DNA from: Bacillus rhizoplanae
GTDB lineage: Bacteria > Bacillota > Bacilli > Bacillales > Bacillaceae_G
Reading direction: 5' to 3'
DNA: 64,000 bases
NCBI RefSeq assembly: GCF_917563915.1
Contig: NZ_CAKJTI010000007.1
Span: 1 to 64,000 of the forward strand
A program made the translations under genes and the position numbers. Positions 1-64,000 of the stretch are shown here, one piece after another. Every line of letters begins with the position of its first letter. The first letter of the stretch is position 1. The notes beneath the pieces are model-generated. The model saw only the letters and a list, made by a program, of their open reading frames with translations, had not been told where the DNA came from and searched no databases.

Positions 1-540
1 ATGGAAAGTAGCCACATGCCAAACGTGATGCCGATGATGGAAAGTAGCCACATGCCAAATGTGATGCCGATGATGGAAAGTAGACACATGCCAAAAATGA
101 TGCCGATGATGGAAAGTAGGCACATGCCAAAAATGATGCCGATGATGGAAAGTAGCCACATGCCAAACGTGATGCCGATGATGGAAAGTAACCACATGCC
201 AAACTTGATGCCGATGATGGAAAGTAGGCACATGCCAAAAGTGATGCCGATGATGGAAAGTAGACACATGCCAAAATTGATGCCGATGATGGAAAGTAGC
301 CACATGCCAAACATGATGCCGATGATGGAAAGTAGCCACATGCCAAACATGATGCCGATGATGGAAAGTAGCCACATGCCAAATGTGATGCCGATGATGG
401 AAAGTAATCAAATGCCAAATATGATGCCAATGATGGAAAGTAATCAAATGCCAAATATGATGCCGATGATGGAAAGTAATCAAATGCCAAGTATGATGCC
501 GATGATGGAAAATAATCAAATGCCACCATTTGCACCAATG
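1..540 (+). repeat. 36-bp coding tandem repeat in exsA, 14 units plus a degenerate one
   Basis: In-frame 36-bp units each encode 12 residues of pattern ME-S-x-x-MP-x-x-MPM. Variable positions are S/R/N at residue 4, H/Q at 5, N/K/S at 8 and V/M/L at 9. The final unit (505-540) has decayed to MENNQMPPFAPM. Units with Arg-Lys pairs alternate with Ser-Asn units, so charge varies along the array. The array continues to the left window edge, so the total number is unknown. Confidence 0.95.
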
Positions 541-975
541 CCGTATCCATATCAACCATCATACCCACAACAGATGCCATATCAATCACCATATCCACAG
601 CAAATGATGCCAAGACCACATAATCAAATGCCATATCAACAAAACCCATACTACGGCATGCCAGCAATGCAAGGTATGCCGCCAATGCACGGCATGCCAC
701 CATATGATATGCAATACACTTCTATGCCAAATCCAAATGTCGCACCTATAACAATGGATAATAATGCACCGCCAATTGCGCCAATACAAGAGGATTGTGG
801 TTGTGATGATGAACCTAAATTGTATAGCCCGCAGCCAGGTATACCATATTTCCCACGTGAAACTTATCAGCAAAACCCATATATTCCGTATACACCGCAG
901 CCGGGTACAATGTATTATCCACCAAGTCCTCCTTCTATATTTGGTACACTATATCAGGAAGAAGAGGAAAATTAA
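1..975 (+). CDS. exsA: Spore coat/exosporium morphogenetic protein ExsA (SafA-like), C-terminal part
   Basis: Only the C-terminal 324 residues are in the window; the ATG at base 1 is an internal Met of a repeat, not the start. The visible part has fourteen 12-residue repeats of the type MESSHMPNVMPM plus one degenerate unit, then a Pro/Tyr/Gln/Met-rich stretch, a Cys pair in EDCGCDDE (about residues 262-269), and an acidic C-terminus. ExsA of B. cereus and SafA of B. subtilis are LysM-bearing proteins that anchor inner coat layers to the spore surface; the N-terminal LysM domain would lie upstream of the window. The location before bofC-ruvA matches safA in B. subtilis. The family call rests on composition and synteny, since the diagnostic domain is not visible. 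Confidence 0.8.
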   Translation: MESSHMPNVMPMMESSHMPNVMPMMESRHMPKMMPMMESRHMPKMMPMMESSHMPNVMPMMESNHMPNLMPMMESRHMPKVMPMMESRHMPKLMPMMESSHMPNMMPMMESSHMPNMMPMMESSHMPNVMPMMESNQMPNMMPMMESNQMPNMMPMMESNQMPSMMPMMENNQMPPFAPMPYPYQPSYPQQMPYQSPYPQQMMPRPHNQMPYQQNPYYGMPAMQGMPPMHGMPPYDMQYTSMPNPNVAPITMDNNAPPIAPIQEDCGCDDEPKLYSPQPGIPYFPRETYQQNPYIPYTPQPGTMYYPPSPPSIFGTLYQEEEEN

Positions 976-990
976 AAAGAGTGTCAGGGA

Positions 991-1019
991 GCCGTTCTTT
1001 TATAAAGAACGGCTTTTTT
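991..1019 (+). terminator. Rho-independent terminator of exsA
   Basis: A perfect stem GCCGTTCTTT / AAAGAACGGC with a short loop is followed by six T residues, 16 bp after the exsA stop codon. Confidence 0.9.
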
Positions 1020-1061
1020 GTGAAAATCTGTTTGGAAATTCGGAAAAGATTAGATAATATA

Positions 1062-1207
1062 ATAAAGTGAATGGGGGTTTTCTTCATCCCCCACTGATGG
1101 TTAGTTGAACCAATCGGGCTTTTACGGGCAGTTATCCCCCACCTATCTTCTTTGCTTCCCTCTGAATCTTGAGGTGGGGGTCTTACTGCCCGTTAATGCG
1201 GGATAAA
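1062..1207 (-). repeat. bcr1-like repeat, copy 1 (inverted)
   Basis: Read on the minus strand, the element starts TTTATCCCGCATTAACGG, contains the paired GGGCAGTAA and TAACTGCCC arms and the GCCCGATTGGTTCAACTAACC block, and ends CACTTTAT. It is about 146 bp and lies between the exsA terminator and nadE. Size and TTTAT ends agree with what I recall of the bcr1 repeat of the B. cereus group. Confidence 0.8.
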
Positions 1208-1248
1208 ATGAGTACAAATGAATCCTGCTGAGAAAGGAAGTAGCAGAA

Positions 1249-1989
1249 ATGGAACAAAAAACTGAAAAACTTGTTGAGTGGTTACAAACGAAAGTAAAAG
1301 AAGCAAATGTAAAAGGTCTTATTGTTGGAATTAGTGGCGGCATTGACTCTGCTGTTGTAACGCATTTAATTAAACGTGCATGTCCAAATGACTCTTTAGG
1401 CGTTATTATGCCTTGTAAAAGTAACCCGAAAGATCAAGAAGACGCATTAAAAGTTGTAGAAAGTTCTGGAATTGATCATTATATCGTTGATTTAACAGAG
1501 ACACATAAAACATTATTTGGTGCAGTACAAGAGCAACTGAAGTCAAATGGAAAATGGGATGAAGAACGTGCAACATTAGGTGATGCAAATACACGTGCTC
1601 GTCTTCGTATGACAACATTATATGCTGTTGCAAACAACTTTGGATACCTTGTTGTTGGAACAGATAATGCGGCAGAATGGCATACTGGATATTTCACAAA
1701 GTATGGCGATGGCGGCGTAGATTTAGTGCCTCTTGTTCATTTCACAAAAGGTGAAGTACGAGAAATGGCAAAAGTATTAGGTGTACCAGATGAAGTTATA
1801 CATAAAGCGCCAAGCGCAGGTCTTTGGGAAGGTCAAACAGACGAAAATGAAATGGGTACAACATATAACATGATTGACAAGTATTTGAAAGGTGAAGAGG
1901 TTCCTGAAAAGGATCGCCTTATCATTGAGCGTCTTCATGCCCGCTCGGAGCATAAACGTCGTTTAGCAGCAGCACCTCCAAACTTTTAA
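1249..1989 (+). CDS. nadE: NH3-dependent NAD(+) synthetase, short form
   Basis: The 246-residue protein has the adenine-nucleotide alpha-hydrolase P-loop GISGGIDS (about residues 27-34), which binds ATP to adenylate nicotinic acid adenine dinucleotide before amidation by ammonia. Further family blocks are TDNAAEWHTGYFTKYGDGG and PSAGLWEGQTDE, the latter near the substrate-binding C-terminal loop. There is no glutaminase domain, so it should use free ammonia. The start follows GAAAGGAAG with suitable spacing. It is shorter than the roughly 272-residue NadE of B. subtilis. Neighbours are spore genes, but nothing in the sequence ties it to sporulation. A metabolic role in NAD synthesis is the conservative call. 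Confidence 0.85.
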   Translation: MEQKTEKLVEWLQTKVKEANVKGLIVGISGGIDSAVVTHLIKRACPNDSLGVIMPCKSNPKDQEDALKVVESSGIDHYIVDLTETHKTLFGAVQEQLKSNGKWDEERATLGDANTRARLRMTTLYAVANNFGYLVVGTDNAAEWHTGYFTKYGDGGVDLVPLVHFTKGEVREMAKVLGVPDEVIHKAPSAGLWEGQTDENEMGTTYNMIDKYLKGEEVPEKDRLIIERLHARSEHKRRLAAAPPNF

Positions 1990-2006
1990 GTAAAATACTG
2001 ACAGTG

Positions 2007-2084
2007 TAAAAACCCCCTTTGCGACTCATGATAAGAAGGAGCTTTTCGAAAGAAAAGTTCATCCTAACAGAGGGGGTTTTCATA
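2007..2084 (+). promoter_or_regulatory. Hairpin masking the yhcN ribosome binding site, with possible forespore promoter
   Basis: AAAACCCCCTTT (2009-2020) can pair with AGAGGGGGTTTT (2069-2080), burying the GAGGGGG Shine-Dalgarno sequence of the downstream TTG start. A second stem (GGAGCTTTTC / GAAAAGTTCATCC) extends the fold inside. CATGATA at 2027-2033 fits a sigma-G -10 box (CATNHTA) with GTGTA 18 bp upstream as a weaker -35. A transcript from that promoter would begin after the left arm and leave the Shine-Dalgarno free. The hairpin is seen directly; its regulatory role is inference. Confidence 0.45.
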
Positions 2085-2792
2085 TTGAACAAACAAATTA
2101 AACTTATTGCCGCTTCTTTGTTAGTTACCAGTGCTTTAGCTGCATGTGGTACGACTACAAATAAAAGTGCGATGGACCGTAATGCAACTTATAATTATCA
2201 GCGTACATCGTACGATAATACCTATCCGTATAACAATAATGTAACTCGTACAGATCGTACCACAGATTATGTCACATACCGTAACAATGCAAAAACAGAC
2301 CAGTATGGAAATGTAAAATATTCCAATATTAACCAAAACATTCATGATCGTCGTGATAACGTCGGGTACAATTATTACCGTGATGTAAATTATCACGGTC
2401 AAATAGCGAATCCATATCCAACTCGTAATGTGACGATGAACAACGCGCCTGCTAACGCTGATTCCAAAACAGCTGAAGCTGTTACCAATCGTGTAAAGGG
2501 TATGCCTAACGTGGAACGTGTTTCTACTGTTGTGCGTGGTAATGATGTTGTCATTGCAGTAAAATCTCGCAGTGGGACAGATGAAAAAGCATTAACAGAT
2601 GACATTCGTAAAGCTGTTGCGCCGCTTGTTAACAATCGAAATGTCTATGTAACGGCAAAAGAAGATATGTTTACTCGTGTTGACACGTTGAGCACAAGTC
2701 TTCGAAATGGGACAGTTACAAACAATTTAAATCGTGACGTAACGCAGCTGTTCCAAGACCTTCGTGCAAATGTAAATAATGTGGTGCGATAA
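2085..2792 (+). CDS. YhcN/YlaJ-family sporulation lipoprotein
   Basis: Start is TTG at 2085, chosen because GAGGGGG precedes it and because the protein then begins with a lipoprotein signal peptide: basic N-terminus, hydrophobic core, and lipobox ALAAC with the lipidated Cys at about residue 19. The mature part opens with a Tyr/Asn/Arg-rich stretch (to about residue 130), followed by a YhcN/YlaJ-type domain (TAEAVTNRVKGMPNVERVSTVVRGNDVVIAVK). YhcN-family lipoproteins occur in spore membranes and help germination or outgrowth. Length is 235 residues. It lies in the place of coxA/yrbB, another member of the same family, near safA in B. subtilis. A strong terminator follows. Confidence 0.8.
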   Translation: MNKQIKLIAASLLVTSALAACGTTTNKSAMDRNATYNYQRTSYDNTYPYNNNVTRTDRTTDYVTYRNNAKTDQYGNVKYSNINQNIHDRRDNVGYNYYRDVNYHGQIANPYPTRNVTMNNAPANADSKTAEAVTNRVKGMPNVERVSTVVRGNDVVIAVKSRSGTDEKALTDDIRKAVAPLVNNRNVYVTAKEDMFTRVDTLSTSLRNGTVTNNLNRDVTQLFQDLRANVNNVVR

Positions 2793-2794
2793 TG

Positions 2795-2827
2795 AAAAGG
2801 GGAAAGGGCTAGCCCTTTCCCCTTTTT
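2795..2827 (+). terminator. Terminator after the YhcN-type gene
   Basis: An almost perfect palindrome of AAAAGGGGAAAGGGCT and its complement is followed by a T run directly after the stop codon. Confidence 0.9.
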
Positions 2828-2876
2828 ACATATGAAATATGAATATGTCACAGTGGGAGCTTAAATATAAGAACAC

Positions 2877-3071
2877 GTGATTTTGACCTTTTTTCTGTAT
2901 GTTATAGTAAAAGCGGAAAAGGATATTCCAGTTGGTCGATATAAAGTAACTGGAAATAGCAATTTCGTTATGCGTAGCACCGGTGGTGGAAATATTGGCG
3001 TAGATAGCTATGTATTCCAAGCCAACGATGGCAATGTAATTCATTTTCTTCTTGCTTTCTTACATGATTAA
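2877..3071 (+). pseudogene. Decayed fragment of a secreted beta-rich domain protein
   Basis: The readable stretch contains KDIPVGRYKVTGNSNF followed by a Gly-rich segment and GVDSYVFQAND. The pattern D-I-x-x-G-R-Y-x-V-T-G-x-x-N-F resembles small repeated extracytoplasmic domains in B. cereus group proteins. There is no ribosome binding site at the ATG and the reading frame runs into unrelated sequence and the promoter of a downstream RNA unit. I take it as the remains of a larger gene; a functional 64-residue peptide is less likely. Confidence 0.35.
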
Positions 3072-3080
3072 TGTTATATT
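3052..3080 (+). promoter_or_regulatory. Sigma-A-type promoter of an unassigned RNA unit
   Basis: TTGCTT and TATATT are separated by exactly 17 bp. The predicted start is near 3086. No open reading frame with a ribosome binding site follows before the terminator. Confidence 0.55.
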
Positions 3081-3085
3081 AACAA

Positions 3086-3204
3086 AGCGATGAGCTAATT
3101 TACGTAAGACGAGAGATATGCTTAAGTGCTAAACACGCGGATGTGGCCGCCTGGTCTCTCGCCGTAAAACGCATCAAGACGCCTGCATGACAGGCGTCTT
3201 TCTT
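3086..3204 (+). ncRNA. Candidate structured small RNA
   Basis: Downstream of a 17-bp-spaced promoter, CGAGAGA (about 3110-3116) can pair with TCTCTCG (about 3155-3161), enclosing a smaller GCGG/CCGC hairpin. A terminator hairpin, AGACGCCTG / CAGGCGTCT followed by T-rich sequence, closes the unit at about 3177-3204. Total length would be about 115-120 nt. It does not match the riboswitch cores I know (T-box, SAM, purine, lysine, preQ1, c-di-GMP). With no gene directly behind the terminator, a trans-acting RNA or an orphaned leader are both possible. Confidence 0.4.
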
Positions 3205-3218
3205 ATTATATAGAAACC

Positions 3219-3256
3219 TAGCGGAGTAGGATGAAGATCCTATTCCGCTTTTTTGT
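3219..3256 (+). terminator. Second terminator hairpin
   Basis: AGCGGAGTAGGA pairs with TCCTATTCCGCT across a short loop and is followed by six T residues. It lies only 20 bp after the preceding terminator and directly abuts a bcr1-like repeat. Confidence 0.75.
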
Positions 3257-3258
3257 TG

Positions 3259-3414
3259 TTTATCCCGCATTAACGGGCAGTAAGACCCCCACCTCAAGAT
3301 TCAAAAAGAAACGAGGAAAATAGGTGGGGGATAACTGCTGGCATGCGCCCGATTGGTTCAACTAACCATCAGTGGGGGATGAAGACCCCCCCACTGATGG
3401 AAGTTTCACTTTAT
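3259..3414 (+). repeat. bcr1-like repeat, copy 2 (full length)
   Basis: TTTAT marks both ends (3259-3263 and 3410-3414), giving 156 bp. The order is CCCGCATTAACGGGCAGTAAG, an ACCCCCACCTC / GGTGGGGG stem, GCCCGATTGGTTCAACTAACC, and a CCATCAGTGGGGG / CCCCCCACTGATGG stem. The second GGGCAGT partner is altered to ACTGCTGGCATGC, so one of the long-range pairings is weakened in this copy. Confidence 0.85.
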
Positions 3415-3424
3415 TCTAGTCAGT

Positions 3425-3515
3425 TCCGCTTTTCGTATTGTCTAGCTTCGCCTCCTAGCTCCTTCCGCCTAAGAACCTTAGCCTAAGTGGGTTAACAGTC
3501 GGCGCCGCTTTTCTA
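3425..3515. repeat. GC-rich Bacillus repeat (CTAGCT...CCGCTTTTCT type)
   Basis: The stretch contains TTCCGCTTTTC, GTCTAGCTTCGCCTCCTAGC and, at its end, GGCGCCGCTTTTCTA. These are the hallmark pieces of a GC-rich intergenic repeat found in many Bacillaceae. A related stretch is nested in the repeat at 28.2 kb. It is not coding. Confidence 0.5.
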
Positions 3516-3521
3516 GGGGAT

Positions 3522-3567
3522 AAAACTTCTATTTTCGGTCAAACTGTAAATAGAAGTTTTTTATTTT
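3522..3567 (+). terminator. Terminator-like hairpin upstream of bofC
   Basis: AAAACTTCTATTT pairs with AAATAGAAGTTTT around a 13-nt loop, followed by TTATTTT. It would insulate bofC from upstream read-through. Confidence 0.6.
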
Positions 3568-3588
3568 CCCTAAAAGAGGTGACAGCAT

Positions 3589-4119
3589 ATGAAATTCATG
3601 ATCATTGCAATGCAAATCGTGCTAGCTGTGTTTTGTTTTTATCATGAATCGAGTGTAGCATTGGCAGAAAGTTCGGGTAATGCAGTGCAACAAGAACCTC
3701 AAATTACAATCATGTTGCAGCGTACATATTTAGACGGGGAAGTGAGTCAGGAAATCTTCACGGAAAAGGTCGTGAATTTAGAAAAGCTTTTGGAGCAATA
3801 TAAAGAGTGGCAACTTGTTGATCGAGACGATGGGCAAATTGTATTACAAAAGCGCATTGATGATATTTCACCGTTATTAAAAACAAGCGGTTATTTTGGG
3901 GTTTCGAAAGAGGGGATTCTCCAAATTTTTAACGGTGTGCCAGAAACCGATAATGTCATTCATTCCTTCTTTCAAATTGATATGAAAAAGATGGAGAGTT
4001 ATCAGCGTGAACGGTTGAAGCGCGGGATTCGGGTGAAATCAAAAGAGCGATTTGTGGAAGTAATGAAGGATATGGAGCAGTATTCTAGGAGTAATGGAAA
4101 CAGCCGTAGCTTAAAATAG
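3589..4119 (+). CDS. bofC: BofC, forespore regulator of pro-sigma-K processing
   Basis: The 176-residue protein begins with a signal peptide (hydrophobic residues about 2-18, AVFCFYHESSVALAES near the cleavage site), as expected for BofC, which is exported from the forespore into the intermembrane space. There BofC restrains the SpoIVB protease and so times SpoIVFB-dependent sigma-K activation. Core family segments include ITIMLQRTYLDGEVSQE, LVDRDDGQIVLQKRIDDISPLLKTSGYFGVSKEG and FFQIDMKKMESY. The start follows AAGAGGTG at good spacing. Position immediately before ruvA agrees with B. subtilis apart from missing csbX. It is monocistronic between two hairpins. Confidence 0.88.
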   Translation: MKFMIIAMQIVLAVFCFYHESSVALAESSGNAVQQEPQITIMLQRTYLDGEVSQEIFTEKVVNLEKLLEQYKEWQLVDRDDGQIVLQKRIDDISPLLKTSGYFGVSKEGILQIFNGVPETDNVIHSFFQIDMKKMESYQRERLKRGIRVKSKERFVEVMKDMEQYSRSNGNSRSLK

Positions 4120-4140
4120 CTACGGCTGTTTCTTATTTTT
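4097..4140 (+). terminator. Terminator of bofC
   Basis: GAAACAGCCGTAGC pairs with GCTACGGCTGTTTC, followed by T-rich sequence. The left arm overlaps the last bofC codons. Confidence 0.85.
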
Positions 4141-4299
4141 GTTTTTCTAAAATCATTTTGCAATATTAATTTTTTGAAGGTGCTCTGTCAATATGAAAAT
4201 GACAAAATAGAATAGAGAACATTTGTTGGGGGAATCTCGCATTTATATCGTTATTTATGTTAAAATGGAATACATGATTTGAGAGGGAGAGATACAGTT

Positions 4300-4917
4300 T
4301 TGTTTGAATATATTACAGGTTATGTGGAATATGTAGGACCGGAATATATCGTTCTTGACCATAAAGGAATTGGTTATCAAATTTTTACGCCAAATCCGTA
4401 TGTATTCCAAAGAAGTGAACAAGAACTTCGCGTATATACATATCATTATGTAAGAGAAGATATCATGGCCCTTTACGGATTTAAAACGCGTGAAGAGCGT
4501 TTGTTATTTACAAAGCTTTTAGGTGTATCGGGGATTGGACCAAAAGGTGCCCTTGCGATTCTAGCTTCTGGTCAAACAGGGCAGGTTGTGCAGGCGATTG
4601 AACATGAGGATGAAAAATTCTTAGTGAAGTTCCCGGGTGTTGGAAAGAAAACAGCGCGTCAAATGATTTTAGACTTAAAAGGGAAATTGGCAGATGTTGT
4701 GTCGGATGCCTTTGTTGACTTATTTTCAGATGCAGAGCGTTTCGATGAGAAGAAAGGAACATCTGCGGAGCTTGATGAAGCACTGGAAGCACTTAGAGCA
4801 CTTGGATACGCAGAGCGAGAAGTGTCTCGCGTTGTGCCAGAACTATTAAAAGAGTCACTTACGACGGATCAATATATTAAAAAGGCACTTAGTCTTTTAC
4901 TAAATGGTAAGAGGTGA
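4300..4917 (+). CDS. ruvA: Holliday junction branch migration protein RuvA
   Basis: RuvA binds four-way junctions as a tetramer and loads RuvB rings. I start it at TTG 4300 ([12 protein letters not shown]), 205 residues, because GAGGGAGA precedes it; an ATG seven codons upstream has no such site. The N-terminal OB fold spans about residues 1-62, and the two helix-hairpin-helix motifs contain [16 protein letters not shown] and [20 protein letters not shown]. The C-terminal domain III (about 155-205, [22 protein letters not shown]) contacts RuvB. The ruvB start lies 5 bp after the stop, so the pair is translationally linked. Confidence 0.95.
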
Positions 4918-4922
4918 GTAGA

Positions 4923-5924
4923 ATGGACGAACGTCTTGTCTCGGGGGAATCCGCATATGAAGATGTGGACTTAGAATATTCGTTAAGACCACAAACGCTC
5001 CGTCAATATATTGGGCAAGATAAAGCAAAACATAATTTAGAAGTATTTATTGAAGCGGCAAAAATGCGTGAAGAAACGTTAGATCACGTCTTATTGTATG
5101 GACCGCCAGGACTTGGGAAAACGACATTAGCAAATATTATTGCGAATGAAATGGGCGTTAATATTCGTACAACGTCAGGACCGGCAATTGAACGACCAGG
5201 TGATTTAGCAGCGGTATTAACGGCGCTTCAGCCAGGTGATGTTTTATTCATTGATGAAATTCATCGTTTACATCGCTCAATTGAAGAAGTATTATATCCA
5301 GCGATGGAAGATTTCTGTCTTGATATTGTAATTGGAAAAGGTCCGACAGCGCGCTCTGTTCGGCTCGATTTACCTCCGTTTACACTAGTTGGTGCAACGA
5401 CGCGTGCAGGTGCGTTATCCGCACCGCTTCGAGATCGTTTCGGTGTATTGTCTCGTTTAGAATATTACACAGTTAATCAGTTATCAGCCATTGTAGAACG
5501 TACAGCAGAAGTGTTTGAAGTTGAAATTGATTCGTTGGCTGCCTTAGAAATTGCAAGGCGTGCACGAGGTACACCGCGAATTGCGAACCGTTTACTGCGC
5601 CGTGTACGTGATTTTGCGCAGGTGCGCGGTGATGGAACCGTTACGATGGATATTACACAAATGGCACTTGAACTACTGCAAGTAGATAAACTTGGACTAG
5701 ATCATATTGATCATAAATTATTGCTTGGTATTATTGAAAAATTTCGCGGCGGTCCAGTTGGGTTAGAAACAGTCTCAGCAACGATTGGGGAAGAATCTCA
5801 TACAATTGAAGATGTGTATGAGCCGTACTTACTGCAAATTGGCTTCTTGCAAAGAACACCAAGGGGCCGCATTGTTACACCGCTTGCATATGAACATTTC
5901 GGAATGGAGATGCCGCAAGTATGA
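4923..5924 (+). CDS. ruvB: Holliday junction helicase RuvB
   Basis: RuvB is the AAA+ motor for branch migration with RuvA. The 333-residue frame from ATG 4923 has Walker [11 protein letters not shown] (about 61-70), Walker [10 protein letters not shown] (about 110-118), sensor 1 LVGATTRAG, the arginine-finger segment APLRDRFG, and a winged-helix DNA-binding C-terminus ([28 protein letters not shown]). A GTG three codons upstream overlaps the ruvA stop, but the AGAGGTG site is placed for the ATG. The stop overlaps the start of the next small gene. Confidence 0.95.
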
Positions 5925-6121
5925 TGGATATGTCAAAGCTGCTTATTACGGCTGGTATCCTTTTGGTTGTTGTTGGATTAGCTTGGAAGTTTATAGGGAG
6001 ACTTCCAGGCGATATTTTTGTGAAAAAGGGGAACGTTACCTTTTATTTTCCTATCATTACGTGTATTGTGATAAGTATTGTATTATCTTTTATTATGTAT
6101 GTTATAAATCGATTTAAATAG
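5921..6121 (+). CDS. DUF2905 small membrane protein
   Basis: The 66-residue protein has two transmembrane segments (about residues 6-24 and 42-62) around the conserved [21 protein letters not shown], which is the DUF2905 signature. Function is unknown. It overlaps the ruvB stop by four bases and precedes queA by 18 bp, so it is part of the ruvAB-queA-tgt operon. ATG 5921 and 5924 are both possible starts. Confidence 0.85.
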
Positions 6122-6139
6122 AAATAGGTGAACATAGTT

Positions 6140-8346
<2,207 letters not shown>

Positions 8347-8373
8347 TACATAATAATTAAGGAGGAATAAAAG

Positions 8374-8634
8374 ATGAATCCAGGTATGATGAATATTATC
8401 ATGATCGTTGCGATGTTTGCGATTTTCTACTTCTTATTAATTCGCCCGCAACAAAAGCGTCAAAAAGCAGTAGCACAAATGCAAAGCGAACTGTCAAAAG
8501 GTGATGCAATCGTAACAATTGGCGGCATGCACGGTACAATTGAATCTGTAACTGATACAACAATTGTGATTAAATCTGGTGGTTCACACCTTACATTTGA
8601 TCGCAGTGCGATTCGTGAAATTGTAAAAAGCTAA
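8374..8634 (+). CDS. yajC: Preprotein translocase subunit YajC
   Basis: YajC is a small Sec accessory protein that associates with SecDF. The 86-residue frame has one N-terminal transmembrane helix (about residues 4-22), the hallmark FLLIRPQQKRQK, and a C-terminal cytoplasmic domain with VTIGGMHGTIESV. AAGGAGG precedes the ATG. It ends the ruvAB-queA-tgt operon in front of a terminator; secDF lies 3.3 kb downstream. Confidence 0.93.
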   Translation: MNPGMMNIIMIVAMFAIFYFLLIRPQQKRQKAVAQMQSELSKGDAIVTIGGMHGTIESVTDTTIVIKSGGSHLTFDRSAIREIVKS

Positions 8635-8636
8635 TG

Positions 8637-8680
8637 AAAAAAGCTGTCCCAAAAGTATTACTTTTAGGACAGCTTTTTTT
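8637..8680 (+). terminator. Bidirectional terminator between yajC and yrzE
   Basis: AAAAAAGCTGTCC pairs with GGACAGCTTTTTTT. A- and T-runs on both flanks let it serve the convergent genes on each strand. Confidence 0.9.
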
Positions 8681-9065
8681 AATATGTTGTACGCTTACCA
8701 ATGTTGACTCCGAGTATGCCCCCAATTGTACTTGCTGCAATAATCACAAGTTGATATAGAAGCTGTACCTTTGATAACGCCGATGAAAAGCCTAAATAAT
8801 TTACAAGAAATACGAGAATGGCAAATACGACTCCAGTGGATCCACCGACAAACCATCCTTTTCCTTGTGCTTTTACCCCAGCAACAAATCCAGCGATTAT
8901 TGTCGACACAATTGCGAGGACAAAAAGTGCGATGGATAAAGTTCCTTCATTTATGTTTGTAAACTTCAATAATAAAGCAATGATGATACTTGCTAGGCAA
9001 GCGAAGATAAGTAAGGTAACGATGCCGAATCCAACTGCAATTGATAATTTTTTTGTTCCATCCAT
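8679..9065 (-). CDS. yrzE: TIGR04086/YrzE family membrane protein
   Basis: The 128-residue protein has four hydrophobic helices (roughly residues 9-33, 43-64, 71-92 and 102-122) with Gly-rich turns such as AGFVAGVKAQGKGWFVGGSTG, typical of the YrzE/TIGR04086 family of unknown function. It lies between yajC and the DUF421 gene, as yrzE does in B. subtilis. The minus-strand start is preceded by AGGAGAG. It is transcribed convergently with yajC. Confidence 0.8.
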   Translation of the reverse strand: MDGTKKLSIAVGFGIVTLLIFACLASIIIALLLKFTNINEGTLSIALFVLAIVSTIIAGFVAGVKAQGKGWFVGGSTGVVFAILVFLVNYLGFSSALSKVQLLYQLVIIAASTIGGILGVNIGKRTTY

Positions 9066-9179
9066 AGAGCATCTCTCCTTTCTAATACAAGCATATTTCC
9101 TGTTTTGCTAAGTTAGACTAGTTTCTTTTTGTGCGGGGAAACTAATATGTAGAAATTGCAACGAGAAAGGAAATGAAAG

Positions 9180-9836
9180 ATGGAACTAGTTCAAATTGTC
9201 TTTCGAACAATTATCTTATACAGTGTAATGCTCATTATTTTTCGTCTAATGGGAAAGCGTGAAATTGGTGAATTGAGCGTTTTGGACTTAGTTGTCTTTA
9301 TTATGCTTGGTGAAATGGCGGTTATTGCGATTGAAAATATGGATAAATCCATTTGGCATCAACTCGTTCCGATGATGCTTATTATGGTCATTCAAATTGC
9401 TTTATCCCTTGTTTCGTTAAAAAGTCAGCGTCTTCGTCATATATTAGAAGGAGAGCCGGCTATTATCGTGCGTGAGGGGAAAATCGATGAGAAGCAAATG
9501 CGTAAACAGCGTTACAATATGGATGATTTGCTCATGCAATTGCGTGAGCAAAGTATCGGTGATATACGTGATGTGGAATATGCCATTTTAGAGCCATCTG
9601 GAAGATTATCAGTATTTGAAAAACAAAAAAGTAAAAAAAGTAAAAATGACACACCATTATTTTCAGTTCCGCTTATTATTGATGGTGAAATTCAGCGAAA
9701 ACATTTATATATGATGGAACATACCGATATATGGCTGGAAGAAAAACTAAAGAAATTAGGGTATAAGGATATTGAAAACATTTCATATTGTAGTTTTCAA
9801 AACGGTCAGTTTTTTGTTGATCTAAAAGATAAATAA
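9180..9836 (+). CDS. yrbG: DUF421 membrane protein (YrbG/YetF family)
   Basis: The 218-residue protein has three N-terminal transmembrane helices (about 5-25, 35-52, 60-78), with RLMGKREIGELSVLDLVVFIMLGE in between, followed by the DUF421 cytoplasmic domain (ILEGEPAIIVREGKIDEKQMRKQRYNMDDLLMQLREQ). A second domain includes PLIIDGEIQRKHL. B. subtilis YetF and YdfS of this family act in spore germination through small-molecule release, but that role cannot be assumed for YrbG. GAAAGG precedes the ATG and a bidirectional terminator follows. Confidence 0.85.
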   Translation: MELVQIVFRTIILYSVMLIIFRLMGKREIGELSVLDLVVFIMLGEMAVIAIENMDKSIWHQLVPMMLIMVIQIALSLVSLKSQRLRHILEGEPAIIVREGKIDEKQMRKQRYNMDDLLMQLREQSIGDIRDVEYAILEPSGRLSVFEKQKSKKSKNDTPLFSVPLIIDGEIQRKHLYMMEHTDIWLEEKLKKLGYKDIENISYCSFQNGQFFVDLKDK

Positions 9837-9870
9837 AAAGTTGCTTCTTGAAATAGGCAGCAACTTTTTA
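9835..9870. terminator. Bidirectional terminator between yrbG and spoVB
   Basis: AAAAAGTTGCT pairs with AGCAACTTTTT, with A/T runs on both sides, between the converging genes. Confidence 0.85.
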
Positions 9871-11427
9871 TTTTAAAAAAGAGAATTTACGAATGATAGG
9901 TAATCGAAGTAATTCTTCTTTTCTAATAAGGCGAAAGAGGATTAAAAGGAAGATATAAAGTGCTGTAGTTAATAGTACTTCCCATAATGTTTGCATACCC
10001 AGTGAAGGTGAAAAGAAAATGTGTTTATGCATATAGAAACCTGCTCCTCCGGCAATGATCATGGCAAGCAATCCGTATACATAATCTTTTATGTAAATAG
10101 TAAACGTGATCTTTTTTAATACCGTTGCATAGTGAAGTAAGGTAACGATAACGATATTTGCTGCGATTGCAAGTGCGACACCCATCATTTGAAATTCTGG
10201 CTGCGAGGCAAGGACGAAAATAACAAGTAATTTTACAATGGCTCCAATAAACGTGTTCATCATGGCAGCACGTGCCAAATTTAAGGCCTGTAATACCGAT
10301 GTGAGCGGTCCTTGAAAATAGTGAAATAAAAAGCAAGGTGCGAGTACTTGGATAAAAAGGGTCGCATTATCGGAACCGTACATAAGAGTTAAAATCGGTG
10401 CGGCGAATACGTATAGAATAACAACGGACCAGCCTCCTGTAATAAGAGAGATGCGCATTGCTTGCTGCAATCTACGCTCTACTAAACGGTGCTGCTTTTT
10501 GGCGTTTGCTTCGCTAATAGAAGGAACGAGTGCTGTTGAAAGAGCATAGGTAATAAAAGCTGGCAGAGACAAAAGTGGAAAGGCATATCCATTTAATATA
10601 CCGTATTGCTGTGTTGCGATAGAGGCTGCAACTCCGGCCATTGCTAAACTTTGCATGACAACAATTGGTTCGAAAAAGTAAGAAATGGATCCGATTAGGC
10701 GGCTACCTGTTGTAGGAAGTGCAATATCCATTAAAGAATAAAAGGTGTCTTTGCTTTCTTTCACAGTACCTATAAAATGAGATCGAATAGAAAGATGTTT
10801 TTCTTTTTGAAACAACGTTAATAGAAATAAAAGAGAAGCAACTTCTCCGAGCACGGCAGATAGCATTGCCCCTGCTGCAGCGTATTCTACTCCATACGGT
10901 AAGAAAAAGCGTATGCATACTGCGATAATTGTAATGCGAACAACTTGTTCTAGTACTTGTGCGTAGGCGCTCGGTTTCATGTTTTGTCTCCCTTGGAAAT
11001 AACCACGAAGCACAGAGGAAACTGCAATAACAGGTACAACGGGTAAAATAGCGATTAATGGATAATAGGTTCGTTTATCGGTTAGTAATGTTTCTGCTAA
11101 CAAAGGTGTCAGAAGCATAATTCCGGCTGTTAATAGAATACTAATGACTGAGGTAATAGCTAATGAAACAGTTAATATTTTTTTTACTTGTTGCTTATCA
11201 TGTGTAGCCTCTGCTTCAGCGACCAGTTTTGCAATGGCGACTGGGAGACCGATTTGCGTAATGGTAATAGCTAATATAAATGTTGGAACAGCCATCATAT
11301 ATAATCCAACACCTTCTTCTCCTAAAGTGCGTGCCATTACAATGCGGTTAATAAAGCCTAATATTTTCGTGATAAAACCAGCTAACATTAAAATAAAAGC
11401 ACCTCGTAAAAAGGTTTGTTTCGTCAT
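9868..11427 (-). CDS. spoVB: Stage V sporulation protein B, MOP-superfamily flippase
   Basis: SpoVB is a MurJ-like lipid flippase of the polysaccharide transporter/MOP superfamily needed for spore cortex synthesis. The 519-residue protein has about 14 hydrophobic helices and begins MTKQTFLRGAFILMLAGFITKILGF, then NRIVMARTLGEEGVGLYMMAVP, the conserved N-terminal motif of this family. AGGAG lies just before the start. It is monocistronic, transcribed opposite to comN-secDF. A possible sigma-E promoter lies upstream, as expected for the B. subtilis gene. Confidence 0.92.
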   Translation of the reverse strand: MTKQTFLRGAFILMLAGFITKILGFINRIVMARTLGEEGVGLYMMAVPTFILAITITQIGLPVAIAKLVAEAEATHDKQQVKKILTVSLAITSVISILLTAGIMLLTPLLAETLLTDKRTYYPLIAILPVVPVIAVSSVLRGYFQGRQNMKPSAYAQVLEQVVRITIIAVCIRFFLPYGVEYAAAGAMLSAVLGEVASLLFLLTLFQKEKHLSIRSHFIGTVKESKDTFYSLMDIALPTTGSRLIGSISYFFEPIVVMQSLAMAGVAASIATQQYGILNGYAFPLLSLPAFITYALSTALVPSISEANAKKQHRLVERRLQQAMRISLITGGWSVVILYVFAAPILTLMYGSDNATLFIQVLAPCFLFHYFQGPLTSVLQALNLARAAMMNTFIGAIVKLLVIFVLASQPEFQMMGVALAIAANIVIVTLLHYATVLKKITFTIYIKDYVYGLLAMIIAGGAGFYMHKHIFFSPSLGMQTLWEVLLTTALYIFLLILFRLIRKEELLRLPIIRKFSFLK

Positions 11428-11472
11428 AGTTTTCTCCTACCTTCTCAAAATCAATGGAATGATTTACAATAA

Positions 11473-11500
11473 TTTATATGCAACTATAAGGCAAGCATGA
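11473..11500 (-). promoter_or_regulatory. Possible sigma-E promoter of spoVB
   Basis: On the minus strand TCATGCT and CATATAAA are separated by 13 bp. The -10 resembles the sigma-E CATAYAMT box and the -35 is a partial match. The ATG is about 46 bp downstream. Confidence 0.35.
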
Positions 11501-11548
11501 CAAGCATTTGAAATGAGGAACGTGAGATAAGAAGGAGATGAGCTGGAA

Positions 11549-11833
11549 GTGGTTGGAAAAGAAGAGTTAATAGAAGCATACCGGGAACAGTTAAGAATCG
11601 TCTTAGAAAGTAAAGTAGAAGAGTTTCAAATGCTCGGCTATGATCGCGTTACAGCGGAAGACGTTTGGAAATGTTTAAAGACCCGAAAGTGGAAAAAAGT
11701 AGATAGAGATGTCAGATTGCATGAGCTTGTAAATGATGTGTTAACGTTAACAGCTAACGATTACATGACATTTTTAACGATGAAGGCGTATCAAGCACCG
11801 CTTTGGTCGTTCGAAGAATATGAAAATAAATAA
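11549..11833 (+). CDS. comN: Post-transcriptional regulator ComN family (YrzD)
   Basis: The 94-residue protein begins at GTG 11549, eight bases after GAAGGAGATG. It has the family's acidic/aromatic pattern, YREQLRIVLESKVEEFQMLGYDRVTAEDVWKCL and NDVLTLTANDYMTFLTMKAYQ. In B. subtilis ComN (YrzD) controls comE mRNA accumulation and localisation through its partner DivIVA. The gene sits between spoVB and secDF as in B. subtilis. The role in this organism is transferred from the family. Confidence 0.8.
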   Translation: MVGKEELIEAYREQLRIVLESKVEEFQMLGYDRVTAEDVWKCLKTRKWKKVDRDVRLHELVNDVLTLTANDYMTFLTMKAYQAPLWSFEEYENK

Positions 11834-11843
11834 TAGGTTGTAA

Positions 11844-11872
11844 TTGGTTTGTTCTTCCTCTTGGAGTATAAT
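11844..11872 (+). promoter_or_regulatory. Sigma-A-type promoter of secDF
   Basis: TTGGTT and TATAAT are separated by 17 bp, about 65 bp before the secDF start codon. Confidence 0.65.
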
Positions 11873-11938
11873 AATGAATACTGATAAAGAGGTAATTTTG
11901 GAACAAGGGCCTTTGTTCAAAGGAGGAACAAGAAACAT

Positions 11939-14203
11939 ATGGCAAAGCGAAGTAGCAGAATTGTTGCCTTTTTCCTCGTTGTGTTATTAATTGGAGGAAT
12001 CATTGGAGCAACGACAAAAAACATTACAAAAGGGATTAACCTCGGGCTTGATCTTCGAGGCGGTTTTGAAATTTTATATGAAGTACAACCAGCGAAAAAA
12101 GGGGATAAAATTACCCACGACACTCTTGTGAGTACGGTTGGTGCACTAGAAAAACGTGTAAACGTTCTTGGTGTAAGTGAACCGAATATCCAGATTGAAG
12201 GAAATAATCGCATTCGTGTGCAGCTTGCAGGTATAAAAGATCAGCAGCAAGCTCGAGATGTGTTATCAACGCAAGCGAAATTAACATTTCGTGATGTAAA
12301 TGATAACATTCTTATGGATGGTTCAGATTTAGCAACGAATGGAGCAAAGCAAACGTTTGATGAACAAGGACGTCCAAGCGTTAGTCTAAAATTAAAGAGT
12401 GCTGATAAGTTCCGTGCAGTAACTGAAAAAGTATCTAGCATGCCGCAGCCAACAAATTTAATGGTAATTTGGCTTGATTTTGAAGAAGGAAAAGATTCTT
12501 ATAAGGCAGAAGCAGCGAAGCCAAATCCTAAATATTTATCGGCAGCTACTGTCAATCAAGTATTTAATCAAGCGGAAGTATCTATTGTTGGTGGAAACTT
12601 TACAGTAGAAAGTGCAAAACAACTTTCAGATTTATTAAATGCCGGAACACTTCCTGTTGATTTAAAAGAAATATACTCTACTTCTGTTGGAGCAAAATTT
12701 GGAGAGCAGGCATTGCAAAAAACAATTTTTGCGAGTGCGATTGGTATAGCTCTTATTTTCTTATTTATGCTTGTATTCTATCGTCTACCGGGTCTTGTAG
12801 CGGTAATTATGCTTGGTTTATATATTTACATAACGTTACTCGTATTCAATTGGATGCATGTGGTTCTAACGTTACCGGGTATAGCGGCACTAGTGCTCGG
12901 GGTCGGAATTGCGGTTGATGCAAACGTTATTACATATGAAAGGCTAAAAGAAGAACTGCGCATCGGAAAATCGATGTTGTCAGCATATCGCGCAGGTAAT
13001 CAGCGTTCGTTATCAACGATTTTAGATGCGAATATTACAACACTTGCGGCAGCTGCTGTCTTATTTGTATACGGTACAAGCTCTGTTAAAGGATTTGCGA
13101 CAAGTTTAATTGTAAGTATTTTCGTCGGCTTCCTTACAAATGTTTACGGTACACGTTTCTTACTTGGCTTACTTGTTAAGAGTCGTTACTTTGATAAAAA
13201 ATATTCTTACTTTGGTGTAAAACCGAAGGAAGTCAGTCCGTTATCAAAAGGTGTAGTACATGCACCAACGAAATTTGACCGTGTTAACTTTGTTAATATT
13301 GGACATAAGTTTTTCTGGTTCTCTGTTGTTGTGATGATTCTAGGTGCGATTATTTTACCAATCTTTAAGTTGAATCTTGGAATTGACTTTTCAAGCGGTA
13401 CGCGCATGGACATTAAAACAAATCAATCCATAACGGTTTCACAAGTACAACAAGAGTTACATGATTTAAACATAGATGTGAAGAAAGAAGATATCGTGCC
13501 GACAGGTAATGATAATAAAGGATTTGCTGTTCGTACAATTGGTGTACTATCAAAAGATGATATTGCGAAAGTAAAAACATTCTACCATGATAAATATGGT
13601 ACAGAACCAAACGTAAGTACAGTCTCTCCGACAATTGGAAAAGAAATTGCGCGAAATGCACTTATTGCAGTGTTTATAGCATCAGCTGTTATCATTTTAT
13701 ATGTGAGTATTCGTTTCCGCTTCACATATGCGCTATCGGCAGTATTAGCACTGTTACATGATGCATTCTTCATTATTGTTGTGTTCAGCTTGCTTCACCT
13801 AGAAGTTGATCTAACGTTTATCGCAGCAGTGTTAACGATTATCGGTTATTCTATTAATGACTCAATTGTTACGTTTGACCGAAACCGTGAGTTATACAAA
13901 CAGAAACAAAAAATTCGTACTGTAAGTGATTTAGAAGAGATTGTGAACTCGAGTATTCGTCAAACGATTGGTCGTTCTATTAATACGGTCATGACAGTGT
14001 TACTACCTGTTATTACATTATTAATTTTCGGCAGTGAGTCATTGCGTAACTTCTCAATTGCATTATTTGTCGGTTTAATTGTTGGTACGTATTCTTCTGT
14101 CTTCGTTGCATCCCAAATTTGGCTGATGCTAGAAAGCCGTCGTTTGAAAAAAGGAAAAGGTCAGAAGAAAGTTGAAGTAAATACGTCTGAACCGCAAGTA
14201 TAA
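11939..14203 (+). CDS. secDF: Protein translocase SecDF (fused)
   Basis: SecDF uses the proton gradient to complete export of proteins through SecYEG. In this 754-residue polypeptide SecD (about 1-430) and SecF (about 450-735) are fused, as in other bacilli. SecD shows LGLDLRGGFEILYEV near the N-terminus and LPGIAALVLGVGIAVDANVITYERLKEE. SecF shows LGIDFSSGTRMDI and the RND-type segment ALLHDAFFIIVVFSLL...AAVLTIIGYSINDSIVTFDRNRE. Twelve transmembrane helices are expected. AAAGGAGG precedes the ATG, and a terminator follows. Confidence 0.96.
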   Translation: MAKRSSRIVAFFLVVLLIGGIIGATTKNITKGINLGLDLRGGFEILYEVQPAKKGDKITHDTLVSTVGALEKRVNVLGVSEPNIQIEGNNRIRVQLAGIKDQQQARDVLSTQAKLTFRDVNDNILMDGSDLATNGAKQTFDEQGRPSVSLKLKSADKFRAVTEKVSSMPQPTNLMVIWLDFEEGKDSYKAEAAKPNPKYLSAATVNQVFNQAEVSIVGGNFTVESAKQLSDLLNAGTLPVDLKEIYSTSVGAKFGEQALQKTIFASAIGIALIFLFMLVFYRLPGLVAVIMLGLYIYITLLVFNWMHVVLTLPGIAALVLGVGIAVDANVITYERLKEELRIGKSMLSAYRAGNQRSLSTILDANITTLAAAAVLFVYGTSSVKGFATSLIVSIFVGFLTNVYGTRFLLGLLVKSRYFDKKYSYFGVKPKEVSPLSKGVVHAPTKFDRVNFVNIGHKFFWFSVVVMILGAIILPIFKLNLGIDFSSGTRMDIKTNQSITVSQVQQELHDLNIDVKKEDIVPTGNDNKGFAVRTIGVLSKDDIAKVKTFYHDKYGTEPNVSTVSPTIGKEIARNALIAVFIASAVIILYVSIRFRFTYALSAVLALLHDAFFIIVVFSLLHLEVDLTFIAAVLTIIGYSINDSIVTFDRNRELYKQKQKIRTVSDLEEIVNSSIRQTIGRSINTVMTVLLPVITLLIFGSESLRNFSIALFVGLIVGTYSSVFVASQIWLMLESRRLKKGKGQKKVEVNTSEPQV

Positions 14204-14225
14204 GTAAAATCACTTAAGTTTGAAT

Positions 14226-14262
14226 AAAAAGAGATGCCTCATTGTAGGCATTTCTTTTTTGT
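14226..14262 (+). terminator. Terminator of secDF
   Basis: AAAAAGAGATGCCT pairs with AGGCATTTCTTTTTT around a six-base loop. Confidence 0.8.
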
Positions 14263-14273
14263 TCGGGGATAAA

Positions 14274-14418
14274 ATAAAGTGAAACTTCCTTCTAGAACGT
14301 TTTTTCCAGAAGGTTAGTTGAACCAATCGGGCTCTTAGGAGCAGTAAGTCCCCACCTCACTTCTTCGATTTCTCTAAATCTTAAGGTGGGGGCTTACTGA
14401 TCGTTAGTGCGGGATAAA
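14274..14418 (-). repeat. bcr1-like repeat, copy 3 (inverted, diverged)
   Basis: ATAAA lies at both ends on the plus strand. The terminal stem next to the CACTTTAT end is changed to CTTCTAGAA / TTCCAGAAGG, while GGTTAGTTGAACCAATCGGGC is conserved. The TGCCCGT partner arms have become GAGCAGTAAG and CTTACTGATC, so the long-range stem is maintained imperfectly. Confidence 0.8.
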
Positions 14419-14449
14419 GTGTAGGTTGGCGAAAGAAGGGATTTCGGTT

Positions 14450-15343
14450 ATGGAAAAAGATGAACGTTTTAAACAAGCGGAATTTGGAGCGATTGTTGGA
14501 ATTGTCGGTAATATTGTGCTTGCGATTATCAAAGCAGTTATCGGATATGTTGGGAATAGTAAGGCGCTTATGGCAGATGCTGTTCATTCTGGTTCGGACG
14601 TCATTGGCTCTTTAGCAGTCTTTTTTGGACTGCGGGCAGCAAAGCAACCGCCTGATGACGACCATCCATATGGACATGGAAAAGCGGAATCTATCTCAGC
14701 GATTATCGTAGCTGTTCTTTTATTTATTGTTGGAATTGAAATTGTCATTTCTTCTATTAAAGCTTTTACACAAGTGCTAGAGCCGCCGCGCTGGATTACT
14801 GTTATTGCTGTGCTTCTTTCTATTGTTGTGAAAGAAGGGATGTTTCGCTACAAATATCAGTTAGGTAAAAGGATTAATAGTGATGCCATTATTGCAAACG
14901 CGTATGAGCATCGTTCGGATGTATTTTCATCAATTGCGGCTTTAATTGGGATTTGTTCGGCGATTATAGGAAGTAAAATGGGCATGGATTGGCTTGTATA
15001 TGCCGATCCAGTCGCCGGTTTATTTGTATCTTTACTCGTTACAAAAATGGCTTGGGATATTGGAAAAGAAGCAATTCATACAACGTTGGATCATGTGCTT
15101 CATGAGGAAGATATCGTTCCGATGAGAGAAGCTGTTATGCAAGTGGAAGGAGTAAAGAAAATAGGCTCACTATATGCAAGAGAGCATGGGCACTATGTCA
15201 TCGTTGATATTAAAGTGTCTGTCGATCCGTACATTACGGTAGAAGATGGACATCGCATTGGTAAACATGTGAAAGAGGTGCTCATGCAGCAAGACAATGT
15301 GCAAAATGTTTTCGTGCACATTAATCCGTATTCTCCTGATTAA
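14450..15343 (+). CDS. Cation diffusion facilitator family transporter
   Basis: This 297-residue protein is a CDF-type divalent metal/proton antiporter. Six membrane helices are expected. Metal-site motifs are visible in helix 2 (ALMADAVHSGSD) and helix 5 (NAYEHRSDVFSSIAAL), along with HPYGHGKAESI between helices 2 and 3. The C-terminal domain (about 215-297, MQVEGVKKIGSLYAREHGHYVIVDIKVSVDP) is the ferredoxin-like dimerisation fold. I use ATG 14450 because GAAGGG precedes it; a TTG eight codons upstream is weaker. The metal is not predictable; Mn, Zn and Fe are all possible in this family. bcr-type repeats flank it on both sides. Confidence 0.88.
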   Translation: MEKDERFKQAEFGAIVGIVGNIVLAIIKAVIGYVGNSKALMADAVHSGSDVIGSLAVFFGLRAAKQPPDDDHPYGHGKAESISAIIVAVLLFIVGIEIVISSIKAFTQVLEPPRWITVIAVLLSIVVKEGMFRYKYQLGKRINSDAIIANAYEHRSDVFSSIAALIGICSAIIGSKMGMDWLVYADPVAGLFVSLLVTKMAWDIGKEAIHTTLDHVLHEEDIVPMREAVMQVEGVKKIGSLYAREHGHYVIVDIKVSVDPYITVEDGHRIGKHVKEVLMQQDNVQNVFVHINPYSPD

Positions 15344-15665
15344 TGTAGGTGAAGAGGAAGAACTGCCCGTAAGAGTCCGATTGGCGGGGCTAACCTTTAG
15401 CAAAAAATGCGAAAGGAAGTTTCGCTTTACCCCGCTCAAAGGGACAGTAGTGCGGTAGTGAATGCAGAGAAGGAACTGTCCCTAAGAGCCCGATTGGTTC
15501 GACTAACCATTTTGGGAGAAGTGCGTTCCCAAAATAGAAGTCTCACTTTACCCCGCTCAAACGGGCAGTAGAATGTGGAAGCTTCAAGAAGAAGAACTGC
15601 CCGTTTGAGCCCGATTGACTCAACTAACCTTTAGCAAAAAGCACTAAAGGAAAGTTTCGCTTTAT
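15344..15665 (+). repeat. Tandem array of bcr-like repeat units
   Basis: Three related units lie head to tail. The first (to 15429) lacks its head; the second is 15430-15550 and the third 15551-15665. Each full unit starts CCCCGCTCAAA, has GGGACAGTAG or GGGCAGTAG near the head with a matching CTGTCCC/CTGCCCG arm, then the GCCCGATTGRYTCRACTAACC block, a short variable hairpin, and ends CGCTTTA or CACTTTA. Junctions read CTTTA-CCCCGCTC, so adjacent units share one TTTA. The central block equals that of the bcr1-like copies, but the body differs. Confidence 0.8.
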
Positions 15666-15693
15666 TGTCACCCCTTAGTCTGTCTAGTATAAT
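15665..15693 (+). promoter_or_regulatory. Sigma-A-type promoter of recJ
   Basis: TTGTCA and TATAAT are separated by 17 bp. The -35 box starts at the last base of the repeat array's terminal TTTAT, and the recJ start is 24 bp beyond the -10 box. Confidence 0.75.
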
Positions 15694-15716
15694 GGATAGG
15701 TTGAGGGGTGATTTCG

Positions 15717-18056
15717 TTGTTACAAGCGAAGACGCGTTGGAAAGAAAAGTGTAATAATGAGGAACTTGTAGGACAATTGGCAAATAAACTTCAATTGTCT
15801 CCTCTTGTTACCTCGCTATTATTGAATAGAGGTTTAGATACGGAAGAAAAGATTGTGGACTTTTTAAATACGGAGCAGCAAGAATTTCACGATCCGTTTT
15901 TATTAGAAGGTATGGACCGTACTGTAGAGCGTATTCGCCAAGCGATTCAAAATGGAGAGCAAATTTTAATTTTTGGTGATTATGATGCAGACGGTGTTAG
16001 TAGTACAACCGTTTTATTTTTAGCATTGCAAGAACTTGGAGCGGATGTAGAGTTTTATATTCCGAACCGATTTACAGAAGGATATGGACCGAATGAAGAG
16101 GCGTTTCGCTGGGCGCACCGTGCAGGTTTCTCGCTTATTATTACGGTTGATACGGGAATTGCAGCTGTTCATGAGGCACAGGTTGCAAAGGAGCTTGGCA
16201 TCGATTTAATTATTACCGATCATCATGAGCCGCCACCAGAATTGCCGGAAGCTTTAGCAATCATTCATCCGAAGCTAGACGGTGGTGTATATCCATTTCA
16301 TTACTTAGCAGGTGTTGGGGTTGCGTTTAAAGTTGCTCATGCATTGCTTGGGAGTGTGCCAGAACATTTATTAGAAATCGCAGTTATTGGTACAGTAGCT
16401 GATTTAGTGCCTCTTTATGGTGAAAACCGCCTACTCGTGCAGCGTGGACTGAAAAAATTGCGAACAACGCAGCGAGTAGGATTACAAGCACTGTTCAAAG
16501 TTGCTAATATTTCGCAAGGTGAAATTACAGAAGAGAGTGTTGGGTTTGCAATTGGACCACGCATTAATGCAGTTGGGCGCTTAGAAGATGCAACGCCAGC
16601 TGTGCATTTACTATTGTCAGAAGATGTAGAAGAAGCAAAAGAACTTGCACAAGAAATTGATGAACTGAATAAATTGCGAAAAGATATTGTAAAGCAAATT
16701 ACGGAAGAAGCGATTGCGGAAGTGGAAGCACATTATCCGCCGGAAGAGAATAAAGTATTAGTTCTTGCAAAAGAAGGTTGGAATCCTGGTGTAATTGGGA
16801 TTGTTGCTTCAAAGCTCGTAGATCGCTTTTATCGTCCGACAATTGTACTAAGCATTGATCAGGAAAAAGGAACGGCAAAAGGATCAGCCCGTAGTATTGA
16901 AGGTTTTGATTTGTATGCCAATTTATCAGATTGCCGGGACATTTTACCACATTTTGGCGGGCATCCAATGGCTGCTGGTATGACGCTTAGTATGAATGAT
17001 GTCAGTGAACTGCGCCGACGCTTAAACGAGCAAGCTGCGGTTCAGCTATCAGATGAAGATTTTATTCCAGTCACTGCAGTAGATGCAGTGTGTGACGTGG
17101 AAGATGTAACGCTTGCTGCAATTGAAGAAATGCAAAAGCTTGCCCCATTTGGTGTTGGAAATCCAAAGCCGCGTATCGCTGTGAAAGGTGCAGGTCTTGA
17201 AAGTATTCGTGCAATTGGTTCTGATGGTTCGCATTTGAAAATGACACTTCGTGATGGCCAAGCGACATTAGATAGTGTTGGTTTTGGTTTTGGTGCATTT
17301 GCAAAAGAAATTTCTCCTGTAGCGCACGTATCGATCGTTGGAGAAGTTTCTATTAATGAATGGAATAATTTCCGTAAACCACAAATTATGATTCAAGATA
17401 TTGCTGTAGAAGCTTGGCAATTATTTGATTGGCGCAGCATGCGTAATGTAGAAGTAAATCTAGCTGATCTTTCGCGTGATAAACTGACAATTGTGTATTT
17501 TAAGGAAGAAGCATTGCAAAAGTTTTCTTTAGAAGCGTATACAGATTATCTTGTACACGCCAAAGATGTGACAACATTAGAAGGTCGTTATGTTGTTGTT
17601 CTTGATTTACCAGACGCGACAGAAGATTTAAAGTGCATATGTGAAAAAGGATTCCCAGCGCGTATTTATGCTGTTTTTTATCAAGAAAACAATCATTTAT
17701 TTAGTACGGTTCCAACGAGGGAACATTTTAAATGGTACTATTCATTTTTACATCAAAAAGCACCATTTTCTCTTCGTCAATACGGAGAGCAACTTTGCCG
17801 TCATAAAGGTTGGTCAAAAGACACAGTAAATTTCATGACACAGGTGTTTTTTGAGTTAGAATTTGTTACAATAAAAGACGGTGTCATTTTTATGGCAGAA
17901 GAAATGAAAAAGCGTGATTTAACCGAATCAAACACGTATCGTGAGAAAATAAACCACTTACAATTAGAAAAGGAACTGGTTTATAGCACATATCAACAAT
18001 TATATGCATGGTTTGAAACGATTCGTAATCATAAAGAAGTAGAACAGTTAGGATAA
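15717..18056 (+). CDS. recJ: Single-stranded-DNA-specific exonuclease RecJ
   Basis: RecJ degrades 5'-ended single-stranded DNA in recombination and repair. DHH-superfamily motifs are FGDYDADGVSSTT (about 83-95), ITVDTGIA, IITDHHEPP and GTVADLVPL; the DHHA1 domain has HFGGHPMAAGMTL. The 779-residue length and the extra C-terminal domain (from about 560) are usual for bacilli. The start is TTG 15717, placed seven bases after GAGGGGTG; a GTG three codons upstream overlaps that site. It heads the recJ-apt pair and its promoter abuts a repeat array. Confidence 0.93.
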   Translation: MLQAKTRWKEKCNNEELVGQLANKLQLSPLVTSLLLNRGLDTEEKIVDFLNTEQQEFHDPFLLEGMDRTVERIRQAIQNGEQILIFGDYDADGVSSTTVLFLALQELGADVEFYIPNRFTEGYGPNEEAFRWAHRAGFSLIITVDTGIAAVHEAQVAKELGIDLIITDHHEPPPELPEALAIIHPKLDGGVYPFHYLAGVGVAFKVAHALLGSVPEHLLEIAVIGTVADLVPLYGENRLLVQRGLKKLRTTQRVGLQALFKVANISQGEITEESVGFAIGPRINAVGRLEDATPAVHLLLSEDVEEAKELAQEIDELNKLRKDIVKQITEEAIAEVEAHYPPEENKVLVLAKEGWNPGVIGIVASKLVDRFYRPTIVLSIDQEKGTAKGSARSIEGFDLYANLSDCRDILPHFGGHPMAAGMTLSMNDVSELRRRLNEQAAVQLSDEDFIPVTAVDAVCDVEDVTLAAIEEMQKLAPFGVGNPKPRIAVKGAGLESIRAIGSDGSHLKMTLRDGQATLDSVGFGFGAFAKEISPVAHVSIVGEVSINEWNNFRKPQIMIQDIAVEAWQLFDWRSMRNVEVNLADLSRDKLTIVYFKEEALQKFSLEAYTDYLVHAKDVTTLEGRYVVVLDLPDATEDLKCICEKGFPARIYAVFYQENNHLFSTVPTREHFKWYYSFLHQKAPFSLRQYGEQLCRHKGWSKDTVNFMTQVFFELEFVTIKDGVIFMAEEMKKRDLTESNTYREKINHLQLEKELVYSTYQQLYAWFETIRNHKEVEQLG

Positions 18057-18103
18057 AGGATTTGTATTTACAACCCTTTTATATTTGAGGAGGATTCATA
18101 AAT

Positions 18104-18616
18104 ATGGATTTCAAGCAACATATTGCAATTGTACCGGATTATCCGAAAGAAGGGATTGTCTTTAAAGACATCACACCTTTAATGAATGATGGAAAAGCAT
18201 ATAAAGCAGCAACGGATGCAATCGTTGCTTATGCGAAAGAAAGAAATATCGACCTTGTAGTAGGGCCAGAAGCACGTGGTTTTATTATTGGATGCCCAGT
18301 TTCTTACGCATTAGAAGTGGGCTTTGCACCAGTTCGTAAATTAGGTAAATTACCACGCGAAGTAATCAAAGTAGATTACGGTAAAGAGTATGGTAAAGAT
18401 GTATTAACAATTCATAAAGATGCGATTAAACCTGGTCAACGAGTATTAATTACAGATGACTTATTAGCTACAGGCGGAACAATCGAAGCGACAATTAAGT
18501 TAGTAGAAGAACTTGGCGGTGTTGTTGCAGGGATTGCATTCTTAGTAGAGTTGACTTACTTAGATGGCCGTAAAATGTTAGACGGTTATGACGTATTAGT
18601 ATTAGAAAAATATTAA
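18104..18616 (+). CDS. apt: Adenine phosphoribosyltransferase
   Basis: Apt salvages adenine to AMP with PRPP. At 170 residues it is of normal length. The PRPP-binding motif is [13 protein letters not shown] (about 120-132); [13 protein letters not shown] and [10 protein letters not shown] are the flanking family blocks. TGAGGAGG precedes the ATG. It lies between recJ and relA as in B. subtilis and is followed by a terminator. Confidence 0.96.
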
Positions 18617-18640
18617 TCGGAAACAGGGCGACATGAAGGA

Positions 18641-18679
18641 GTACCCGTGAATCTCTTTGAGAGGATCGGGTATTTTTAT
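18641..18679 (+). terminator. Terminator of apt
   Basis: GTACCCG pairs with CGGGTA, with an inner CTCTTTGAGAG stem, followed by TTTTTAT. Confidence 0.75.
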
Positions 18680-18726
18680 ATATTTATCGAAAAAGTAAAG
18701 TGAAATGTTTATAAAATCTTTTCCTT

Positions 18727-18755
18727 TTCACAATTCACAATCATTACGTTATAAT
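18727..18755 (+). promoter_or_regulatory. Sigma-A-type promoter of relA
   Basis: TTCACA and TATAAT are separated by 17 bp, 66 bp before the relA ATG. Confidence 0.6.
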
Positions 18756-18821
18756 GGTAAAATAAAAATTATTCTAATTGGCAAGGAAAGAGATTATTAA
18801 TCTTTAATAAAAGGTGATTAG

Positions 18822-21002
18822 ATGGCGAATGAACAAGTACTAACAGCTGAACAGGTACTGGAGAGAGCAGGGCAATATTTACAAGATGATGATATTGATC
18901 TTGTTGCGCGCGCTTATGAATTTGCGCGTGCCGCACATAGTGAGCAATACCGAAAATCAGGAGAACCATATATCATTCATCCGATTCAAGTAGCAGGTAT
19001 TTTAGTTGATTTACAAATGGATCCGTCTACTGTATCTGCAGGCTTTTTACATGATGTAGTAGAAGATACAGAGGTAACGTTAGAAGATATTGAACGTGAA
19101 TTTACAAAAGAGATTGCGATGCTTGTTGATGGTGTCACAAAGCTTGGGAAAATTAAATATAAATCACATGAGCAGCAACAAGCGGAAAATCATCGAAAAA
19201 TGTTTATCGCAATGGCGCAAGATATTCGAGTGATTTTAATTAAACTAGCTGACCGTCTTCATAACATGCGTACGCTGAAACATTTACCACAAGAAAAGCA
19301 GCGTCGCATTGCAAATGAAACATTGGAAATTTTCGCACCATTAGCACATAGACTCGGAATTAATACGATTAAGTGGGAACTAGAAGACACAGCGCTTCGT
19401 TATTTAAATCCGCAGCAATATTATCGTATTGTCAATTTAATGAAACGCAAGCGTGCCGAACGTGAAGAATATTTAGATGAAGTTATGGTAGAAATTCGTG
19501 ACAAGTTAAAAGAAGTGGCGATTCAACCGGATATTTCTGGTCGTCCAAAGCATATTTACAGTATTTACCGTAAAATGGCAATGCAAAATAAACAATTCAA
19601 TGAAATTTATGATTTGTTAGCTGTTCGTGTTGTCGTAAATAGTATTAAAGATTGCTACGCAGTTCTAGGTATTATTCACACGTGCTGGAAACCGATGCCA
19701 GGCCGTTTTAAAGATTATATTGCAATGCCAAAAGCAAACTTGTATCAGTCGCTGCATACAACAGTAATTGGACCGAAAGGCGATCCGCTTGAAGTGCAAA
19801 TTCGCACGAAAGAAATGCACGAAATTGCAGAATACGGAATCGCAGCACACTGGGCATATAAAGAAGGACAAGCGGTTGACACAACAGGAACGCTTGAGAA
19901 AAAATTAACATGGTTCCGTCAAATTTTAGAATGGCAAAATGAAGCCTCGAATGCAGAAGAATTTATGGAGTCCTTAAAAATTGATTTATTCTCTGATATG
20001 GTGTTTGTCTTTACACCAAAAGGAGATGTAATGGAATTGCCGCTTGGTTCTGTTCCAATTGACTTTGCTTACCGCGTTCACTCTGAAATAGGGAATAAAA
20101 CGATTGGTGCAAAAGTAAACGGTAAGATGGTGACTCTTGATTATAAATTAAAAACAGGTGACATCATTGAAATTTTAACATCTAAGCATTCATATGGTCC
20201 AAGCCAGGACTGGGTGAAATTAGCTCAAACATCGCACGCGAAAAATAAAATTCGTCAATTTTTCAAAAAGCAGCGCCGTGATGAGAATATTGAAAAAGGT
20301 CGCGAGCTTGTTGAAAAAGAGGTGCGAGGCCTTGAGTATGAAATGAAAGAAGTATTAGCATCTGATAACTTAAAACGTGTTGCTGAGAAATTTAATTTTG
20401 CGAACGAAGAGGACATGTTTGCCGCTGTTGGCTATAACGGCATTACCGCATCCCAAATTGTGACGCGCTTAACAGATAAATTCCGCAAGCAACGTGAAGA
20501 AGAAATAACGGAAGTAAAAGAAGTTCGGAAACCGATGAAAATTCGGAAATGGGATTCTGGTGTGAAAGTAAGTGGTGCTGATAATTTGCTTATCCGCTTA
20601 TCAAAGTGTTGTAATCCAGTTCCAGGCGATGACATCATTGGCTATATTACGAAAGGTCGTGGTGTATCGATTCACCGTACAGACTGCGTAAATGTTCATA
20701 CAGAAGAAGCGCAAGAAAGATTGCTGGATGTAGAGTGGGAAGGCAGCCCAGAAAAAGAAATTGAATACAACGTTGATATTGAAATTTCAGGATATGACCG
20801 CCGCGGTTTACTAAATGAAGTATTGCAAGCTGTAACAGAAACGAAAACATATATTTCGGCTGTTTCAGGAAGAAGCGACCGCAACAAAATGGCGACGATT
20901 CATATGTCTATTTCTATTCATAACTTACAGCATTTGAAAAAAGTTGTGGAACGCATTAAACGAGTTCCAGAAATTTATGCAGTGCGCCGCATGATGCATT
21001 AA
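18822..21002 (+). CDS. relA: Bifunctional (p)ppGpp synthetase/hydrolase (Rel)
   Basis: The 726-residue protein makes and degrades the stringent-response alarmone. Order of domains: HD hydrolase (about 45-195, [10 protein letters not shown] intact, so hydrolase should be active), synthetase (about 235-350, [21 protein letters not shown]), TGS (about 390-450), a zinc-finger/helical region with [30 protein letters not shown], and a C-terminal ACT domain (about 650-726). AAAGGTG precedes the ATG. It is followed closely by dtd, probably in one operon. Confidence 0.96.
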
Positions 21003-21018
21003 TTAGGAGTGAATATAT

Positions 21019-21459
21019 ATGAGAGTTGTCTTACAACGATCAAAAGAAGCATCTGTAACAGTAAAAGGTGAAGTTGTAGGACAAATTCCTTTCGGCTTAA
21101 CACTATTAGTTGGAATCACCCATGAAGATACAGAAAAAGATGCAACATATATCGCTGAAAAAATTGCAAACTTACGCATTTTTGAAGACGAAAACGAGAA
21201 AATGAACCATTCTGTATTAGACGTTGGTGGACAAGTTCTTTCCATTTCACAGTTCACGTTATACGGAGATTGCCGAAAAGGAAGACGCCCAAACTTTATG
21301 GATGCAGCAAAACCTGACTATGCAGAACGTTTATACGATTTCTTTAACGAAGAACTTCGCAAACAAGGAATGCACGTAGAAACAGGAAAATTTGGCGCGA
21401 TGATGGATGTTCAGTTAATTAATGATGGTCCGGTGACCTTAATTGTAGAGAGTAAATAA
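21019..21459 (+). CDS. dtd: D-aminoacyl-tRNA deacylase
   Basis: Dtd removes D-amino acids (and glycine from tRNA-Ala) wrongly attached to tRNA. The 146-residue protein has both active-site motifs: [10 protein letters not shown] (about 77-86) and the Gly-cisPro motif in [11 protein letters not shown] near the C-terminus. TTAGGAGTG precedes the ATG. It is 16 bp downstream of relA and ends at a terminator. Confidence 0.95.
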
Positions 21460-21467
21460 GAAGGAAT

Positions 21468-21505
21468 GAAGAGAGGATATAGAAATATATTCTCTCTTTT
21501 TTATT
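21468..21505 (+). terminator. Terminator of relA-dtd
   Basis: GAAGAGAG pairs with CTCTCTTT around an A/T-rich loop that can add further pairs, followed by a T run. Confidence 0.75.
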
Positions 21506-21642
21506 TTGAAATTGAGGAAATACTGCTGCTAGACGAAAAATAAGTATGAAAAGGTAGTCGTTTCATTCGTAAGTATAACTCGCCGATCAATATGGAACAC
21601 TAGTCATTAGAATTCCACTATTGAATGTGAGGGATATACAAT

Positions 21643-21819
21643 ATGCGTATGAATGAGAAAGGAAACGCTGCTACTAACGGAGCGAATCAATTGTTTAATG
21701 TGAATTTTCATGAGTTTCTTTCAAAAGAATCGCAAAATACATCGCTTGAACTTGCTTCTGAATTTGGCATTTCTTTAAAAGATGTGAAAACATTAAAGAA
21801 ACATCTTGGACGTTCTTAA
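21643..21819 (+). CDS. Small helix-turn-helix-like protein, 58 residues
   Basis: The frame begins at ATG 21643 after TGAGGGA. The N-terminus is Asn-rich; the C-terminal half, LELASEFGISLKDVKTLKKHLGRS, has the spacing of a helix-turn-helix (helix, G at the turn, recognition helix rich in Lys). It is too short for a full regulator. The stop is 5 bp before the hisS promoter. In B. subtilis the yrvJ amidase lies here instead. I do not recognise the family; a DNA-binding anti/co-regulator or a remnant of a sigma-region-4-like domain are both conceivable. Confidence 0.6.
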   Translation: MRMNEKGNAATNGANQLFNVNFHEFLSKESQNTSLELASEFGISLKDVKTLKKHLGRS

Positions 21820-21824
21820 GAACC

Positions 21825-21853
21825 TTGACAACATTTGTGAATAACCGTATAGT
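21825..21853 (+). promoter_or_regulatory. Sigma-A-type promoter of the hisS-aspS T-box operon
   Basis: Consensus TTGACA and TATAGT are separated by 17 bp. Confidence 0.85.
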
Positions 21854-21859
21854 AGTAAA

Positions 21860-22147
21860 CAAATTCATTTTATTACAGTTACATATGGTATAAACCGATG
21901 ATAGAGAAGAGTAGATGAGAGACACATGAAAAGAGAGGAAATGTCCGGGGCTGAAAACATTTCTGCATGATGACTGATCGAATGACACTCTGTAGGTTTC
22001 GTCTTGAACAGTTTAGTGCTTAGTAGAGATCGAACGCAATTTAAGCGTTATTAAAAAAGTGGAAGCATACGTGCTTCAATTAGGGTGGCACCACGGGTAT
22101 TATACTCTCGTCCCTACTGTAGAATCAGTAGAGGCGGGAGTTTTTTT
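21860..22147 (+). promoter_or_regulatory. T-box riboswitch of hisS-aspS
   Basis: The leader carries the T-box core AGGGTGGCACCACGGG (22082-22097) that binds the acceptor end of uncharged tRNA, and a competing terminator in which CTCTCGTCCCTACTG pairs with CAGTAGAGGCGGGAG before seven T residues. Upstream stem I contains GAGACACATG, in which CAC could be the His specifier codon. Uncharged tRNA-His would stabilise the antiterminator and switch on hisS. Confidence 0.93.
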
Positions 22148-22185
22148 ATTTTTATTATTATTGAAAAAATGAGGAGGAACTGAAT

Positions 22186-23457
22186 ATGTCTATTCAAATC
22201 CCACGCGGAACGCAAGATATCCTTCCTGGTACTGTGGAACTATGGCAGTATATTGAAGGACAAGCACGTGAAATTTGCCGTCGTTATAACTATAAAGAGA
22301 TTCGTACACCAATTTTTGAACACACAGAATTATTTTTACGCGGTGTTGGTGATACAACGGATATCGTACAAAAAGAAATGTACACATTCGAAGATCGCGG
22401 AGAGCGTAGCTTAACGCTTCGTCCAGAAGGAACAGCACCAGTTGTACGTTCTTATGTAGAAAACAAAATGTTTGGTGATGCTACGCAGCCGACAAAATTA
22501 TATTATATCGGACAGATGTTCCGTTATGAAAGACCGCAAGCAGGCCGTTACCGTCAATTTGTTCAGTTTGGTATTGAAGCGATTGGCAGTAATGATCCAG
22601 CAATTGATGCGGAAGTGATTGCACTTGCTGTTGAATTCTACCGCGGCATGGGCTTAAAGAATATAAAAGTTGTTTTAAATAGCTTAGGTGATGCAGCGAG
22701 CCGTAAAGCACATCGCGATGCATTAATCGCACACTTTGAGCCTCGCATTGGTGAGTTCTGTTCAGATTGCCAATCTCGTTTAGAGAAAAACCCACTTCGT
22801 ATTTTAGATTGTAAAAAAGATCGCAATCACGAATTGATGGCGACAGCACCATCTATTACAGAGTATTTAAACGAAGAATCAAGTGTGTACTATGAAAAGG
22901 TACAAGAACTATTAACAATGATGGGTATTCCATTTGAGAAAGATCCAAACCTTGTGCGCGGTTTAGATTATTATCAGCACACTGTATTTGAAATTATGAG
23001 CGAGGCAGAAGGTTTTGGTGCAATTACGACGTTAAGCGGCGGTGGTCGTTACAACGGACTTGTACAAGAAATCGGCGGCCCAGAAATGCCTGGTATTGGT
23101 TTTGCTATGAGTATTGAACGTTTAATTATGGCGTTAAAGGCTGAGAATATTGAATTACCACTTGCTCATCACATTGATTGTTATGTTGTAGCGCTTGGTG
23201 AAAAAGCGAAAGATCATGCTGCGAAAATTGTATTTGATCTTCGTAAGGCTGGATTAGCGGTTGAAAAAGATTACTTAGATCGTAAAATGAAGGCGCAGTT
23301 TAAATCAGCTGATCGTCTAAGTGCAAAGTATGTAGCTGTATTAGGTGATGATGAGTTAGAAAAAGGCATTATCAATTTAAAAGATATGGCAACGGGCGAA
23401 CAAGAAGAAGTTGCGTTAGATGTATTTGCTTCGTACGTAGCAGAAAAGTCTCTATAG
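22186..23457 (+). CDS. hisS: Histidyl-tRNA synthetase
   Basis: Class II synthetase of 423 residues charging tRNA-His. Motif 2 is in [23 protein letters not shown]; the His-specific segment is [15 protein letters not shown]; motif 3 lies in [15 protein letters not shown]. The C-terminal anticodon-binding domain spans about 330-423. GGAGGAAC precedes the ATG. The upstream T-box controls it and aspS follows 12 bp later. Confidence 0.97.
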
Positions 23458-23469
23458 GGGGAAAAGGAA

Positions 23470-25245
23470 ATGGCTGAAAGAACGCATGCATGCGGAAAAG
23501 TAACAGTAGAAGCAGTTGGACAAGCGGTTCAATTAAAAGGTTGGGTACAAAAGCGCCGTGATTTAGGTGGATTAATTTTCATTGACTTACGTGACCGTAC
23601 AGGTATCGTGCAAGTCGTATTTAGTCCCGAAACTTCAAAGGAAGCGTTAGAAATAGCAGAAACAATTCGCGGTGAATATGTGCTGCGCGTAGAAGGTACA
23701 GTTGTTGAGCGTGCGGCTGGTGCAATCAATGAAAATATGGCTACAGGACGTATTGAAGTACAAGCAACAAAAGTAAACGTACTAAATGCAGCGAAAACAC
23801 CGCCAATTATGATTACAGATGATACAGATGCATCAGAAGATGTACGCCTAAAATATCGTTACTTAGACTTGCGTCGTCCTGTGATGTATAACACATTTAA
23901 AATGCGTCACGACGTAACAAAAACAATTCGTAACTTCTTAGATAGTGAAGATTTCTTAGAAGTAGAAACACCGATTTTAACGAAAAGTACGCCAGAAGGA
24001 GCTCGTGATTACTTAGTACCGAGCCGTGTACATGAAGGCGAGTTTTATGCACTGCCGCAATCTCCACAGCTATTTAAACAGCTTCTTATGGTCGGCGGTT
24101 TTGAGCGTTACTACCAAGTGGCACGCTGCTTCCGTGATGAAGATTTACGTGCAGATCGTCAGCCAGAATTTACACAAGTCGACATTGAGACATCATTCTT
24201 AACACAAGAAGAAATTCTAGAAATGATGGAACGCATGATGACAAAGGTAATGAAAGAAGCAAAAAGTGTAGAGATTAATGCACCGTTCCCGCGCATGACA
24301 TATGCAGATGCAATGGCTCGCTACGGTTCTGATAAGCCAGATACACGTTTTGCGATGGAGCTTATTGACCTATCAAAATTTGCAGCAGGCTGCGGTTTTA
24401 AAGTGTTCACAAGCGCTGTAGAGAGCGGTGGACAAGTGAAAGCAATTAATGCAAAAGGTGCAGCGAGCAAATATTCTCGTAAAGACATCGATGCATTAAC
24501 AGAATTCGTAAAAGTATACGGAGCAAAAGGGTTAGCATGGTTAAAAGTTGAAGAAGACGGCTTAAAAGGCCCAATCGCAAAATTCTTTAACGAAGAAGAT
24601 GCAAACGCACTTATGAGCACGTTAGAAGCAACTGCTGGTGACTTACTATTATTCGTTGCCGATAAGAAGAGCGTTGTTGCAGATAGCTTAGGAGCACTTC
24701 GTTTACGCTTAGGTAAAGAACTTAAGTTAATCGATGAAAGCAAGTTTAACTTCCTATGGGTAACAGATTGGCCGCTTCTTGAGTATGATGAAGATGCTGA
24801 TCGTTACTTCGCGGCGCATCATCCATTCACAATGCCATTCCGTGATGATGTAGAGTTATTAGAAACAGCACCAGAAAAAGCGCGTGCACAAGCATATGAC
24901 CTTGTATTAAATGGTTATGAACTTGGTGGTGGATCACTTCGTATTTACGAGCGTGATGTACAAGAAAAAATGTTCAAAGCACTTGGTTTCTCACAAGAAG
25001 AAGCACAAGAGCAGTTCGGATTCTTATTAGAAGCATTTGAATACGGTACACCGCCGCACGGAGGAATTGCATTAGGTTTAGACCGTCTTGTAATGTTACT
25101 TGCAGGCCGTACGAACCTTCGCGATACAATTGCCTTCCCGAAAACAGCAAGCGCAAGCTGCTTATTAACAGAAGCACCAAGCCCAGTTGCAGATGCACAG
25201 CTTGAAGAACTTTACTTACAATTAAAGGTCAAAGAAGAGAAGTAA
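23470..25245 (+). CDS. aspS: Aspartyl-tRNA synthetase
   Basis: Class IIb synthetase of 591 residues. It has an N-terminal OB anticodon-binding domain (about 1-105), catalytic motif 2 in [22 protein letters not shown], the bacterial GAD insertion (about 290-420), and motif 3 [13 protein letters not shown]. Gram-positive enzymes of this type are sometimes non-discriminating for Asp/Asn tRNAs; the sequence alone does not tell me which this is. It is cotranscribed with hisS and ends at a terminator. Confidence 0.97.
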
Positions 25246-25250
25246 GAACG

Positions 25251-25290
25251 AATCCTAGATGGACATACTAATTCCATCTAGGATTTTTTG
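25251..25290 (+). terminator. Terminator of hisS-aspS
   Basis: AATCCTAGATGGA pairs with TCCATCTAGGATT, followed by six T residues. Confidence 0.9.
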
Positions 25291-25377
25291 TTTGGGTATA
25301 TAACTTTTTCTATACAAATAGTCGGAAAAACGCTAGAATACATGGTAGACCATTTTTGTAATAGGAGTGTAGAACGC

Positions 25378-26145
25378 ATGTTACATCAATTTTCACGTAA
25401 TGAATTAGCCTTCGGAAAAGAAGGTCTTGAAATATTAAAGAATAGTACAGTTGGTATTTTAGGAATTGGCGGCGTTGGTTCGTTTGCAGCTGAGGCATTA
25501 GCGCGTTCTGGCGTAGGTCGTCTTGTATTAGTCGATAAAGACGTTGTAGATATTACGAACGTAAATCGTCAAATTCACGCATTAGTTTCTACTGTTGGCC
25601 GTTCGAAAGTAGAATTAATGAAAGAACGTATTGCCGATATTAATCCAGATTGTGAAGTAATCGCATTAGAAATGTTCTATACAGAGGAAACGTATGAAGA
25701 TTTCTTTAAATACGGTTTAGACTTCGTAGTGGATGCATCTGATACAATTACGTACAAAATTCATTTAATTAAACAATGCTTAAGAAGAAAAATTAAACTC
25801 ATCTCAAGTATGGGTGCAGCAAATAAAATGGATCCGACTCGTTTCCGTATTGCTGATATTTCAAAAACGCATACAGATCCAATTGCGAAGGTCATTCGTA
25901 CAAAGCTTCGTAAAGAGGGCATTAAAAAAGGCGTGAAAGTTGTATTCTCTGACGAAAATCCGATTGTGATTCGTGAAGACATTCGTAAGGAAATCGTTCC
26001 AGATGAAAATGCAAAAATTCGCAAAGCGAAATTACCACCGTCCTCTAACGCATTCGTTCCGTCTGTGGCAGGCTTAATTATGGCAAGTCATGTTGTGCGT
26101 GAACGTTTGAAGGATATAGAAGTAAAGCGTGTGGGACAAGAGTAA
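25378..26145 (+). CDS. tcdA: tRNA threonylcarbamoyladenosine dehydratase TcdA (YrvM)
   Basis: TcdA is an E1/ThiF-like enzyme that cyclises t6A37 in ANN-decoding tRNAs to ct6A. The 255-residue frame from ATG 25378 (AGGAG upstream) has the nucleotide-binding GILGIGGVGSFAAEALARSGVGRLVLVD (about 28-55) and DVVDITNVNRQIHA, plus the family-specific MGAANKMDPTRFRIADISKTHTDPIAKVIR. An in-frame ATG 30 codons upstream lacks a ribosome binding site. It converges with rsfA across a shared terminator. Confidence 0.93.
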   Translation: MLHQFSRNELAFGKEGLEILKNSTVGILGIGGVGSFAAEALARSGVGRLVLVDKDVVDITNVNRQIHALVSTVGRSKVELMKERIADINPDCEVIALEMFYTEETYEDFFKYGLDFVVDASDTITYKIHLIKQCLRRKIKLISSMGAANKMDPTRFRIADISKTHTDPIAKVIRTKLRKEGIKKGVKVVFSDENPIVIREDIRKEIVPDENAKIRKAKLPPSSNAFVPSVAGLIMASHVVRERLKDIEVKRVGQE

Positions 26146-26178
26146 AAAAGAGAGGTGCTTATGCATCTCTCTTTTTTA
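26144..26178. terminator. Bidirectional terminator between tcdA and rsfA
   Basis: AAAAAAGAGAGGTG pairs with CATCTCTCTTTTTT. Confidence 0.9.
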
Positions 26179-26817
26179 CTGTGAAACAATTTCTAAGTTT
26201 CCGTTTTCATCCATTTTGAAAATCGGTGCCATCTGTTCTTTTGGTTCGTCTAATATAACAAGTTTGCGAGCTCGGTCCATAATTCTGACAAGTGTTTCAT
26301 AGTCTTCTTGTACAGATTGTTGTTGCTTCTTCAACGTTTCAAGTTTTTTCTCTAATTCTTGATTTGTTTTTCGCTGTTTTTCGAGCTGCCGACGTAATGT
26401 TTCGTTTTCAGTTTGTAACTTCTCTAATCGTGGATTGTTTTGTTCAATGTTTTGAAGAAATGAGATTACCTCTTGCATCGTAAGCGATGGCTGATTTGCG
26501 CTGAGTTCTTCTGAAAACTCAGCATCAATTACGACACTTTTCTTCGGTTTCAAGCGTGATATTTGCTGTTTTTGCTCCGTTGCTTGTGCCCGCTTCAATT
26601 CTTTCCGTTGTTTTTTCACAATTTGCACAGCTTCTTCATAGTTTTGTCGAACTTCTGCATTCCAGCGAAAGCCGCAAGCAGCGGATGTTCGGTTTAATTG
26701 ATCGCCAATTTCATCAAATGCTTTTAATTGGGTGCTGCCTTCGCGAATATGACGTAAAACGGTTTCTGCTAGAAGTAAATCTTCTTCTCCAGTCCAGGCA
26801 TCTTGGCGCATTTTCAT
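26176..26817 (-). CDS. rsfA: RsfA-family prespore-specific regulator
   Basis: RsfA modulates sigma-F-dependent transcription in the forespore of B. subtilis. The 213-residue protein starts at ATG 26817 (GGGGG upstream; longer in-frame starts lie within rarA). The N-terminus is a Myb/SANT-like domain, [24 protein letters not shown]...[15 protein letters not shown] (about 3-55). The middle is a Lys/Glu/Gln-rich coiled coil (about 125-185, [22 protein letters not shown]), and the tail is [15 protein letters not shown]. It lies just downstream of rarA on the same strand. Confidence 0.85.
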
Positions 26818-26863
26818 TGCGAAACCCCCATATTTCATGTCGTTTTCGCTTATATTACCCTTT

Positions 26864-28141
26864 TCATTCACTTTTATACGAATGTTGCAATCTTTCATAA
26901 ACAGAAGCGAGTGCTTGTTCAAATTTTCCCGTTTTCTTTGGTTTATAGTATTGTTTGTTTTTTATTTTATCTGGCAAGTATTGTTGTTGAACCCATCCAT
27001 TTGGATAATCGTGCGGATATAAGTAGCCAATCCCTCTACCGAGCGATTCGGCTCCTTTATAGTGACTATCTTTCAAATGAGATGGAACATCACCTGTTTG
27101 GCCGTTTCTAAGATCATGAAGCGCTGCATCAAGCGCTTTATATGCTGAGTTTGATTTTGGTGATAAGCATAGTTCAATGACTGCATTTGCAAGCGGAATA
27201 CGAGCTTCTGGAAAGCCAACGCGTTCTGCGGATTCAATGGCAGCTAGTGTACGAGGCCCGGCTTGTGGATTTGCAAGCCCAACATCTTCGTAGGCCATAA
27301 TAAGCAATCGTCTACCAATACTTTGCATGTCACCAGCTTCAATAAGGCGGGCTAAATAATGAAGTGCTGCATTTACATCGCTTCCGCGAACTGATTTTTG
27401 GAAAGCTGATAACACATCATAATGAGCGTCGCCGCCTTTGTCGTGTACAAAGCTCTTTTTTTGTAAACATTCTTCAGCAATTTCAAGTGAGATTTTTACT
27501 GTGTCTTCATTTGTTGTAAAGCTAGATAAGACAGCGAGCTCAAGCGCATTATAAGCAGAGCGCATATCACCGCCCGATGCGTTTGCAAAATGACGCAGAG
27601 CCTCATCTGTTACTGTGACATTGTACTCTCCTAGCCCTTTTTCCTTATTTGTTAAAGAGCGTTTTAATCCTTGTAAAATATTTTCTTCTGTTAAAGCGTG
27701 TAATTCAAAAATTTGACAACGGCTACGAATAGCAGAATTAATTGCGTGAAATGGATTGCTTGTTGTTGCCCCGATTAATGTAATGAGTCCGCTTTCTAAG
27801 TGAGGAAGAAGAAAATCTTGTTTTCCTTTATCTAACCGATGTACCTCATCTAAAATTAAGATAAGGTGTCGGTGCATTTTTGCTTCTTGGACAACAACTT
27901 CCATATCTTTTTTATTATGAGTAACGGCATTTAATAGACGAAAAGGCATACCGATACTGCCCGCAATGGCGCTTGCAATGGATGTTTTTCCTGTTCCAGG
28001 AGGTCCATATAAAATCATTGATTGTAGGTGCTTTGCTTGTACCATCCGCCATAAAATTTTGCCTTCGCCCACTAAATGTTCTTGTCCGATAACTTCTGTA
28101 ATATTGGTCGGACGCATTCGATGTGCGAGTGGTTGTTTCAT
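26864..28141 (-). CDS. rarA: Replication-associated recombination ATPase RarA (MgsA/YrvN)
   Basis: RarA is a AAA+ ATPase that works at stalled replication forks with RecA, SSB and the clamp-loader network. In the 425-residue protein Walker A is [12 protein letters not shown] (about 46-57), Walker [14 protein letters not shown] (about 96-108), sensor 1 [11 protein letters not shown], and arginine finger [14 protein letters not shown]. The C-terminal tetramerisation domain contains [21 protein letters not shown]. The minus-strand ribosome binding site is GAAGGAGAG. The protein has normal length; the gene is oriented away from cymR. Confidence 0.94.
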
Positions 28142-28172
28142 ATGTTCTCTCTCCTTCAGTGACCGTTCGTTG

Positions 28173-28449
28173 TTTATCCCGCATTAACGGGCAGTAATAC
28201 TCCTACCTCAAAATTTGGTAAAGCATTGGCCAGCTCTAGCGGCTAGAATCTCTGGTCGTTTCGCCCCCTCGGACGAGGCAAAAAGCGCCTCTCTGTCGGG
28301 GGCTCCAACGCCCTGCGATTCTGAGCGAGCCGCTTCCGCTTTTCTAAAGAAGTTAGATGGGAGATAAACTGCCCGTAAAAGCCCGATTGGTTCAACTAAT
28401 AATCAGTGGGGGATAAAGAAAATCCCCACTGATTAAAGTTTCACTTTAT
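28173..28449 (+). repeat. bcr1-like repeat, copy 4, split by a nested repeat
   Basis: TTTAT lies at 28173-28177 and 28445-28449. The outer parts match the consensus (CCCGCATTAACGGGCAGTAA at the head; GCCCGATTGGTTCAACTAA, a CAGTGGGGG/CCCCACTG stem and CACTTTAT at the tail). The normal central loop between the CCTACCTC and GATGGGAG arms is interrupted by about 130 bp of unrelated GC-rich repeat. Confidence 0.85.
28217..28350. repeat. GC-rich Bacillus repeat nested in bcr1-like copy 4
   Basis: The insert runs from GGTAAAGCATTGGCCAG to GCTTCCGCTTTTCTAAAG and contains several short stems (CCCCCTCGG.., GCCTCTCTGTCGGGGGC). Its CTAGCGGCTAG and CCGCTTTTCT pieces relate it to the stretch at 3.43-3.52 kb. 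Exact ends are uncertain by a few bases. Confidence 0.65.
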
Positions 28450-28636
28450 GTTATAAATTCCGAGTTATTTGATATACTTATATGTTATCATTTCTGTTAG
28501 GAAAGTTGAAATTCCTTATCATACTATATTATGCTATAATTTCAAAGGATTTTGATTTCAGAGAGTGTTTTTCCTGTTAAATAAAAGAATAACGAATCAA
28601 GTAGAAGCAAAAGACTTGAAAAGAGGTGCAACATAT

Positions 28637-29053
28637 ATGAAAATCTCAACAAAAGGCCGTTACGGTTTAACAATTATGATTGATCTTGCCAAGAAGTTTG
28701 GAGAAGGTCCGATTTCATTAAAATCAATTGCTCAGGCGCACGATTTATCTGAGCATTATTTAGAGCAATTAATTTCTCCGCTTCGTAATGCCCGCCTTGT
28801 AAAAAGTACACGCGGTGCATATGGTGGTTATGTATTATCAGATCAACCGATTAACATTACAGCTGGTGATGTAATCCGCGTATTAGAAGGTCCGATTAAC
28901 GTAGTAGAAATGTTGGATGAAGAAGAACCAGCACAGCGTCAGCTTTGGATACGTGTTCGTGATGCGGTACAAGAAGTTCTTGATAGTACAACGTTAGAAG
29001 ACTTAGTACGCTATGAAGAAGAAAACAACGGTGGTTATATGTTTTACATTTAA
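28637..29053 (+). CDS. cymR: Rrf2-family cysteine metabolism repressor CymR
   Basis: CymR with CysK represses sulfur-assimilation genes when cysteine is ample. The 138-residue frame from ATG 28637 (AAGAGGTG upstream) starts MKISTKGRYGLTIMIDLAKKFGEGP, with the winged helix ISLKSIAQAHDLSEHYLEQLISPLRNARLVKSTRGAYGGY. There is no Cys triad, so it is not an Fe-S Rrf2 protein. An in-frame ATG 24 codons upstream lacks a site. The operon continues with iscS and mnmA. The mccAB genes at 51-53 kb are expected targets. Confidence 0.93.
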   Translation: MKISTKGRYGLTIMIDLAKKFGEGPISLKSIAQAHDLSEHYLEQLISPLRNARLVKSTRGAYGGYVLSDQPINITAGDVIRVLEGPINVVEMLDEEEPAQRQLWIRVRDAVQEVLDSTTLEDLVRYEEENNGGYMFYI

Positions 29054-29088
29054 TTCCGTGTGTAACGATTTGGAAAGAAGGAGATATA

Positions 29089-31366
<2,278 letters not shown>

Positions 31367-31372
31367 GAAAGA

Positions 31373-31410
31373 AAAACCTCTGCCTTGTACCGGTCAGAGG
31401 TTTCTTTTTA
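31373..31410 (+). terminator. Terminator of cymR-iscS-mnmA
   Basis: AAACCTCTG pairs with CAGAGGTTT, followed by CTTTTTA. Confidence 0.8.
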
Positions 31411-31478
31411 GTAAAGGCGAATTTTTGTTCGTTGTAAAAATAGATTCTTTGTTATAATTTGTTGTAGAGGTGAGGAAT

Positions 31479-32135
31479 ATGTCAAACAAGCTTGAAACAG
31501 GCATTCAATATATGCAAGAAGGAAACTGGGAAGAAGCAGCAAAAAATTTTACAGAGGCCATTGAGGAAAATCCAAAAGATGCACTTGGTTATATTAACTT
31601 TGCAAATTTATTAGATGTATTAGGGGACAGTGAGCGTGCTGTTGCCTTTTATAAACGCGCGATTGAATTAGATGAAAAATCTGCTACAGCGTATTATGGA
31701 CTAGGAAATATATATTACCAGCAAGAGCTTTTTGCACAGGCAATAGAAGCGTTTGAGAAAGCGGTGCAAGCAGGGCTGCAGACCGGAGATGTTTCGTTTA
31801 TGCTTGGCATTACATATGTGCAGCTTGGAAATGACCGCTTAGCACTGCCATTTTTACAACGTGCAGCTGAGTTAAACGAAAGTGACGTTGAAGCCATTTT
31901 CCAATGCGGATTATGCTTTGCGCGTCTAGAACATGTAAAAGAAGCAAAACCTTATTTTGAAAAAGTTGTAGCGCTTGATGAAGAACATGCAGATGCCTAT
32001 TACAATTTAGGTGTTGCGTATGCGTTTGAAGAAAAGAGTGAGAAGGCACTTGTGATGTTTAAAAAAGCTGTAGCTATTCAACCAGATCATTTTTTAGCAG
32101 GTAACGGTATTCGTTTATTAGAGCAAGACGTATAA
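31479..32135 (+). CDS. yrrB: Tetratricopeptide repeat protein YrrB
   Basis: The 218-residue protein consists almost entirely of about six TPR units (for example EEAAKNFTEAIEENPKDALGYINFANLLDVLGD and AFEEKSEKALVMFKKAVAIQPDHFLAGNG). TPR superhelices mediate protein-protein contacts; the partner is not known. It lies between mnmA and recD2 as in B. subtilis. ATG 31479 is chosen because GAGGTG precedes it; GTG three codons upstream overlaps that site. The recD2 start is 19 bp downstream. Confidence 0.9.
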   Translation: MSNKLETGIQYMQEGNWEEAAKNFTEAIEENPKDALGYINFANLLDVLGDSERAVAFYKRAIELDEKSATAYYGLGNIYYQQELFAQAIEAFEKAVQAGLQTGDVSFMLGITYVQLGNDRLALPFLQRAAELNESDVEAIFQCGLCFARLEHVKEAKPYFEKVVALDEEHADAYYNLGVAYAFEEKSEKALVMFKKAVAIQPDHFLAGNGIRLLEQDV

Positions 32136-32154
32136 ACCGGAAAGGAGGGGAACG

Positions 32155-34485
32155 ATGGGAAATCAACATGCAATGGATTTGTTTGAGGAAGAGCAAAAGT
32201 TTATAAAAGCGCAAGTTCTTCATACCATTTTCCACAACGAAGAAAACCTCTATTCCGTTGTCAGTATGAAAATTATTGAAACGAACGAAACATATGACGA
32301 AAAAAAGGTCATGATAACGGGTTACTTTCCCCGGATGCATGAAGATGAAGTGTTTACACTAACTGGTCATTTTAAAGATCACCCGAAGTATGGGAAACAA
32401 TATCATATTGAAACGTTTAAAAAAGAATTGCCGCAAACAAAAACAGGAATGGTGCAATATTTAGCGAGCGATTTATTTAAAGGGATTGGGAAACGAACAG
32501 CTGAAAAGATTGTTGATCATCTTGGTGAACATGCAATTTCGAAAATTATGGATGATCCTGCAGCTCTGGATGGAATTGTAAATAAGCAAAAAGCACAAGA
32601 AATATACGATACAATTATTGAACATCAAGGTCTTGAAAAAGTGATGAGCTTTCTAAGCGGTTATGGATTTGGAACGAAGCTTTCTATTAAAATTTATCAA
32701 CAGTATAAAGAAATGACACTTGAAGCCATTCGGAATAATCCGTATCAGCTTATTGAAGAGGTAGATGGTATTGGTTTCGGACGAGCTGATGATATTGGAC
32801 GAGCGCTTGGTATTTCTGGTAATCATGCTGATCGTGTACGTGCAGGGTGTTTTTACACATTAGAGCACGTTTCGCTGCAAGAAGGTCATGTATATATGAA
32901 CAAAGACCAGTTAGTGCGGCAAACAATGGATCTATTAAATAACCAGGAAACGGCTGTTACAGAAGAAGATGTGTTGCAATGCGCGGAAATGATGCAAGGG
33001 GAAGGCAAAGTGATTATAGAAGATGAGCGTGTGTATTTAGCTTCCTTGTATTATTCCGAAAAAGGTGTTGTTGCCTCTATTCATCGTTTACTTGCCCAAG
33101 AAGAGCTTCCTTCGTTTCCTGAATCGGAATTATTGTTAACGCTTGGGAAAATTGAAGAACAGCTCGGAGTGCAATATGCACCGCTTCAGCAAGAAGGTAT
33201 TCAAACAGCTCTTCATAAACCGATGATGATTTTAACAGGAGGGCCTGGTACAGGAAAGACAACTGTCATTAAAGGGATTGTAGAAATGTATGCTTCTCTT
33301 CATGGCTTATCACTAGACCCGAAGGATTATAGTGATGACAATCCGTTCCCTATTTTATTAACAGCACCGACGGGCCGTGCAGCAAAGCGAATGAGTGAAT
33401 CAACAGGCTTGCCTGCTTGTACCATTCATCGTCTGCTCGGATGGACACCGGAAGGGTCGTTTCAGCGTAATGAGCATGATCCTGTTCAAGGAAAATTACT
33501 CATTATTGATGAGTTTTCCATGGTTGATATTTGGCTTGCGAATCAATTGTTCAAATCGATGCCATCTACCATTCAGGTCATCATCGTTGGAGATGAAGAT
33601 CAATTACCATCTGTTGGTCCTGGACAAGTGTTGAAAGATCTATTAGAGTCGAGCGTTATTCCGACGGTCAAGCTTACGGAAATATATAGACAAGCGGAAG
33701 GTTCATCTGTTATTCAACTTGCCCATGCGATTAAAAAGGGTGTGTTACCTCCTGATGTGACGCAAAATAAAAAAGATCGTTCGTTTATTGGATGTGCAAG
33801 TACACAAATTGTTGAGGTTGTTAAGCAAGTGTGTGAAAACGCAAAAACAAAAGGATTTAGTGCGCGTGATGTACAAGTGTTAGCTCCTATGTACAAGGGA
33901 CCAGCAGGTATTAATACGTTAAATGAAGCGTTGCAAGAAGTGTTTAATCCGAAAAAAGAAAAAAGCCGTGAAATTGCATATGGCGAGGTTTTGTACAGGG
34001 CTGGAGATAAGGTGCTTCAACTTGTCAATCAGCCGGAAAGTCAAGTGTTTAACGGCGATATTGGTGAAATTGTTTCGGTGTTCTATGCGAAAGAAAACGT
34101 GGAGCAGCAAGATATGGTTGTTGTTTCTTTTGACGGCATCGAAGTCACATATACAAAAGCAGATTTGAATCAAATTACACATGCGTATTGTTGTTCTATC
34201 CATAAATCACAAGGAAGTGAATTTCCAATTGTGATTATGCCTGTTGTGAAAAGTTATTATCGTATGCTACGCCGCAATTTAATTTATACAGGGATTACAC
34301 GCAGCAAAAAGTTTTTAATTATTTGCGGAGAAGAATCGGCGTTTCAATCTGGTGTAAGCCGCCTTGATGATGCACTTCGTCAAACAACATTATGCGACAG
34401 GTTACAAGGAAAGACTGAAGCAACTGAGATTGTGACAGAAGAGGGTCTCGATGTGGAAAACATTTCACCGTATGATTTTATGTAA
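32155..34485 (+). CDS. recD2: ATP-dependent RecD2-type DNA helicase
   Basis: RecD2 is a 5'-3' superfamily 1B helicase that works without RecBC in replication-fork maintenance and mismatch repair. The 776-residue protein has a long N-terminal region with helix-hairpin-helix segments (KGIGKRTAEKIVDHLG; EVDGIGFGRADDIGRALG), Walker A TGGPGTGKTTVIKG (about 361-374), Walker B LLIIDEFSMVD, motif III VGDEDQLPSVGPGQVL and the C-terminal TKADLNQITHAYCCSIHKSQGSEFPIVI. AAAGGAGGGG precedes the ATG. It is cotranscribed with yrrB. Confidence 0.94.
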   Translation: MGNQHAMDLFEEEQKFIKAQVLHTIFHNEENLYSVVSMKIIETNETYDEKKVMITGYFPRMHEDEVFTLTGHFKDHPKYGKQYHIETFKKELPQTKTGMVQYLASDLFKGIGKRTAEKIVDHLGEHAISKIMDDPAALDGIVNKQKAQEIYDTIIEHQGLEKVMSFLSGYGFGTKLSIKIYQQYKEMTLEAIRNNPYQLIEEVDGIGFGRADDIGRALGISGNHADRVRAGCFYTLEHVSLQEGHVYMNKDQLVRQTMDLLNNQETAVTEEDVLQCAEMMQGEGKVIIEDERVYLASLYYSEKGVVASIHRLLAQEELPSFPESELLLTLGKIEEQLGVQYAPLQQEGIQTALHKPMMILTGGPGTGKTTVIKGIVEMYASLHGLSLDPKDYSDDNPFPILLTAPTGRAAKRMSESTGLPACTIHRLLGWTPEGSFQRNEHDPVQGKLLIIDEFSMVDIWLANQLFKSMPSTIQVIIVGDEDQLPSVGPGQVLKDLLESSVIPTVKLTEIYRQAEGSSVIQLAHAIKKGVLPPDVTQNKKDRSFIGCASTQIVEVVKQVCENAKTKGFSARDVQVLAPMYKGPAGINTLNEALQEVFNPKKEKSREIAYGEVLYRAGDKVLQLVNQPESQVFNGDIGEIVSVFYAKENVEQQDMVVVSFDGIEVTYTKADLNQITHAYCCSIHKSQGSEFPIVIMPVVKSYYRMLRRNLIYTGITRSKKFLIICGEESAFQSGVSRLDDALRQTTLCDRLQGKTEATEIVTEEGLDVENISPYDFM

Positions 34486-34593
34486 CGAGGTGAAATTATA
34501 TACTGTAATGCAGTTCTTCTCATGTATAAACATATATAGTTTGGACATAATGGCGTAATAGAATACGGGAGATTGTAAGGAGATGAACGCCAT

Positions 34594-34782
34594 ATGTTCA
34601 GTTGTCCAAACTGTAAAGGAAAAGATATTGGAAAAATCGGTGTGAATCAATATTATTGCTGGAACTGCTTTATTGAATTATCGATTTCAAAGGGGAAAAT
34701 TCATACACATCAAGTCGAAGAAGACGGTTCATTAAGTTCTTTAGATGATTTGTTTGATGAGAATGAACGAACAATCGGCTAA
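34594..34782 (+). CDS. Small zinc-ribbon protein, 62 residues
   Basis: CPNC at residues 4-7 and CWNC at residues 22-25 (MFSCPNCKGKDIG...YYCWNCFIEL) form a four-cysteine zinc ribbon. The C-terminal half is acidic (LDDLFDENERTIG). GTAAGGAGATG precedes the ATG. I do not know its partner; such ribbons often bind nucleic acid or RNA polymerase. The following small gene starts 18 bp later with a shared transcript likely. Confidence 0.7.
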   Translation: MFSCPNCKGKDIGKIGVNQYYCWNCFIELSISKGKIHTHQVEEDGSLSSLDDLFDENERTIG

Positions 34783-34799
34783 TAAGGAGAGTGTTAACT

Positions 34800-34928
34800 T
34801 TGAAATTGCGCTCATCATTAATTGCATTAGGTGTAGGAGCAGCAGCATATCAATATGCACGTAAGCAAGATGTATTTTCAAGACGAAATATGAAAAGAGC
34901 ACGTAAAATGCTTAAGTCTTATTTATAA
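34800..34928 (+). CDS. YrzQ-like DUF3918 small protein, 42 residues
   Basis: The frame starts at TTG 34800, after TAAGGAG. The peptide has a short hydrophobic N-terminus (LIALGVGAAAYQYA) and a strongly basic tail (SRRNMKRARKMLKSYL), the pattern of DUF3918/YrzQ proteins. Function is unknown; a membrane-associated peptide is likely. It is too short to be found by length filters. Confidence 0.65.
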   Translation: MKLRSSLIALGVGAAAYQYARKQDVFSRRNMKRARKMLKSYL

Positions 34929-34958
34929 TTCCCATTATACATGCATGTTTCAGATGCG

Positions 34959-34991
34959 AAAAAAGCTCCTTAATTTTAGGGAGCTTTTTTA
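34959..34991. terminator. Bidirectional terminator
   Basis: AAAAAGCTCC pairs with GGAGCTTTTTT between the converging small genes. Confidence 0.85.
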
Positions 34992-35201
34992 CGTGCTTGT
35001 GTAGAGATAAAATAGCCCAATTTGGGAGAAAAGATGAGAAAGTCCGTAGCAGCCAAGCCCTAGTACACCATAATACCAGAGATGCCTGGCACGTTCTTGT
35101 GTTGAAGAAGGAATGAAAAAGCCTTTCCAAATGCCAAATCCAATACATACCCATTCTAATAGCATGCAAAGTGCGGAAAGCCCCAGCATTAACCAAATCA
35201 T
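34989..35201 (-). CDS. Small two-helix membrane protein, 70 residues
   Basis: The minus-strand frame has an excellent ribosome binding site, AGGAGG, seven bases before the ATG. Two hydrophobic helices (about residues 2-28 and 43-66) flank a polar loop, SSTQERARHLW. No recognised family. Its upstream region is a truncated bcr1-like repeat whose edge lies just 12 bp from the start codon. Confidence 0.6.
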   Translation of the reverse strand: MIWLMLGLSALCMLLEWVCIGFGIWKGFFIPSSTQERARHLWYYGVLGLGCYGLSHLFSQIGLFYLYTST

Positions 35202-35212
35202 TTTACGCCTCC

Positions 35213-35325
35213 TAACTTTGTTGAACCAATCGGACTTTTACGGACAGTTATCCCTCACCTATCTTCTTCGGGTTCCTCGCAATCTTGAGGTGGGGGTCTT
35301 ACTGTCCGTTAATGCAGGGTAAATA
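35213..35325 (-). repeat. bcr1-like repeat, copy 5 (truncated)
   Basis: Read on the minus strand it has a modified head (TACCCTGCATTAACGGACAGTAAG), the ACCCCCACCTC / GTGAGGGAT stem, ACTGTCCG and GTCCGATTGGTTCAAC, but stops there. The CACTTTAT end and the CAGTGGGGG stem are missing. GGGCAGT and ACTGCCC have both changed to GGACAGT and ACTGTCC, so pairing is preserved by compensating change. Confidence 0.75.
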
Positions 35326-35408
35326 ATAACGAGGACAAGAAATGCTATGAAATTGCACTTGTTAATTTGAGTATATGTATTCTTCTACAAAACAGTAAGA
35401 ATACCTAC

Positions 35409-35443
35409 AAAAAAACCCCAGCAGGATGGGGTTTTTTAATTTT
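35409..35443 (+). terminator. Terminator upstream of yrrI
   Basis: AAAAAACCCCA pairs with TGGGGTTTTTT and further T residues follow. Confidence 0.8.
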
Positions 35444-35498
35444 TACACATAACCTTCTTTATTTCTCTTCAAACTAGGAAATAGAGGAGGTTTTTCTA

Positions 35499-36557
35499 TT
35501 GAAGAATCTTAAAATTATTTGGATTTACCGGTTAGGTTTATTATTGCTAATTTTTTTATGCTTGCTTGTTTTTTTGAAAATCAAGCCGCTTTGGGCTCCG
35601 ATTTTATATGTGTTTAAGGTTGCTATTACACCATTTTTAATTGCTTGTTTTATTGCTTATTTATTGCATCCGCTTATCGAAAAATTGCACGAAAAAGGTG
35701 TGCCCCGAACACTTGCTATTTTGCTCATTTACATTCTTTTCTTCGGCGGTCTTGGATATGGTGTGTATAAAGGAACGCCGGCTGTTATTGCACAGTTGCA
35801 AGAAATGAACGAACAATTTCCTCAAATTGTAAATATGTATGAAACATGGACGGATGGAGTAACTGAGCAAACTGAAAATTTTCCTGAATTCGTGAATGAG
35901 AAAATTAAACAAATCTTTGCGGGAGTTGAAGGGAAGATACAAGCGCTTTTAAATAAAGTGATGAGCACGGCAAGAGGGATACTTGATTCACTCCTTATTA
36001 TTTTTTTAATTCCATTTATCGTATTTTACATATTAAAAGACTACGGTGAATTTTATCGTATTTTTTGGAAGCTTGTACCGAGTAAGTGGCGTAAGAACGG
36101 TCAGCAGTTAGCAAAAGAAATTGATAAGTCTCTTGGAAATTATATTCGCGGACAATTGTTTGTTTGTTTAATTTTAGGAGGGGTCTCTACGTTATCATTT
36201 TGGTTTATCGGAATGAAATATCCGCTTCTCTTAGGGATTATCGTTGGGGTTACTGACATTATCCCGTATTTCGGTCCTATTTTAGGAGCAATTCCAACAT
36301 TAATGATTGCCGCGACAGTATCAACGAATTTAGTTATTAAAGCTGGAATTACGCTTGCAATTTTACAATTTGTTGAGAGTAATATTTTGTCCCCCTATAT
36401 TGTAGGAAGATCTCTCCGGATGCACCCTGTTGTCATTATGCTTGCACTGCTTGTTGGAGGTGAAATTGGCGGCATTGTAGGGCTGTTGTTATCTGTACCA
36501 CTGTTAGCAATTCTTCGCACTATTATTGTACATGCGAAGCCATTTTGGAAACATTGA
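35499..36557 (+). CDS. yrrI: AI-2E family transporter (YrrI)
   Basis: The 352-residue protein has about eight transmembrane helices and the signature GVTDIIPYFGPILGAIPTLMIA (about 249-270) of the AI-2E/UPF0118 permease family. Some members are Na+/H+ antiporters or signal exporters; the substrate here is unknown. The start is TTG 35499 after AGAGGAGG. Position upstream of alaS matches B. subtilis yrrI. The stop codon overlaps the -35 box of the alaS leader promoter. Confidence 0.88.
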   Translation: MKNLKIIWIYRLGLLLLIFLCLLVFLKIKPLWAPILYVFKVAITPFLIACFIAYLLHPLIEKLHEKGVPRTLAILLIYILFFGGLGYGVYKGTPAVIAQLQEMNEQFPQIVNMYETWTDGVTEQTENFPEFVNEKIKQIFAGVEGKIQALLNKVMSTARGILDSLLIIFLIPFIVFYILKDYGEFYRIFWKLVPSKWRKNGQQLAKEIDKSLGNYIRGQLFVCLILGGVSTLSFWFIGMKYPLLLGIIVGVTDIIPYFGPILGAIPTLMIAATVSTNLVIKAGITLAILQFVESNILSPYIVGRSLRMHPVVIMLALLVGGEIGGIVGLLLSVPLLAILRTIIVHAKPFWKH

Positions 36558-36582
36558 CAAATGGAAACTGATTCGCTACAAT
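36554..36582 (+). promoter_or_regulatory. Sigma-A-type promoter of the alaS leader
   Basis: TTGACA (36554-36559) and TACAAT (36577-36582) are separated by 17 bp. The TGA stop of yrrI is inside the -35 box. Confidence 0.85.
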
Positions 36583-36588
36583 TTGTGC

Positions 36589-36890
36589 ATATAGTATATG
36601 ATAAATTGATGACGGAACGAGTATGTTACAGTCCATTTTGCAGAGAGAGACTTCCTTAGGCTGAAAGAAGTGTCAGATGAAGGGTAACAGAACGCTATTC
36701 CTGAGAGCAGCTAATTCCTGCCGTCTTGCCACGTTATGGCAACTTGAGGTGATGAAATATATGCATATTGTTATGATATGCAATCTAGCCGTCGTGTCTA
36801 AAAGTGAGACACTTCTGCTTTTTATTTCATAATCAGGGTGGTAACGCGAGTCAACTCTCGTCCCTGTTATAGGGGACGGGAGTTTTTTGT
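36589..36890 (+). promoter_or_regulatory. T-box riboswitch of alaS
   Basis: The T-box core AGGGTGGTAACGCGAG (36835-36850) is followed by the terminator CTCTCGTCCC / GGGACGGGAG plus six T residues. Upstream are stem I-like sequence and an extended stem III region (GTGTCTAAAAGTGAGACAC). Uncharged tRNA-Ala would relieve termination. I could not assign the Ala specifier codon with certainty. Confidence 0.92.
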
Positions 36891-36924
36891 TTTTAATTTG
36901 ATTTTAATGAAGGAGGAAATACAT

Positions 36925-39567
36925 ATGAAACACTTAACAGGTGCACAAATTCGTCAAATGTTTTTAGATTTTTTCCAAGAAAAAGGACATGCAGTAGAGC
37001 CGAGTGCATCATTAGTTCCGCACGAAGATCCATCTCTTTTATGGATTAATAGTGGTGTTGCAACGCTGAAAAAATATTTTGATGGCCGCGTAATTCCGCA
37101 AAATCCACGCATTACAAATGCGCAAAAATCAATTCGTACAAACGATATTGAAAACGTAGGAAAAACAGCTCGTCACCATACGTTCTTTGAAATGTTAGGG
37201 AACTTCTCAATTGGTGATTACTTCAAAGAAGAAGCGATTACATGGGCTTGGGAATTTTTAACGAGTGATAAATGGATTGGTTTCGATAAAGAACTTTTAT
37301 CTGTTACAATCCATCCAGAAGATGAAGAAGCATTCCAAATTTGGAATGAGAAAATGGGCGTGCCAAAAGAGCGCATTGTTCGTTTAGAAGAAAACTTCTG
37401 GGATATCGGTGAAGGCCCAAGTGGACCAAACACAGAAATTTTCTACGACCGCGGAGAAGCTTACGGTAACGATTTTAGCGATCCAGAATTATATCCAGGC
37501 GGAGAAAACGAGCGTTATTTAGAAGTATGGAACCTTGTATTCTCACAATTTAACCATAACCCTGACGGTACATATACACCGCTTCCAAAGAAAAACATTG
37601 ATACAGGGATGGGTCTTGAGCGTATGGCATCTGTTGTTCAAAACGTGCCAACGAACTTTGATACAGACTTATTTATGCCAATTATTGGTGCAACAGAAGT
37701 TATTTCTGGTGAAAAATACCGTGCTGGTAATGATGAGCAAGATACAGCATTTAAAGTAATTGCTGACCATATTCGTACAGTAACATTTGCAGTTGGAGAC
37801 GGAGCTCTTCCTTCTAACGAAGGCCGCGGTTATGTATTGCGTCGTCTGCTGCGCCGCGCTGTACGTTATGCGAAGAAATTAAATATTAATCGTCCATTTA
37901 TGTACGAATTAGTACCAGTAGTTGGAGAAGTGATGAAAGACTTCTACCCAGAAGTTCTGGAAAAGAAAGATTTCATTGCACGCGTTGTGAAAAATGAAGA
38001 GGAGCGTTTCCATGAAACACTTCATGACGGCGAAGCAATTTTAGCTGAAGTGATTGGAAAAGCAAAAGAAGCAAAATCAACTGTTATTTCTGGCGAAGAC
38101 GCATTCCGTCTATATGACACATACGGATTCCCAATTGAGTTAACAGAAGAATATGCAGAAGAAGCTGGCATGACAGTTGATCATGAGGGCTTTGAAGCAG
38201 AGATGGAAAAACAGCGTGAGCGTGCACGTGCAGCTCGTCAAGATGTTGATTCTATGCAAATACAAGGCGGCGTTCTTGGTGAAATTAAAGTAGCGAGCGA
38301 ATTTGTTGGTTACAATACAGTTGGAACAGAAAGTAACGTTGTTGCACTTGTGAAGAATGGTGAGTTCACAGATAGTCTACAAGCTGGTGAAGAAGGACAA
38401 TTGATGTTAGATGCAACACCATTCTACGCTGAGAGCGGTGGTCAAATTGCTGACCGTGGTTACCTTCTTGCTGATGGCGTAAAAGTACTTGTAAAAGATG
38501 TACAAAAAGCACCGAATGGTCAAAACTTACACAAAGTAGTTGTAGAAGAAGGAACATTAACGAAAGAGGCAGCAGTAAAAGCGGTAATTGATACGAAAAA
38601 CCGCGCAGCAATCGTGAAAAACCATACAGCAACTCACCTTCTGCATCAAGCATTAAAAGATATCCTTGGCGGACACGTAAACCAAGCAGGATCTCTTGTA
38701 ACATCAGAGCGTTTACGTTTTGACTTCTCTCATTTCGGTCAAGTACAAGCGGATGAACTTGAAAAAATTGAGCGTATTGTAAACGAGAAAATTTGGGAAA
38801 GTATCACAGTAGACATTTCTCAAAAAGCAATTGAAGAAGCAAAAGCGATGGGTGCAATGGCACTATTCGGTGAAAAATACGGAGATGTTGTACGCGTTGT
38901 ACAAGTAGGCGATTATAGCTTAGAGCTTTGCGGCGGTTGCCACGTAGATAATACAGCATCTATCGGTATTTTCAAAATCGTTGCTGAATCTGGTATTGGA
39001 GCAGGAACACGCCGTATTGAAGCAGTAACAGGAAAGGCTGCATATGAATTAATGAACGAACAAGTTGGTTTATTAAAAGAAGCAGCAAACAAAATGAAAA
39101 CAAATCCAAAAGACATTTTAACAAGAGTTGACGGCTTATTTGCTGAAGTAAAACAACTGCAAAAAGAAAATGAATCTCTTGCAGCAAAATTAAGCAACAT
39201 TGAAGCTGGTAATTTAACAGATGCAGTGCGTACAGTTGATGGTGTAAGTGTGCTTGCGACAAAAGTAAATGTTGCAGATATGAATAACTTACGTACAATG
39301 ATGGATGATTTAAAGAACAAATTACAATCTGCAATTATCGTGCTTGCAGCTGTAAGTGATGATAAGGTCAACATTCTTGCTGGTGTAACGAAAGATTTAA
39401 TTGAACAAGGATACCATGCTGGTAAGCTTGTAAAAGAAGTAGCATCTCGCTGCGGCGGCGGTGGCGGCGGTCGTCCTGATATGGCGCAAGCTGGCGGTAA
39501 AAATCCAGAACAAGTAGAGGATGCACTTGCATTTGTAGAAGAGTACGTTAAATCTGTTTCAAAATAA
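36925..39567 (+). CDS. alaS: Alanyl-tRNA synthetase
   Basis: The 880-residue protein starts at ATG 36925 (GAAGGAGG upstream). The catalytic domain has [37 protein letters not shown]. The editing domain zinc ligands are in [12 protein letters not shown] (HxxxH) and [16 protein letters not shown] (CxxxH). The C-Ala domain ends in a glycine-rich [17 protein letters not shown]. Domain order and length are normal. The T-box upstream controls it, and ireB follows. Confidence 0.97.
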
Positions 39568-39641
39568 AGAGATAGTAGTGTACAATAGTAGGGAGAAGGA
39601 ATATCTTTCTCCCTATACCTAGTAAAGTGAGGTGCTTAAAA

Positions 39642-39908
39642 ATGGACGGGTTCGATAAAACGATGAAGTTTAACTTCCAAGAAGAAAAACAAAATGTCCA
39701 TGTCAATGACGTACTATTAACTGTGTATGATGCACTTCAAGAAAAAGGATACAATCCGATTAATCAAATCGTCGGTTATTTATTAAGTGGCGATCCAGCA
39801 TACATACCTCGTCATAAAGATGCTCGCAATATTATTCGCAAGCTAGAACGTGATGAACTTATTGAGGAGCTTGTAAAGTCCTACTTGAAACATCATCGTG
39901 AGGAGTAG
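39642..39908 (+). CDS. ireB: IreB family regulatory phosphoprotein (YrzL, UPF0297)
   Basis: IreB of Enterococcus is a substrate of the PASTA kinase IreK and affects cephalosporin tolerance. The 88-residue frame begins at ATG 39642 after GTGAGGTG and contains [54 protein letters not shown], the family core, with Thr residues near the N-terminus as possible phosphosites. It overlaps no gene but lies 3 bp before yrrK, so the pair is coupled. Confidence 0.92.
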
Positions 39909-39911
39909 TTT

Positions 39912-40325
39912 ATGCGTATATTAGGTTTAGATGTTGGGACAAAAACAGTCGGCGTTGCAATAAGCGATGAGATGGGCTGGACAGCACAAGGCTTGGAAAC
40001 GATTAAAATTAACGAAGAAAGAGGCGAATTTGGTTTTAATCGTATTTCTGAGTTAGTAAAACAGTATAATGTGGACAAGATAGTAGTAGGATTGCCGAAG
40101 AACATGAATGGTACAATTGGTCCGCGCGGTGAAGCTTGTCAGCAATTTGCAGAAAAATTGGGTGAGCTCGTGCAATTGGAAGTTGTACTGTGGGACGAAC
40201 GCTTGTCAACAATGGCAGCGGAGCGCCTGCTCATTTCGGCAGATGTAAGCCGAAAAAAACGAAAGCAAGTCATTGATAAGATGGCAGCTGTCGTAATTTT
40301 GCAAGGATATTTAGATAGTAAATAA
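39912..40325 (+). CDS. yrrK: YqgF/RuvX-type Holliday junction resolvase (YrrK)
   Basis: The 137-residue RNase H-fold protein starts [22 protein letters not shown], with the first catalytic Asp at residue 7, then [19 protein letters not shown], and [18 protein letters not shown] with a further acidic residue. The family also acts in 16S rRNA 5' maturation (YqgF). GTGAGGAG within the end of ireB is its ribosome binding site. The operon order ireB-yrrK-yrzB is conserved in Firmicutes. Confidence 0.92.
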
Positions 40326-40337
40326 GAGGTGACCATA

Positions 40338-40625
40338 ATGGAAGAAAATCAAATTACAATTGTTGACGAAAAAGGTAACGAACATCTATGTGAAATTATT
40401 TTCACTTTTGATGCTGAAAAATTTGGTAAAAAATCTTACGTAGTATTCTCACCAATCGGTGAAGTTGACGAAGATGGCGACCCAATTTATGATGCAATGG
40501 CTTTCGAGCAAAACGAAGAAGAATCTGGCGGAACATTACTTCCAATCGAATCAGAAGAAGAGTGGGAAATGGTACAAGAAATGTTTAACACTCTTGCTGA
40601 GGAAGAAGAAGGCGAAGAAGAGTAA
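40338..40625 (+). CDS. yrzB: DUF1292 protein YrzB (UPF0473)
   Basis: The 95-residue acidic protein starts at ATG 40338 after GAGGTG. It contains the DUF1292 core GNEHLCEIIFTFDAEKFGKKSYVVFSPIGEVDEDGDPIYDAMAFEQNEEESGGTLLPIESEEEWEMV and a polyglutamate tail. Function is unknown. It ends the ireB-yrrK-yrzB operon. Confidence 0.92.
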   Translation: MEENQITIVDEKGNEHLCEIIFTFDAEKFGKKSYVVFSPIGEVDEDGDPIYDAMAFEQNEEESGGTLLPIESEEEWEMVQEMFNTLAEEEEGEEE

Positions 40626-40635
40626 TATGGTAAGT

Positions 40636-40672
40636 GTAAACAAACTGATTTCATATGGAAATCAGTTTGTTT
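40636..40672 (+). terminator. Long perfect hairpin after yrzB
   Basis: GTAAACAAACTGATTTC pairs perfectly with GAAATCAGTTTGTTTAC around a very short loop. No clean T run follows, so it may act as a weak terminator or a stability element. Confidence 0.6.
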
Positions 40673-40745
40673 ACTATATAAGATACCTGTGGGTATTTAT
40701 TATATCGTTTTATCCAAATGTTTTGTGGAAAAGGGAGCTATTCAT

Positions 40746-41198
40746 ATGAAATGGAATGAAATAGAGGGAACGGAAGATATAGAAGCATTTCTTAAAACAT
40801 TTGGTTACTTTCACGATAGTTGTTTAAAAGAATTATATATGTGGACGGAAAGTTATGTAGGTGAAGAGCTATCTATGGCAGTACCAACTGAACTTGATAC
40901 AAATGTAAGAATACTTTTTCAGAGACAGTTTGATAATCCATCAGCAATTGAATTAGTATTTGAAGGTGTAACGCAATTTCATATCATTCCAAGTTCGGCG
41001 AATTATGATTCAATTATTTATGATGCTACTCTTCTCTTACAGGATGATACGTTTTACTGGGCAAATACGTACGGCTGGAAACTAGAGGATGATAATTCCA
41101 AAGATGTAAGTTGGATCGCAGCTAAAAATGTGAAATGGCGTGATGTAAGTTCTTGGATGGGGGAACAAATGAGGTATGGTGTGCTTGAAGACTGTTAA
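40746..41198 (+). CDS. Hypothetical cytosolic protein, 150 residues
   Basis: The frame from ATG 40746 follows AAAAGGGAG. The protein is acidic and Trp-rich (MKWNEI; WTESY; FYWANTYGWKLED; VSWIAAKNVKWRDVSSWMGEQ). It has FGYFHDSCLKELYMW near the N-terminus and no signal peptide or membrane helix. FHDS with a following acidic residue is reminiscent of small immunity-type proteins, but I cannot name the family. It interrupts the otherwise conserved yrzB-mltG neighbourhood and is monocistronic, suggesting an accessory gene. Confidence 0.65.
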   Translation: MKWNEIEGTEDIEAFLKTFGYFHDSCLKELYMWTESYVGEELSMAVPTELDTNVRILFQRQFDNPSAIELVFEGVTQFHIIPSSANYDSIIYDATLLLQDDTFYWANTYGWKLEDDNSKDVSWIAAKNVKWRDVSSWMGEQMRYGVLEDC

Positions 41199-41252
41199 TT
41201 ATTTTCTTGTCAGTAAACTGAAAACATATTTGTGCGATGAATGAAAGATTTT

Positions 41253-41340
41253 TTGTCGAAAGTAGATAGTTATTTGTAGTATAATGATACAGATTGTAGA
41301 AAAAAGAAAGAACATGTCTAAAGAATAGACATGTTTTTTA
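41253..41340 (+). promoter_or_regulatory. Leader of mltG with -10 box and hairpin
   Basis: TATAAT lies at 41280-41285 with a poorly spaced TTGTCG 21 bp upstream. About 25 bp downstream, AACATGTCTA / TAGACATGTT followed by six T residues (41311-41340) forms a terminator-like hairpin, 70 bp before mltG. The arrangement suits an attenuator or a very short RNA. Promoter evidence is partial. Confidence 0.4.
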
Positions 41341-41410
41341 GTATTTCGTAGGTTGTTGTATAGAGTAGGCGAGTACATTATACAATTTGAAATAAGGAGG
41401 ACATAGGGTA

Positions 41411-42484
41411 GTGAATCAAATGAAAACAAAAAAACGAAGACGAGTAATTGCAGCTATTTTCATTGCGTTGCTTGTTGTTTGTGGTTCTGCATATGCATAT
41501 ATTGCCTCAGCTTTAAAGCCGCTTAATGCAGAGAGTAAAAAGGAAATTGAAGTAGAAATTCCAAAAGGTTCTTCTACAAGTAAGATAGGAGAGATTTTGG
41601 AGGAGAATGGAATTATTAAAAACGGAACGATATTTGGATTATATGTAAAAATGAAGTCAGAACGCGGCTTACAGGCGGGAAATTATTTATTGAGTCCGTC
41701 TATGAGTGTAGCGGAAGTAACAGATAGCATGACAGCTGGAAAGGTGCATAGTGAAGCATATTATAAGCTAACGATTCCTGAAGGAATACAAGTTGTAGAA
41801 ATTGCTGATTTAATAGCAAAGGAATTTAAGTTAAATAAAGAAGATGTTATTCGTCAGTTGAATGATAAAGCATTTGTGCAAAAACTCCAGCAGAAGTATC
41901 CAACATTGCTTACTGATAAAATTTTTGATAGCAATATTAAGTATCCATTAGAAGGTTATTTATATCCAGCTACATACCCGTACTATAAAAAGCAAGTAAC
42001 GTTAGAAGAAATCGTAACGCCAATGCTTGATAAAACAAATAAATTGATTGAACAAAACGCGCAAAAAATGAAAGAAAGACAATTGGATGTTCATCAATTA
42101 TTGACAATGTCTTCTTTAATCGAAGAGGAAGCAACGGGTTATACAGATCGGAAAAATATTGCTAGTGTGTTTTATAATCGTTTAGCAAAAGGAATGCCGC
42201 TGCAAACAGATCCAACAGTGCTATATGCACTAGGTAAGCATAAGGGACGTGTACTATATGAGGATTTAAAAGTAAATTCTCCGTATAATACATATGTTGT
42301 GAAAGGATTACCAGTTGGACCAATTTCGAATTCTGGTGTAAAATCAGTAGAAGCGGCACTTGAACCTGCACAAACAGATTATTATTATTTCTTAGCAGCA
42401 CCAGACGGTCAAGTGTATTATGCGAAGACGTTAGAAGAACATAACGCGTTAAAACAAAAATATATTACACAAAAGCAATCGTAA
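41411..42484 (+). CDS. mltG: Endolytic murein transglycosylase MltG (YrrL)
   Basis: MltG cuts nascent glycan strands next to the membrane and sets their length. The 357-residue protein has one N-terminal transmembrane helix (about 11-33), a LysM-like YceG subdomain (EIPKGSSTSKIGEILEENGII), and the catalytic segment LLTMSSLIEEEATGYTDRKNIASVFYNRL with the active-site Glu. The terminal region has LPVGPISNSGVKSVEAALEPAQTDYYYFLA. The start is GTG 41411 behind AAGGAGG; ATG 41420 is an alternative. Confidence 0.92.
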   Translation: MNQMKTKKRRRVIAAIFIALLVVCGSAYAYIASALKPLNAESKKEIEVEIPKGSSTSKIGEILEENGIIKNGTIFGLYVKMKSERGLQAGNYLLSPSMSVAEVTDSMTAGKVHSEAYYKLTIPEGIQVVEIADLIAKEFKLNKEDVIRQLNDKAFVQKLQQKYPTLLTDKIFDSNIKYPLEGYLYPATYPYYKKQVTLEEIVTPMLDKTNKLIEQNAQKMKERQLDVHQLLTMSSLIEEEATGYTDRKNIASVFYNRLAKGMPLQTDPTVLYALGKHKGRVLYEDLKVNSPYNTYVVKGLPVGPISNSGVKSVEAALEPAQTDYYYFLAAPDGQVYYAKTLEEHNALKQKYITQKQS

Positions 42485-42491
42485 ATTTTTT

Positions 42492-42529
42492 GAGGGAAGC
42501 GAGAAAAATTCGCATATCCCTCTTTTTTA
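42492..42529 (+). terminator. Terminator of mltG
   Basis: GAGGGA pairs with TCCCTC, with an inner GCGA/TCGC stem, followed by six T residues. Confidence 0.8.
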
Positions 42530-42590
42530 TGATAAAATATATCGGGTTAAAAACTGGTAGAAGAATCGTTTTTAATATAGAAACGGGACG

Positions 42591-42624
42591 TACAAGCTAA
42601 GGATAGAGCAAGCTTGTATTTTTC
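42591..42624 (+). terminator. Second hairpin upstream of trmR
   Basis: TACAAGCT pairs with AGCTTGTA around a 12-base loop, followed by TTTTTC. It lies 55 bp before trmR and could attenuate transcripts that begin after the mltG terminator. Confidence 0.6.
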
Positions 42625-42679
42625 TTTCCAAAGAGACAACATTCTTTTTTACTTCTCCATGCGATAAGGAGGACTATCT

Positions 42680-43327
42680 ATGGAGCAACAAGATGCAGTT
42701 TATGAATATTTGCAGTCTTTTATCGATCCGAAAGATGAGCTGATTCTTGAAATGGAACAGTATGCGAGTGAGTATCATGTACCAATTATGGATCGTCTCG
42801 GTATGGAGTTTATGTTGCAATTTTTGCGTTTAATTGGGCCAAAGAGCATATTAGAACTTGGTACAGCAATTGGATATTCTAGCATTCGCATGATGCAAGC
42901 CATTCCGAATTCACGCATTGTTACAGTAGAGCGAAATGCGGATCGATATGAAAAAGCACTTGAATATATAAATCGTTCCCCAGTAAAAGAACGCATTTCT
43001 GTGATTTTTGGAGATGCTTTAGAAACGGGGGAGCAAGTAAAAGAACATGGCGCATTTGATGTCATTTTTATTGATGCAGCAAAAGGGCAATATCGTCGCT
43101 TTTTTGATATATACGAGCCGTTATTAAATCCTGGCGGCGTTATTATTTCAGATAATGTACTATATCACGGTCTTGTGACGACAAAAGAGCACATTGAAAA
43201 TAGACGTACACGCGGTTTAATTAGAAGAATTAAAACGTATAATGAGTGGCTCATGAATCATGAAGGGTATGATACGACCATTTTCCCAATTGGTGACGGA
43301 GTAGCAGTGAGTAAAAAGAAGGGGTGA
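42680..43327 (+). CDS. trmR: tRNA 5-hydroxyuridine O-methyltransferase TrmR (YrrM)
   Basis: In B. subtilis, YrrM methylates ho5U34 to mo5U34. The 215-residue class I methyltransferase has the SAM motif ILELGTAIGYSSIRMM (about 59-74), the acidic motif II VTVERNADRYEKA, and DVIFIDAAKGQYRRFFDIYEPLLNPGGVIISDNVLYHG, the metal-dependent O-methyltransferase block. GGAGG precedes the ATG. It is followed 6 bp later by trhP1, which helps to make its substrate. Confidence 0.92.
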   Translation: MEQQDAVYEYLQSFIDPKDELILEMEQYASEYHVPIMDRLGMEFMLQFLRLIGPKSILELGTAIGYSSIRMMQAIPNSRIVTVERNADRYEKALEYINRSPVKERISVIFGDALETGEQVKEHGAFDVIFIDAAKGQYRRFFDIYEPLLNPGGVIISDNVLYHGLVTTKEHIENRRTRGLIRRIKTYNEWLMNHEGYDTTIFPIGDGVAVSKKKG

Positions 43328-43333
43328 CGTATA

Positions 43334-44263
43334 ATGAAAAAACCTGAGTTGTTAGTAACGCCAAGAACAGTGGCGGATATTGCACCACTTGCAAAAGCAG
43401 GTGCAGATGCAGTAATGATTGGTGAACAAAAGTTTGGTTTACGTTTAGCTGGTGAATTCTCTCGTGAAAACGTAAAAGAAGCAGTAGCTATTGCACATGA
43501 AAATAATATGAAAGTGTATGTTGCAATGAATGCGATGTTCCACAATGAGAAAATAGAAGCTTTAAAAGATTACGTTGCATTTTTACAAGAAGTAAATGTA
43601 GATGCAGTTGTCTTTGGAGATCCAGCTGTATTAATGACAGTGCGTGAAGTGGCACCAAATATGCAAATGCATTGGAATACAGAAACAACAGCAACAAACT
43701 GGTTTACATGTAACTATTGGGGACGTAAGGGTGCAAAACGCGCTGTTCTTGCCCGCGAATTAAGCTTAGATGAAATTGTGGAATTAAAAGAGAATGCAGA
43801 GGTGGAAGTGGAAGTACAAATCCACGGAATGACATGCATGTTCCAATCAAAGCGTTCTTTAGTAGGAAACTACTTTGAGTATCAAGGCCGCGATATGGAA
43901 ATTGAAAAGAAGAAATATGAAGAAAACATGTTTTTACATGATAAAGAACGTAATAATAAATATCCAGTCTATGAAGATGAGAACGGCACTCACATTATGA
44001 GTCCGAATGATATTTGTTTTATCGATGAATTAGAAGAGTTAATCGATGCTGAAATCGATAGCTTAAAAATTGATGGTGTATTAAAAAGTTCAGAATACAT
44101 TGTTGAAGTAACGAAGAGATATCGTAAGGCTATCGATTTATGCGTAGAAGATCGCGATGCGTATTATGATGTAAAAGACAATTTATATAAAGAAATTGAA
44201 GAAATCCAACCGCTAAATCGCCCGTTAGATACAGGATTCTTCTTCAAAGAAACGGTTTATTAA
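43334..44263 (+). CDS. trhP1: tRNA hydroxylation protein P1, U32-peptidase family (YrrN)
   Basis: TrhP proteins are needed for prephenate-dependent formation of ho5U34 in tRNA; despite the U32 peptidase label they are RNA-modification factors. The 309-residue protein has PELLVTPRTVADIAPLAKAGADAVMIGEQKFGLRLAGEF at the start and FIDELEELIDAEIDSLKIDGVLKSSEYIVEVTKRYR near residue 230-265. Family Cys positions are fewer than in P2 (MTCMFQSKRSLVGNYF). It is the middle gene of trmR-trhP1-trhP2. Confidence 0.9.
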   Translation: MKKPELLVTPRTVADIAPLAKAGADAVMIGEQKFGLRLAGEFSRENVKEAVAIAHENNMKVYVAMNAMFHNEKIEALKDYVAFLQEVNVDAVVFGDPAVLMTVREVAPNMQMHWNTETTATNWFTCNYWGRKGAKRAVLARELSLDEIVELKENAEVEVEVQIHGMTCMFQSKRSLVGNYFEYQGRDMEIEKKKYEENMFLHDKERNNKYPVYEDENGTHIMSPNDICFIDELEELIDAEIDSLKIDGVLKSSEYIVEVTKRYRKAIDLCVEDRDAYYDVKDNLYKEIEEIQPLNRPLDTGFFFKETVY

Positions 44264-44279
44264 AAAGGAGGTTCAGCAT

Positions 44280-45560
44280 ATGACTGTCAAAGAAATTTCA
44301 CGTGTAATTGACGGAAAACGTGTTATTGTAAAGAAACCTGAGTTGTTAATACCAGCAGGTAACTTAGAAAAACTAAAAGTGGCTATCCATTACGGTGCAG
44401 ATGCTGTATATTTAGGTGGACAAGAATTTGGTCTTCGCTCAAATGCAGGTAATTTTACGCTAGAAGAAATGGCAGAAGGCGTTGAATTTGCAAAGAAATA
44501 TGGTGCGAAAATATACGTAACAACAAATATCTTCGCACATAATGAAAATATGGATGGCTTAGAAGAGTATTTAAGAGGGATTGAAAAAGCTGGTGTAACG
44601 GGTATTATCGTTGCAGATCCTCTTATTATTGAGACGTGTAAACGTGTAGCGCCTTCTGTTGAAGTGCATTTAAGTACACAACAATCATTATCCAACTGGA
44701 AAGCAGCGCAGTATTGGAAAGAAGAAGGATTGCATCGTCTTGTATTAGCACGTGAAGTAGGCTATGAAGAGATGAAAGAAATCAAAGAGCACGTTGATAT
44801 TGAAATTGAAGCATTCGTCCACGGTGCAATGTGTATTGCGTACTCTGGAAGATGTACATTAAGTAATCATATGACGGCACGTGACTCTAACCGCGGTGGC
44901 TGCTGTCAGTCTTGCCGCTGGGATTATGACTTAATTCAAACAGTATCGCAACATAAAGAAGCAGGAGAACTTCCTTTATTCCAAGAAGGGGATGCTCCTT
45001 TTGCAATGAGTCCAAAAGACTTAAATCTTATTTTATCTATCCCGAAAATGATTGAAATTGGGATTGACAGCTTGAAAGTTGAAGGGCGCATGAAATCAAT
45101 TCACTATGTTGCAACTGTTGCAACTGTGTATCGTAAAGTAATCGATGCATATTGTGCAGATCCAGACAACTTCGAGTTTAAACAAGAATGGTTAGAAGAA
45201 CTTGATAAATGTGCAAATCGTGATACAGCTCCTGCATTCTTTGAAGGCGTTCCTGGGTATCAAGAGCAAATGTATGGAAATCATAGTAAGAAAACAACGT
45301 ATGATTTTGCTGGTTTAGTGTTAGATTATAATGAAGAAACAGGCATTGTGACAATAGAGCAGCGTAACTACTTCAAACCAGGTCATGAAGTTGAGTTCTT
45401 TGGACCAGAAATTGAAAACTTTACACAAACGGTGGAAAAAATTTGGGATGAGGATGGAAACGAATTAGATGCAGCGAGACATCCGTTGCAAATCGTGAAA
45501 TTCAAAGTGGATCGACCAGTGTATGTGAACAACATGATGCGAAAAAGCATACTTCAATAA
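44280..45560 (+). CDS. trhP2: tRNA hydroxylation protein P2, U32-peptidase family (YrrO)
   Basis: The 426-residue partner of TrhP1 has the signature EAFVHGAMCIAYSGRCTLSNHMTARDSNRGGCCQSCRW (about 180-217), whose cysteines are the expected Fe-S cluster ligands, and LSIPKMIEIGIDSLKVEGRMKSIHYVATV. The C-terminal third is the extra beta domain (VEFFGPEIENFTQTVEKIWDEDG). AAAGGAGG precedes the ATG. It is followed by udk after 17 bp. Confidence 0.92.
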   Translation: MTVKEISRVIDGKRVIVKKPELLIPAGNLEKLKVAIHYGADAVYLGGQEFGLRSNAGNFTLEEMAEGVEFAKKYGAKIYVTTNIFAHNENMDGLEEYLRGIEKAGVTGIIVADPLIIETCKRVAPSVEVHLSTQQSLSNWKAAQYWKEEGLHRLVLAREVGYEEMKEIKEHVDIEIEAFVHGAMCIAYSGRCTLSNHMTARDSNRGGCCQSCRWDYDLIQTVSQHKEAGELPLFQEGDAPFAMSPKDLNLILSIPKMIEIGIDSLKVEGRMKSIHYVATVATVYRKVIDAYCADPDNFEFKQEWLEELDKCANRDTAPAFFEGVPGYQEQMYGNHSKKTTYDFAGLVLDYNEETGIVTIEQRNYFKPGHEVEFFGPEIENFTQTVEKIWDEDGNELDAARHPLQIVKFKVDRPVYVNNMMRKSILQ

Positions 45561-45577
45561 GAAAGAGTGGTAGTTGA

Positions 45578-46216
45578 ATGGGGACGAACAAGCCTGTTGT
45601 AATTGGAATCGCTGGTGGTTCAGGTTCAGGTAAAACAAGTGTAACAAAAGCAATCTTTGATCAATTTCAAGGTCATTCTATTTTAATCTTAGAGCAAGAT
45701 TATTATTATAAAGATCAAATTCATCTGCCAATGGAGGAGCGCTTAAAAACAAATTATGATCATCCGTTAGCATTTGATAATGACTTGTTAATTGAGCACT
45801 TGCATCAGTTGCTTGCGTATAAGCAGATTGAGAAGCCTGTATACGATTACACATTGCATACACGCTCGGAAGAAATTATTCCAGTAGAACCGAAAGATGT
45901 AATTATTCTAGAGGGAATTCTTATTTTAGAAGATCCACGTCTTTGCGATTTAATGGACATTAAAGTGTTTGTTGATACAGATGCTGACCTTCGCATCTTA
46001 CGCCGTATGCAGCGAGATATTAAAGAACGCGGCCGTACGATGGACTCTGTTATTGAACAATATGTAAATGTTGTGCGTCCAATGCACAATCAATTTATTG
46101 AGCCGTCTAAGAAATTTGCGGATATTATTATTCCAGAAGGCGGACAAAATCATGTTGCTATCGATATTATGGTTACAAAAATTGCAACAATTCTTGAACA
46201 AAAAGTGAATTTGTAA
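45578..46216 (+). CDS. udk: Uridine kinase
   Basis: Udk phosphorylates uridine and cytidine to UMP and CMP. The 212-residue protein has the P-loop [18 protein letters not shown] (about 9-26), [38 protein letters not shown] and [42 protein letters not shown], all standard for the family. It ends the trmR operon. An imperfect AAGGGA/TCCCTT hairpin at about 46235-46267 follows without a T run. Confidence 0.95.
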
Positions 46217-46280
46217 TAGCATAGTAAAAGATATACGATAAGAAGGGATTTTTTCCCTTCCTATCGAATACAATGAAACA

Positions 46281-46446
46281 TGCAACCTCACCTAATGTTA
46301 GGTGGGGGCATATTTATATGAAATTTCCATACATATCTTCTTTATATAAGGAAGGATTGGAAAAATACGGGGTTGTATGTGACAACTCCACTAGTGTCAT
46401 TGTGCTAGAAACCTCCGCTATATGATAAGGCGGGGGAGTTTTCATA
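46281..46446 (+). mobile_element. Gene-less IS200/IS605-type derivative upstream of greA
   Basis: The 3' part, GGGGTTGTATGTGACAACTC onward, matches the tnpB 3' end and right end of the element at 57-58.6 kb: both have TGTG-CAACTCCACT-GTGT, a short CTAG or CTCGTGT stem, then AAACC(T/C)CC..., and end GGGAGTTTTCAT. The 5' part has a hairpin CCTCACCTAA / TTAGGTGGGG (46286-46306), as expected of a left-end stem. No transposase frame remains. I interpret it as an internally deleted, palindrome-ended (PATE-like) element that keeps an omega-RNA-like end. The outer limits are uncertain. Confidence 0.55.
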
Positions 46447-46496
46447 TTGAACTCCTCTTTTTTTCAGGGGATTGGTATATAAAAGGAGTGGAAAAC

Positions 46497-46973
46497 ATGG
46501 CAACAGAAAAAACATACCCTATGACACTTGAGGGGAAACAAAAGTTAGAGCATGAAGTTGAACAATTAAAAACAGTAAGACGTAAAGAAGTTGTAGAGCG
46601 TATTAAAATTGCGCGTAGCTTCGGTGACCTTTCTGAGAACTCTGAGTATGATGCAGCAAAAGACGAGCAAGCATTCGTAGAAGGTCGTATTACACAGCTT
46701 GAAAACATGATTCGCAATGCAGTTATTATTGAAGATAACGGTGAAGAATCTACAGTAGTAACGCTTGGTAAAACAGTTATTTTCCAAGAGTTACCAGATG
46801 GTGAAGAAGAAGCATATACAATCGTTGGTAGCGCGGAAGCTGATCCGTTTGAAGGCAAAATTTCTAACGATTCTCCAATCGCGAGGAGCTTAATGGGTAA
46901 GCAAATTGGCGAAGAAGTAATCGTACAAACGCCAGGCGGAGATATGCGCGTAAAAATCGTTTCTGTAAAGTAA
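46497..46973 (+). CDS. greA: Transcription elongation factor GreA
   Basis: GreA rescues backtracked RNA polymerase by stimulating transcript cleavage. The 158-residue frame from ATG 46497 (AAAAGGAGTGG upstream) has the N-terminal coiled coil with the acidic tip [23 protein letters not shown] (about 40-62) and the C-terminal domain ending [31 protein letters not shown]. An upstream in-frame extension lies in IS-derived sequence and is not used. Confidence 0.96.
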
Positions 46974-46979
46974 AACATA

Positions 46980-47015
46980 AAAAGCTAACTCATCGTATGG
47001 TGAGTTAGCTTTTTT
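46980..47015 (+). terminator. Terminator of greA
   Basis: AAAGCTAACTCATC pairs with GGTGAGTTAGCTTT, followed by a T run. Confidence 0.9.
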
Positions 47016-47093
47016 CATTTCAAGACTCAGAGAAAATGAAGAAAATCCTCATAGGTGAAAGTTGCACTTCGTATTAATTTCTTCTGTCTGTTT

Positions 47094-47142
47094 GTATAAA
47101 AAGAATTACACCTCGTCAACAATGAAAGACGAGGTGTTTTTT
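47094..47142 (+). promoter_or_regulatory. Terminator-like hairpin overlapping the pbpI ribosome binding site
   Basis: ACACCTCGTC (47108-47117) pairs perfectly with GACGAGGTGT (47128-47137), followed by five T residues and then the ATG. The Shine-Dalgarno GAGGTG is inside the right arm. GTATA at 47094-47098 and GTCAACAATG at 47115-47124, 16 bp apart, resemble a sigma-F promoter overlapping the hairpin. The hairpin is directly visible; its function and the sigma factor are inferred. Confidence 0.5.
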
Positions 47143-48897
47143 ATGAAAATGCAGCAGCGAATTATCATAATTTTAATAGCTTTTATGTGTATGATGTTTA
47201 TTTTACTTGGCCGTTTAATACAAATTCAGCTTGTGGAAACGGAGTCGTTTACAGATAAACATATTAATTTAATTGAAAAAAGCGTTGCTCAGCGTACACA
47301 GGCAGTTATTGTAGATGATGGACGCGGTCGTTTTACTGATCGAAATGGTGAAGAGTTGGTGGATGATGATCAGACAGTTCTAATTTTATTTCCATTTCTA
47401 AAAAGTACGAACTGGCCGGTGCAAAAGATTGCTCATATCATCGGAGTGCGAGAGAAAGAATTAGAGCAGCAAATACAAATAGCAAACAAGCCTGTTGTAT
47501 TTCAACAAGATGAAAAGCCATTGAATTTAACGAAAGAACAAATGCAGCGAATTAACGATTTAAAGATTCCAGGTATTGTAGCAGCACATGCAAGATTGAA
47601 GCAGAATGGCATCATAGCAGAGCATCTCATTGGAATTACTGGAGAAAATGAGAAGCAGTTTGTAAAGAGGTACGGGGAAAAAGAAAAGAAGAAAACACCG
47701 ATCGGTATTTCAGGGTTACAACGCTCGTTTGATGAGTTTTTATTATCAGATGGAGAAGCAAAAATACTGTATCATGTTGATGGGCAAGGAGAACCGATTT
47801 TTGGAAAAAACGTTAAGTATACATATCCTGCTAATCCTTTTTATCCACTCATTATAGAAACAACATTGGATAAAAGTTTACAAGTGAGAGCGGAAGAACT
47901 TATTAATCAGTACAAACTTGTGAAAGGTGGTCTTATATTACTTGATATTCAAACGAATGAAATTTTAGCGATGGTGAGTAAGCCGTCTTTACATACAGAC
48001 AACAAGGAAGCGTATAAGCGAGGTGCAAGTAATCAAATGCTTATCCCGCATTTTCCAGGGTCTGTTTTTAAAACAGTTATTGCAGCTGCTGCCATTGAGG
48101 AAGGAATACTTACAGCAAAGCGAAGATTTGACTGTGATATGGATCTTTACGGAGAAGGGAAAGCAGATAGGTTGATGGGGACGCTATCGTTTACAGAAAG
48201 CTTTGCGCGCAGCTGTAATCGTACGTTTGCAGTGCTTGGGCATGAACTCTTACAAAAAGATAAAATGATGATTGAGAAGTATGTAGAAGCGTTAGGGGCA
48301 GCGAACAGCGTTGGATGGAAGGGCTCTGTTTTTCATACATCTTTATTTCAGCAACTCGTAGAAGAAAAAGAGGGAACGATTTGGCGTGATGAAAGAGATA
48401 AAACAGTTCGAAAAGCAATTGCACAAACTGCAATCGGTCAAAAAGATGTTCGGTTATCACCGCTAGCTGTTGCCAATATGATGGCAACAATTGCAAGAGG
48501 AGGTGAAAAGAAAGAAGTCAAAGCTGTTCGGGGCATTACATATAAAAACGGAACGAAATTATTTCATTTTGAAGATCATCTACTACGAGGGAAAACACTC
48601 AAAAAAAATACGATAAAGAAAGTGCAGCAATTATTAAGAGATGTTGTAACGGCATCAAATGGTACAGGCTCTGCTTATCAATCATTACCACTTACAATAG
48701 CAGGGAAATCAGGAACTGCACAAACAGGGAAAGAAAATCGTGAAAATCGTTGGTTCGCTGGTTACTTTCCGTATGAAAACCCTCGCTATGCTTTAGTCGT
48801 CGTTGATTTAGAAACGAATAGGCAAGACAATGTTGTACCACGCATTTTTGCTGATTATGTAGAAGCGATTGCTAAATGGGAAGACAAGAGAAAGTGA
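47143..48897 (+). CDS. pbpI: Class B penicillin-binding protein PbpI (YrrR, PBP4b)
   Basis: The 584-residue transpeptidase has an N-terminal membrane anchor (about 6-27), a dimerisation domain beginning GRGRFTDRNGEELV, and all three active-site motifs: SVFK in PGSVFKTVIAAAA, SCN in ARSCNRTFAVLG, and KSGT in AGKSGTAQTG. In B. subtilis PBP4b is sporulation-specific. Start is ATG 47143 after GAGGTG; upstream in-frame ATGs lie beyond the hairpin and lack sites. It lies between greA and yrrS as in B. subtilis. Confidence 0.9.
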   Translation: MKMQQRIIIILIAFMCMMFILLGRLIQIQLVETESFTDKHINLIEKSVAQRTQAVIVDDGRGRFTDRNGEELVDDDQTVLILFPFLKSTNWPVQKIAHIIGVREKELEQQIQIANKPVVFQQDEKPLNLTKEQMQRINDLKIPGIVAAHARLKQNGIIAEHLIGITGENEKQFVKRYGEKEKKKTPIGISGLQRSFDEFLLSDGEAKILYHVDGQGEPIFGKNVKYTYPANPFYPLIIETTLDKSLQVRAEELINQYKLVKGGLILLDIQTNEILAMVSKPSLHTDNKEAYKRGASNQMLIPHFPGSVFKTVIAAAAIEEGILTAKRRFDCDMDLYGEGKADRLMGTLSFTESFARSCNRTFAVLGHELLQKDKMMIEKYVEALGAANSVGWKGSVFHTSLFQQLVEEKEGTIWRDERDKTVRKAIAQTAIGQKDVRLSPLAVANMMATIARGGEKKEVKAVRGITYKNGTKLFHFEDHLLRGKTLKKNTIKKVQQLLRDVVTASNGTGSAYQSLPLTIAGKSGTAQTGKENRENRWFAGYFPYENPRYALVVVDLETNRQDNVVPRIFADYVEAIAKWEDKRK

Positions 48898-49000
48898 TAA
48901 GAAATATTTTCATTTTGTGAAAAAGTAGTCCTAATCCTTCAACCTTTGTGCATTTGATGTTACAATAACAAGTATGAAAAATGTCATGGAGGTTTGAATA

Positions 49001-49642
49001 ATGGCAGGAACTAGATTTCAACAAAAGCAACAAAGGCGTCGTCAAAATGGTGTTTTGAACATTGCAATTGGTATCGTGTTATTAGCGGTCGTGATTGTAG
49101 CATATCAACTATTCTTTACTTCTGATAATACAGAGCAAGTTGCTTCTAGTGATAAAAAGGTAGCACAGCAAACTGAAAAAGAAAAAGAAGCTGCGAAAAA
49201 GAAAGAAAAAGAAGAAGTAGCTAAGAAGAAAGCAGACGCGAAAGCAGCAGAACAAAAGAAAAAAGAAGAGGAAGAGAAAAAGAAAGCGGAAGAAGAAGCA
49301 AAAGCAAAAGAAAATGAAAAAGTATCCGCAGAGAAAACAATTGCAACAGCGACAGAAGCATATACAAAACCAGCTTGGAAGCCAGTTGGTACAGAGCAAG
49401 GTCAATCACCAGCAATGACATTCCAAAAAGGAAGTACTGACTGGAATGAGATGATAAAGGCCATTGCTTATGCAATTGATACCCCAGCAGATCAGTTGGT
49501 GATTCACCGTATTGGAAATAGCGGAAAACAGAAAGCATACGGAAATGTACAAGATAAACAAACAGGTAAAAAATATTATGTAAATATTGATTGGGTAGAA
49601 AATGAGGGTTGGAAACCAACGCTTGTTCAAGTCCTAAATTAA
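49001..49642 (+). CDS. yrrS: DUF1510 membrane protein YrrS
   Basis: The 213-residue protein has a basic N-terminus (FQQKQQRRRQNG), one transmembrane helix (about 18-38), a long Lys/Glu/Ala coiled-coil linker (about 50-110) and a C-terminal DUF1510 domain with GSTDWNEMIKAIAYAIDTPADQLVIHRIGNSGKQKAYGNVQDKQTGKKYYVNIDWVENEGW. Function is unknown; in B. subtilis it follows pbpI. ATGGAGG precedes the ATG. A 100-bp gap after pbpI contains no terminator, so cotranscription is possible. Confidence 0.88.
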   Translation: MAGTRFQQKQQRRRQNGVLNIAIGIVLLAVVIVAYQLFFTSDNTEQVASSDKKVAQQTEKEKEAAKKKEKEEVAKKKADAKAAEQKKKEEEEKKKAEEEAKAKENEKVSAEKTIATATEAYTKPAWKPVGTEQGQSPAMTFQKGSTDWNEMIKAIAYAIDTPADQLVIHRIGNSGKQKAYGNVQDKQTGKKYYVNIDWVENEGWKPTLVQVLN

Positions 49643-49677
49643 AAAAGAGAGAGGTGATAAAGCCTCTCTCTTTTTTA
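49641..49677. terminator. Bidirectional terminator between yrrS and yrzA
   Basis: AAAAAAGAGAGAGG pairs with CCTCTCTCTTTTTT. Confidence 0.9.
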
Positions 49678-49890
49678 GCGCAATTTTTTCAATTTAAAAT
49701 GGACAACAGCGCTATAATATGGTCGTTTACTTTCAGGATCCATAATCATTTGATGTGAAACGTGATGTACTCCCATCATAAGTGCCTTATTATTATCAAT
49801 TTGTTCATTGATTTTCTTCTCTAGCGATGTTAAATTAGCTGCTTCAAAAAATTCAATTTTATCTTCCATCATTTCAAATGTAAACGACAT
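49675..49890 (-). CDS. yrzA: DUF2536 protein YrzA
   Basis: The 71-residue protein, KIEFFEAANLTSLEKKINEQIDNNKALMMGVHHVSHQMIMDPESKRPYYSAVVHFKLKKL, matches the DUF2536/YrzA family in composition and position between yrrS and yrrT. Function is unknown. The minus-strand site is AGAGGTG. It is a single gene converging on yrrS. Confidence 0.85.
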   Translation of the reverse strand: MSFTFEMMEDKIEFFEAANLTSLEKKINEQIDNNKALMMGVHHVSHQMIMDPESKRPYYSAVVHFKLKKLR

Positions 49891-49963
49891 GAATCACACC
49901 TCTTTTCGCATGTTCATAGTTTAGTGTATCAAAGTAGACTAAGAAATACCATGTGCATTTTTG

Positions 49964-49992
49964 TTGACTTTTTAGTGTATAAGGCATATTAT
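49964..49992 (+). promoter_or_regulatory. Sigma-A-type promoter of yrrT-mtnN-mccAB
   Basis: TTGACT and TATTAT are separated by 17 bp, 35 bp before the yrrT ATG. I did not find a confident CymR box, although CymR control is expected from B. subtilis. Confidence 0.65.
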
Positions 49993-50026
49993 ACTGATAA
50001 ATCCGATAAGAAAAAGGGGAATTTTT

Positions 50027-50665
50027 ATGGGTACAGAATTTAATGAACTATTTGATGAATGGGCTCATACGTATGATTCTTTCGTACAGGGCGAAGATGT
50101 ACAATATAAAGAAGTTTTCGCTCATTATGAGGAAATTTTAGAGGATGTAGTAAATAAATCTTTTGGAAATGTTTTAGAATTTGGTGTTGGTACTGGCAAC
50201 TTAACAAATAGATTATTAGCTGCCGGTTACAATGTTTATGGTATAGAGCCGTCACAAGAAATGCGTACGATTGCGAAACAAAAACTTCCGCAAGATGTAT
50301 CAGTTACAGAAGGTGATTTTCTGAACTTTGTTGTCCCTTCGCATATTGATACAATTGTTAGTACCTATGCTTTTCACCACTTAACAGATAAAGAAAAAAA
50401 TGTGGCAATTGCGAAGTATAGTCAATTGCTAAATAAAGGTGGTAAAATAGTGTTTGCTGACACGATATTTGGAGATCAAGAGGCATATGATAAAACTGTT
50501 GAAGCTGCGCAGGAGCAAGGATTTCATCAGTTAGCAAATGATTTACAAACGGAATACTATACTCGTATTCCTGTCATGCAATCTATTTTTGAAAACAATG
50601 GCTTTCAAGTCACGTTCACCCGCATGAATCATTATGTTTGGGTAATGGAGGCAACGAAGCAATAG
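50027..50665 (+). CDS. yrrT: SAM-dependent methyltransferase YrrT
   Basis: The 212-residue class I methyltransferase has [16 protein letters not shown] (about 49-64) for SAM binding, [16 protein letters not shown], and [13 protein letters not shown]. Its acceptor substrate is unknown; the operon context suggests it yields S-adenosylhomocysteine for MtnN. AAGGGG precedes the ATG. The mtnN start is 14 bp after its stop. Confidence 0.88.
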
Positions 50666-50679
50666 AAAGAGGGATTAGA

Positions 50680-51375
50680 TTGAGAATTGCTGTAATCGGA
50701 GCGATGGAAGAAGAAGTACGTATTTTACGTGATAAGTTAGAACAAGCAGAAACAGAGACAGTTGCAGGCTGTGAATTTACGAAGGGTACACTAGCAGGAC
50801 ATGAAGTGATCTTGCTGAAGTCTGGTATCGGTAAAGTAAATGCAGCGATGTCAACAACGATTTTATTAGAGCGTTATAAGCCGGAAAAAATTATTAATAC
50901 AGGTTCAGCTGGTGGATTCCACCACTCTTTAAATGTAGGAGATGTTGTGATTTCAACAGAAGTTCGCCATCATGACGTAGATGTAACTGCATTTAACTAT
51001 GAGTATGGTCAAGTACCAGGAATGCCAGCAGGGTTTCCAGCGGATGAGGAACTTGTTGCATTAGCTGAAAAATGTATGCAAACAGCAGATGGTATTCAAG
51101 TTGTAAAAGGTATGATTGCAACGGGAGATTCTTTCATGAGCGATCCAAACCGCGTTGCGTTTGTTCGTGAGAAATTTACTGATCTATATGCAGTAGAAAT
51201 GGAAGCAGCGGCAGTTGCTCAAGTATGTTATCAATATAAAGTGCCATTTGTAATCATTCGAGCACTTTCTGATATCGCTGGTAAGGAATCAGATATTTCA
51301 TTCGACCAATTTTTAGATCAAGCAGCTCTTCATTCTACAAACTTTATCGTAAAAGTATTAGAAGAGTTAAAGTAA
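50680..51375 (+). CDS. mtnN: 5'-methylthioadenosine/S-adenosylhomocysteine nucleosidase
   Basis: MtnN releases adenine from MTA and SAH, feeding S-ribosylhomocysteine toward homocysteine. I start it at TTG 50680 ([15 protein letters not shown]), after AGAGGGA, giving the usual 231 residues; the upstream ATG lies inside yrrT. Active-site segments are [38 protein letters not shown], and [13 protein letters not shown] and ALSDIA with the catalytic Asp. A terminator-like hairpin separates it from mccA. Confidence 0.94.
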
Positions 51376-51381
51376 TGTAGC

Positions 51382-51434
51382 AAAAAGGCAACTGTTTCAT
51401 ATATAAAAAATACATACAGTTGCCTTTTTCTTTT
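51382..51434 (+). terminator. Hairpin between mtnN and mccA
   Basis: AAAAAGGCAACTGT pairs with ACAGTTGCCTTTTT around an A/T-rich loop, followed by CTTTT. It could reduce mccAB transcription relative to mtnN. Confidence 0.8.
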
Positions 51435-51460
51435 GAGGTGTTAGGTAAGGAGGAAATACG

Positions 51461-52384
51461 ATGAAAGTGTATCGCAGTGTTCATGACCTAATTGGACATA
51501 CACCGCTTGTTGAAATCACGCGCTTTCTACTTCCAGAAGGTGTTCGGCTTTTTGCGAAGCTGGAGTTCTATAATCCGGGAGGAAGTGTGAAAGATCGGTT
51601 AGGGCGAGAATTAATTGAAGATGCTCTTGCTAAAGGGCTTGTTACGCCAGGTGGAACAATTATTGAACCGACAGCTGGTAATACAGGAATTGGATTGGCA
51701 CTTGCAGCACTTGAGCATGATTTACATGTTATCGTTTGCGTTCCAGAGAAATTTAGTATTGAAAAACAAGAACTTATGAAAGCTCTTGGTGCAACGATTG
51801 TTCATACACCAACCTCAAAAGGGATGACAGGTGCTATTGCAAAAGCAGAAGAGCTTCTTGAAGAAATTCCAAATTCATATTCTCCATGTCAATTTGCTAA
51901 TGAAGCAAATCCACGTGCATATTATAAAACATTAGGTCCTGAACTGTGGGAAGCACTAGACGGAAACATTAACATATTTGTCGCTGGTGCTGGTACCGGT
52001 GGAACATTTATGGGAACGGCGTCATATTTAAAAGAGCAAAATCAACAGATTAAAACAGTTATTGTTGAACCAGAAGGCTCAATTTTAAATGGAGGCGAAG
52101 CCGGCTCCCATGAAACAGAAGGAATTGGACTTGAATTTATACCGCCATTTCTGAATCCAACATATTTTGATGCTATTCATACGATTTCAGATCGTGATGC
52201 ATTCTCACGTGTGAAACAATTGGCACAAAAAGAAGGACTTCTTGTTGGCAGTTCTTCGGGTGCAGCGCTTCATGCAAGCTTATTAGAAGCAGAGACAGCA
52301 AAACCGGGCACAAATATTGTAACAATTTTTCCAGATAGCAGTGAACGCTATTTGAGTAAGCATATATACAAAGGGTGGGAATAA
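51461..52384 (+). CDS. mccA: O-acetylserine-dependent cystathionine beta-synthase
   Basis: MccA (YrhA) condenses O-acetylserine with homocysteine to cystathionine. The 307-residue PLP fold II enzyme has the PLP lysine in [11 protein letters not shown] (about 45), [14 protein letters not shown], and the phosphate-binding glycine loop [15 protein letters not shown] (about 177-191). There is no heme or CBS domain. AAGGAGG precedes the ATG. mccB starts 3 bp after the stop. Confidence 0.92.
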
Positions 52385-52387
52385 AAA

Positions 52388-53521
52388 ATGAGAAAAAAAA
52401 CAAAATTAATTCATGGTATTCATATCGGAGAACCTTCAACTGGAGCTGTGACAGTACCGATTTATCAAACAAGTACGTACAAACAAGAAGGGGTAGGAAA
52501 TCATAAAGGGTACGAATATTCACGTACGGGAAATCCAACTCGTGCAGCTCTTGAAGAAACAATTGCTGTTCTTGAAAATGGTCATGCAGGATTTGCATTT
52601 GGATCAGGTATGGCAGCAATTACAGCAGTGATGATGCTCTTCTCTAAAGGGGATCATGTTGTTTTAACAGATGATGTATACGGCGGAACATACCGTGTGA
52701 TGTCAAAAGTATTAAATCGCTTTGGAATTGAACATACATTTGTTGATACAACAAACTTAGAAGTAGTAAAAGAAGCAATTCTTCCAAATACAAAAGCAAT
52801 TTATGTGGAAACACCGACGAATCCACTTTTAAAAATTACAGATATTAAACAAATTGCAGCACTTGCTAAAGAACAAGACTTATTAACAATTGTTGATAAT
52901 ACATTTATGACACCGTATTGGCAAACACCAATCTCTCTTGGAGCAGATATTGTACTTCATAGTGCAACAAAATATTTAGGTGGTCATAGTGATGTTGTTG
53001 CTGGAGTAGTAGCTGTAAATCGTGCAGAGTTAGCAGAGGAGCTTCATTTCGTACAAAATTCAACAGGCGGTATTTTAGGACCACAAGATAGCTTTTTATT
53101 ACTACGTGGTTTAAAAACGTTAGGAGTACGTATGGAGGAGCATGAAGCAAATGCTCGTGCAATTGCTGAGTTCTTACAAAATCATCCGAAAGTAAACAAA
53201 GTATACTATCCAGGACTTAGCAGTCACTATAATCATGACTTAGCAGCAGAGCAAGCAAATGGCTTTGGTGCAATTATTTCATTTGATGTAGATAGCGAAG
53301 AAACATTAAACGCTGTCCTTGAGAAAGTACAATACTTTACACTTGCTGAAAGTCTAGGTGCAGTAGAAAGCTTAATTTCAATTCCTTCTCAAATGACACA
53401 TGCTTCTATTCCAGTAGAGCGCCGTGCGGAACTAGGAATTACAGATACATTAATTCGTATTTCAGTTGGAATTGAAGACGGAGAAGATTTAGTTGAAGAT
53501 TTAGCACGAGCATTAGCATAA
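52388..53521 (+). CDS. mccB: Cystathionine gamma-lyase/homocysteine gamma-lyase
   Basis: MccB (YrhB) splits cystathionine to cysteine and 2-oxobutyrate. The 377-residue PLP fold I protein shows YEYSRTGNPTRAALE, GFAFGSGMAAI, VETPTNPLL, the PLP lysine in LHSATKYLGGHSDVVAG (about 196) and SLGAVESLISIPSQMTH. It completes reverse transsulfuration from methionine-derived homocysteine with mtnN and mccA. A terminator follows. Confidence 0.94.
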   Translation: MRKKTKLIHGIHIGEPSTGAVTVPIYQTSTYKQEGVGNHKGYEYSRTGNPTRAALEETIAVLENGHAGFAFGSGMAAITAVMMLFSKGDHVVLTDDVYGGTYRVMSKVLNRFGIEHTFVDTTNLEVVKEAILPNTKAIYVETPTNPLLKITDIKQIAALAKEQDLLTIVDNTFMTPYWQTPISLGADIVLHSATKYLGGHSDVVAGVVAVNRAELAEELHFVQNSTGGILGPQDSFLLLRGLKTLGVRMEEHEANARAIAEFLQNHPKVNKVYYPGLSSHYNHDLAAEQANGFGAIISFDVDSEETLNAVLEKVQYFTLAESLGAVESLISIPSQMTHASIPVERRAELGITDTLIRISVGIEDGEDLVEDLARALA

Positions 53522-53524
53522 TGG

Positions 53525-53561
53525 AACAAGCACTACTTCACTCAGTAGTGCTTGTTTTTTA
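53525..53561 (+). terminator. Terminator of the mccAB operon
   Basis: AACAAGCACTACT pairs with AGTAGTGCTTGTT, followed by TTTT. Confidence 0.85.
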
Positions 53562-53571
53562 TATTTTAAAT

Positions 53572-53589
53572 TTGTGAAATTTTTCACAA
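53572..53589 (+). promoter_or_regulatory. Rex/Fnr-like operator 1 of adhE
   Basis: TTGTGAAATTTTTCACAA is an 18-bp inverted repeat. It fits the Rex redox-repressor site (TTGTGAA-N4-TTCACAA) and also the Crp/Fnr pattern TGTGA-N6-TCACA. Either fits a fermentation gene repressed in oxic, low-NADH conditions or activated without oxygen. Confidence 0.75.
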
Positions 53590-53646
53590 ATTGGACACAC
53601 ACAAATGAAAAGATCTCGTGTATAGTAAAAAGCATGAAATGAGAAG

Positions 53647-53680
53647 CTTCACATATATTTATGTGAAATATTTCACAAAC
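53647..53680 (+). promoter_or_regulatory. Overlapping Rex/Fnr-like operators 2 and 3 of adhE
   Basis: TGTGAAATATTTCACA (53662-53677) is a perfect palindrome of the same class as the upstream site. It shares its left half with a second, outward perfect palindrome, TTCACATATATTTATGTGAA (53648-53667). Binding to one would exclude the other. Confidence 0.7.
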
Positions 53681-53785
53681 AATAGGATTCATGTAGAAAA
53701 GGTAGTTCTATTTTTTTAGCTAATAGGGACATATTTAGACCCTTAGGGACATTATATGTCCAAAAGCGGAATAGGAGGAAATTAC

Positions 53786-56389
53786 ATGGCAGTCAAAGAG
53801 AAAGTTGTAAATGAAATGCAAGAAGTAACAGAAATGATTGATACGTTAGTGAAAAACGGTCAGCAAGCTTTACAAGCATTAGAAGGATTTACACAAGAAC
53901 AAATTGACAACATTGTACATGAAATGGCGCTTGCGGGTGTGGATCAACATATGCCACTAGCAAAAATGGCTGTTGAAGAAACAGGGCGTGGTGTGTATGA
54001 AGACAAATGCATCAAAAATATTTTCGCAACTGAATATATTTGGAATAGTATAAAAAACGATAAAACAGTGGGGATTATTCGTGAGGATCCTCATGAGGAA
54101 GTTATAGAAATTGCAGAGCCGGTTGGTGTGGTTGCTGGGGTAACGCCAGTAACAAACCCAACTTCAACAACGATGTTTAAAGCGTTAATTGCGATGAAAA
54201 CGAGAAATCCAATTATTTTCGCATTCCATCCTTCAGCACAGCAATGCTCTATCGCAGCTGCTAAAACAGTGCACGATGCTGCAGTAAAGGCAGGAGCACC
54301 AGAGAATTGCATTCAATGGATTGAAAGACCTTCTGTTGAAGCGACAAAGCAACTTATGAATCATGAAGGGGTAGCACTTGTTCTAGCAACAGGAGGCGCA
54401 GGAATGGTGAAATCAGCGTATTCAACTGGTAAACCAGCTTTAGGGGTAGGACCAGGTAACGTTCCTTGTTATATAGAAAAATCAGCACATGTGAAGCGAG
54501 CTGTAAATGATGTAATCTTATCGAAAACATTTGATAACGGTATGATTTGTGCTTCTGAACAAGCAATTATTGTAGATAAGGAAATCTATAATGATGTGAA
54601 ACAAGAAATGATAGCGAATAATTGTTACTTTGTAACAACAGAAGAACGAAAAAAATTAGAGAAACTTGTTATCAATGAGAATACATGTGCAGTAAATAGT
54701 GATATTGTTGGGAAATCCCCTCATTACATTGCAGCGTTAGTGGGAATTACAGTACCAGAAGATACGAAAATGCTCGTTGCAGAAATTAAGGGAGTCGGCG
54801 CAGCTTATCCGTTATCCCGTGAAAAATTAAGTCCAGTATTAGCTTGTATAAAAGCAAATTCATTAGAAGAAGGGTTGCAGCATTGTGAAAACATGTTAGA
54901 GCTTGGCGGTTTAGGTCATTCTGCAGTCATTCACTCTACGAATACAGAAGTACAAAAGCAGTTTGGATTACGTATGAAAGCATGTCGTCTTATTGTAAAC
55001 GCGCCGTCATCACAAGGCGGAATTGGTGATGTATATAATGCTTTCATTCCATCACTTACACTTGGATGCGGATCATACGGAAAGAACTCTGTTTCTCAAA
55101 ACGTGACAGCAACACATTTACTGAATATAAAGAGACTTGCAAACAGAAAAAAGAATATGCAGTGGTTCAAGCTGCCACCAAAAATTTTTTTTGAAAAACA
55201 TGCCACACAGTATTTAGCAAAAATGCCGAATATTTCACGAGCATTTATTGTGACAGATCCTGGAATGGTGAAGCTTGGATATGTTGATACAGTAACGTAT
55301 TATTTACGTCAACATATGAATGATGTAAAGGTAGAAGTATTCTTTGAAGTAGAACCAGATCCATCAGATGAAACCGTATTTAAAGGAGCAGAAATGATGC
55401 GAAGCTTCAAGCCGGACGTGATTATTGCTCTTGGCGGTGGGTCAGCGATGGACGCAGCAAAAGGAATGTGGCTATTCTATGAGCATCCAGAAACAGCATT
55501 CTTTGGTATAAAACAAAAATTTTTAGATATAAGAAAACGTACATGTAAATATCCAAAGCTAGGAAATAAGGCGCAGTTTGTTGCCATTCCGACAACATCT
55601 GGAACAGGATCAGAAGTTACTCCATTTGCAGTTATTACAGATAAAAAGAACAATATTAAATATCCACTAGCTGATTATGAATTAACACCAGATGTTGCAA
55701 TCGTTGACCCGCAGTTTGTTATGACGGTACCGCCGCATGTAACTGCTGACACAGGAATGGACGTATTAACACATGCAATTGAAGCGTATGTATCTATTAT
55801 GGCAAACGATTATACAGATGGATTAGCCTTAAAAGCAATTGATCTTGTATTTAAATATTTACCGCGTGCATATAAAGATGGAAATGACGAAGAGGCGCGT
55901 GAGAAAATGCATAATGCTTCAGCGATAGCTGGAATGGCATTTGCTAATGCGTTTCTTGGCATTAACCATAGTTTGGCACATAAAATTGGACCGGAGTTTC
56001 ATATCCCGCACGGACGTGCCAATGCGATATTAATGCCGCATGTTATTCGCTATAATGCAATCAAACCGAGAAAACATGCGCTGTTCCCTAAATATGAGTA
56101 CTTTGTTGCAGATGAGCGTTATGCACATATCGCAAGAATGCTTGGTCTTCCAGCAAGCACAGTAGAAGAAGGCGTGGAATCATTAGTACAAGCCATTATC
56201 GCTCTTGGAAAAGAATTAAACATTAATATGAGTGTTGCTGGCCAAGGTGTTGAAAAAGAAGCATTTGAAGCAGTTGTTGATATACTTTCTGAAAGAGCAT
56301 TTGAAGATCAATGTACAACAGCCAATCCGAAATTACCACTTATTTCAGAGCTAAAAGAGGTATATATGCAAGCGTATAAAGGTGTGTAA
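53786..56389 (+). CDS. adhE: Bifunctional acetaldehyde-CoA/alcohol dehydrogenase AdhE
   Basis: AdhE reduces acetyl-CoA to acetaldehyde and then ethanol, regenerating NAD+ in fermentation, and forms spirosomes. The 867-residue frame from ATG 53786 (AGGAGG upstream) has the aldehyde dehydrogenase half (about 1-440, catalytic Cys in [12 protein letters not shown]) and the Fe-dependent alcohol dehydrogenase half (about 450-867) with NAD motif [32 protein letters not shown], and metal ligands in [11 protein letters not shown] and [21 protein letters not shown]. An upstream in-frame ATG has no site. Palindromic operators upstream predict redox/oxygen control. Confidence 0.96.
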
Positions 56390-56424
56390 TGAAAGAAAGA
56401 GCCGCATGTATTGCGGCTCTTTTC

Positions 56425-56582
56425 GTTATCCCACTATTCGCGGGCAGTAAGATCCCCCACCTCAAGATTGAAAGAAAAGCGAAGAAGATAGGTGGAGGAT
56501 AACTGCCCGTAAAAGTCCAATTGGGCGGGCTTTCCATCAGTGGGGGATGAAGAAAACGCCGACTGATGGAAGTTTCACTTCA
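56425..56582 (+). repeat. bcr1-like repeat, copy 6 (diverged)
   Basis: It begins GTTATCCCACTATTCGCGGGCAGTAAG, has CCCCCACCTC / GGTGGAGG and CTGCCCG arms, a diverged central block (GTCCAATTGGGCGGGCTTT), the CCATCAGTGGGGG stem and ends TTTCACTTCAT. The TTTAT ends have decayed at both sides (GTTAT, CTTCAT), so it looks like an old copy. Confidence 0.8.
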
Positions 56583-56668
56583 TGGAAAACTTCTCCCTCA
56601 TTGGCTGTATTTACTTGCCTACGAAACGATGAAAATATGATACAGTGAAAAGGAGGAGTGATTGAAGA

Positions 56669-56905
56669 ATGAAAGAATTACAGCAAAAAATTGCTGATTA
56701 TATTCGTTTCGGTCAAGTCATGTTAGCGCTAAGTGCATTTTTAATGCTCGGTTTATTACTCCCAAATGGACAAAAAGAAATGGTGCAAATGTTTGCCATG
56801 ATGGGTGTTATCGCTGCTTTTTTAGGCGGTTCATTTTATTTTTTCTACCGTGCAAGAGAACTGCGTGACAAGTTAGAGGAGAACGAAAATGAGCAGGTAC
56901 TATAG
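56669..56905 (+). CDS. yrhC: YrhC-like small membrane protein
   Basis: The 78-residue protein has two transmembrane helices (about 15-33 and 43-63) and a charged C-terminus (FYRARELRDKLEENENEQ). Size, topology and location after the mccAB region match YrhC of B. subtilis, which is of unknown function. AAAGGAGGAG precedes the ATG and a strong terminator follows. Confidence 0.8.
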   Translation: MKELQQKIADYIRFGQVMLALSAFLMLGLLLPNGQKEMVQMFAMMGVIAAFLGGSFYFFYRARELRDKLEENENEQVL

Positions 56906-56909
56906 ATAG

Positions 56910-56955
56910 AAACGTTACTTAAAGAGTACATACTTTTAAGTAACGTTTTTTTTTA
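56910..56955 (+). terminator. Terminator of yrhC
   Basis: AAACGTTACTTAAA pairs with TTTTAAGTAACGTTT, followed by a long T run. Confidence 0.9.
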
Positions 56956-57117
56956 TCGAAAAATTGGCAAGAAAACTCCATCTTCAAAACGTGCAGGGCA
57001 TAGCCCAGTTTAAGGTGGAGATGAATTGCCAGAGCATTTGTAAAAATATTTTTGTAGTATGGCGAATATATGTTCTTTTTTGGTGTTTTGTAGTATCATA
57101 AAGGAAAGAAAGAGAAT

Positions 57118-58552
57118 ATGCAACCTATCAAATTTGGATCAAGAAAGGTCATAAGCTATACTCTTACCTCCTAGAAATGTGTCAAAATGCCAAAAACCTC
57201 TACAATACAACAAACTTCTATATTCGCCAAGTATATACGGCCTTACGTACTGAGAAACCATTACAGCCGCTTCAACAAGAAGTTCTTCATACATTACAAG
57301 CATATATTGAAATCATGAATGAAAATCAACTTCGCGCGTATCAAAAACGTGTACAAAAACAAAAAGAAAAGCCGGTAGAAGAACGGAAAGAAATCAAGTG
57401 TAATCTGTTTACGTTACCGACAAAAGAGAAATCATTCCTATCCTATAACTTTCTAGATTGTTTGTTTAAAGCAATGAAGCACCAAGACTATATAAACCTA
57501 CCATCACAAGTAAATCGAGCAGTTATGAGAAAGCTTTACCAAAACTGGGATTCATTTTTTGATTCCATGAAAAATACAAAAAACATCCTTTCACTTTTAC
57601 TGGCAGACCTCGCATTCCAAAATATATCAAATCATTTATGAGAGAAGTTGTATTCACGAATCAAGTATGTAAACTCCAAGTTAAATACATTCGTTTTCCA
57701 AAAACAAGCATAAAATTAAATATTGGTAAATTGTTTGGACAAATTAGTAATCTCAAAGAAGTACGCGTTTCTCCTGCTTACGGGAAGTTTAAAGTTGAAA
57801 TTGTGACAGAACAATCTGAGACAGCACCTGAGCATGTCGATAATAATCGCTATATGAGTATTGATTTAGGGATCAATACTCATATAGCGATTATCACAAC
57901 GAATACAGGGGCTACTCCTGTGTTAGTAAAGGGCAGTGTCATCAAAAGTATCAATCAATACTACAACAAACAAAAGGCTCATTTACTGGGGATTCTTCGT
58001 CATGGAAAAGAACCAAAAGAAGGACCACACACATCAAACCGCTTAGAGAGGCTTCATGAGAAACGGTTTCTCAAGATAAAAGATTTCTTTCACAAAATCA
58101 GTTACCACATTGTTCATTTCGCAGTTCAACATGAGATCTCTATGATTGTGATTGGGAAAAATACATCATGGAAACAAAACAGTGAGATGGGAAATCGACA
58201 GAATCAATCCTTTTGCCATATCCTACATAATTTACTCATTGAAATGATCATCTATAAAGCAAAACGAAAAGGTATTATTGTACAAGTCGTGGAAGAATCG
58301 TATACAAGCAAGGCATCCTTTCTAGACAATGATGTAATCCCAACTTACGGTGGGGAAGATATTCCTGAGTTCAGTGGGAAACGGATCAAACGTGGTTTGT
58401 ATCGTACGAAAGAGAATAAACTACTGAACGCAGATGTGAATGGTTCCTATAACATCTTAAAAAAGGCAGTTCCAAAGGCGCTTGCCGATGGAATAGAGGG
58501 GTTGTGCCATCAGGCAGCTGTGTCAACTCCACTCGTGTTAAGCATCTCTTGA
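57118..58552 (+). pseudogene. tnpB: tnpB (RNA-guided nuclease of IS605 type), two frameshifts
   Basis: Joining three frames restores a standard TnpB. After ATG 57118 the frame ATGCAACC seems to have lost one G from ATGGCAACC; in the restored frame it reads ATYQIWIKKGHKLYSYLLEM and continues to residue about 150. A second one-base loss near 57571 shifts SMK-YKKHPFTFTGRPRIPKY out of frame. The second half encodes the RuvC-like domain: MSIDLGINTHIAI with the first Asp, MIVIGKNTSWKQ where canonical TnpB has Glu, EESYTSKASFLDND, and LNADVNGSYNILKKA with the last Asp. No CxxC zinc ribbon is present. Two separate open frames (57177-57641 and 57638-58552) remain. Confidence 0.85.
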
Positions 58553-58614
58553 AGGTGATACACGAGAAACCCCCATTTCAAGATCCGGAGGAGATAAGTG
58601 GCGGGAGTTTTCAT
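58453..58614 (+). ncRNA. Possible omega-RNA (reRNA) region of the tnpB element
   Basis: In IS605-type elements the guide RNA covers the 3' end of tnpB and the right end, with the guide read from flanking DNA. Here the region contains the CTCGTGT/ACACGAG stem and the terminal C-run/G-run stem. A guide would then come from sequence just after 58614, in the leader of the GNAT gene. This is inference from family knowledge. Confidence 0.35.
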
Positions 58615-58637
58615 AATTTACATAAGGGGGAGAGACT

Positions 58638-59153
58638 ATGTTTCACACAGAACGTTTACAATTTCGGAAATATAAAATCGATGATTTAGATTTTTATGCT
58701 TCTTTATGGGCAAACGAACAAGTGATTCGCTACATTGGGAAAGGAACTCCTAAAACGTATGAACAATGCAAAAAAAGTCTTGAAAGCTGGGTTCTTCCAG
58801 GATATGAGCGTGGACTCGGTTTATTCATGATGTTACATAGAGAGACGGGAGAACCAATCGGTCATGCAGGACTTGTTCGTCAGCGTGTTGATGGAAAAGA
58901 AGAAATTGAAATTGGATATTGGCTGCTTCCAAAGTATTGGGGAAACGGATATGCGAAAGAAGCCGCAGCTGCTTTTCGTGATTACGGCTTTCAAGTACTT
59001 AAGCTTGAAAAACTCATTTCTCTTATTAATCCCGATCACCCAGCTTCTATTTTTGTAGCAAGAAAAACAGGTATGGCTTATGAGAAGACGGTGTTATTTC
59101 ATAATATGGATGTTCTCGTTTATTCAATGAGAAGAGCAGGGATAGGAAACTAA
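58638..59153 (+). CDS. GNAT family N-acetyltransferase (RimJ/RimL-like)
   Basis: The 171-residue protein begins with the typical TERLQFRKYKIDDLD and has the acetyl-CoA loop in EIGYWLLPKYWGNGYAKEAAAAFRDYGF (about 92-119), followed by LEKLISLINPDHPASIFVARKTGMAYEKTVLFHN. The acceptor (protein N-terminus, antibiotic or small molecule) cannot be told. AAGGGGGAG precedes the ATG. The IS605-type right end is only about 25 bp upstream, so the gene has probably lost its native promoter region or depends on read-through. Confidence 0.85.
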   Translation: MFHTERLQFRKYKIDDLDFYASLWANEQVIRYIGKGTPKTYEQCKKSLESWVLPGYERGLGLFMMLHRETGEPIGHAGLVRQRVDGKEEIEIGYWLLPKYWGNGYAKEAAAAFRDYGFQVLKLEKLISLINPDHPASIFVARKTGMAYEKTVLFHNMDVLVYSMRRAGIGN

Positions 59154-59189
59154 TAACCTGCTCTTTTTATTTTAGTATATAAAGGATAG

Positions 59190-59957
59190 TTATAAAATCA
59201 TCCCGCTGCATACCATTAATAGATTCAGAGCAGTGTGCCATATAACAGCTGGGAGGATACTATTAGCTTTTACGGTAATTCCTCCATAAAAAAATCCACC
59301 AATACTAAAGCTAATACAAACAATCCAAGGAAAACCTAGAGAATAATGTTGTAAGCCGAATCCGACACTGGTTAGGACAACAGCCCATTTTTCTCCTACT
59401 TGTTTTGTGAAATTTGTAAGTAAAATCCCTCTCCAAATCCATTCTTCTAAAACCGCATTTATGATAGAAAATAAAATAGCAAACAGAAAAACATGTTGGA
59501 TATAGGTTAGTCCTTTTAAAAATAGAAATGGTATAAAAACAATAATATTGATGCTGATAGCAATGATGAGAAAGAGTTGTATTGTGATTTCTTGAGGACC
59601 TCTCCATATAAACGGAGCGTAAAGTGTATTTTTCCATTTTGGTTTTTGCCAATATGAAATGAATGTCTGTTTATATCGACGTGAAGCAATGATAAATGGA
59701 ATGAAGACAAGCAGTAGACAAAGACGCCTTATTAAGATTGTTGTTTCTTTAGAGGGAAATGAAATGGTATGCATTGCGGATAAGTATAGAGCAAAACCAA
59801 GGGCAAATAATATACTTGTTACTGCAAATGATTGATATGCTTTTTTCCATAGTAAAACAAGTGCAAATCCTATCCATATAGCAACAAGTACAGGGTTTTG
59901 TAGTTGCAGTGTAATGACAAGAAGTACGAACGAAGTGAGGGATATAAAATAGTACAT
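59190..59957 (-). CDS. CPBP family intramembrane metalloprotease
   Basis: The 255-residue protein starts at the ATG 59957, nine bases after AGGAG; a longer frame of ten more residues has no site. About eight hydrophobic helices are visible. The CPBP/Abi motifs are present: EEWIWRGILLTNF (EExxxR, about 180-192), SVGFGLQHYSLGFP with a His, and PAVIWHTALNLL with the last His. CPBP proteases include CAAX prenyl-protease relatives and bacteriocin self-immunity proteins. No bacteriocin-like gene is next to it. It is monocistronic. Confidence 0.82.
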   Translation of the reverse strand: MYYFISLTSFVLLVITLQLQNPVLVAIWIGFALVLLWKKAYQSFAVTSILFALGFALYLSAMHTISFPSKETTILIRRLCLLLVFIPFIIASRRYKQTFISYWQKPKWKNTLYAPFIWRGPQEITIQLFLIIAISINIIVFIPFLFLKGLTYIQHVFLFAILFSIINAVLEEWIWRGILLTNFTKQVGEKWAVVLTSVGFGLQHYSLGFPWIVCISFSIGGFFYGGITVKANSILPAVIWHTALNLLMVCSGMIL

Positions 59958-60042
59958 ATTCTGTATTCTCCTATCTTTAAAATCCAAATTTATCCTTATA
60001 AAGAATATTATACAAGAACATAGAAGAGAGAAATATGTTTAT

Positions 60043-60151
60043 TTTATCCCGCATTAACGGGCAGTAAGACCCTCACCTCAAGATACAGAGAAAATCGAAG
60101 AAGATAGGTGAGGGATGAAAAAAACCCCCACTGATGGAAGTTTCACTTTAT
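60043..60151 (+). repeat. bcr1-like repeat, copy 7 (internal deletion)
   Basis: TTTAT is present at 60043-60047 and 60147-60151. The head and the ACCTC...GAGG stem are intact, but the block from the second CTGCCCG arm through GATTGGTTCAACTAACC and the left half of the CAGTGGGGG stem is absent. The remaining CCCCCACTGATGG follows directly. Confidence 0.85.
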
Positions 60152-60187
60152 AAAGAAAGCACTGCAAACAAATTTGTTCACAATGTT

Positions 60188-60733
60188 TCAATAAACGCGT
60201 TTTTGATTTTCGGCATGACTTGAAATAAGCAGCAATGCTGGTTCATCACTAATATTACGAACGATATGCGGTACGCAAGCGCTCCAAGAAAACGAATCTC
60301 CTTCTTCTACAATTGCAATATCCTCTCCGTGTTGAACTTCTAATTTTCCGCGCAAGACAAGATGACATTCTTCTCCTTCATGAGCATTCGGTGTGTTTTC
60401 TTTTGGAAAACCAGGAGGAATTTCTACTAATGATAAACGCAGTCCGCCTTGCTCAGCCACATGTTCAATTTTTTGTTGATCTTTTCCGTAAATACTATAT
60501 TTCCGTTCTTCTTTTTTTACAATTTTCATCCGATCTTTTTGCTCTAACAATAAATAAGGAAGAGGAACATTTAAAAAATGAGCGATTGTTTCTAGAGTAG
60601 AAATAGATGGAGAGGTTTTATTGTTCTCCACTTGGCTCATAAATCCTTTAGAAAGCCCTGTTCCTTCACAAATTTGCGCAATTGTAATGCCTCTGCGCTG
60701 CCGAATTTCACGTATTGTCGAACCGATATTCAT
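60188..60733 (-). CDS. XRE-family regulator with C-terminal cupin
   Basis: The 181-residue protein joins an N-terminal HTH_3 domain (TIREIRQRRGITIAQICEGTGLSKGFMSQVENNKTSPSISTLETIAHFLNV, about 5-57) to a cupin (about 105-175, HEGEECHLVLRGKLEVQHGEDIAIVEEGDSFSW...PHIVRNISDEPALLL). Such PuuR/SutR-type regulators sense a small ligand or metal in the cupin. It is divergent from doxX, with about 155 bp between the genes, so it may control doxX and itself. AAAGGAGAG precedes the ATG. Confidence 0.85.
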   Translation of the reverse strand: MNIGSTIREIRQRRGITIAQICEGTGLSKGFMSQVENNKTSPSISTLETIAHFLNVPLPYLLLEQKDRMKIVKKEERKYSIYGKDQQKIEHVAEQGGLRLSLVEIPPGFPKENTPNAHEGEECHLVLRGKLEVQHGEDIAIVEEGDSFSWSACVPHIVRNISDEPALLLISSHAENQKRVY

Positions 60734-60809
60734 AATGCCCGCTCTCCTTTTTCTAAACAGATATTTGTATCATAGCAAATCTTTTTTATTTTTTCTCAAT
60801 AAAAATCAA

Positions 60810-60838
60810 TTGACGAACAAAAAAAATTACTGTATGTT
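60810..60838 (+). promoter_or_regulatory. Sigma-A-type promoter of doxX
   Basis: TTGACG and TATGTT are separated by 17 bp, about 52 bp before the doxX start, in the divergent region shared with the XRE-cupin gene. Confidence 0.6.
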
Positions 60839-60890
60839 TTGTATTGTGAATAAAAGTTTTATATAACAAAACAATAAAGGGGAAATAACA

Positions 60891-61295
60891 ATGAATCAAT
60901 ATATTGGTAATTTAATTATTCGAATTGTATTAGGAGTTACGTTTTTTGCTCATGGTTTAGCAAAGTTCCAAGCAGGAATCGATAACATCGCAGGTTGGTT
61001 TACAAGTATTGGTTTACCAGGTGGTCTTGCATATGGCGTTGCGACAGTAGAATTAGTTGGTGGCATTTGTTTAATTATCGGTTTAGGTGTAAGATATGTA
61101 GGATTATTATTTGCACTTATTTTAGTTGGAGCAATTGTAAAAGTGAAATGGTCAGCTGGTTTATTAGGAGATGGAAAAAATCCTGGATATGAAATGGAGC
61201 TTGCATTATTAGCGATGGGCCTTTACTTATTTGTTGTGAAAGCAGAAGGAGTTTTAGATCGTTTCTTAAAAGCGACAGTATTGAAAAAAGACTAA
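60891..61295 (+). CDS. DoxX family membrane protein
   Basis: The 134-residue protein has four transmembrane helices and the DoxX pattern RIVLGVTFFAHGLAKFQAGIDNIAGWFTSIGLPGGLAYGVATVELVGGICLIIGL. In B. subtilis and mycobacteria DoxX-like proteins are linked to catechol or oxidative stress; the role here is not known. AAGGGG precedes the ATG. The divergent XRE-cupin gene is a candidate regulator. Confidence 0.85.
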   Translation: MNQYIGNLIIRIVLGVTFFAHGLAKFQAGIDNIAGWFTSIGLPGGLAYGVATVELVGGICLIIGLGVRYVGLLFALILVGAIVKVKWSAGLLGDGKNPGYEMELALLAMGLYLFVVKAEGVLDRFLKATVLKKD

Positions 61296-61392
61296 TTTGA
61301 ACTAGAATAATAGTATGAGTTTTTGATTTTACCTTAATATAGAAATTTGTACAGTGAACTGTGGTCATCATATTCCATTTATTATGAAATAG

Positions 61393-61426
61393 AGAAAAGG
61401 AAGCCTGAATTGGGCTTCCTTTTCTA
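61393..61426. terminator. Bidirectional terminator between doxX and phhB
   Basis: AGAAAAGGAAGCC pairs with GGGCTTCCTTTTCT between the converging genes. Confidence 0.8.
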
Positions 61427-61433
61427 CATCCTC

Positions 61434-61742
61434 TTATCGTACAATTGCTTTTTCATTTTGCAAAAACATCTCATCAAACTGTTTTGCCATTTCAAAATCA
61501 AGTTTTGTCAAACCTTTTGCATTCCATGATGACAACGTAATAATAACAGCTTTATACTGGATAAGGATGAATGGATGGTGATTGCGTTCTTCTGATAGTT
61601 TGGCCGCTTCAGAAACAAATTCGACACCTTTTAAGTAGTCGGAGAACATGTATTTTCGTTCAATCCATTTTTCGTCTTTTATTGTCCATTTATCCAACTT
61701 CATTAACTCTTCTTGTACTTCTTCATTAGTTAGTCGCTGCAT
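61434..61742 (-). CDS. phhB: Pterin-4a-carbinolamine dehydratase
   Basis: PhhB dehydrates the 4a-hydroxy-pterin made by the hydroxylase so the cofactor can be recycled. The 102-residue protein has the active-site segment [23 protein letters not shown] (about 51-73) and [26 protein letters not shown]. Its start overlaps the end of phhA by 17 bp, so the two are translationally coupled. Confidence 0.93.
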
Positions 61743-63480
61743 TGTTTTTCACATCCTTTATTGGTAGTAAGGCAAGTCCGTTATTGATTAGACGCTGAAC
61801 CTCTTCATTATTTTTAAAGGAAGAAAGTTGTTGTAACAATGCTGCACGTTCTGGAATCTCCACTTTATGTTCTAGTAATAACTCTAAAATCTCAAGGCGT
61901 AGTAGCCATTCCTTTTCATAAAACTTATCTAATACGTGATGGATTGCTACAAGCTGTTCTATATTCTGTTCGTGTAATGAACCTTCGTTGCGAATATCAC
62001 GAACAGTTTCGTACATTTTTTCAAGCTCTGTTCGTGTGCGCGGTGTAGGTATTACTTCGTCTTCTTCTGCTACTGGAAAGAATGCTGCTGGATCTGCTGC
62101 ACCAGGGAAAACAGAAGGAATTGCTGAACCAACTGCCATATCAAATGTCCCCCACGCTGCATCAAATAATAAGCGATTTTTTAACGTGACTGTACAATTT
62201 GTAAATGAAATGACAGCGACTTTTTCCTTATTTCTAATAATATCAGTTACTGTTCCTATCACATGTACACCACTTGTAAAGGTAAGTTCAGTTTTGTTAC
62301 CAACAGAGATTCCTAATGTGTTTAATTCTTCATCTGTGCAAGATTCTAATGCGATATCATTTTGTAATAATCCAATTGGCGTACCAAACCCATCTTGGTG
62401 CACAGCTGTAGAATGATTTGGCAATTGTGTATGATTGATAGCTAATGCAGTTGGGCTACCTGTTTTTATATAAATAGCTTCGCCGCTTTCATTTTTTACT
62501 ACTTCAACTAGTGTTCCTGTAATTTGTAATCCGCTGTTTAAAGCAACTGTCGCTGTATTTTCAGAACGAAGAGCTTTATCTAAACCTTTTGTACCGCCTG
62601 ATTTGAATGCCATTGTTTCTGAGAATTTTTCAAGTGCTTCAATCAGTTCTTCGAAAGAGCCGCATACAAAAAGCTGTGGCTGCATTTTTGTTACATCGTA
62701 GCTTGTTTGAATACATGATTCAATAGAGAACGGTACTTTTTTGACAGCGTCAGTTAAACAATGTTTGCTTTCACCAACAGAGGAAAGAAGTCCAGCACCA
62801 TAAATTTTTGGATTTTGTATATCACCAATCAATCCGTATTCCACTGTCCACCAGAAAAGACGGGAAATTTGTTCTGCTTCTGATAGGCCAGAAACATGTT
62901 TTTGTTTTTCTTCCACTTCTTTTTCCGCAACAGTAATTTCTTCTGGAGTAGATGTGCGGCTTTCTTTTACAATCGTTAATTGACGAACCGCTTCAAATAA
63001 GTCGTGTTCTTCTTTTGTAGAGAAAGCTTTTGCTCCAATCTGTCCGAACAATTTTACATATTTTGCATATGTAGGATCGAGTAGAATTGGTGCGTGTCCA
63101 GCTGCTTCGTGAACAATGTCAGGAGCTGGTGTATATTCAATGTTTTCTACTTTACGAATATCTGTCGCAATTGGCAGGAGACCATGTCCTTGGAAATCAA
63201 AGAATGCTACGCCAGGAATTAATCCGTCAATTGTAACAGCCCCCCAACCGCTCGGTGCTAAACAATCGTTCATTTCTTCTACTTTTGGAATGGCATCTAT
63301 ATTAATACCGGAAGACTGCAATCCGTTTACATACGCTGGATGTGCAACGTCTTTTAAAAAGTTATGATTTTGTCTCATAATGTAGCGCCATACAGCGTGA
63401 TCAATTGGTGTGTAGTGGTCGTAATGCTGCTTTGATACATAAGGTTTTAAGTGCGATGGAATTTCTGCTGTTTTTGTCAT
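61726..63480 (-). CDS. phhA: Pterin-dependent aromatic amino acid hydroxylase, long form
   Basis: PhhA hydroxylates phenylalanine to tyrosine using tetrahydropterin and non-heme iron. The catalytic domain occupies about residues 10-260: [43 protein letters not shown] carries the two His ligands (HEAAGH) and [13 protein letters not shown] the Glu ligand. The protein is 584 residues, about twice the usual bacterial enzyme; the second half has beta-rich segments ([49 protein letters not shown]) and a helical tail. AAGGGGG precedes the ATG. It is followed by phhB and preceded by a T-box remnant. Confidence 0.9.
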
Positions 63481-63619
63481 ATAGATATATCCCCCTTTAT
63501 GTAAAAAATGCTATGTTCCGTTTTTTATGGGCATCGCTCCTTCCAAAATAATGTAAACGCTTCTAAAATTTTATCATAAAATTCCGAATTATTTAATATT
63601 TGTTTTTGCTGCAAATAAA

Positions 63620-63708
63620 AAAATTCCTATCGGAAAATACGATAGGGATGATAAAAATTGCGGTACCACCCTACTGGTAAACAAAAAATTGTTTACCATT
63701 CTCTTAAG
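63620..63708 (-). promoter_or_regulatory. T-box antiterminator/terminator of phhA, lacking stem I
   Basis: On the minus strand GGTAAACAATTTTTTGTTTACC forms stem III, followed by the T-box core AGGGTGGTACCGC and a terminator CCTATCG / CGATAGG plus seven T residues. Upstream, where stem I with the specifier loop should be, lies tnpB-derived sequence. Phe or Tyr would be the expected effector tRNA, from gene function. As it stands the leader cannot read an anticodon. Confidence 0.85.
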
Positions 63709-63891
63709 ATAACGGAAAGAAATCAAATGTAATCTGTTTGCATTATCGACAAAAAGGAAATCGTTTCTATCGTATAACTTCCTAGATTGTTTGTTTAAAA
63801 CAATGAAACAACAAGAATATATGAACTTACCGATGTAAACGAATCAAGCGGTTATGAAAAAACTCTATCAAAACTGGCAAGCATTTTAGAA
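63708..63891 (+). pseudogene. tnpB fragment
   Basis: Translated on the plus strand, the fragment gives ERKEIKCNLFALSTKRKSFL, then SYNFLDCLFKTMKQQEYMNL, a stop, and QAVMKKLYQNWQAF, colinear with residues about 78-140 of the TnpB at 57 kb (ERKEIKCNLFTLPTKEKSFL and so on). It has two stop codons and many substitutions, so it derives from a related but distinct copy. Both ends are abrupt, at the T-box stem III and at GCATTTTAGAAG. Confidence 0.85.
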
Positions 63892-63956
63892 GCGCACTTT
63901 GAATTGCAGAAAGTGAAAAGCTAAGAAAGAAGGTATAGAGGGTGCCTTCTTTTTAT
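63892..63956 (+). pseudogene. Orphan 3' gene end with terminator
   Basis: After the tnpB fragment, CACTTTGAATTG onward can be read as HFELQKVKS followed by TAA, then a hairpin AGAAGG / CCTTCT (63928-63950) with a T run that merges into the next repeat. It has the look of a gene tail plus terminator without the gene. The peptide is too short to identify. Confidence 0.35.
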
Positions 63957-64000
63957 CCCGCATTAACGGGCAGTAAGCCCCCCACCTCAAGATTCAGGGA
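63952..64000 (+). repeat. bcr1-like repeat, copy 8 (continues past the window)
   Basis: TTTATCCCGCATTAACGGGC starts at 63952 and is followed by the AGTAAG and CCCCCCACCTCAAGATTC blocks before the window ends. The TTTAT overlaps the T run of the preceding terminator. Confidence 0.85.

What the first reader, a model, noticed from the sequence alone, without database searches (positions are those of the whole stretch)
63620..63956. phhA T-box riboswitch beheaded by a tnpB fragment
The 3' half of a T-box (stem III, AGGGTGGTACCGC core, terminator) sits upstream of phhA on the minus strand, but directly at the foot of stem III the sequence turns into a degenerate tnpB fragment, then an orphan gene tail and a bcr1-like repeat. 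The tRNA-reading stem I is therefore missing. The hydroxylase operon should be locked in the terminated state, or be driven by a promoter supplied from the insertion, or have lost aminoacyl-tRNA control. It is a natural example of an aptamer cut from its expression platform by mobile DNA.
Basis: partly seen in the sequence, partly recalled or inferred. Interest (0 to 1): 0.75.

Follow-up and report, generated by a model that had tools for sequence, protein, structure and literature searches.

The report
Broken tRNA-sensing switch before phhA
Upstream of a bacterial phenylalanine-hydroxylase gene lies only the back half of an RNA switch that normally reads a tRNA, fused to a scrap of a mobile gene; the sensor looks dead, and the gene probably runs from its own nearby promoter instead.

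Summary
The core observation holds. On the minus strand upstream of phhA lies a T-box 3' half (63618-63717), next to a 177-bp tnpB fragment (63711-63887, 81% identical to 57382-57558 of this window). The join is 12 nt upstream of stem III, inside stem IIA/B, where both sequences read CCGTT. No stem I was found between there and the window end. Six of 30 phhA loci from elsewhere carry T-boxes, mostly in tandem, with a probable Tyr specifier. Compared with their 16 units and the hisS T-box of this window, the remnant has lost both central pairs of antiterminator helix A2 (kept in 17 of 17) and the AA after stem III. I read it as a tRNA-blind relic. 'Locked off' is not supported: the terminator is weak, and phhA has a proximal region with a cre-like site shared by four T-box-less relatives; promoter use there is inferred. 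B. cereus-group sister genomes were not found in the collections searched and the window ends at 64000, so prevalence, age and what lies upstream are open.

The parts
61726..63480 (-). phhA, phenylalanine hydroxylase (584 aa)
   Evidence: ORF; Pfam Biopterin_H, E 6.9e-32
61434..61742 (-). pterin-4a-carbinolamine dehydratase gene, overlapping the end of phhA
   Evidence: ORF; Pfam Pterin_4a, E 6.1e-27
63511..63534 (-). short uORF (MPIKNGT) behind a GGAAGGAG, upstream of phhA
   Evidence: read; not like the leader peptides of the six T-box relatives; no evidence of function
63551..63566 (-). cre-like site TTAGAAGCGTTTACAT
   Evidence: 14 of 16 to the B. cereus consensus, shuffle P 0.06 alone; 14 or 15 of 16 also in 4 of 4 T-box-less relatives and 11 to 13 in 25 other loci
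63568..63576 (-). extended -10-like TGATAAAAT, possible proximal promoter
   Evidence: read by eye; not listed by the promoter scan, which lists a different chance-level match at 63615-63588
63617..63646 (-). intrinsic terminator: 7-bp stem 63646-63626 and T-run
   Evidence: hairpin -7.6 kcal/mol
63660..63671 (-). T-box core GGGTGGTACCGC
   Evidence: exact, one in the window
63641..63673 (-). antiterminator region: A1 intact (5 of 5 pairs), A2 with its two central pairs broken
63675..63698 (-). stem III hairpin
   Evidence: inverted repeat; alignment
63708..63715 (-). CCGTTATC, 3' strand of stem IIA/B; its 5' partner is missing
   Evidence: alignment with 16 intact units
63711..63715 (.). five bases shared by T-box and tnpB at the join
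63711..63887 (+). internal tnpB fragment with in-frame stops
   Evidence: 144/177 to 57382-57558; the piece before the first stop matches annotated TnpB on two plasmids at 60%
63888..63947 (+). unassigned stretch with a possible terminator-like inverted repeat read by eye
   Evidence: no relative found for its reading frame in the fetched loci
63948..64000 (.). end of a dispersed repeat (bcr1-like by recall), cut by the window end

Best explanation
This is a vestigial T-box, probably tyrosine-specific. Relatives outside the B. cereus group carry intact Tyr-type T-boxes before phhA; here a join at a shared CCGTT placed a tnpB scrap where stem I, stem II and the 5' strand of stem IIA/B should be. 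What is left should not sense tRNA: the reading domain is gone, and the antiterminator's A2 helix and the stem III flank have changed at otherwise constant positions. Transcripts coming from upstream would meet a tRNA-blind, probably leaky terminator. phhA itself is most likely transcribed from a promoter between that terminator and the gene, possibly under catabolite control through the cre-like site. Shown: the anatomy, the join, the broken pairs, the shared cre-like site. Inferred: loss of tRNA response, leakiness, promoter use, CcpA binding, and the order of events.
For: T-box 3' half. tnpB homology and five-base overlap. No stem I in the window. A2 central pairs and the AA after stem III kept in 17 of 17 intact T-boxes, lost here. 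19 of 72 Neobacillus-invariant columns changed here against 1 or 2 in the three Hazenella units. Terminator state -13.0 kcal/mol against -18.9 to -27.4 in 16 units; closed hairpin within 0.9. cre-like site in the window and in 4 of 4 T-box-less relatives, not in 25 other loci; proximal region aligns with L002 better than all but 22 of 2000 shuffles. Intact hisS T-box in the same window as a control, 130.2 bits. [quoted passage not shown]
Against: A 2008 survey calls phhA T-box regulated in all B. cereus-group members (PMC2494555, section 18). No sister genome could be compared, so the A2 changes may be older than the join. By energy the open-bulge antiterminator is no more disfavoured here (5.0 kcal/mol above the terminator) than in relatives (5.8 to 12.8). 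Stem III pairing is kept and the terminator still forms. Promoter-like matches are at chance level; cre-like matches over the whole window too; the proximal region does not align above shuffles with L001, L025 or L034, and L025 and L034 are close kin. [quoted passage not shown]
Confidence: 0.7

Rival explanations
1. The remnant is the last unit of a tandem array. Intact T-boxes beyond 64000 still control phhA, and this unit is only a damaged final terminator.
For: Five of the six T-box-bearing relatives show two or three full units, and the sixth has one full unit plus one cut by its contig end.
Against: tnpB scrap, unassigned stretch and dispersed repeat lie between; intact units follow one another at about 280 nt in most arrays, though L006 carries a roughly 190-nt insert between two. 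Anything upstream would still meet this terminator.
Confidence: 0.12
2. phhA is driven by a promoter brought in with the tnpB scrap, reading through the weakened terminator.
For: One promoter-like match on the minus strand in the scrap, 63769-63742, 9 of 12; closed antiterminator-like hairpin within 0.9 kcal/mol of the terminator.
Against: Three promoter-like sites found in 63400-64000 against 1.9 expected; the scrap is an internal coding piece.
Confidence: 0.07
3. phhA is shut off: the remnant ends every transcript and there is no other promoter.
For: The terminator is the favoured fold, P 0.79.
Against: phhA and the dehydratase gene are open; gene-proximal cre-like region shared with T-box-less relatives.
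Confidence: 0.06

Closest known systems
T-box leader (RF00230), as found before phhA in Neobacillus and Hazenella
   Same: CCGTTATC, stem III, exact T-box bulge TGGTACC, A1 helix, overlapping terminator, position before phhA
   Different: No stem I or stem II detectable in the window, no 5' half of stem IIA/B, A2 central pairs broken, single unit seen, below the Rfam gathering score
Naturally short T-boxes of Actinobacteria (reduced stem I; PMC7583486, passages)
   Same: Less upstream sensing RNA than a standard T-box
   Different: Those keep a specifier and need stem II; here neither was found
TnpB of IS200/IS605-type elements
   Same: 81% DNA identity to a tnpB copy in the same window whose ORF matches Pfam OrfB_IS605 and Cas12f1-like_TNB
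   Different: About 59 internal codons with stops; no element end recognised

Membership tests
T-box riboswitch (RF00230) | Rfam gathering score | tested here: not met
   34.0 bits against 93; the 3' half alone of an intact relative gives 47.2
T-box riboswitch (RF00230) | Stem I with specifier | tested here: not met
   not found in 63716-64000; beyond 64000 not seen. The stem I model also misses the hisS T-box, so it speaks for the phhA type only
T-box riboswitch (RF00230) | Stem IIA/B pseudoknot | tested here: not met
   only the 3' strand CCGTTATC aligns
T-box riboswitch (RF00230) | T-box bulge UGGNACC and helix A1 | tested here: met
   TGGTACC, 5 of 5 A1 pairs
T-box riboswitch (RF00230) | Helix A2 | tested here: not met
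   two of five pairs broken, both central; those two are kept in 17 of 17 intact T-boxes
T-box riboswitch (RF00230) | RRRxG-stem III-AA motif | tested here: not met
   CA where 17 of 17 have AA; the 5' part was only read by eye and looks kept
T-box riboswitch (RF00230) | Terminator that competes with the antiterminator | tested here: met
   weaker than in the 16 units compared
T-box riboswitch (RF00230) | Response to uncharged tRNA | not testable with these tools
   needs transcription assays
TnpB | Homology to TnpB | tested here: met
TnpB | Intact gene with catalytic domain and element ends | tested here: not met
   177-bp internal piece with stops; element ends judged by eye only
bcr1 repeat | Match to the published bcr1 consensus | not tested
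   only copies within the window were compared
CcpA cre site | Match to WWGWAARCGWWWWCAW (PMC2358912, passages) | tested here: inconclusive
   14 of 16, shuffle P 0.06 alone; also in 4 of 4 T-box-less relatives

The most novel reading that the evidence does not exclude
The orphaned expression platform was not just left to decay but became a tRNA-independent attenuator: its altered A2 strand can pair with the UGGU of its own T-box bulge, so the former antiterminator folds alone and balances the weakened terminator within about 1 kcal/mol, setting a fixed read-through level while the proximal promoter takes over regulation.
Probability: 0.1. Interest if true: 0.6.

Novelty: new variant of a known kind. 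Interest (0 to 1): 0.38.

Why it matters
If true, it is a natural, base-resolved case of a T-box that lost its sensor and kept its expression platform, with sensor contacts broken and terminator and stem III pairing kept, in a gene that seems to have moved from amino-acid control to another promoter. It also warns that a T-box core found upstream of a gene does not prove tRNA control.

Tried and rejected
Sister B. cereus-group genomes: no own genome is held. No record so named is among the 30 phhA loci, and no match in the 19 genomes of the nearest family is closer than 64% protein identity. A phhA scan and two window patterns found no relative in viral contigs, and the leader had no match in plasmids. 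The order-wide phhA search (51 of 397 genomes with a match) was not followed into leaders.

The orphan gene tail found no convincing match in the fetched loci. Promoters in the inserted DNA are at chance level. The uORF before phhA was set beside the leader peptides of relatives by eye only. In one search the L034 row was read on the wrong strand; one search replaced it. The stem I model does not find the hisS T-box, so it tests the phhA type only.

Full report
What is there. Upstream of phhA (61726-63480 minus, Pfam Biopterin_H) and the overlapping dehydratase gene, the minus strand reads 5' to 3': end of a dispersed repeat (64000 to about 63948), about 60 unassigned bases, a tnpB scrap in antisense (63887-63711), CCGTTATC (63715-63708), stem III (63698-63675), the core GGGTGGTACCGC (63671-63660), a 7-bp terminator (63646-63626) with a T-run, an AT-rich stretch, and phhA.

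The T-box half is real. Rfam gives 34.0 bits, E 1e-4 over 9 kb and 4.7e-6 over 401 bases, below the gathering score of 93; 88 model positions of stem I are skipped, and the alignment threads tnpB sequence through stem II. The 3' half alone of an intact relative, L029, gives 47.2 bits; the intact hisS T-box of this window gives 130.2. A covariance model of 16 phhA T-box 3' halves scores the window element 34.5 bits, E 3.7e-5, and the hisS one 22.1. Against this, antisense strands of the relatives score up to 29.2 with the same model, because the hairpins are self-complementary; the exact core and Rfam carry more weight.

What an intact leader looks like. Of 30 phhA loci found, 6 carry the T-box core upstream. 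Rfam at gathering finds T-boxes in the same 6 of 20 loci scanned over two calls, one of the 20 being a second copy of L002. L003, L006, L028 and L029 have three full units each, L004 two, L005 one plus one cut by the contig end. In 15 of 15 full units AATCAGTACA is invariant; from its position (recalled layout of the specifier loop) TAC is taken as a tyrosine specifier. [quoted passage not shown] cereus group (PMC2494555, section 18 read).

The join. tnpB homology runs without gaps from 63711 to 63887, 144 of 177 identical. T-box homology starts at CCGTTATC. They overlap by CCGTT, 63711-63715, and 12 nt separate the tnpB homology from stem III. The tnpB piece is internal, and I recognised no element end by eye. 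A microhomology join would explain this; five shared bases can also occur by chance, and the order of events is inference.

No stem I. A stem I/II model from 15 intact phhA T-boxes finds those 15 at 164-196 bits and nothing in the window up to E 10. With filters off on 63400-64000, the best score inside 63716-64000 is 2.4 bits, and the best anywhere is 8.3 bits, around the phhA start. This model misses the hisS T-box, so it speaks only for the phhA type.

Decay of the sensor. In 17 of 17 comparison T-boxes (16 phhA units, 1 hisS) the second and third A2 pairs are C-G and G-C; here they are C.A and A.C. One intact unit, L029_T3, has a mismatch at the fifth pair. The AA between stem III and A1 is present in 17 of 17 and reads CA here; it belongs to the RRRxG-stem III-AA motif (PMC7583486, passages). 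Of 72 columns invariant in 13 Neobacillus rows the window changes 19, the three Hazenella rows 2, 2 and 1. One of the 19 lies on the tnpB side of the join, and several are compensated changes in stem III and the terminator. The window's lineage may also have started from a different T-box, so the A2 breaks weigh more than the total.

Folding. In 16 intact units the terminator state is -18.9 to -27.4 kcal/mol and the antiterminator 5.8 to 12.8 above it. In the window the terminator state is -13.0, an open-bulge antiterminator 5.0 above it, and a closed hairpin in which UGGU pairs with AUCA 0.9 above it; P(terminator) 0.79, P(A1) 0.18. The 5.0 is no worse than in relatives, so energy alone does not show a dead antiterminator; in that state no A2 helix forms. 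This is equilibrium folding of a short segment.

Where phhA may start. The window has about 140 nt between terminator and gene. Four relatives, L001, L002, L025 and L034, have phhA without a T-box by Rfam and by the 3'-half model up to E 10. Scoring 150 nt upstream of phhA against the published B. cereus cre consensus (PMC2358912, passages), the window and all four reach 14 or 15 of 16 on the sense strand; 25 other loci (6 with T-boxes, 19 without) reach 11 to 13 (L024 and L027 of the 30 were left out). Single-locus shuffle P (300 shuffles) is 0.007 to 0.087, and L025 and L034 are close kin, so the five are not independent. The local alignment to L002 is reached by 22 of 2000 shuffles; those to L001, L025 and L034 by 1439, 837 and 1764. 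Over the whole window cre-like matches are at chance level, 9 against 9.3 (with a recalled B. subtilis-type pattern). The promoter scan lists 3 sites in 63400-64000 against 1.9 expected: one minus-strand site in the tnpB scrap, one in the proximal region (63615-63588), one on the plus strand. TGATAAAAT at 63576-63568 was read by eye.

Reading. A dead T-box with a surviving, weaker terminator, and a gene that most likely depends on a proximal promoter.

Limits. No sister genome was available, so prevalence and age are unknown. Nothing beyond 64000 was seen. Whether a truncated T-box of this kind is in print was searched only through, whose listed titles and abstracts showed none; three T-box papers I wanted were not held. 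The tandem phhA T-boxes of the relatives were likewise not seen in those listings; a review says tandem T-boxes exist with modes of action unknown (PMC7583486, passages).

Noticed in passing
L003, L004, L005, L006, L028, L029 upstream of phhA: Two or three tandem, near-identical T-boxes with an invariant TAC at the presumed specifier before phhA (L005: one full plus one cut by the contig end).
   Followed up: partly
L003, L004, L005, L006, L028, L029 between the last terminator and phhA: A nine-residue leader peptide, M[KN]xRIR[LF]P[CY], with a ribosome-binding-like sequence in 6 of 6 T-box-bearing loci; the window has an unrelated short uORF there.
   Followed up: no
L006:3415-3610 and L004 after about 3690: Inserts inside phhA T-box arrays: a GC-rich stretch of about 190 nt between the second and third units of L006, and about 200 extra nt after the last unit of L004.
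   Followed up: no
window 57060-58552: The larger tnpB copy is itself interrupted: its first part and the 304-aa ORF at 57638-58552 lie in different frames.
   Followed up: no
window 57838-57894: A long, nearly perfect inverted repeat inside the tnpB reading frame, which drew chance matches to microRNA families.
   Followed up: no
window 21889-22118: Intact T-box, 130.2 bits, before genes that look like hisS and aspS (names by recall).
   Followed up: partly
window 3087-3198: BsrF small RNA, 119.3 bits.
   Followed up: no
window 1-648: Array of 36-bp tandem repeats at the start of the window.
   Followed up: no
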